IMG/VR virus record: IMGVR_UViG_3300006919_000487
Location: 1 to 22,924 of that record
Direction: 5' to 3' (one strand)
Source of the DNA: a virus
Length of the DNA stretch: 22,924 nt
The notes below the pieces were generated by a model, which ran no database searches, had not been told where the DNA came from, and saw nothing but the letters and a program-made list of their open reading frames with translations. Position numbers and translations under genes: made by a program. This document shows positions 1 to 22,924 of the stretch, in pieces (the stretch's first letter is position 1; every line of letters starts with the position of its first letter).

Positions 1-585
1 CCATGTGCCAACACTGACGGGCAGCCCGTCCCCTGTCTCATCCCATTGTTCCATGATGACTTGACGGTCAGTGAAACCTTCCAACGCACCTTTGAATGGG
101 AGACGGACAAAGTTCCCGAGTTGGTCGGGACGCAAATCTTCTGCTTTCGGGTTGGCTTCCCTGGCTTGAAGTCCGATGGTTGCGTAAGCGACCTTCAAGG
201 CACGACGCATAAGTCGGGCTTCGACTGGACCGTCGGAGAACACCCAGATATGCCATCCTTTTGAACGTGACCGTTCAATGAATGGAGTGAATCCCATAGC
301 GCCCAGGGTGACTGCTAGACCGTACGCTTCACCCCAAACACCTGTGTCGATATCACAGCATCCCCATTTCACCCACCACTTTTCGTTTTGAAACCACATC
401 GGATACACCCCGATTCCTTCGGAGCCTTCCAGATGGAAACGAACGATTTGGGGGGTGACGGTGTTCCGTACGCTACGAGCCTGGATGATCGGCTTGTTGT
501 TCTCGTCGGTGCCGACTACAACGTCGGCCCCATAGGCTGACATGTTGCCACCGAACAGGTGAAGCATTTTATCTTCGATGAACAT
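1..585 (-). CDS. Archaeo-eukaryotic-type primase (AEP), partial
   Basis: The reading frame is open for 195 codons from an ATG at 585 to the left edge, so the C-terminus lies outside the window. It carries the AEP catalytic signatures in order: an hhhDhD-like motif (WGCCDID, D78 and D80), the second motif SKGWHIWVF (residues 108-116, H112), and a downstream GNFVRLPFKG stretch (157-166) like the 'GN.I.LP' segment of AEPs linked to TOTE-type and phage primase/polymerase proteins. The family makes RNA or DNA primers, and some members also polymerise. Its start overlaps the stop of the 78-residue gene by one base (TGATG), and a DnaB-like helicase lies just upstream, so it fits as the phage replication primase. 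A helicase or PriCT-like domain could follow beyond the edge. Primase identity is fairly secure from the motifs; the exact subfamily is inference. Confidence 0.75.
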   Translation of the reverse strand, partial: MFIEDKMLHLFGGNMSAYGADVVVGTDENNKPIIQARSVRNTVTPQIVRFHLEGSEGIGVYPMWFQNEKWWVKWGCCDIDTGVWGEAYGLAVTLGAMGFTPFIERSRSKGWHIWVFSDGPVEARLMRRALKVAYATIGLQAREANPKAEDLRPDQLGNFVRLPFKGALEGFTDRQVIMEQWDETGDGLPVSVGTW

Positions 586-821
586 CACAGTTTGTCTTTC
601 ATGGATTCTTCTTCTACCTCTGCCATATCAAGCAAGGCCACTGCCAGTTTGCGTAGATGTGTCGGGTCCAACACTACCTTTGATGCTCTCGCAAAAAACT
701 GGTTGGTTGGTCCGATAAGGATCGTTCCGTATCCTGTGTCAGATACACGAAGAACGATTTGTGAATCTTTGAATGCTTGGCATGGCATCACCATGCCACC
801 AAACTTCTTCTTCACGGTCAC
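585..821 (-). CDS. Hypothetical protein, 78 aa, between helicase and primase
   Basis: The gene starts at a GTG whose last bases overlap the helicase stop (GTGA, 4 bp), and its own stop overlaps the primase start by one base, so it is almost certainly translated with its neighbours. The protein begins MTVKKKFGGMVMPCQAF and ends in an acidic, probably helical tail (LLDMAEVEEESMKDKL). The middle (SQIVLRVSDTGYGTILIGP) reads like a small beta-rich domain. I do not recognise a family. Position between a DnaB-like helicase and a primase suggests a replication accessory role, but no motif supports a specific one. Confidence 0.75.
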   Translation of the reverse strand: MTVKKKFGGMVMPCQAFKDSQIVLRVSDTGYGTILIGPTNQFFARASKVVLDPTHLRKLAVALLDMAEVEEESMKDKL

Positions 822-1873
822 TTCAACAATCCTCTCGCTGACCCCTTGTTCTCGTAATCGAACTGCTGTTGGGGTGGTGGCGGCACATCGCCGCCACCGT
901 CACCAATCAGGAACAATCTGCCGGTTGTCTTGTCGATATTGAAGTCGATTTCGTTCGTCAACTCCATAGGTGGCCGCTTGTTCTTCACCAGTTTCGCTGA
1001 CACTGTGTCACGATGCCGTGGGATTTCAATCTGCAAGATTTCGGTCATCCGATCCTGCCAGTTCTGAATCATCTTCGGGTTCGTTGCGTTCGCAATCTTT
1101 GCTTCCAACTGCTGCAACTGATCCATGAAGAAGTTGATTTTGCGTCGGACCACAATCATGAACGTGGCCTGCTGCTCACCACCGAAAGAACCAGAGTCGA
1201 TACCGAGCGCCTTGCCTCCCGAACCTGCGGTACGGGAAGTCTGATGCAACAAGAACAACGCCACGTTGTGACGTTTCCCCCAACGCTTCAGTTCATCAAT
1301 CTTACCCTTAGTATCGGTGGCCTCATTCAACTGTTCCGCATAGTCGAAAATGACTGCCCGTGGTGCGCTACCGAAAGCCTCCCCGGCTTCCTCAAACATG
1401 ACATCCATCTGATGCAAACCGACCGACTCGTCGTACACAGCCAACTGCTGATACTTCTCGGCAACACTGATAAGCAAATCTTTCGCTTCCTTGTCTTGCC
1501 GTTGGATGCGTCGTTCAAGTTCTTGTGCGCCAACACCAGTGTCGGCAGCAGCGAGTTTCGTGAGAACAGCGGGGCGGGTTTCATCTGGGGTGAACAGGAC
1601 GGTCGGGACGTCACGGTTAGCCATAAGGATTTCGGTTGCGAACACAGTCTTACCTGAGTGAGCGAAACCGTTGATCAAACACAGTTCACCTGGGGCTACG
1701 CCACGGATACATTCATCGAACTGTTCGATGCCGGTGAACACTCGCAGGTGTGGTGATTCAGCAAACTTGATGAACTCGTCTGCCGCATCCGATAGAGGTT
1801 TGTAGTAGTGACCCACACCGGATTCGAACCGGCTGAGTCGTTGACTGATTTCATCTTCGAAAAGGTCGCTCAT
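818..1873 (-). CDS. DnaB-like replicative helicase (RecA-fold ATPase)
   Basis: This 351-residue protein has a RecA/DnaB core: Walker A GFAHSGKT (residues 69-76), Walker B AVIFD (173-177), then LFLLHQTSRT, where DnaB-type helicases carry the sensor Gln. A Gly/Ser-rich loop and IVVRRKIN follow. There is no DnaB N-terminal domain, as is common in compact phage helicases. The C-terminal tail is Pro/Gln-rich (PPPPQQQFDY). I chose the ATG at 1873 over an in-frame TTG at 1879, because the only Shine-Dalgarno-like stretch (TGAAAG) ends at 1880 and would touch the TTG but sits 6 bases before the ATG. That GAAAG is the right half of a TTTCA-N3-TGAAA palindrome. Role: unwinding DNA at the phage fork with the adjacent primase. 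Confidence in the ATPase class is high; strict helicase activity is inferred. Confidence 0.85.
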   Translation of the reverse strand: MSDLFEDEISQRLSRFESGVGHYYKPLSDAADEFIKFAESPHLRVFTGIEQFDECIRGVAPGELCLINGFAHSGKTVFATEILMANRDVPTVLFTPDETRPAVLTKLAAADTGVGAQELERRIQRQDKEAKDLLISVAEKYQQLAVYDESVGLHQMDVMFEEAGEAFGSAPRAVIFDYAEQLNEATDTKGKIDELKRWGKRHNVALFLLHQTSRTAGSGGKALGIDSGSFGGEQQATFMIVVRRKINFFMDQLQQLEAKIANATNPKMIQNWQDRMTEILQIEIPRHRDTVSAKLVKNKRPPMELTNEIDFNIDKTTGRLFLIGDGGGDVPPPPQQQFDYENKGSARGLLK

Positions 1874-1880
1874 GTCCAAC

Positions 1881-1893
1881 TTTCAGTTTGAAA
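1881..1893. promoter_or_regulatory. TTTCA-N3-TGAAA palindrome before helicase gene
   Basis: An exact copy (TTTCAGTTTGAAA) ends 8 bp before the helicase ATG. Read on the minus strand, its TGAAAG half is also the ribosome binding site. It is one of 22 exact copies in the window. Confidence 0.7.
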
Positions 1894-1909
1894 CTATCTG
1901 CACAGATGG

Positions 1910-1941
1910 AAATGGGGCACACCTTTCGGTGTGCCCCATTT
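1910..1941 (-). terminator. Hairpin terminator after the 175-aa gene
   Basis: A perfect 14-bp inverted repeat (AAATGGGGCACACC) with a 4-base loop lies between the stop at 1971 and the helicase leader. On the minus strand it is followed by only TTTCC, a weak U-tract. It would separate helicase-primase transcription from the genes upstream. Confidence 0.7.
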
Positions 1942-1970
1942 CTCCCAACCCGCTCCCCAGCGGCTTTCTG

Positions 1971-2498
1971 TCAGGAATCCTGCTTGATGATCCCTGCCCG
2001 TGACGGGTCACGGTCATCCGGGATCAGCGGGGATTCCCCGTTCTTCACTGCCTCCTTGAAGAACGCACCAAACTTGCCGTGGTTCACCCAAACAGCAGTG
2101 ATGCCCTTCTCCTGGCACTTGCGGACAACCCACTCGGGGACCGGTTCACGCAGGTCCTTTTCGTTCATGACCTTGATGCCGGACGACTGGACAGTCGTCC
2201 CGGTCATCTGAGAGCCAACCTTGTCGGCTGCCGAACGGACAGTCGGGGTGGGTGCGTGCTTCTCACGGATCACACCGGACTCATCCATGAACGTCTCAAC
2301 ACCAAGCGTGTCGAACACTGCACTCTTGGCAACGTTCAGCATGTCAACTGCACGACCGGAAACGTCTGCGTCGGACATGTTCGGGTCCACGTTATCTTCC
2401 ACCCAAACTCGGGCGGTAGCATTCTGGTAGTCGCCCAGGTCGATCTTCCGTTCGAACGTTACGGAAATCTTCCTGGTGTTGATGTCAATGTTTTCCAT
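1971..2498 (-). CDS. Hypothetical protein, 175 aa
   Basis: The ATG at 2498 has a good ribosome binding site (GAGGAAAGG, 6 bases upstream). The N-terminal half (ISVTFERKIDLGDYQNATAR, then VWVEDNV) reads like a small beta-sheet domain. The C-terminal part holds VPEWVVRKCQEKGITAVWVN, then HGKFGAFFKEAVKNGE. The gene sits in the replication block, directly upstream of the helicase in transcription order but separated by a hairpin. The N-terminal 'ERKxxLGxYxxxxxxVWVE' arrangement is one I associate loosely with uncharacterised phage proteins in replication modules. A single-strand-binding role is possible, but no OB-fold signature is clear enough to claim it. Function unknown. Confidence 0.75.
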   Translation of the reverse strand: MENIDINTRKISVTFERKIDLGDYQNATARVWVEDNVDPNMSDADVSGRAVDMLNVAKSAVFDTLGVETFMDESGVIREKHAPTPTVRSAADKVGSQMTGTTVQSSGIKVMNEKDLREPVPEWVVRKCQEKGITAVWVNHGKFGAFFKEAVKNGESPLIPDDRDPSRAGIIKQDS

Positions 2499-2500
2499 TG

Positions 2501-2674
2501 TTACCTTTCCTCGTTGGAGATGAGGGGTTTGAAGTCAGTGTTCACTGACTGGATTTGAAGGTTCTTGTCGGACTTCAACAGCATAACAACACTGTCAACA
2601 GTTGTCACGAAATCTTCTTCGGTGAACTCGTCACCGACTTTCAGAGTGAAATGAAGTCTGAATGTTTGACTCAC
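2501..2674 (-). CDS. Small hypothetical protein, 57 aa
   Basis: The frame runs from a GTG at 2674 to a TAA at 2503-2501. The start overlaps the stop of the preceding 105-aa gene (GTGA, 4 bp), and the stop lies two bases from the next gene's ATG, so it fills the gap exactly as a real gene in a coupled operon would. The protein begins MSQTFRLHFTLKVGDEFTEE and ends DFKPLISNEER. The alternating hydrophobic pattern at the start suggests a small beta-sheet protein; no family is recognised. An exact palindrome copy (2641-2653) lies inside codons 8-12. Confidence 0.65.
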   Translation of the reverse strand: MSQTFRLHFTLKVGDEFTEEDFVTTVDSVVMLLKSDKNLQIQSVNTDFKPLISNEER

Positions 2675-2988
2675 CACTTCTCCTTGTCAGCCCAGTATGC
2701 GGCTGACATCTTGCCCTTGCTGATGTTCTTCTGATGGCGGGCCTTGAACGAGGCCCGCTTCTTCTTCATCGCATCGGACTCGCCAGGCTTCGGCTTCCCA
2801 GCCGTCTTAGCACCCTGTTCACCGAACCGGATCGTCTTGATCTTATCGCCTTCCTTGGCGACAACGATGTGGGACTTCTTCGGATGGTCCGGGGTGCGCT
2901 TCGGCTTGTTGTAACCGTTGACTCCCGCCTTCTTCAAACGGGAATCAACCTTCTTCGCTGGCTTGCTCGCTGGCTTCTTCGCTGGCAT
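2671..2988 (-). CDS. Small basic conserved phage protein (105 aa), unknown function
   Basis: I place the start at the ATG at 2988, not the upstream in-frame start at 3015. AAAGGAG lies 5 bases before 2988, and that ATG overlaps the preceding gene's stop by one base (TGATG). The N-terminus is Lys/Pro/Ala-rich (MPAKKPASKPAKK), like a nucleic-acid-binding tail. The C-terminal half has IRFGEQGAKTAG, SFKARHQKNISKGKM and SAAYWADKEKW. I recognise this RFG-Q-G / KARH / KGKxSAAYWADK layout from a widespread family of small proteins of unknown function in large DNA viruses and phages. Strong basic charge and location next to a DNA glycosylase-like gene suggest DNA binding; this is inference. Confidence 0.85.
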   Translation of the reverse strand: MPAKKPASKPAKKVDSRLKKAGVNGYNKPKRTPDHPKKSHIVVAKEGDKIKTIRFGEQGAKTAGKPKPGESDAMKKKRASFKARHQKNISKGKMSAAYWADKEKW

Positions 2989-3440
2989 CACTTCTCCTTT
3001 GATGGTGTAGGCCAAACGTATGGTATGTCGTCTGGCATGTCAGGCCAGAACGCTTTGTAATGAACCGGATTCTTACGAATCAGGTTCGACTTGTGCGAGT
3101 CTGCGATTTCATTTAGAAACTCTGGCATTTCCAAACGGCCAGGCAACTCCAACGACAAGTTCAGGAAACCATTCAGCAAGGTGTCGTTGTAACCACGACG
3201 GCACCATTCGATACAACACGCTACACCGTAGCGTGCCAGGGCACGCTCGTTCCCAGCCCACATTTTGGTGGCAGGATGATTTACCCATCCTGGAGTCGAT
3301 GTCGGGTTCCCGTACTTATCCACCTTACGCAAAGCGTTCAAGATTTGCAGAGCCTCAACACGCTGCTTACCGAGCCGCCGGTAATCCAACGTTCTGAAAC
3401 CCGCAACAATATCAGTTCCCAAAGGTGCAAAGGTTTGCAT
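2988..3440 (-). CDS. Pyrimidine-dimer DNA glycosylase-like protein (MSMEG_6728 / DenV-like family)
   Basis: This 150-residue protein starts MQTFAPLGTD and has the family blocks in order: LDYRRLGKQRVEALQIL (18-34), NHPATKMWAG, the motif SHKSNLIRKNPVHY, and PYVWP near the end. This is the pattern of the MSMEG_6728-type proteins assigned to the pyrimidine-dimer DNA glycosylase family related to T4 endonuclease V. Known members cut the glycosidic bond at UV dimers; I infer a DNA repair or DNA-base surveillance role here. A GTG at 3443 is in frame just before the ATG, but the family begins with MQTF, so I chose 3440. The stop overlaps the next start by one base; the previous gene ends 3 bases upstream. 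Confidence 0.8.
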   Translation of the reverse strand: MQTFAPLGTDIVAGFRTLDYRRLGKQRVEALQILNALRKVDKYGNPTSTPGWVNHPATKMWAGNERALARYGVACCIEWCRRGYNDTLLNGFLNLSLELPGRLEMPEFLNEIADSHKSNLIRKNPVHYKAFWPDMPDDIPYVWPTPSKEK

Positions 3441-3443
3441 CAC

Positions 3444-4337
3444 TCACGCCCAATCTTCACCAACGAACATGCCCTTGCAGGAATCCCACACAGGGCACCA
3501 CTTCGGACCACACAACGCATGATCGTCACGCAACGGCCACATCTCACTATTCGATTCGATCTGATCCGCAATGTTATTCACCAGCATAGTCAACCACGAC
3601 CACTGCCCGTTACCACGGAACACTGAAACACTTTGCGCTTCAGCGGTACTGGCACGCCGAATAAAAATGCGATAGTCGAAACGGTACAGTCCGTCACCAT
3701 CAGGGAGAATGTAACCCATGCTGGCCGCAGCGTAAGTATACACTGTCGGCTGATGCGCCCAACGCTGCTTCTCCCAACGCCTGTACTCACGGCCCGATGA
3801 CTTCCAATCAACAACCCGATTCTCAGCAATGTCGATGATGTCGGCAGTGCCAGCCAAACGGATTTCACGAACCAGACGGTCACCCGTTCGCTTCACGAAC
3901 GGAATGTTGAAATAGTTTTCAATCAGAAAACTTGCCGGGTCCCTCTGGAGCCAGTACGCCCGTTCTTCCGAAACAAACCACGACTCAACCAGATTACAGA
4001 CTGCACCAACAGCCTTAGCAGGATCGTCACCGTACGACTCCGTTCTGTACACGATACCGTTACTCATGAAACCTGAAACGGTTTCACCTATCCAGTCGGT
4101 CGCCCACTTCTGGGCGGCAGCCAAAGATGAGAACGGCTTGCCGGAAAGTTCACGTTCGATGGCGGCGTGCAAACACGTTCCGATGGTGGCAGCATCCGTC
4201 TCAACACGAATCGTTGGTTCATCATCGAACTGTGCGCCAGGACCGATGTGGTTCACAACACGGAACTGCTCGGGGCATGTCACATAATGTGAGATGTCTG
4301 ACTGGTGCAGCGTCAACACGCCGTCATCGTATTTCAT
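3444..4337 (-). CDS. Cas4/RecB-like PD-(D/E)XK exonuclease with Fe-S cysteines
   Basis: The 297-residue protein shows the Cas4/AddB-type plan. One cysteine sits near the N-terminus (VTCPEQF, C21) and three near the C-terminus (CGPKWCPVWDSC, C276, C281, C287), which together form the usual [4Fe-4S] clasp. Between them are the nuclease motifs: GTCLHAAIE (H57), LAGTADIIDI (D166), VVDWKS (D177, K179) and QPTVY (Q196-Y200, the RecB QxxxY motif). The family degrades or trims DNA ends with single-strand specificity. With the glycosylase, primase and helicase it suggests recombination-linked replication or processing of host DNA. The start codon overlaps a TTTCA-N3-TGAAA copy, and its ATGA overlaps the stop of the preceding gene. 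Confidence 0.85.
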   Translation of the reverse strand: MKYDDGVLTLHQSDISHYVTCPEQFRVVNHIGPGAQFDDEPTIRVETDAATIGTCLHAAIERELSGKPFSSLAAAQKWATDWIGETVSGFMSNGIVYRTESYGDDPAKAVGAVCNLVESWFVSEERAYWLQRDPASFLIENYFNIPFVKRTGDRLVREIRLAGTADIIDIAENRVVDWKSSGREYRRWEKQRWAHQPTVYTYAAASMGYILPDGDGLYRFDYRIFIRRASTAEAQSVSVFRGNGQWSWLTMLVNNIADQIESNSEMWPLRDDHALCGPKWCPVWDSCKGMFVGEDWA

Positions 4338-4344
4338 TCTGAAA
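4332..4344. promoter_or_regulatory. TTTCA-N3-TGAAA palindrome overlapping the nuclease start codon
   Basis: An exact copy (TTTCATTCTGAAA) spans the ATG of the Cas4-like gene (4337-4335). It is the only copy that directly covers a start codon, so anything bound there could block initiation or, as RNA, hide the start in a 5-bp hairpin. Confidence 0.5.
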
Positions 4345-4573
4345 CATCCCCTGCTGGTTCGGTATCCTGGATTGCGTCCGCTGCTGTACGCAGCGACGCT
4401 ACCAGACTGATGTTCTCGTTCGCTGCCTTGGCCAGCAAAGCAAGAATCTTGTCGGTTTGTGGGATGGCGATCCCACCGGCAGCGAACTGCAAGATGACAC
4501 CGACCACTTCCGAAAGTGCTTCGATGGTGTCGGCTGCTGCTGCCAATAGTTCCTTGTCGGACCGGTCAGCCAC
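4334..4573 (-). CDS. Hypothetical protein, 79 aa, helical
   Basis: A GTG start at 4573 has a near-perfect ribosome binding site (AAAGGAGG, 6 bases upstream), which lies inside the end of the WhiB gene; the two genes overlap by 8 bp. The stop overlaps the nuclease start (ATGA). The protein (MADRSDKELLAAAADTIEAL at the start, then hydrophobic runs such as SEVVGVILQFAAGGIAI) is probably mostly helical, with an amphipathic first half. I recognise no family. Tight coupling to both WhiB and the nuclease supports real expression. Confidence 0.75.
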   Translation of the reverse strand: MADRSDKELLAAAADTIEALSEVVGVILQFAAGGIAIPQTDKILALLAKAANENISLVASLRTAADAIQDTEPAGDVSE

Positions 4574-4964
4574 GGCGGGCCTCCTTTAGTTCTTCGTCAA
4601 CACGCTTCAAGATTTCGGCGCGCCGCTTCTTGTAGTCGGCAACGGCTTTCAGTTCGGTGGCCGTGAAGGTGTAGTCCCAAATGTCGAACTCTTTCGGGAT
4701 TTCACGATACCGGACTCTGGTGGGCTTTTCTTTCTTGTCGGTAACGTAACTGTTGCTGCCCCGCTGCTGCGGGGTCAGCCCACCGTACACGCCGTACGGC
4801 AGCCTGTTTTCGATTGCGAACTCCAGACACTGGGTGCGAACTGTGCATTCCTGGCAGTACGCCAGTGCTTCGGCTGTCTTGTTCGGGGATTTCGGACTGA
4901 AAAAGATTTCCAGGTCTGCGTTGTTGCAGTTCGCTAGTTCAGTCCAGTTTGCTTCTTCGGACAC
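4566..4964 (-). CDS. WhiB-family Fe-S transcriptional regulator
   Basis: The 132-residue protein carries the four WhiB cysteines (C13, C37, C40, C46, the last three as CQECTVRTQC) and the turn motif GVYGGLTPQQR (58-68), a variant of the usual G-[IV]-W-G-G. The C-terminal extension is highly charged (DYKKRRAEILKRVDEELKEA) and probably helical. Wbl proteins bind a [4Fe-4S] cluster and the primary sigma factor to alter promoter choice, and are essentially confined to actinobacteria and their phages, so this gene is the best host marker in the window. The start is a GTG with AAGG 6 bases upstream. It opens the cluster that continues through the nuclease to the 175-aa gene, and is preceded by a strong hairpin. 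It may switch host transcription during infection. Confidence 0.92.
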   Translation of the reverse strand: MSEEANWTELANCNNADLEIFFSPKSPNKTAEALAYCQECTVRTQCLEFAIENRLPYGVYGGLTPQQRGSNSYVTDKKEKPTRVRYREIPKEFDIWDYTFTATELKAVADYKKRRAEILKRVDEELKEARRG

Positions 4965-5008
4965 GGGTTGCCTTGCTTTCTGGGGAGTTGGTTGGTTTGC
5001 TAACTGGT

Positions 5009-5038
5009 TGACACACCCCCCTTTAGGGGGGTGTGTCA
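5009..5038 (-). terminator. Strong 13-bp hairpin upstream of WhiB
   Basis: A perfect inverted repeat (TGACACACCCCCC, loop TTTA) lies in the 160-base gap between the WhiB start and the stop at 5125. It lacks a clear U-tract on the minus strand. It is flanked by CTGGTTAG/AACTGGTTG-like repeats that recur around the hairpins at 12.7 kb. Likely the terminator of the 5.1-7.2 kb gene cluster. Confidence 0.65.
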
Positions 5039-5124
5039 GCTAGTTACTGGTTAGTGTAACTGGTTGGGTTTGTGTTTTCCGACACATGCAGGAAGATTTG
5101 ACACAAACTTTACCTTGCCGGGTG

Positions 5125-5652
5125 TTATTGCATCATGATTGCAGCAGCGAGCGATTCGAAGAACGAGTTGACCACGGTGGTCAGTATCTCACGGTCCTTC
5201 CGATGCAACTTCGCCCATTCGTCCTGGTAGTGGGCGACCATAGGGGAACGCTCGCTGATTCCTTTATGGTCGATGGGAGCGAACCTGTCCAGATCGAACC
5301 CGATCCCAGGACCGCCTCCGTCACCGATGTCGAACACAACAAGTTCCGACTCGACATTGTACAGCACGTCACCGTTCGGGTTTTTCAGACTGAAACCCGC
5401 TTGGAACCGGTCGCCACTGTTGGCCTGACTGATTTCAATCATCCAGTCAGTTGAACATGCCCCCATGCACAATCCTGGGGCCAAAGCCATCATCAGTACG
5501 TCACGGTACATGTTGTCGTACACGTCGTCCAGAATGGTTTCCATCATGTCGTCAATGGCTGGTAGACCATTCAACGGGAAGTTCTCGTTCGGGCAATCGA
5601 AAGATTGTCCACCGACCTGAACACTCAGGGTGTAATCATCAACTGTTGTCAT
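5125..5652 (-). CDS. Hypothetical protein, 175 aa
   Basis: Two in-frame ATGs (5658, 5652) follow the ribosome binding site GGAGG. The first touches it directly, while the second is 6 bases away, so I place the start at 5652 (MTTVDDYTLSVQVGGQSFD). The protein is acidic with several Met-rich stretches (DDMMETILDDVYDNMYRDVL, then MMALAPGLCMGAC) and a Gly/Asp-rich central part (VVFDIGDGGGPGIGFDLDRF). No family is recognised. It overlaps the preceding gene by 14 bp and is last in its cluster before the 5.0 kb hairpin. An exact palindrome copy (5383-5395) lies inside the coding sequence. Confidence 0.75.
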   Translation of the reverse strand: MTTVDDYTLSVQVGGQSFDCPNENFPLNGLPAIDDMMETILDDVYDNMYRDVLMMALAPGLCMGACSTDWMIEISQANSGDRFQAGFSLKNPNGDVLYNVESELVVFDIGDGGGPGIGFDLDRFAPIDHKGISERSPMVAHYQDEWAKLHRKDREILTTVVNSFFESLAAAIMMQ

Positions 5653-6133
5653 TGTCATCCTCCTGGATGCTGTTGGAAAGCAGTTCTTCGAACTGCCCGA
5701 AATCTACGCTCATGTCAGTGAACATTGTTTGCACTTCGAAATCGTTACTGACCCAACCATTGAACTCTGCCACACTCAACCTGGCGTCCTTCGTGATCGG
5801 ATCAACGGACACCAACGGTGCCTCATCGGCCGCACCGAACAAACGAATCTTGCGAGGGTCAGCCAGAACCTCGGTCACCTCATGGACATCGAAAGTGAAA
5901 TGGGTCCACAACTTGTCCTTTTCACGTTCCGGCCAGTAACCGGTGAACAACCACATGGCAGGGATCGAATGCGAGCAGCGTCCCTCACCCATGTATTCGA
6001 ACACTGCCTCGCTGGTAACGAACGGCAAAGCAACCGAACGCAAACTGAACCCGACACCGTGAACGTACGTCCCGTAGTTCACGGCCATGCAACCATCAGG
6101 TTGATGAAACACGAAGTCAACTTCACCACTCAT
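5639..6133 (-). CDS. Hypothetical protein, 164 aa
   Basis: It begins MSGEVDFVFHQPDGCMAVNY at an ATG that overlaps the previous stop (ATGA). The sequence is rich in aromatics (WLFTGYWPEREKDKLWTHFT) and ends in a very acidic tail (QEDDNDNS). No known motif is visible. The mixed beta-like pattern and coupling to similar unknown genes suggest an accessory cytoplasmic protein. Function unknown. Confidence 0.75.
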   Translation of the reverse strand: MSGEVDFVFHQPDGCMAVNYGTYVHGVGFSLRSVALPFVTSEAVFEYMGEGRCSHSIPAMWLFTGYWPEREKDKLWTHFTFDVHEVTEVLADPRKIRLFGAADEAPLVSVDPITKDARLSVAEFNGWVSNDFEVQTMFTDMSVDFGQFEELLSNSIQEDDNDNS

Positions 6134-6576
6134 TTGATTCCCCTTTCCAGGACCAAACCTTGTTGTTCTACAAACATCCTACCACCAGGCAAACAGAATA
6201 GTTGCTTAGCGGACGAAACTTTCTCACCGGATTTCATAATGAAACCATCCGACACACGATAGATAGGAGCAAGCTCACCAGACGCTTCTTCTAGCTTACG
6301 TTCAACCCAGAACGGTCGAACATTCACGACCGGAGACTCAACCCATGTTGACGCCATGCTGCGCCTGTTCTCGTTTTCCTTACACCAGATGAAATCGGGA
6401 TTCTGGCACCACACAACCCTGGGGTTAGCCAGGTTTCTGTAAATGGATTTTGGTGCCACGAAACCATGCACTCCCCATCCCCGAGAGTAATGGTGGGTAA
6501 CCTTGTACGGGTAGCCTGGCTTCACGTTCCTAGTGGTGACAATGCCGGTCAGGTCGTAAACGTCCACGTCCATCAT
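6130..6576 (-). CDS. Hypothetical protein, 148 aa
   Basis: Tandem ATGs at 6576 and 6573 overlap the stop of the preceding gene. The protein starts MMDVDVYDLTGIVTTRNVKP and contains YKVTHHYSRGWGVHGFVAPK and WCQNPDFIWCKENE. The 'Y-K-V-x-H-x-Y-x-x-G-W' stretch faintly resembles HKVGHWSYRDGWTTVGLVP in the gene at 10223-10579, so the two may be distant relatives; this is a by-eye impression only. An exact palindrome copy (6232-6244) is in the coding sequence. Function unknown. Confidence 0.75.
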   Translation of the reverse strand: MMDVDVYDLTGIVTTRNVKPGYPYKVTHHYSRGWGVHGFVAPKSIYRNLANPRVVWCQNPDFIWCKENENRRSMASTWVESPVVNVRPFWVERKLEEASGELAPIYRVSDGFIMKSGEKVSSAKQLFCLPGGRMFVEQQGLVLERGIK

Positions 6577-6767
6577 CCGAGATGCACCACTTCCGCATCA
6601 ATCTCATCCCAGTGCGCCCCAACAATCTTCATGATGTCCAAACGACTGTTCTCATCACCGACAGTCAAAGCAGCGATGTCCTGCCGTGCTTCCTCAATCG
6701 TCTTGTACAGAACCAGCAGCGGATCGCCATGATACGTGCCATACACTGCGAACATTTCACCGGTCAT
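6573..6767 (-). CDS. Hypothetical protein, 64 aa
   Basis: Two starts are possible. The upstream ATG at 6797 has AGGAG 8 bases away; the ATG at 6767 has GGAGG 7 bases away and forms an ATGA overlap with the stop of the 51-aa gene. I choose 6767, because this phage joins almost all neighbouring genes by such overlaps. The product then begins MTGEMFAVYGTYHGDPLLVL and has an acidic C-terminal half with a probable helix (YKTIEEARQDIAALTV). Looks like a small single-domain alpha/beta protein. No family recognised. Confidence 0.65.
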   Translation of the reverse strand: MTGEMFAVYGTYHGDPLLVLYKTIEEARQDIAALTVGDENSRLDIMKIVGAHWDEIDAEVVHLG

Positions 6768-6919
6768 TTCGTTTCCTCCAACACTGTCAGTTTCCATTGC
6801 ATTCTCTCCTGTCGTTTCAAATAGCGGCGTTCACGGTCCCGTTCCCGTGGACCGGACGACCGGCAGCACCCGTAGGTGCAGCGCACAGCCATCCGGCCCA
6901 ACATCTTTGCCTGGTTCAT
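6764..6919 (-). CDS. Small Cys/Arg-rich protein, 51 aa
   Basis: The frame from ATG 6919 to TGA 6766-6764 is joined by 4-bp ATGA overlaps to both the gene before it and the gene after it, which is strong evidence that it is real. The protein begins MNQAKMLGRMAVRC, with CTYGCC at residues 14-19, then an Arg-rich run (RERDRERRYLKRQERMQW). The Cys cluster followed by a basic helix is reminiscent of small proteins in actinophage genomes and may bind zinc and nucleic acid; this is inference. Confidence 0.65.
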   Translation of the reverse strand: MNQAKMLGRMAVRCTYGCCRSSGPRERDRERRYLKRQERMQWKLTVLEETK

Positions 6920-7158
6920 TCGGCAATCACCTGGCAGCCGTCATCCCACACCAACATGCCGCCGTCGATGCCCAAGGCGGCAACCGTTTCGAAAGCCAAC
7001 TTGCAGCGTACGATCAGTTCCATGCCACCGATGTCGTCGGGGTTCTCAATCCCGGGGATGAACAATGGAATCCAAAAGACCCCGTTCGGGTGGATGAAGA
7101 ACGTGTGCAGATCGTCACCGTTCTCGAAATATTCGTCGGAGAAATGTTCTGCGCTCAT
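6916..7158 (-). CDS. Hypothetical protein, 80 aa
   Basis: The ATG at 7158 has AAAGG 9 bases upstream. The protein starts MSAEHFSDEYFENGDDLHTF, then FIHPNGVFWIPLFIPGIENP, and is acidic. It heads a chain of coupled genes running to 5125. A degenerate palindrome copy (TTTCGATTTGAAA, 7182-7194) lies 23 bp upstream of the start, in an 89-base gap that probably holds the promoter for the chain. No recognisable family. Confidence 0.7.
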   Translation of the reverse strand: MSAEHFSDEYFENGDDLHTFFIHPNGVFWIPLFIPGIENPDDIGGMELIVRCKLAFETVAALGIDGGMLVWDDGCQVIAE

Positions 7159-7247
7159 GGTAAATAACCTTTCTTTTCGTGTTTCGATTTGAAATAATAG
7201 ACTTCGGGCAGTTTAGCATCTTACCCAGGATGAGACAACCCTAGTCC

Positions 7248-7454
7248 CTAGTCGTCAGATTCGTCAGAGTCAACACAGTCCGGGCACAAACCGTTGTGCA
7301 TATCCCAGCCAGGATCAATCTGACCAGCCAAAGCATCCTCTGCCTGCGCCTCGTTGAAATAGGTGTCGTCATCATCGACGAACAGGTCAAGCCTGGCACC
7401 ACAGTCGCAGTCAACGTAACCCGTGATGGTCATTTTCGTGATGAAGATATCCAT
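7248..7454 (-). CDS. Small Zn-ribbon-like protein, 68 aa
   Basis: The protein (MDIFITKMTITGYVDCDCGA at the start) has CDC near residues 15-17 and CPDC near the C-terminus, the paired-cysteine layout of a zinc ribbon, with a very acidic middle (DLFVDDDDTYF) and tail (DSDESDD). Candidate ATGs are at 7460 and 7454. AGGA is only 3 bases before the first but 9 before the second, so I favour 7454. The upstream region has a degenerate palindrome copy (TTTCAGTTTGCAA, 7467-7479). Specific role unknown. Confidence 0.65.
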   Translation of the reverse strand: MDIFITKMTITGYVDCDCGARLDLFVDDDDTYFNEAQAEDALAGQIDPGWDMHNGLCPDCVDSDESDD

Positions 7455-7500
7455 TCTCATCTTTCCTTTCAGTTTGCAATCAGTATCAGATCGAACCACC

Positions 7501-7587
7501 CTAGTCGTCCTCGCCCCAACGGGCGAAGAACGCTAGGATGATAGACACGATGACCAGCAGACCACCGTAGATTTGAATCGGGTCCAT
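7501..7587 (-). CDS. Tiny membrane protein, 28 aa
   Basis: The frame from ATG 7587 to TAG 7503-7501 encodes MDPIQIYGGLLVIVSI, then ILAFFARWGEDD: a single membrane span with a charged C-terminal end. The start overlaps the stop of the preceding gene by one base (TGATG), matching the coupling used throughout this phage. It is short enough for annotation pipelines to skip. Possible roles include a regulator of lysis or of a host membrane protein; nothing in the sequence decides between them. Confidence 0.6.
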   Translation of the reverse strand: MDPIQIYGGLLVIVSIILAFFARWGEDD

Positions 7588-8456
7588 CAGTTGAACTCCG
7601 CATCCTGCTCGACCACACCCAACGCCTTGAGTTGATCGAACACCCAACGCTCCGCATCGGCCGGATCACCATGAGTGAACCAACGCTGAGACAAGTCCAT
7701 CGTCAGATCGGCACCAACAATGTTGGCGTGCTGAATGGCAGTCACCGTACCGTAGCCGCCACCTTTCTGGAAACCGTAACGCTTGCGGATGCTGGGGGAC
7801 TCACCCTCCTGGAGAGCGAAGATCAACCGGCGCAGCCACGACGGGTTACCCAGGGCGAACTCGACCGCCGACTCGTCCATGATCGTACCGGCAGAATGCA
7901 ACCGGGTCAGGACCGACCAGGCTTCACTGTCCAGGTTCTTGCCGTTACGGGGCCGAACGCTTTCTTCGGCCCAAATCTCCAACTCGTAACCCAACGTGGC
8001 AAGGGCACGAACCAGACCGATCAGAGCCTGACCACGGGCGAACAACTGTTGGGCGGTGACCGATGACGGGATGCTGTAGCCGACAACCAGACACAAGGCA
8101 CGCTTCGAAACCTCATCCTCGTTCGGGACGAACTCAAACATGCACTCCGGTTCGCCGTCCAGATAGCGGGCGATGTCGAAACTAGCGCCCGACACGTTGT
8201 ACCGGTACTCCAGTGTGTTGTCAACGTACTTGCGGATTTTCGGCACGATACCGTCGAACCAGCGGCGCATCTCGGCGGCACCCTCGGGTGCCCAGCCGCC
8301 GAACTTAGCGAACCGGATCGCTTCCGGCAGATCGGCCGTGCCGTGCCAACCATCGGTCGGGTTGTTGCTAACCCCAGTTGAGGTTTTGTCAGCAGCAGCA
8401 GCCGCTGCGTCAATGAACTTGTGGATCGAATCGAACTGGTGGAGTGTGTACTTCAT
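7587..8456 (-). CDS. Conserved phage protein (289 aa) paired with the AAA+ ATPase
   Basis: I place the start at ATG 8456 (MKYTLHQFDSIHKFIDAA), which has AGAAAG 8 bases upstream. The open frame extends further up to 8597, but through a GC-rich terminator and so is not coding there. The N-terminal part has GWHGTADLPEAIRFAKFG followed by WAPEGAAEM; the middle has SGASFDIARYLDGEPECM and RGQALIGLVRALATLGYELE. These blocks resemble an uncharacterised phage family often found beside CobS/MoxR-like ATPases. The RGxALIxLVxAL-x-LGYELE block recalls the first strand and helix of a von Willebrand A-like fold, which would fit a CobT-type partner for the ATPase. That partnership is inference from neighbourhood. 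Confidence 0.75.
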   Translation of the reverse strand: MKYTLHQFDSIHKFIDAAAAAADKTSTGVSNNPTDGWHGTADLPEAIRFAKFGGWAPEGAAEMRRWFDGIVPKIRKYVDNTLEYRYNVSGASFDIARYLDGEPECMFEFVPNEDEVSKRALCLVVGYSIPSSVTAQQLFARGQALIGLVRALATLGYELEIWAEESVRPRNGKNLDSEAWSVLTRLHSAGTIMDESAVEFALGNPSWLRRLIFALQEGESPSIRKRYGFQKGGGYGTVTAIQHANIVGADLTMDLSQRWFTHGDPADAERWVFDQLKALGVVEQDAEFN

Positions 8457-8498
8457 GATCGTAACTTTCTGTGAGTGTTGAATGTTGCAGATTGAAAT

Positions 8499-8540
8499 CC
8501 GGGCCGGGGGGCCGGAGGGATTGGAAACCCCCCGACCCGG
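8499..8540 (-). terminator. GC-rich hairpin after AAA+ gene
   Basis: CCGGGYCGGGGGG-type arms (13 pairs, one G-U) with a 16-base loop lie 11 bases after the AAA+ stop on the minus strand. No U-tract follows. A degenerate palindrome copy (TTGCAGATTGAAA, 8485-8497) lies right behind it, in the leader of the downstream 289-aa gene. Confidence 0.6.
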
Positions 8541-8550
8541 AAACCCTAGA

Positions 8551-9918
8551 TCAAGACCAAGCCTTGATCTTCGCCTTCTGGTCGTCGTCCAGCGCACCGA
8601 GGAACGTCATCTCGCACGCCTCACCGATGGTGAACGCACCGTCACCCGGTGCGATCATCTTCGCACCGATCACCGAGTCTCGCATGGTGACGAAATGCTT
8701 GATACCCAACGCATCGACGGCACGCCGGGCGTGACGGACCTGGGTCAACCAGCGGTCAGCGAGACTGTCGCCGAGCATACCGGCAACGATGGCCGTCTCC
8801 ATGCGTTCGTCAGTGTCGATGTACACCTTGGCGAACCGGTTCAGTGACGCCGGGTCCAGTTTGGCACGCCCAGCGAACTGGGCAGTCGGACCGGTCCCGA
8901 GCGTGTTGGCGGTGGCCAACATGCCGAAGTCGAGATGGGCGAGATGCTTGCCGTTCCCGAACTCGAAGATACCGTTCGCCAGCGCACTGTTCAACCCGGC
9001 GACGATGGCCGGGTTGGAGTTGTCCAACTCGTCCCCGACGTACAAGCCACCGGACGTGAACGCCCGATAGAACGCCGTTTCCTTGAACTCGCCGGTGCCA
9101 GGGATCATGTACCCCTTGATATCGGACATCGGTGACATCGGGTTGAACCCTTCGATCTCGACGGATCGGCCGAGAGCCTCACCGACCTGAAGGCACATAT
9201 GCGACTTGCCGGTCCCTGGCGGGCCAGGCAGGTAGACGTGAGTCCCCCGGGCCACCAGTCGGAGCACGGTGTCGAACTTGCTGTGGCGAACCTCGGGGAT
9301 CTTGCCCTTGACCTTGCCGTCGATCTTCACGAACGACGGCTTCGCCTTGCCACCCGTGCCACCCTTCGGGATCGACTCCCGAACCTGGTTGCCAGCCTGC
9401 CGGGCACGAGACTCGGCAATGTCGATCACCCGAGGCTTGAACGTCTCCCAGAGACTGTCGGCGAACTTGTCACCGAGCGATTCATCCTCGCCAGGATCGT
9501 GTTCAAACTGAAAATCCATGTCATCCTTTCCGTCCGATTCGTCGTCCGACTGTTCCTGGTCAGACTGGTCGCCCGACTCACCATCGGACTCGTCACCCGA
9601 CTCACCATCCTGGTCGGACTCACCGTCGGACTGGCCGTCGGACTGGCCGTCGGCATCGCCGTCGGCATCCTGCCCGTCCCGGTCCGACTCGTCGCCCGAC
9701 CCACCGTAGCCGAACCCATCCCCGAAATCCTCCGGGGTGAGATGCAGCACCGTGGCTTTCGGCATGTCGGCCACCGTATCGAACCCGTTACGGTCAGCAG
9801 CCCGGGCCGCAGCCTTGCACTCGTCCATCGTCCACTCGTCCATCGGGACGGTGAACCCTTCCTGATCGACACCGTTCACGATGCCGTTGTAGGTCTTGTG
9901 AATCGTATTGAAACGCAT
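8551..9918 (-). CDS. AAA+ ATPase, MoxR/CobS-like
   Basis: The 455-residue protein has Walker A GPPGTGKS (232-239), Walker B LYVGDELDN (292-300), a sensor-1-like MLATANTLG (333-341) and an arginine-finger-like NRF (360-362), as in CobS/MoxR-type ATPases. These work as hexameric chaperones with a VWA-domain partner. Residues about 73-133 form an extremely acidic Asp/Gly/Ser/Gln linker made of short repeats (GQSDGQSDGESDQDGESGDE and similar). The linker separates a small N-terminal region from the ATPase core and is reminiscent of the acidic segment of CobT-like proteins. The start ATG has GGAGGG 7 bases upstream. Its leader carries a palindrome copy and four 11-bp repeats. Role in the phage unknown; remodelling of a large complex is the usual family job. 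Confidence 0.88.
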   Translation of the reverse strand: MRFNTIHKTYNGIVNGVDQEGFTVPMDEWTMDECKAAARAADRNGFDTVADMPKATVLHLTPEDFGDGFGYGGSGDESDRDGQDADGDADGQSDGQSDGESDQDGESGDESDGESGDQSDQEQSDDESDGKDDMDFQFEHDPGEDESLGDKFADSLWETFKPRVIDIAESRARQAGNQVRESIPKGGTGGKAKPSFVKIDGKVKGKIPEVRHSKFDTVLRLVARGTHVYLPGPPGTGKSHMCLQVGEALGRSVEIEGFNPMSPMSDIKGYMIPGTGEFKETAFYRAFTSGGLYVGDELDNSNPAIVAGLNSALANGIFEFGNGKHLAHLDFGMLATANTLGTGPTAQFAGRAKLDPASLNRFAKVYIDTDERMETAIVAGMLGDSLADRWLTQVRHARRAVDALGIKHFVTMRDSVIGAKMIAPGDGAFTIGEACEMTFLGALDDDQKAKIKAWS

Positions 9919-10016
9919 TTCGAATCCCTCCAGATTCTTTCATTTTGAAACCCGACACCATGTCGGGCAGCACCGTTGGTGCAGTCCCCACCACCGACCG
10001 AAGCCGGTGGTGAGTC
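9919..10016 (-). repeat. Leader module D (before AAA+ gene), related to module C
   Basis: On the plus strand this leader shares with 10580-10703 the series TTTCATTTTGAAACC, CAGCACC, GCAGTCCCC, CCACC, a hairpin, and AGTCAG. The hairpin here (stem 9989-9996/10005-10012) has different sequence but the same place as the one at 10655-10682. A second hairpin (CCCGAC/GTCGGG, 9951-9967) is unique to this copy. Read on the minus strand it is a structured 5' leader. Confidence 0.55.
9938..9950. promoter_or_regulatory. TTTCA-N3-TGAAA palindrome before AAA+ gene
   Basis: Exact copy with spacer TTT, ending 20 bp before the start codon. A separate Shine-Dalgarno (GGAGGG) lies between it and the ATG, so here the palindrome is not itself the ribosome binding site. 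Confidence 0.65.
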
Positions 10017-10040
10017 AGTAACAACGATACCCGGCCAATA

Positions 10041-10084
10041 TTACAGAACCGTTACAGAAACTTTACAATCCTGTTACAATCCTG
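10041..10084. repeat. Four tandem 11-bp repeats
   Basis: Four back-to-back 11-bp units: TTACAGAACCG, TTACAGAAACT, TTACAATCCTG, TTACAATCCTG. The shared core is TTACA, repeating once per DNA helical turn. They lie between the 45-aa membrane protein gene and the AAA+ gene, in the AAA+ leader. On the minus strand the array contains TTGTAA and ends in TGTAATAT, so it could include or overlap a promoter. Confidence 0.7.
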
Positions 10085-10092
10085 ATGGTGGG

Positions 10093-10230
10093 TCAGCGCC
10101 GGATCATGCGGACATGCTCCGGATCATTCTCCGACGGAATCACCCCCAATCGGATACCGATCACCAACACCCCGATGGCAACCACGATCACCGTGGCAGC
10201 CTTGACGTACACCATCACCGTCTCACGCAT
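10093..10230 (-). CDS. Small membrane protein, 45 aa
   Basis: The frame from ATG 10230 to TGA 10095-10093 encodes MRETVMVYVKAATVIVVAIG followed by VLVIGIRLGV, a single hydrophobic span, then a charged tail ending MIRR. The start overlaps the end of the preceding gene by 8 bp. GAAAGG, the right half of an exact palindrome copy (10241-10253), lies 9 bases upstream as ribosome binding site. Function unknown; likely an inner-membrane accessory protein. Confidence 0.65.
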   Translation of the reverse strand: MRETVMVYVKAATVIVVAIGVLVIGIRLGVIPSENDPEHVRMIRR

Positions 10231-10579
10231 CGTTCGAACCTTTCAGAATGAAATCCCAACGGGCACCACCAGCCCGACGGAACACGACGAGGCGGCCCCG
10301 CAGGTCACGGAAACCGTCGGTCAGTTTGTTGCACCCCTGCTGATCCGAAACACTCCCCCACCCGATGGTTTCGGGGATGACGTGCCACACCGGGGCGTGA
10401 TCCTCGCCACGGTTCACGAAGGTGACCATCGCCATGTTGTAGTGCCACACCGTCCGAATCTGGCGGGGAACCAGCCCCACCGTCGTCCAGCCGTCACGGT
10501 AGGACCAGTGCCCCACCTTGTGCACCTTGCCGTCGTACTCCCACGACTTCACCGTGGGTCGCATGTCACTGATTTTCAT
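10223..10579 (-). CDS. Hypothetical protein, 118 aa
   Basis: The ATG at 10579 follows GGGAGGG with a 5-base gap. The protein starts MKISDMRPTVKSWEYDGKVH and is Trp-rich (VGHWSYRDGWTTVGLVPRQI, APVWHVIPETIGWG). It reads like a compact beta-sheet protein. It has its own structured leader with two palindrome copies. A faint resemblance to the 148-aa protein at 6130-6576 is noted there. Function unknown. Confidence 0.75.
   Translation of the reverse strand: MKISDMRPTVKSWEYDGKVHKVGHWSYRDGWTTVGLVPRQIRTVWHYNMAMVTFVNRGEDHAPVWHVIPETIGWGSVSDQQGCNKLTDGFRDLRGRLVVFRRAGGARWDFILKGSNDA
10241..10253. promoter_or_regulatory. TTTCA-N3-TGAAA palindrome before 45-aa gene
   Basis: Exact copy with spacer GAA. It lies within the last codons of the upstream gene (DFILKG) and 10 bp before the small membrane protein start. 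Its TGAAAGG half supplies the ribosome binding site. Confidence 0.6.
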
Positions 10580-10595
10580 TTCATCCCTCCCAGGA

Positions 10596-10625
10596 TTTCA
10601 GATTGAAACCGATTTCATTTTGAAA
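10596..10625. promoter_or_regulatory. Pair of TTTCA-N3-TGAAA palindromes, 17-bp spacing
   Basis: Exact copies at 10596-10608 (spacer GAT) and 10613-10625 (spacer TTT), before the 118-aa gene. The 17-bp centre-to-centre spacing is the same as in the pair at 10967/10984. Confidence 0.7.
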
Positions 10626-10654
10626 CCGGCCAGCACCCGATAGATGCAGTCCCC

Positions 10655-10682
10655 GCCACCGCCCCCATTGGGGGGCGATGGC
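10655..10682 (-). terminator. GC-rich hairpin after 83-aa gene
   Basis: GCCA-C-CGCCCCC pairs with GGGGGGCG-A-TGGC around an ATT loop, about 20 bases after the stop at 10704 on the minus strand. No U-tract. It doubles as the conserved hairpin of leader module C. Confidence 0.55.
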
Positions 10683-10703
10683 AAGTCAGCACCGACCGAA
10701 CAG

Positions 10704-10955
10704 TTAGCCCCAGAGCGCAGCCACCGACAGCAGCGCCGACGGATCGAACACCTGGGTCACCGGAGACCCGGCGGCATCCAACCACTCCAACACGACCCAA
10801 CGACCACCCGGACCCCTGGTCGCCCCGACCAACGGCGTCACGAACCCATGCACCACCAGAACCAGGGACGTGCCATTGTCGAAATAATCGACCAGCGTGT
10901 TCGCCGTGACATCCTCGGTCATGACCGCCACGTTCTCGACCAGATTCTTAGCCAT
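10704..10955 (-). CDS. Hypothetical protein, 83 aa
   Basis: The ATG at 10955 has GAAAGGG 7 bases upstream, from the near palindrome copy. The protein begins MAKNLVENVAVMTEDVTANT and contains SLVLVVHGFVTPLVGATRGP and WVVLEWLDAAGSP. Like the next gene upstream (11096-11320) it starts MAK and has a closely related leader, but the proteins themselves are not obviously similar. Function unknown. Confidence 0.7.
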   Translation of the reverse strand: MAKNLVENVAVMTEDVTANTLVDYFDNGTSLVLVVHGFVTPLVGATRGPGGRWVVLEWLDAAGSPVTQVFDPSALLSVAALWG

Positions 10956-10966
10956 TACAACTACCC

Positions 10967-10996
10967 TTTCAGTTTGAAACCGGTTTCAGATTGAAA
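10967..10996. promoter_or_regulatory. Pair of TTTCA-N3-TGAAA palindromes, 17-bp spacing
   Basis: Exact copies at 10967-10979 (spacer GTT) and 10984-10996 (spacer GAT). The nearer copy ends 12 bp from the ATG of the 83-aa gene and supplies GAAAGGG as ribosome binding site. Confidence 0.75.
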
Positions 10997-11058
10997 CCGG
11001 ACAGTGCCACCATGACACCCTAGAACGCACCAACCGGAGCCGATGCGCCCTAGGCTGC

Positions 11059-11085
11059 CATCGGGTTTCAGATTGAAACCCGATG
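11059..11085 (-). terminator. Hairpin built around a TTTCA-N3-TGAAA palindrome
   Basis: CATCGGGTTTCA, loop GAT, TGAAACCCGATG: a 12-bp perfect stem 10 bases after the stop of 11096-11320. The exact palindrome (11066-11078) forms the top of the stem. In the paralogous module at 11425-11457 the same place is taken by a hairpin without the palindrome. No U-tract. Confidence 0.6.
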
Positions 11086-11095
11086 GGCACCCCGG

Positions 11096-11320
11096 TCACT
11101 TGACCGGCCACCCCATTTCGGTCGGGTCCGGGGAGATGGTCGGCGCCTTGTCCTGGTACCAATCACACCGTTCCACTGCCTGGTCAATCGCCCGCATAGC
11201 CCCGACCAGGGTGGCATCCTCGACAATCTCCAGGACAACCATGCCAGTGCCACGCATGGCCCCGGTGGGATACGTACGGATGACCGGAACCCGGACAGTG
11301 TACGTTACTCGCTTAGCCAT
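11096..11320 (-). CDS. Hypothetical protein, 74 aa
   Basis: The start is the ATG at 11320 (MAKRVTYTVRVPVIRTYPTG), 9 bases after GAAAGG; an in-frame GTG at 11326 is too close to that site. The protein continues AMRGTGMVVLEIVEDATLVG with a probable helix (AMRAIDQAVERCDWYQDK) and ends TEMGWPVK. Looks like a small alpha/beta protein. It has its own leader (module B) and terminator hairpin. No family recognised. Confidence 0.7.
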   Translation of the reverse strand: MAKRVTYTVRVPVIRTYPTGAMRGTGMVVLEIVEDATLVGAMRAIDQAVERCDWYQDKAPTISPDPTEMGWPVK

Positions 11321-11331
11321 AATCACGAACC

Positions 11332-11367
11332 TTTCAGATTGAAACGGGACCGGATTTCAGATTGAAA
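11332..11367. promoter_or_regulatory. Pair of TTTCA-N3-TGAAA palindromes, 23-bp spacing
   Basis: Exact copies at 11332-11344 and 11355-11367, both with spacer GAT. The nearer one ends 12 bp from the ATG at 11320 and gives GAAAGG. Confidence 0.75.
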
Positions 11368-11424
11368 CCCGACCGGGTGCCGATAGCACCCTAGGACCCA
11401 CCACCCGGAGGCGATGCACCCTAG

Positions 11425-11457
11425 GGCGCCATCGGCCCATCATGGGCCGATGGCGCC
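11425..11457 (-). terminator. 16-bp perfect hairpin after the 213-aa gene
   Basis: GGCGCCATCGGCCCAT, one central base, then its full complement, starting 6 bases after the stop at 11464 on the minus strand. There is no U-tract, as with the other hairpins of this block. It could also act as a protein-binding palindrome. Confidence 0.65.
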
Positions 11458-11463
11458 GGGTGG

Positions 11464-12105
11464 TCACCCGGCCAGGAACGTACGCACCACCCCGGCGATG
11501 TCGTCATCGGTGGCACCTTCAAGGCGGCACTGGCCCAGCATGGCCGTGAGCCGGTCCTGCCACGGAGTGGCGTCCTGGTCGTCCTGGTCGTCCTGGTCGT
11601 CCTGGTCGTCCTGGTCGTCCTGGTCGTCCGACGGGTGGACCTTGCTACCGGTGGCAATGGCGTACAGTGCCGACGGGGCGCCGAACGCATCGACGAGTCC
11701 CACGATGGAACGGGCACGGTCGTCGCCATCGGCGCCGAGTAGACCGGTGGCCACGGTCACGAGACCGGTGAACCCGGCCAGGTCGGCATAGCGGACCACC
11801 CGGCGAGTCTGCTCAGTGTCGACACCGGTGGCGATCGCACCCAGGACACCGGCAACCGTGCGCAACTTCGTGATGACACCGCCGGTGGTCCCCAGGATTT
11901 CGGCCAGGTCCTTGCCGGACATGGCGTCGACGGTCTCGTCCTGGTCGGCACGCCGGTCCCGGTAGGCCACGACGGCCGTCGTGGCGTAGTTGGCGGCATT
12001 CTGCCGGTCACGGGTGACGGCTTGGTGACGGGCGATCATGCCCGACGCCTTGTCAGCGTCGGCATCGGTGTGGAGATCGAACATGGGGATATCGGACTTG
12101 CGCAT
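11464..12105 (-). CDS. Hypothetical protein with possible HTH and Asp-Asp-Gln repeats, 213 aa
   Basis: This is the first gene of the leftward arm. The ATG at 12105 has GAAAGG 8 bases upstream. Residues about 62-90 (MSGKDLAEILGTTGGVITKL, then RTVAGVL) look like a helix-turn-helix: a helix, a GTT turn and a second helix. The middle is Ala/Gly/Val-rich. Residues about 158-178 are a (DDQ)n tract encoded by an exact 9-bp tandem repeat. A globular tail (WQDRLTAMLGQCRLEGATDD) follows. Being promoter-proximal with an HTH-like region, it is a candidate regulator, perhaps of the palindromes; this is speculative. No family is recognised. Confidence 0.7.
   Translation of the reverse strand: MRKSDIPMFDLHTDADADKASGMIARHQAVTRDRQNAANYATTAVVAYRDRRADQDETVDAMSGKDLAEILGTTGGVITKLRTVAGVLGAIATGVDTEQTRRVVRYADLAGFTGLVTVATGLLGADGDDRARSIVGLVDAFGAPSALYAIATGSKVHPSDDQDDQDDQDDQDDQDDQDATPWQDRLTAMLGQCRLEGATDDDIAGVVRTFLAG
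11572..11625. repeat. 9-bp tandem repeat, six perfect copies
   Basis: GTCCTGGTC is repeated six times without change inside the 213-aa gene, giving Asp-Gln-Asp units. Perfect identity suggests recent expansion or slippage, so the copy number probably varies between relatives. Confidence 0.9.
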
Positions 12106-12115
12106 TGTAGGAACC

Positions 12116-12128
12116 TTTCAGATTGAAA
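12116..12128. promoter_or_regulatory. TTTCA-N3-TGAAA palindrome before the first leftward gene
   Basis: Exact copy with spacer GAT, ending 11 bp before the ATG at 12105; it supplies GAAAGG as ribosome binding site. Confidence 0.7.
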
Positions 12129-12192
12129 CCGGCCGGACTGGCCGGGTGCCACCGGACCACCCGGCGACAAGAGACAAGCTAGGGACCCAAAA

Positions 12193-12236
12193 TCAAGACA
12201 ACTACCATCTAAAGTCAAGTCTAGATCAAGTTCAAG
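12193..12236. repeat. Cluster of four TCAAG words
   Basis: TCAAG occurs at 12193, 12215, 12226 and 12232 in an A/T-richer patch of the leftward leader. The word CTAGATCAAG (12221-12230) also occurs at 8546-8555. Mycobacteriophage cluster A stoperators end in TCAAG, but the rest of that consensus is absent. Weak candidate for operator repeats. Confidence 0.3.
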
Positions 12237-12384
12237 CCGTAGCGCCCCCCAATGTTGGGGAGTCGGAACGGACCACCACCACCACCACCACCGGACCGGC
12301 CGGGACCGTTGCCGGACCGGTCGTCGCACTGCCGGAACACTTGTTCCGAAACTAGGGCGGGACTGGAACGAATGATCCCACTAG

Positions 12385-12413
12385 TTTCAGATTGAAAAGG
12401 TTGCACCCTGAAA
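12385..12413. promoter_or_regulatory. Palindrome pair in the divergence region
   Basis: An exact copy (12385-12397, spacer GAT) is followed 16 bp on by a one-mismatch copy (TTGCACCCTGAAA, 12401-12413). No start codon lies next to either, so this pair may act on transcription rather than translation. Confidence 0.55.
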
Positions 12414-12483
12414 CGTTTGCGTCCGCAAGGAAACCCACCCTGACCTGCACCGGGGTATAGTGGGTGGGGTACCCCCAGGTCCT

Positions 12484-12489
12484 ATAATA
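12484..12489 (+). promoter_or_regulatory. Possible -10 box (TATAAT), rightward
   Basis: A perfect TATAAT sits at the left edge of the G/T-rich tract. No good -35 hexamer lies 16-18 bases upstream (TGGGTG at 12461), so it would need an activator or an extended context. A transcript from here would cross the G/T-rich tract and meet three hairpins before the small terminase gene. Confidence 0.3.
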
Positions 12490-12680
12490 AGGTTGGTTGG
12501 GTTCGGTACATCTGTGGGTTTTGTGGTGTTGTGTTTTTGGGTGTGTGTGGGGGTTGTTTGTGTGGTTTCTGTAATTTTTGTGTAACTTTTTGGTTGACTG
12601 TGTGTGGTTTTTTGGTGGCTGTGTGTGGTTGTGCCTGGTGGGGGGGTGTTTTTGTGGGGGGACGTGTTTTGTTACTAGTA
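12490..12680 (+). other. G/T-rich strand-biased tract
   Basis: Roughly 190 bases almost devoid of C and A on the plus strand, with runs such as TGTGTGTGGGGGTTG and GGTGGGGGGGTGTTTTTG. It does not look coding. Possible roles are an unstacked leader RNA, a single-strand replication site, or a G-quadruplex-prone segment. All are inference. Confidence 0.6.
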
Positions 12681-12687
12681 TACTGGT

Positions 12688-12719
12688 TGAACGAATCACC
12701 CTCCGAGGTGATTCGTTCA
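12688..12719 (+). terminator. Tandem hairpin 1
   Basis: TGAACGAATCACC and its complement, 13-bp perfect stem, 6-base loop. No U-tract; followed by a (TTGG)n/TTAG linker. Confidence 0.6.
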
Positions 12720-12748
12720 CTGGTTAGTTGGTTGGTTGGTTAGTTAGC

Positions 12749-12779
12749 GAACAACCACACCTTGTGGGTGTGGTTGTTC
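12749..12779 (+). terminator. Tandem hairpin 2
   Basis: GAACAACCACACC and its complement, 13-bp perfect stem, 5-base loop. Followed by AACTAGTTAGTTAGTTTG, another TTAG-type linker. Confidence 0.6.
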
Positions 12780-12803
12780 AACTAGTTAGTTAGTTTGTGG
12801 TTT

Positions 12804-12839
12804 CGGACAACACTTGGGGTGTTGTCCGTTTTTGTTTTT
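12804..12839 (+). terminator. Tandem hairpin 3, canonical terminator
   Basis: CGGACAACAC stem with a 5-base loop, followed at once by TTTTTGTTTTT. This is the best intrinsic terminator of the array and is oriented rightward. Confidence 0.8.
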
Positions 12840-12854
12840 CTGTTTGAAAGGTTG

Positions 12855-12897
12855 GTCCCTCACTTCGTTCGGGGGTGTCCGTGTCTGGGACGTTTTT
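12855..12897 (+). terminator. Possible fourth hairpin with T-run
   Basis: GTCCC (12855-12859) pairs with GGGAC (12887-12891), followed by GTTTTTT. The interior pairs poorly, so this is a weak call. It ends about 30 bases before the small terminase start. Confidence 0.35.
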
Positions 12898-12927
12898 TGT
12901 TGTTTGGTGAGATGAAAGGTGTTTGTT

Positions 12928-13515
12928 GTGGGTGAACCTGGCAGGAAGAAGCCTGGCGTGTTGGTGGATGTGTATTCTAAGTCTGAGACTTCTTTGAAGT
13001 TGAAGAATGGTCGTCCGTCTAAGGCGTCTTTGCAGCGTGCTAAGCGTGATTTGAATGATCGGCAGGTTTCGTATGCTGCGTGGCTGGCTACGCCTGAGGC
13101 GTACCGCCAGCCTCGTACGAGGACTGAGTTGGCTAAGCAGTTGGGTGTTTCTGAGTATACGTTGTGGCGTTGGGATCAGAATCCGAAGATTGTGTTGGCG
13201 TCTCGGTGGATGGTGTTGCAGCGTGCTGGTGATCCTGGTCGGGTTGGTCAGATCATTGATTTTTTGCATGAGGTGGCTACTGATGAGGTGCAGACGACGA
13301 AGTATCGTTTGGAGGCTGCACGGGAGTATTTGGCTGCTGTTGGTGTGAAGCAGATGTGGAAGAATCCTGAGCCTGAGTTGTTGCAGGTGACTGAGTTGTC
13401 GGACATTGATTTGGAGATGTTGTCTGATGATGAGGTTTGGGAGATGTATAATGAGTTGGCTGGGAATAACGGTGATCCGTTGAAGGAAGCTGACGATGAG
13501 GGTTCTGTTGAATGA
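12928..13515 (+). CDS. Terminase small subunit-like protein
   Basis: The start is the GTG at 12928, 8 bases after GAAAGG; the GTG at 12919 overlaps that site. The 195-residue product has a Lys/Arg-rich N-terminus and a helix-turn-helix at about 63-85 (RTRTELAKQLGVSEYTLWRW), the DNA-recognition motif of many small terminase subunits. A helical middle (YRLEAAREYLAAVGVKQMW) and an acidic tail (SDDEVWEMYNEL) for partner contacts follow. It opens the late operon, two genes before the large terminase. Function: recognise the packaging site and regulate the large subunit. Class assigned by HTH plus position. From here on, codons are strongly T- and G-ending (Leu as TTG), unlike the leftward arm. Confidence 0.75.
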   Translation: MGEPGRKKPGVLVDVYSKSETSLKLKNGRPSKASLQRAKRDLNDRQVSYAAWLATPEAYRQPRTRTELAKQLGVSEYTLWRWDQNPKIVLASRWMVLQRAGDPGRVGQIIDFLHEVATDEVQTTKYRLEAAREYLAAVGVKQMWKNPEPELLQVTELSDIDLEMLSDDEVWEMYNELAGNNGDPLKEADDEGSVE

Positions 13516-14243
13516 TTTTTTATTTGGGTGTTGATAGATGTCGTTTTTTGTGGACGGTTGAGAATATCCCGATGTTTATGTCCCATCGTGTTTTGAGAAG
13601 GCAGAAGTCGTGGAGGCGGGCGGCTTCTCGATGGTGCTTAGATTCTGGTGGGTTTAGTGAGTTGTCTCAGTTTGGTGAGTGGACTATTAGTCCAGAGGAC
13701 TATGTTGAGGCTATCTATAAGTATCAGGATCAGATTGGTAGTATGGATTGGTGTGCTATCCAGGATTGGATGTGTGAGCCGACGATAAGGAAGTTTACTG
13801 GTAAGTCAGTTGAGGAACATCAGCGTTTGACGGTTGACAACTTTTTGTTATTGACTGAGATGGCTCCTGATTTGCCGTTCATTCCCATCCTTCAGGGATG
13901 GGAATTGCAGGATTATGTGTCGATGGTAGACATGTACGCTGATTCTGGTGTTGATTTGTTTCAGTTTGAAACTGTTGGTTTAGGGTCAGTGTGCCGCAGG
14001 CAGTCAACTAAAAGTGTTTTGGAGATTGTGAAAGAATTGCAGCCGTTGAAGTTGCATGGTTTTGGTGTGAAGGGTGATGGTTTGTCGCTGTACGGCGATT
14101 TTTTGACTTCTGCTGATTCTATGGCTTGGTCGTATTCTGGAAGGTTTGTGCAGCCTTGTCCTGAGACTGGATTGGCAAGTTGTCAACATTGCTTGCATTA
14201 TGCTTTGGAGTGGAGAGAGAAGTTTGTCAATGAAGGTTCGTAA
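13512..14243 (+). CDS. dpdA: DpdA-like 7-deazaguanine DNA transglycosylase (TGT superfamily)
   Basis: The 243-residue protein has the blocks I associate with DpdA-family proteins: WCLDSGGFSEL (41-51), DWCAIQDWMCEP (79-90), LPFIPILQGW (121-130), VGLGSVCRRQ (155-164), LHGFGVK (181-187), TSADSMAWS (199-207), and a zinc-site-like CPETGLASCQHCLHYA (C216, C224, C227, H229). DpdA proteins are relatives of tRNA-guanine transglycosylase that exchange guanine in DNA for a 7-deazaguanine such as preQ0. The Asp of SADSMAWS is the likely nucleophile (inference from TGT). The ATG overlaps the small terminase stop (ATGA), and the end overlaps the large terminase start by 14 bp. No preQ0 synthesis genes are in this window; they may lie outside it or the host may supply the base. 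Confidence 0.88.
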   Translation: MIFYLGVDRCRFLWTVENIPMFMSHRVLRRQKSWRRAASRWCLDSGGFSELSQFGEWTISPEDYVEAIYKYQDQIGSMDWCAIQDWMCEPTIRKFTGKSVEEHQRLTVDNFLLLTEMAPDLPFIPILQGWELQDYVSMVDMYADSGVDLFQFETVGLGSVCRRQSTKSVLEIVKELQPLKLHGFGVKGDGLSLYGDFLTSADSMAWSYSGRFVQPCPETGLASCQHCLHYALEWREKFVNEGS

Positions 14244-15882
14244 GACTGTTAGTGCTTCTGAGGGTATTACTGAGCAGAAGTTGCAGAATGAAATCCAGTT
14301 CAGGTCTTGGTTTCCTGCTGAGGCTGTGTTGGATGCCCGTAACCGCATTCCTGATGAGGAATGCGATAGGCTGGTTGAGGGTTTCCGGTTGTTTTGTTTG
14401 CAGGCGATCCGTATCAAGGTGCCTGGTTCCAGGGTGCCGTTTGAGTTGCGTGAGGCGCAGTTGGATACGATTCGGGCTTGGATTCAGAATCGGTATACGA
14501 TTACGTTGAAGGCCCGTCAGATTGGGTTTTCTACGTTGGCTGCTGCTTTTGCGTTGTGGGTGGCTTTGGGTGGTTCTGATCGGCAGATTTATATGTTGTC
14601 TCGCCGTGAGAAGGACAGTATCAGTTTGTTGAATAAGGTGAAGTTTGCGTATAAGTCGATGCCTGAGTGGGTTCGTCAGCGTTCTTCGCATGTGTTGGAT
14701 CGAACGAATCTTAGGATGTCGTTCGATAATGATTCGTTTATTGAGTCGTCTCCGACTGCTTCTGATCCGATTCGTGGTGAGACTGCGTTTCTGGTGATTG
14801 TGGACGAGTGGGCGTCGTTTCAGAATGAGGAAGAAGCGTGGGCTGCTATTGAGCCTGTGACGGATGTTGGTGGGCGGTGTGTTGGGCTTTCAACAGCGAA
14901 GGGCGAGGGCACGTTTTTCCACAGGTTGTGGGTGGGGGCGACAACCAGTAGCAATAGTTTCGTGCCGGTGTTTCATCCGTGGTCGGCGGTGCCGGGTCGT
15001 GACGCTAAATGGTATGAGGACAAGAAGGCGAATATGGAGCTGTGGCAGCTCCATCAGGAGTATCCGTGTTCGCCGGAGGAAGCGTTCATTGGTTCAGGTA
15101 ATCCGTATTTCGATTTGGAACGTTTGCGAGAGATGTCTCTCAAGGAAGGGATTGGTCGGTATTTCATTCAGATTTCTTCTCAGGGTGGGAATCGGTTTGA
15201 ACTTACGGAGGCATCAGATGATGGGCCTTTGGTGGTCTTTGAGAAACCGAAACGGTCTGAGACGTATGTGATTGGGGCTGACGTTGCTCAGGGTTTGGAT
15301 CATGGTGACTGGTCTGTTGCGTATGTGATGGAAGCAAAATCTGGGGATATTGTGGCTGTGTTCCGTGGGAAGCCTGAACCAGATTATTTTGGTGAGATTA
15401 TTGCGGCTTTGGGGTACATGTACAATTATGCTTTGGTGTGCCCGGAGGTGAACAACCACGGTCGTACAACCGTCGATACGCTTCGACGGTTGAAGTACAG
15501 TCGGATTTATCGTCGGCGTACGAAACTGAAAACGATTGAGTCTCCTACTGAGACGATTGGCTGGTTGACTACGCATGGGAATAAGGTTGATGTGATCAAC
15601 CAGTTGTCTCAGTGGTTGCGTGTCCATAATGTGCCGCATGAGCCGACTGTTGCGGAGTTGAAAACGTTTGTGCGTGATCAGAGGGGTGAACGTATCAAGT
15701 TGCATGGTTCACCTCATGATGACTGTGTGATGGCTTTGGCTATTACGATTGAGGCACGAAAGTATGCTGTGATGAACAATATTGGGTCGGTTATCCCGAA
15801 GGATGTTCCTGGCAGTATTGATTGGTGGGCTAAGAAGTTGACTGGGCCGTCACGGAAACGTCGTGTCGGCCCGATGATCTAG
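14230..15882 (+). CDS. terL: Terminase large subunit
   Basis: The start ATG at 14230 lies inside the end of the DpdA-like gene, with GGAGAGAGA upstream; longer frames upstream overlap that gene too far. The 550-residue protein has the ATPase motifs KARQIGFST (94-102, terminase-type Walker A) and LVIVDE (188-193, Walker B plus catalytic Glu), then GLSTAKGEGTFF (219-230). The C-terminal nuclease has VIGADVAQG (D351), CPEVNNHG (E406) and HDDCVMAL (D497, D498). It powers DNA translocation into the procapsid and cuts the concatemer. Length is normal for the family. A terminator hairpin overlaps its stop codon. Confidence 0.95.
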   Translation: MKVRKTVSASEGITEQKLQNEIQFRSWFPAEAVLDARNRIPDEECDRLVEGFRLFCLQAIRIKVPGSRVPFELREAQLDTIRAWIQNRYTITLKARQIGFSTLAAAFALWVALGGSDRQIYMLSRREKDSISLLNKVKFAYKSMPEWVRQRSSHVLDRTNLRMSFDNDSFIESSPTASDPIRGETAFLVIVDEWASFQNEEEAWAAIEPVTDVGGRCVGLSTAKGEGTFFHRLWVGATTSSNSFVPVFHPWSAVPGRDAKWYEDKKANMELWQLHQEYPCSPEEAFIGSGNPYFDLERLREMSLKEGIGRYFIQISSQGGNRFELTEASDDGPLVVFEKPKRSETYVIGADVAQGLDHGDWSVAYVMEAKSGDIVAVFRGKPEPDYFGEIIAALGYMYNYALVCPEVNNHGRTTVDTLRRLKYSRIYRRRTKLKTIESPTETIGWLTTHGNKVDVINQLSQWLRVHNVPHEPTVAELKTFVRDQRGERIKLHGSPHDDCVMALAITIEARKYAVMNNIGSVIPKDVPGSIDWWAKKLTGPSRKRRVGPMI

Positions 15883-15898
15883 CATCGGGACACTTTTT
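15863..15898 (+). terminator. Terminator overlapping the terL stop codon
   Basis: GTGT, 3-base bulge, CCCGATG, loop ATCTAG (which contains the stop codon TAG), CATCGGG, ACAC, TTTTT. An intrinsic terminator whose stem begins in the last codons of terL. Confidence 0.65.
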
Positions 15899-15906
15899 GC
15901 TGTTTA

Positions 15907-15983
15907 TAGAGAATCTGGCGGTCCAAGGCATCTTTTTTGTCGGGGGAAGCCGGGTGGTGGCCTTCGGACCGTCGGGTTCTCTA
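15907..15983 (+). ncRNA. Long structured RNA hairpin between terL and the Zn-finger gene
   Basis: Bases 15907-15929 pair with 15960-15983 over 23 positions, with one bulged base (C15965) and four G-U or U-G pairs. The loop is 30 bases and contains TCTTTTTTG and GGGGGAAGCCGGG. The wobble pairs imply selection on RNA, not DNA. It may be a processing site, an attenuator, a 5' leader element or a small RNA. It lacks tRNA features. Confidence 0.5.
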
Positions 15984-15988
15984 CCAGT

Positions 15989-16001
15989 TTTCAATTTGAA
16001 A
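15989..16001. promoter_or_regulatory. TTTCA-N3-TGAAA palindrome before Zn-finger gene
   Basis: Exact copy with spacer ATT, ending 7 bp before the ATG at 16009; TGAAAG acts as ribosome binding site. It shows that the motif also serves the rightward arm. Confidence 0.7.
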
Positions 16002-16008
16002 GTTTATG

Positions 16009-16341
16009 ATGAGCGTTCATTACATCGAATGTGACAACTGTGGTCGTGAACTTCCTATCGGGAAGTTTGATTTGTCTGGACGGGACCCGGGCACTTGTTT
16101 CAAGTGCCGGGTTTCAACTATTAGTTTCACGAATCCGATCAAAACCGGTCAGGGTGATGATGCTTGGCGTCATGACACGATTCGTGATTATCAGCGCCGT
16201 CAGGTCGCTGAGGCTGCCGAGCAGGGCCATGAGGCTATCCCGGCTTGGCATACCACTGGGACGGGAACAACTAGTGGTTCGATGCAACGTTTGTCTGATC
16301 ATCTAAATAAGTCGGAACAGGTGAAGTCTGATGCCAAGTAA
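16009..16341 (+). CDS. Small Zn-finger protein, 110 aa
   Basis: Of two adjacent ATGs, 16009 has the better spacing (6 bases from GAAAG). The N-terminus holds two Cys pairs, CDNC (C8, C11) and CFKC (C30, C33), the spacing of a zinc ribbon. An Arg-rich helix (RHDTIRDYQRRQVAEAAEQG) and a Ser/Thr/Gly-rich tail follow. The gene overlaps the portal start by 11 bp, so translation is coupled. Its place between terminase and portal suggests a packaging or HNH-free accessory role, perhaps DNA or RNA binding. No specific family is recognised. Confidence 0.75.
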   Translation: MSVHYIECDNCGRELPIGKFDLSGRDPGTCFKCRVSTISFTNPIKTGQGDDAWRHDTIRDYQRRQVAEAAEQGHEAIPAWHTTGTGTTSGSMQRLSDHLNKSEQVKSDAK

Positions 16342-18250
16342 TTATGATGCGTTCATTGACCAGGAGTCGTCTGGTGATGGCTATGGTCGTGATAACGCTA
16401 AGAAGAAACTTGGTCGTCATCGGGCGAACGTGCAGAACTCTTTGCGTCTCCGTAAGGATTCTGAGTGGGATGACAAGTGGTCTAACCTGATTAAGATTTA
16501 TAGCAACAAGTATCCTTGGGATGAACTTGGTTCATATGAGGATATTGTTGTGCCGAATATGGCGTTTTCGACTGTGAACGTGATTGTTCCGTCGATTGCT
16601 GTGAACATTCCGAAGGTGAATGTTACTGCTAAGAATCCGAAGGATCGTGAAACTGCTGCTGTTGTTGAAGCGGTGGTGAATCATCATTGGCGTGAGTTTG
16701 ATGTCCAGGACGAAATCCGTGCTGCCGCTAAGGATTTCGTTATTGTTGGTCACGGCTGGGTGAAGATCACTTGGGAAACTAAGATGGCTGACCGTGAGTT
16801 GTCTGTTGACGAATGGCAGGACGCTGTTCGTGAACAGGTGATGATGCAGCAGCAGTTGGCTCAGTCTGGTGTGTTGGAAGATGATCTTCCGACAATGGAT
16901 GAGGTTATTGAATCTGTTCCTCGTACTGTTGAGGAAACGGTGAAAGACGCACCTTTGGTGCGTCGTATCAGCCCGTTCGATATGGTTGTTGATCCTGATG
17001 CTTTGCGTATGCAGGATTTGCGTTGGATTGCTCAGCGTTCGTTTGTGCCTATTCAGGTTGCCCGTGAAAATGAGGATTGGCAGCCTTCGGCTCGACGCAA
17101 GTTGAAGGCTACGGTGTTGTCGGATGCTCGGGATGATGTGAAGGTTGATGATTCGCATCGTTCTAAGGATGCTGGTTTCGTTGTTGTCTACGAGTATTAT
17201 GATTTGATCAACGAAACTGTTTGTGTTTTCGCTGATGGGTGCGAAGAATTTTTGCAGAAGCCTTCTCAGTCTCCGTTCCCTGGTGTGCATCCGTTTGTGT
17301 TCATGCCGAACTATGAGGTCCCTGAACGGTTTTATCCGATTGGTGATTTGGAAACCATTTATGGTTTGCAGCTAGAGTTGGCTATGACCCGTACCGCTAT
17401 GATCAATGATCGTAAGCATGGTAAGCGGATTCATATGGTGCGTTCTGCGGCTATCGGCCCGGAAGGTATGCAGGCTCTTGAGTCTGGTGACGATGATGTC
17501 CTGATTGATGTGTTGGAGGATCGTCCGTTTGGGGATGTGTTGCAGTCGGTTCAGCCGACTGCGTTGCATCCTGAGTGGTATACCCAGTCGGATATGATTC
17601 TGAACGACATCAACATGATTTCTGGTGTCACTGAGTATTCCCGTGGGCAGGCGGCGAATATTCGCCGTACTGCCACGGAAGCCGGTTTGATTCAGGATGC
17701 TGCTAATGCTCGTTCTTCGGACAAGTTGTATAAGATTGAGCAGGCTATGGGCCGGGTCGCTGAGCGTATGATCAAACTTTCTCAGGTGTTTATGGACACT
17801 GAGGATGTTGCTCGGGTGATTGACGAGAATAAGGTTGTTAGTTGGGTGCGTTATGATCGCACTGTGTTGCAGGGCGATTTTGTGTTTGAGGTTGAGGCTG
17901 GTTCTTCTCAACCTCATAATGAGTCGTTCCGTCGTCAGTCTGCGTTGCAGTTGATGGATGTGTTGTCTCCGATGTTGGGTTCGGGGCTGTTGAACGATCA
18001 GAAGATTATTGAGCATGTGTTGCGTTTCGGGTTTGGCATCAAGAATGCGGATCAAATGATGGGTCCGGGTCCGCAGCCTCCGATGCCGGAAGCAGCACCT
18101 CCGGGTATGCCACCTGAAGGTATGCCTCCGGAGATGCCTCCGGGGATGCCGCCAGAAATGGCGGGCATCCCTCCTGAAATGCTTGCTCAAATGATGGGCG
18201 GTGGCGGTATGCCACCGCAAGGTGTTCCAGGTCCGATGCCTGGAATGTAA
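16331..18250 (+). CDS. Portal protein
   Basis: The 639-residue protein follows the terminase and precedes the scaffold and capsid genes. It has portal-like features: an N-terminal region with long helices and YPWDELGSYEDIVVPNMAFS, an inserted coiled-coil-like segment (QMMQQ-type, about 170-205), the block RISPFDMVVDPDA, and LETIYGLQLELAMTRTAMIN, which fits the long helix of the portal core. SGVTEYSRGQAANIRRTATE is typical of large podo/sipho-type portals. The last about 65 residues are a Pro/Met/Gly-rich tail (PPGMPPEGMPPEMPPGMPPE), probably flexible. Twelve subunits form the channel for DNA entry and exit. Family assignment rests on length, order and these blocks. Confidence 0.85.
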   Translation: MPSNYDAFIDQESSGDGYGRDNAKKKLGRHRANVQNSLRLRKDSEWDDKWSNLIKIYSNKYPWDELGSYEDIVVPNMAFSTVNVIVPSIAVNIPKVNVTAKNPKDRETAAVVEAVVNHHWREFDVQDEIRAAAKDFVIVGHGWVKITWETKMADRELSVDEWQDAVREQVMMQQQLAQSGVLEDDLPTMDEVIESVPRTVEETVKDAPLVRRISPFDMVVDPDALRMQDLRWIAQRSFVPIQVARENEDWQPSARRKLKATVLSDARDDVKVDDSHRSKDAGFVVVYEYYDLINETVCVFADGCEEFLQKPSQSPFPGVHPFVFMPNYEVPERFYPIGDLETIYGLQLELAMTRTAMINDRKHGKRIHMVRSAAIGPEGMQALESGDDDVLIDVLEDRPFGDVLQSVQPTALHPEWYTQSDMILNDINMISGVTEYSRGQAANIRRTATEAGLIQDAANARSSDKLYKIEQAMGRVAERMIKLSQVFMDTEDVARVIDENKVVSWVRYDRTVLQGDFVFEVEAGSSQPHNESFRRQSALQLMDVLSPMLGSGLLNDQKIIEHVLRFGFGIKNADQMMGPGPQPPMPEAAPPGMPPEGMPPEMPPGMPPEMAGIPPEMLAQMMGGGGMPPQGVPGPMPGM

Positions 18251-18320
18251 ATGCTGCCTTCGGGTGGAAGTGGCAGGTCTTAGTACCGAACAGGACGCTG
18301 GGAGGTCGGGTTTGCTGCGC

Positions 18321-18333
18321 TTTCAAAATGAAA
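18321..18333. promoter_or_regulatory. TTTCA-N3-TGAAA palindrome before decoration gene
   Basis: Exact copy with spacer AAA, ending 19 bp before the ATG at 18353. A separate Shine-Dalgarno (GGGGAGA) follows it. Confidence 0.65.
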
Positions 18334-18352
18334 CCTCTAGGGGAGAATGACT

Positions 18353-18676
18353 ATGGCTAATGTTACTAACCTTGGTTCGAACCGTCTGCTGTCGTACAGT
18401 GGCGCTTCGAACACTCTGGCGAACAATGTTTCGCCGTTCACTGTGATCACCGTTTCGCATAGTTCGGCTACCACGCTGACTCTGCCGGAATCGACTGATG
18501 TCGATTACGGTATCGGTACGGTGTTCTTCATTGTTCAGGTTGGCGCTGGTGCTGTCACTGTTGCCAAGACTGGTTCTGACACGATCACCGGCACTGCTGC
18601 CACTGCTGCTGCTGGTGACACTCTGATCGTGACTCGGACCAGCGCAACGGGCTGGCACAGCGGCCTCGCTACCTGA
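18353..18676 (+). CDS. Probable capsid decoration protein, 107 aa
   Basis: Of two ATGs (18347, 18353) the second has the right distance from GGGGAG. The product (MANVTNLGSNRLLSYSGASN) is almost entirely Ser/Thr/Ala/Gly/Val beta-sheet, with YGIGTVFFIVQVGAGAVTVA and AAAGDTLIVTRTSATGWHSG. That composition is typical of small head-surface or fibre-cap domains. Its codons are C-ending with Leu as CTG and Asn as AAC, like the major capsid gene and unlike its neighbours, which argues for very high expression. That fits a decoration protein present in hundreds of copies. A strong terminator follows. Identity is inferred from composition, codon use and place. Confidence 0.6.
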   Translation: MANVTNLGSNRLLSYSGASNTLANNVSPFTVITVSHSSATTLTLPESTDVDYGIGTVFFIVQVGAGAVTVAKTGSDTITGTAATAAAGDTLIVTRTSATGWHSGLAT

Positions 18677-18689
18677 TTTGGGCCACCTG

Positions 18690-18717
18690 GGTATGTGGTA
18701 AAACTGCCCACTATACC
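18690..18717 (+). other. Hairpin between decoration gene and terminator
   Basis: GGTATGTGG pairs with CCACTATACC (9 pairs, one bulge) around a 9-base loop, just after the stop at 18676. It may protect the 3' end of the mRNA together with the terminator at 18730. I saw no tRNA features. Confidence 0.4.
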
Positions 18718-18729
18718 ATTCTGGTACAG

Positions 18730-18757
18730 AAACCGTCCCTTTTTTGGGACGGTTTTT
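18730..18757 (+). terminator. Intrinsic terminator after decoration gene
   Basis: AAACCGTCCC, loop of six T, GGGACGGTTT, then TTGTTT: a textbook rho-independent terminator. It implies a separate promoter or partial read-through for the scaffold and capsid genes. Confidence 0.85.
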
Positions 18758-18809
18758 GTTTATTATAGGAGAGCAATCTTATAGGACTCTCCCAAAATGG
18801 AGAAATGAT

Positions 18810-19766
18810 ATGCCTGATACTGATTTGGACGAGGTTTTCGCTGCTGTTTCCAGTGAGTATGAGTCGGCAGATAATGGTTCTGCCGATTTTGAGGATGACG
18901 CTGGCGATTACGATGATGTCCAGGTGGATGAACCAGATGTTCTGGAGTCCACTGATGATGTTGATGATCTAGGCGATTACGAAGAAACCGATAACTTCGA
19001 TGATGGAGCCGGTGATGTTTCGTGGAATTGGGAGGAATATGCTGACCGGCAGGTTCCTTTCAAGGTTGCGGGTGAAGATGGTGTGGTCACGTTGCGTGAA
19101 TTGCGTGACGGGTACATGCGTAATCAGGATTACACCCGTAAAACCCAGGAGGTAGCCGAGGTTCGCAAGGCTGCTCAATGGGCGCAGGATGTTCAGACTG
19201 CGTTCGAACGTGACCCTATGGGCACGTTGGAAGCTTTTGCTAATGCGTATGGTTTGCTTGATCAGCAGGCTGGTGCGGGTCAGCAAGATAAGCGGTTTAG
19301 TCTGGATGAACTTGATGAGGATATTCGTCCGTGGGCTGAGCAGGCTATGCAGGCTCAGCAGGCTGCCGCTCAGTTGGAGCGGCGTCTTGCGGATTTGGAA
19401 ACTGAGCGTATCAAGGCTGAGGTTCGTGCCGAGGTTGACTCGTTGCGTAATCAGTTCGGGGAAAGTTTTGATGCTGTCGAAACGCTGAAGGTTGCGGCTG
19501 CTAAGAACATGTCTCTGATTGATGCTCACTGGTATTTGTCTGGGCAGCGTAATGTTCAGATGCAGAAGCAGAATGATCAGGCTGGTCGTGCTGCTGCTGA
19601 GGCTGCTGCTAAGCAACGTGAGGCTGATGAGGCTAAGCGTGCTCAGCGTAAGCGTACTGCTTCCGCTTCCTCTAAGGGTTCGTTCCGGGCTTCTGATATT
19701 CCGGTAGATGACTTCAATGACATTGGTGAACTGTTTGAGCAGATCGCCGCTTCTAGCGGCGGCTGA
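18810..19766 (+). CDS. Scaffolding protein
   Basis: The start ATG at 18810 (MPDTDLDEVFAAVSSEYESA) has GGAG 7 bases upstream; the frame extends further up through the terminator and is not coding there. The 318-residue protein is very acidic in its first about 80 residues and then has LRELRDGYMRNQDYTRKTQE. A long Ala/Gln/Glu coiled coil (MQAQQAAAQLERRLADLETE, then RIKAEVRAEVDSLRNQFGES) and a basic segment near the end (KRAQRKRTASASSKG) follow. Acidic N-terminus, coiled coil, basic C-terminus and position just before the major capsid gene are the marks of phage scaffold proteins, which assemble the procapsid and leave it. Confidence 0.85.
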   Translation: MPDTDLDEVFAAVSSEYESADNGSADFEDDAGDYDDVQVDEPDVLESTDDVDDLGDYEETDNFDDGAGDVSWNWEEYADRQVPFKVAGEDGVVTLRELRDGYMRNQDYTRKTQEVAEVRKAAQWAQDVQTAFERDPMGTLEAFANAYGLLDQQAGAGQQDKRFSLDELDEDIRPWAEQAMQAQQAAAQLERRLADLETERIKAEVRAEVDSLRNQFGESFDAVETLKVAAAKNMSLIDAHWYLSGQRNVQMQKQNDQAGRAAAEAAAKQREADEAKRAQRKRTASASSKGSFRASDIPVDDFNDIGELFEQIAASSGG

Positions 19767-19772
19767 TCAGGT

Positions 19773-19785
19773 TTTCAATTTGAAA
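19773..19785. promoter_or_regulatory. TTTCA-N3-TGAAA palindrome before major capsid gene
   Basis: Exact copy with spacer ATT, ending 16 bp before the ATG at 19802. A small GCCGC/GCGGC hairpin (19746-19760) sits in the end of the scaffold gene just before it. Confidence 0.65.
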
Positions 19786-19801
19786 CTTTTGGGAGATTGC
19801 T

Positions 19802-20767
19802 ATGGCTATGGATAACATTATTGGTACTACTCTGGAGCGTTACTTCACTTCGGGGAAGGCCACTGACAACATTTTTGCTCGTACTGCTGTTCTGGACTTC
19901 CTGAAGCGGCGTGCGAAGCTTGACGCTCAGGGTGGACGTAATGCGGTGCATCCGGTTATGGGTGCCCGTAACAGCACGTTCCAGAACTACTCTGGTTACG
20001 ATACGCTTACCCCGGCGGTCGATGAAATCATCGACACTGCCGAGTACGACTGGAAGCAGTCGGCTATTTATGTTCCGATCAGCGGTCTGGAGCAGGCGAA
20101 GAACAGCGGTGATAAGGCTGTTATCAATCTGCTGAAGGCTAAGACGATGAACGCTGAGACCACGGCTGCCGAGGTCTTTGAGGAAATGTTCTTCCTGGCT
20201 GATGGTGCTGGTACTGACAACGGGCAGACGACTTACACGCCTTCGGCTAAGGAGTGGGCTGGTCTGAAGCTGTGGACGAATAACTCGTCCACTGATGTTG
20301 GTGGGATTGATGGTACGGCTGATACTTGGTGGCAGGCTTCGGTCGCCACTTCGGTTGGTGCCCTCACCCTTCCTGTTCTGTCGAACAAGTACAACTCGGT
20401 GTCGTATGGTACTGACAAGTGCGACTTTGAGGTGACGACTCAGGCTCTGTATGAGGGTTATGAGGAACTGCTTCAGGCTCAGCAGCGGTTCACTGATGCG
20501 AGCACTGCGAAGGCTGGTTTCGATAACCTGCTCCATAAGGGTGGCGTTGTTGTCTGGTCGGATTACTGCCCGTCTGGCGAGTGGTACTTCCTGAACAGCA
20601 ACCATGTGAAGCTGTCGGTGCTTGATTCGAAGTGGATGAAGTTCAACGGTTTCGTGCAGCCTTACGATAAGGATGCCGAGTATGGTCTGATTCTGTGCTA
20701 CGGCACGTTTGCGACTGATTCTCGTCGTTCGATTGGTAAGCTGTCTGGAGTTACGGCTCCTGCCTGA
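19802..20767 (+). CDS. Major capsid protein
   Basis: The ATG at 19802 has GGGAG 6 bases upstream. The 321-residue protein (MAMDNIIGTTLERYFTSGKA) follows the scaffold gene and has blocks typical of HK97-fold capsid proteins of this size: FARTAVLDFLKRRAKLDAQG, AEYDWKQSAIYVPISGLEQA with an aromatic E-loop-like part, CDFEVTTQALYEGYEELLQA, and a C-terminal part ending GKLSGVTAPA. Codons are C-ending with Leu as CTG and Lys as AAG, distinct from the scaffold gene, as expected for the most abundant virion protein. A strong terminator follows. Fold is inferred; role is secure from order and codon bias. Confidence 0.9.
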   Translation: MAMDNIIGTTLERYFTSGKATDNIFARTAVLDFLKRRAKLDAQGGRNAVHPVMGARNSTFQNYSGYDTLTPAVDEIIDTAEYDWKQSAIYVPISGLEQAKNSGDKAVINLLKAKTMNAETTAAEVFEEMFFLADGAGTDNGQTTYTPSAKEWAGLKLWTNNSSTDVGGIDGTADTWWQASVATSVGALTLPVLSNKYNSVSYGTDKCDFEVTTQALYEGYEELLQAQQRFTDASTAKAGFDNLLHKGGVVVWSDYCPSGEWYFLNSNHVKLSVLDSKWMKFNGFVQPYDKDAEYGLILCYGTFATDSRRSIGKLSGVTAPA

Positions 20768-20807
20768 TCCATTTAGCCATCAGATTATATTGCTGGTGGT
20801 GCTGTTG

Positions 20808-20840
20808 AACCGGGGCACCGCTTTCGGTGCCCCGGTTTTT
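20808..20840 (+). terminator. Intrinsic terminator after major capsid gene
   Basis: AACCGGGGCACCG, loop CTTT, perfect 13-bp complement, T-run. The T-run merges directly into the next palindrome copy, so terminator and regulatory site share three bases. Confidence 0.85.
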
Positions 20841-20850
20841 CAGTTTGAAA
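20838..20850. promoter_or_regulatory. TTTCA-N3-TGAAA palindrome before 87-aa gene
   Basis: Exact copy with spacer GTT, ending 15 bp before the ATG at 20866 and starting in the T-tract of the capsid terminator. Confidence 0.65.
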
Positions 20851-20865
20851 TCTTTTGAGGTTGCG

Positions 20866-21129
20866 ATGAGTGGTATTGACAGGGTTCCTGTTGAAATGTG
20901 GCGTAATCCTGACATGGTGAATCGTGTTTATGCTGGCACGGTTCCGATTGGGGATTATGAGGTTCAGGATGCTCCTGAACGTCATTCTTTTGAGTCGTTT
21001 GTTGACGATGCTGAGGAATACGTTTTTTGGGGTTCTGAGCGTGAAGGTGTTTCGGTTGTGGAGGAACCTGTTGTGCCTGCGCCTAAGAAGCGTGGTCGCC
21101 CGAAGAAGCAGTCTGTTAAGGCCGGGTAA
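20866..21129 (+). CDS. Small protein with C-terminal AT-hook-like motif, 87 aa
   Basis: The ATG at 20866 has GAGG 5 bases upstream. The product begins MSGIDRVPVEMWRNPDMVNR, has an acidic middle (SFESFVDDAEEYVFWGSERE) and ends in a Pro/Lys-rich tail with KKRGRPKKQ. The Arg-Gly-Arg-Pro core with flanking Lys is the AT-hook that binds the DNA minor groove. In this place after the capsid gene one expects a head-completion or internal head protein, so a DNA-touching head protein is plausible. No family is recognised beyond the motif. Confidence 0.7.
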   Translation: MSGIDRVPVEMWRNPDMVNRVYAGTVPIGDYEVQDAPERHSFESFVDDAEEYVFWGSEREGVSVVEEPVVPAPKKRGRPKKQSVKAG

Positions 21130-21132
21130 GTC

Positions 21133-21345
21133 ATGCAGGTTTGGCAGGGGGTGCTTTTGGCTGTGCTTGCACCGAGTGGGGTTATTGTGACGTTGCTGGA
21201 ACGTATGCATCGCCGTAACAATCGGGATCATGAGGCGAATGCTGGTTTGCTTCGGTCGATTGATTCTAAGGTTGACAAGATTGATGGTCGGCTCGATAAG
21301 CATATTGAGTGGCATCTTGAACATGATGAGAAACATGGGGTTTGA
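21133..21345 (+). CDS. Small membrane protein with C-terminal coiled coil, 70 aa
   Basis: The product starts MQVWQGVLLAVLAPSGVIVT, a single N-terminal membrane span. A basic turn (MHRRNNRDHE) and an amphipathic helix (LLRSIDSKVDKIDGRLDKHI) ending in a His/Glu-rich tail follow. The plan (one span plus a coiled coil facing the cytoplasm) recalls holin-like or DUF2746-like phage proteins. It overlaps nothing but lies 3 bases after the previous stop and 1 base before the next gene. Likely part of a lysis pair with the following gene. Confidence 0.7.
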   Translation: MQVWQGVLLAVLAPSGVIVTLLERMHRRNNRDHEANAGLLRSIDSKVDKIDGRLDKHIEWHLEHDEKHGV

Positions 21346-21346
21346 T

Positions 21347-21523
21347 ATGAGTTACCGTGATGCTTTTGATCGTGCTGTGATCACGTTTGTTGCTGGTGCT
21401 ACTGCTGCGCCTTTGACTGCGGCTGTTTTTGATGTGTCGTTTTTCAAGGCTGCTGGCATTGCTGGTCTGGTTGCTGTGTGGAACTGGGTTGGCCGTTCCG
21501 CTCAGGCTTGGCTTGACGCCTGA
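21347..21523 (+). CDS. Holin-like protein, 58 aa
   Basis: The ATG at 21347 begins MSYRDAFDRAVITFVAGATA, APLTAAVFDVSFFKAAGIAG, LVAVWNWVGRSAQAWLDA. It has two hydrophobic segments with a short turn and the N-terminal 'AFDRAVxTF' start seen in r1t-type holins. Holins form inner-membrane pores that release endolysin. No endolysin is in the window. The pair with the 70-aa membrane protein just upstream fits a lysis cassette placed between head and tail genes. Confidence 0.7.
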   Translation: MSYRDAFDRAVITFVAGATAAPLTAAVFDVSFFKAAGIAGLVAVWNWVGRSAQAWLDA

Positions 21524-21539
21524 TCACTGATAGGTTCAG

Positions 21540-22924
21540 ATGACTAATATCCCTAACTATCGTTCTCTTGACCCTAACGTCCGTAGGGCGTTGATGTCGT
21601 TGAAGGACAGTTTGGGTGAGCGTATTGATGATGCTATTGCTGGTTCTGGGGGTGATCATGGTGGGCTGACTGGGTTGGCTGACGATGATCATCCTCAGTA
21701 CCATAATAATACTCGGGGCGATGCACGATATTTGCAGTTGACTGGTGGGACGTTGACTGGCGATCTGCTGGTTGATGGTTCTGAGGTTACTGCTGACAGT
21801 TTTCAGTTTGAAACCACGGCTGGTGTTGATCCTGTTATTGAGGGTCAGTTGGCGTGGAATGAGGATGAGGGTACTGTCAATGTTGGGATGGCTGGGGCTG
21901 CTGCTGTTTTGCAGGTCGGTCAGGAACTGTTGTTTTATGTGAAGAATCAGACTGGCAGCACTATCACTGATGGTACTGTTGTCATGTTTGCTGGTTCTTT
22001 GGGTTCATCGGGGCGGCTTTTGGCCGCCCCGTTTCTTGCTGATGGGACTTATCCGTCTACTTATGTGATGGGTGTGGCTACTCATGACATTTTGAATGGT
22101 GCTGACGGTTATGTGACTGCTTTCGGCAAGGTTCGGGGTTTGGACACTTCGGGCTGGTCTGATGGCGATTTGTTGTGGGCTAGCGAGTCGGTTGCTGGCG
22201 GGTTGACTACTACTGAGCCTGGTAACGGCTACAACAAGGTTCTTGTTGCTGCCGTTATTCATTCTCATGCTAATAATGGTGTCCTGTTTGTCCGTCCAAC
22301 GTTTTCTCATGGTGTGGGCGATCTTGAGAATGTTGATCTGACTGGTTTGGCTGATGGTGAAGTTCTGATTTGGAACGACACATCAGGTCTTTGGGAGACT
22401 GGACTTCCACCTGAGGGTCCGCAGGGACCCCAGGGGCCGCAAGGCCCGCAGGGTCCCCAGGGTGCTACTGGTGCTACTGGTCCCCAGGGTGCTGTCGGAC
22501 CGCAAGGTGCTACTGGTGATACCGGTCCTCAAGGTCCTACCGGACCTCAGGGAGATACCGGCCCTCAGGGCGCACAAGGACCCCAGGGCGCTGTTGGCCC
22601 GCAGGGTCCACAAGGGGATACTGGTCCACAGGGTGCGACTGGCCCGACTGGTCCACAGGGATTGACGGGTGATACCGGTCCTCAAGGACCGCAGGGTCCT
22701 CAGGGTGATACGGGTCCTCAAGGTGCGGTTGGGGATACCGGCCCGCAAGGGCCACAAGGTGACACTGGGCCGACTGGTCCCCAGGGTCCCCAGGGCGACC
22801 CTGGGCCGACTGGACCAACTGGTCCTCAGGGCGATACTGGCCCACAGGGGCTTACTGGCCCGCAGGGTGATGTTGGTCCGACTGGACCGCAGGGAGCCAC
22901 TGGTCCTACGGGACCTCAAGGCCC
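21540..22924 (+). CDS. Tail fibre/appendage protein with collagen-like repeats, partial
   Basis: Starting [20 protein letters not shown] at 21540, the frame is open for 461 codons to the right edge. After a short helical head come [16 protein letters not shown] and [20 protein letters not shown], both common repeat-like blocks in phage fibre proteins. A beta-rich domain about residues 90-260 follows. From 22416 to the edge the protein is an unbroken Gly-X-Y collagen-like repeat ([18 protein letters not shown] types), at least 56 triplets. Such repeats form triple-helical rods in trimeric fibres. The receptor-binding end lies beyond the window. An exact palindrome copy (21801-21813) is inside the coding sequence. 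Confidence 0.85.

What the first reader, a model, noticed from the sequence alone, without database searches (positions are those of the whole stretch)
13512..14243. DpdA-like DNA base-modifying enzyme between the terminase genes
The protein shows DSGGF, GLGSVCRR, SADSMAWS and a C-C-C-H zinc-site pattern, which match the DpdA branch of the TGT superfamily. Known phage DpdA proteins insert 7-deazaguanines that protect DNA from restriction. Here the gene is locked into the packaging operon by overlaps with both terminase genes, implying that modification is timed with late expression or packaging. No preQ0 synthesis gene is visible.
Basis: partly seen in the sequence, partly recalled or inferred. 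Interest (0 to 1): 0.75.

Follow-up and report, generated by a model that had tools for sequence, protein, structure and literature searches.

The report
Salvage-type DpdA in phage packaging operon
A phage that probably infects actinobacteria carries, inserted between its two DNA-packaging genes, a member of a known but untested branch of enzymes that swap guanine in DNA for a 7-deazaguanine; its genome makes none of the needed base, and relatives of the enzyme often carry a transporter that could import it.

Summary
Confirmed: 13512-14243 (+) encodes a 243-aa DpdA (PF23859, 257 bits; cutoff 27). Its model (pLDDT 96) matches the solved DNA preQ0 insertase DpdA (7ui4) best, tied with archaeal tRNA-guanine transglycosylase. 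All residues invariant across 110 relatives are intact; D44, H182 and D202 align with phage DpdAs of proven lineages. It overlaps terS (4 bp) and terL (14 bp). A 99.6%-identical contig closes the genome (~38.7 kb): no QueC, QueD, YhhQ, or detectable QueE/FolE. Two related phages have terS abutting terL, so dpdA is an insertion. The branch is 'DpdA singleton'; mycobacteriophage Orion, a singleton phage, had unmodified DNA in a preQ0-less host (PMC6884629). New here: 40 of 175 loci of this branch carry a YhhQ-type preQ0 transporter next to dpdA; one has queE-queD-queC-dpdA. dpdA lies by terL in several further phage lineages, and the preQ0 operon abuts terL in a Rosebush-genus phage. Best reading: a DNA guanine transglycosylase made with the terminase, modifying DNA before packaging when the host supplies the base. 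Family and fold are near certain; activity, base, timing and protection are inferred. New member of a known kind in an unusual setting.

The parts
13512..14243 (+). dpdA: DpdA/TGT-superfamily DNA guanine transglycosylase of the PF23859 'singleton' branch (D44, D85, Q128, H182, D202 candidate active-site residues; C216/C224/C227/H229 candidate zinc ligands)
   Evidence: Pfam PF23859 257 bits, PHROG 1279 268 bits; AF2 model pLDDT 96.1, best PDB match 7ui4 DpdA; residues invariant in 110 homologues
12919..13515 (+). terS: small terminase subunit, 198 aa; last 4 bp overlap dpdA start (ATGA)
   Evidence: PHROG 7344 terminase small subunit E 8.6e-5, HTH_Tnp_1_2; 41-54% identical to the protein before terL in relatives L009 and L014
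14230..15882 (+). terL: large terminase subunit, 550 aa; ATG lies 14 bp inside dpdA
   Evidence: PHROG 2 terminase large subunit E 4.5e-34; 65% and 50% identical to terL of L014 and L009
12804..12828 (+). intrinsic-terminator-like hairpin (11 bp stem, T tract) upstream of terS
   Evidence: pattern match only (11 terminator-like sites found against 4.7 expected)
15870..15889 (+). terminator-like hairpin at the end of terL; with the one at 12804 it would bound a terS-dpdA-terL unit
   Evidence: pattern match only
16331..18250 (+). portal protein, head gene downstream, same strand (late operon context)
   Evidence: Pfam SU10_portal 71 bits, PHROG 156
19802..20767 (+). major capsid protein, same strand (late operon context)
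   Evidence: PHROG 9953 E 1.8e-49

Best explanation
The gene makes a DNA guanine transglycosylase of the DpdA singleton branch. It is translated together with the small and large terminase subunits (overlapping genes) in the late region. Working like TGT/DpdA, it would cut out guanine through a covalent enzyme-DNA intermediate (D202 nucleophile, D44 and H182 at the base pocket) and put in preQ0 or a related 7-deazaguanine, acting on finished DNA shortly before or during packaging, to mask restriction sites in the next host. As the phage genome holds no detected preQ0 synthesis or import gene, the base must come from the host or the medium, so modification should depend on the host. Shown here: family, fold, intact conserved residues, gene overlaps, insertion relative to kin, absence of precursor genes, and family-wide linkage to preQ0-type transporters. 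Inferred: catalysis, DNA rather than RNA as substrate, which base, late timing, protection.
For: Family: PF23859 257 bits, PHROG 1279. Fold: model pLDDT 96.1, pTM 0.92; best Foldseek match 7ui4 'DNA preQ0 insertase DpdA' E 1.7e-8; VIA Z 18.8 over 227 residues, archaeal TGT 18.4. Residues: D44, D85, Q128, H182, D202 invariant in 110 homologues; DSG-F, HxFG/HGWG and DSxxW motifs line up with CAjan, 9g and Ares DpdA (profile E 9e-7 for Ares). Chemistry by context: 40 of 175 family loci have a YhhQ/VUT transporter beside dpdA (Pfam Vut_1 confirmed for one); L042 has queE-queD-queC-dpdA. DNA rather than tRNA: the loci are phages, plasmids and integrating elements; 26 of 175 have a C5-cytosine methyltransferase nearby. 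Packaging setting: overlaps, insertion against relatives, parallels in L026, L036, L049/L059/L062/L083, L065, L082 and the Rosebush-genus phage Ares, where dpdA-queC-queD-queE-folE runs into terL.
Against: No PF23859 enzyme is known to me to have shown activity; Orion's DNA was unmodified (PMC6884629, in a host without the pathway; Orion's own DpdA could not be scanned here because its record is not held, but the cluster B phage Lulumae's is PF23859). Fold search cannot separate DNA from tRNA substrate (Z 18.8 against 18.4). The DpdAs of 9g, CAjan and Ares fall outside PF23859. No transporter or Que gene was found in this phage. Timing rests on gene order and hairpin patterns only.
Confidence: 0.6

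Rival explanations
1. It is a true DpdA but idle in this phage: with no precursor in phage or host it does nothing, and persists as a recently acquired cargo gene (moron).
For: No precursor genes in the closed genome; gene absent from both relatives; Orion unmodified (PMC6884629); lowest GC of the seven late-region genes compared, 44% against 50-53% (weak, GC3 not an outlier).
Against: All family-invariant residues kept on a long branch, which suggests ongoing selection; operon overlaps kept in frame; many relatives bring their own transporter.
Confidence: 0.2
2. It works on tRNA or other RNA (a phage TGT), changing host translation rather than DNA.
For: Archaeal tRNA-guanine transglycosylase is tied with DpdA in the fold comparison; PHROG name is queuine tRNA-ribosyltransferase.
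Against: Shares H182 and the DSxxW motif with DNA-acting DpdAs and has no extra RNA-binding domain (243 aa, barrel only); found on mobile DNA, in 26 of 175 loci near C5 DNA methyltransferases.
Confidence: 0.1
3. The enzyme takes a base other than preQ0 (preQ1, queuine or a new 7-deazaguanine) brought in by YhhQ-type or host transporters, giving a modification not yet seen in this branch. This is a variant of the best explanation, not exclusive of it.
For: Branch linked to transporters more than to synthesis genes; a few loci also carry a cysteine-rich GP88 protein near dpdA.
Against: L042 pairs the branch with preQ0 pathway genes (queE-queD-queC).
Confidence: 0.25

Closest known systems
Singleton DpdA of mycobacteriophages (PF23859; phage Orion group in Hutinet et al. 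2019, PMC6884629)
   Same: Same Pfam family, 45-50% identity over the full length; phages of this group lack preQ0 genes
   Different: Window gene lies between terS and terL on the same strand; in phage Lulumae it is antisense in the structural operon, in Fefferhead it lies near lysis and integration genes
Rosebush-type mycobacteriophage DpdA operon (phage Ares held here)
   Same: dpdA in one operon with, and upstream of, terL; profile match E 9e-7 with shared DSG, HGWG and DSxxW motifs; Rosebush DNA has 28% of G as dPreQ0 (PMC6884629)
   Different: Brings queC-queD-queE-folE along; DpdA is 346 aa and outside PF23859
CAjan / 9g DpdA
   Same: TGT-type motifs LDSGAF, LHAFG/VHGFG, CDSSSW
   Different: Outside PF23859; in the DNA-metabolism module with full precursor pathway
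Bacterial DpdA, DNA preQ0 insertase (PDB 7ui4)
   Same: Best structural match, 227 residues, Z 18.8
   Different: 413 aa against 243; 12% identity; part of a chromosomal dpd cluster (from general knowledge)

Membership tests
PF23859 DpdA (singleton branch) | Score above the curated cutoff over the full domain | tested here: met
   257 bits against 27, residues 3-241
PF23859 DpdA (singleton branch) | Residues invariant across the branch | tested here: met
   All 18 invariant columns present in P0001; P0001 is itself a row of the alignment
PF23859 DpdA (singleton branch) | C-H-C-C zinc-like cluster near the C-terminus | tested here: inconclusive
   Three Cys present, usual His missing, H229 possible stand-in; no coordinates examined
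DpdA / TGT superfamily | TGT (beta/alpha)8 barrel | tested here: met
   Foldseek 7ui4 E 1.7e-8, TGTs next; VIA Z 17.5-18.8 over about 228 residues
DpdA (proven DNA-modifying, 9g/CAjan type) | Conserved His (position 196 in DpdA numbering) and catalytic Asp | tested here: met
   H182 and D44/D202 line up with CAjan, 9g and Ares; that H182 is the paper's 'His196' is my reading of the alignment
DpdA (proven DNA-modifying) | 7-deazaguanine in DNA that depends on the gene | not testable with these tools
   Needs LC-MS and a deletion mutant; the singleton phage Orion was negative (PMC6884629)
Phage with its own 7-deazaguanine pathway (groups 1-2 of Hutinet 2019) | FolE, QueD, QueE, QueC in the genome | tested here: not met
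   QueC, QueD models silent in both records while ringing in controls; FolE/QueE not found by CAjan, Ares, 9g and L042 queries
DpdA plus encoded preQ0 transporter (YhhQ) | Vut_1/YhhQ gene beside dpdA | tested here: not met
   PF02592 absent from window and closed genome; present beside dpdA in 40 of 175 relatives

The most novel reading that the evidence does not exclude
PF23859 is the core of a scavenging DNA-modification module of mobile elements: a transglycosylase, in about a quarter of loci with its own 7-deazaguanine importer, that marks DNA only when the base is available; in the window and several other phage lineages it is wired into the terminase operon so that DNA is marked just before packaging.
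Probability: 0.35. Interest if true: 0.7.

Novelty: new member of a known kind. Interest (0 to 1): 0.45.

Why it matters
Phages with dpdA but no precursor genes were the largest and least understood group in the 2019 survey, which saw no correlation of the preQ0 transporter with any phage group (PMC6884629). The linkage found here (40 of 175 loci; at least 5, up to 13, gains or losses on the tree) suggests that this branch lives on imported base, which makes a direct test possible: feed preQ0 or preQ1 and look again. It would also explain Orion's negative result.

Tried and rejected
Solved structures by sequence: no relevant hit (the weak R-spondin matches are chance). NCBIfam: no family. E. 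coli TGT by profile: only the DSGGF stretch aligns, E 0.08. TerL as query in viral contigs found only the near-identical contig and one relative. TerS status of the genes before dpdA in L026 and L049/L059 could not be confirmed. Excess of dpdA next to terL over chance: 6 lineages of about 66 gives p 0.02 to 0.28 depending on the assumed number of genes and reach, so suggestive only. GP88 as a general partner: few loci, not in this phage. GC deviation as proof of recent gain: too weak. Orion and Rosebush records are not held; Lulumae and Ares used as stand-ins. Host not identified; WhiB suggests an actinobacterium.

Full report
Observation. The ORF at 13512-14243 (+) is real: 243 aa, ATG start, in one strand block with terS, terL, portal and capsid genes. 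It hits Pfam PF23859 'DpdA' with 257 bits against a cutoff of 27 and PHROG 1279 with 268 bits. 400 phage records, nearly all mycobacteriophages, hold relatives at up to 50% identity, as do 98 plasmids, at least 515 viral contigs and 194 stretches of bacterial genomes, mostly Actinomycetota among the 80 listed.

Structure and residues. A model from a 110-sequence alignment has mean pLDDT 96.1 and pTM 0.92. The best solved match is 7ui4, the DNA preQ0 insertase DpdA (Foldseek E 1.7e-8; Z 18.8, rmsd 3.4, 227 residues). Archaeal TGT follows at 18.4 and bacterial TGTs at 17.9 and below, so the fold alone does not tell DNA from tRNA as substrate. Eighteen residues are invariant in the branch and all are present. 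D44 (DSGGF), H182 (HGFG) and D202 (DSMAW) line up with the DpdAs of CAjan, 9g and the Rosebush-genus phage Ares. From general knowledge of TGTs the two aspartates correspond to the general acid/base and the nucleophile; this assignment is inferred. The zinc-like cluster is C216, C224, C227 and probably H229, whereas most of the branch uses a His between the first two cysteines.

Genome. The record is a 22,924-bp fragment. Contig IMGVR_UViG_3300006916_000015 is 99.6% identical over 19.4 kb and has an exact 123-bp terminal repeat, so it closes to about 38.7 kb and covers what the window lacks. Its other genes include a primase, RusA, a sigma-like protein and a large 1,399-aa protein. QueC, QueD and Vut_1/YhhQ models are silent in both records while ringing in positive controls; QueE and FolE were sought with CAjan, Ares, 9g and L042 proteins and not found. 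The gene is therefore a DpdA singleton.

Insertion. In the two nearest relatives, MW202803.1 and contig 3300024520_000487, terS runs straight into terL with a one-base overlap, and no PF23859 gene is found in either record. In the window 714 bp separate the two genes, filled by dpdA with a 4-bp and a 14-bp overlap. Terminator-like hairpins lie before terS and at the end of terL, and promoter-like sites do not exceed chance. One transcription unit terS-dpdA-terL is the simplest reading, not shown.

Family context. Of 175 loci with a dpdA of this branch, 40 carry a YhhQ/VUT transporter beside it, mostly upstream on the same strand within a few bases (18 of 90 viral, 21 of 80 genomic, 1 of 5 plasmid loci; 26 of the 110 dereplicated rows). 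The label needs 13 changes on the tree, at least 5 forced by well-supported branches. One locus, L042, has methyltransferase-queE-queD-queC-dpdA in a row, and L054 has queC after dpdA. C5-cytosine methyltransferases lie nearby in 26 loci and integrases or resolvases in 46. The 2019 survey stated that YhhQ showed no correlation with any group of phages (PMC6884629); I found no later paper in the library that reports this pairing, but the library is incomplete.

Terminase setting elsewhere. L026 has an overlapping dpdA-terL pair followed by a likely portal gene (by sequence, not scanned); L036 has dpdA then terL; L049, L059, L062 and L083 have dpdA, then a transporter, then terL, with a GP88 protein between in three of them; L082 has transporter-dpdA-terL; L065 has terS-terL-dpdA. 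In phage Ares the dpdA-queC-queD-queE-folE operon overlaps terL. Rosebush, of the same genus, carries dPreQ0 at 28% of G (PMC6884629). So a DNA-modification operon coupled to the terminase has a precedent in a lineage with measured modification. The excess over chance is not firm.

Function. TGT-type enzymes exchange bases in finished nucleic acid, so action late, before packaging, is chemically sensible (general knowledge). Protection from restriction is published for other DpdA types, not for this branch. Orion, a singleton phage, had no modification; its host M. smegmatis lacks the pathway (PMC6884629). I therefore hold identity as near certain, DNA base exchange with imported or host-made base as likely (0.6), and packaging-timed modification as a reasonable but untested idea.

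Noticed in passing
L042:3244-6798: C5 methyltransferase-queE-queD-queC-dpdA cassette in a viral contig whose terL profile-matches the window's: the only fetched locus where this DpdA branch sits in a near-full preQ0 cluster.
   Followed up: partly
L036:31-717, L059:2038-2787, L062:1523-2272, L083:1664-2413, L003:4029-4883: Cysteine-rich GP88-family protein (PF17338) beside or near dpdA in a few phages, in three of them as dpdA-YhhQ-GP88-terL; role unknown.
   Followed up: partly
L023:3872-4654: Rhizobium phage RHph_TM3_3_3: an annotated attachment site (attL) lies inside its dpdA relative, next to two DNA methyltransferases.
   Followed up: no
window:7587-9918 (-): MoxR/CobS-like AAA ATPase (8551-9918) next to a DUF7192 protein (7587-8597), a possible chaperone-type pair.
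   Followed up: no
window:2988-3443 (-): Pyrimidine dimer DNA glycosylase (PF03013), a UV-repair gene.
   Followed up: no
window:4566-4964 (-): WhiB-like regulator, pointing to an actinobacterial host.
   Followed up: no
window:22400-22924: Repetitive sequence at the window's end (many partial matches to the longer contig), likely where the assembly broke.
   Followed up: no
L101:5995-6753: A dpdA relative that has lost the whole zinc-like cluster but keeps the invariant catalytic residues.
   Followed up: no
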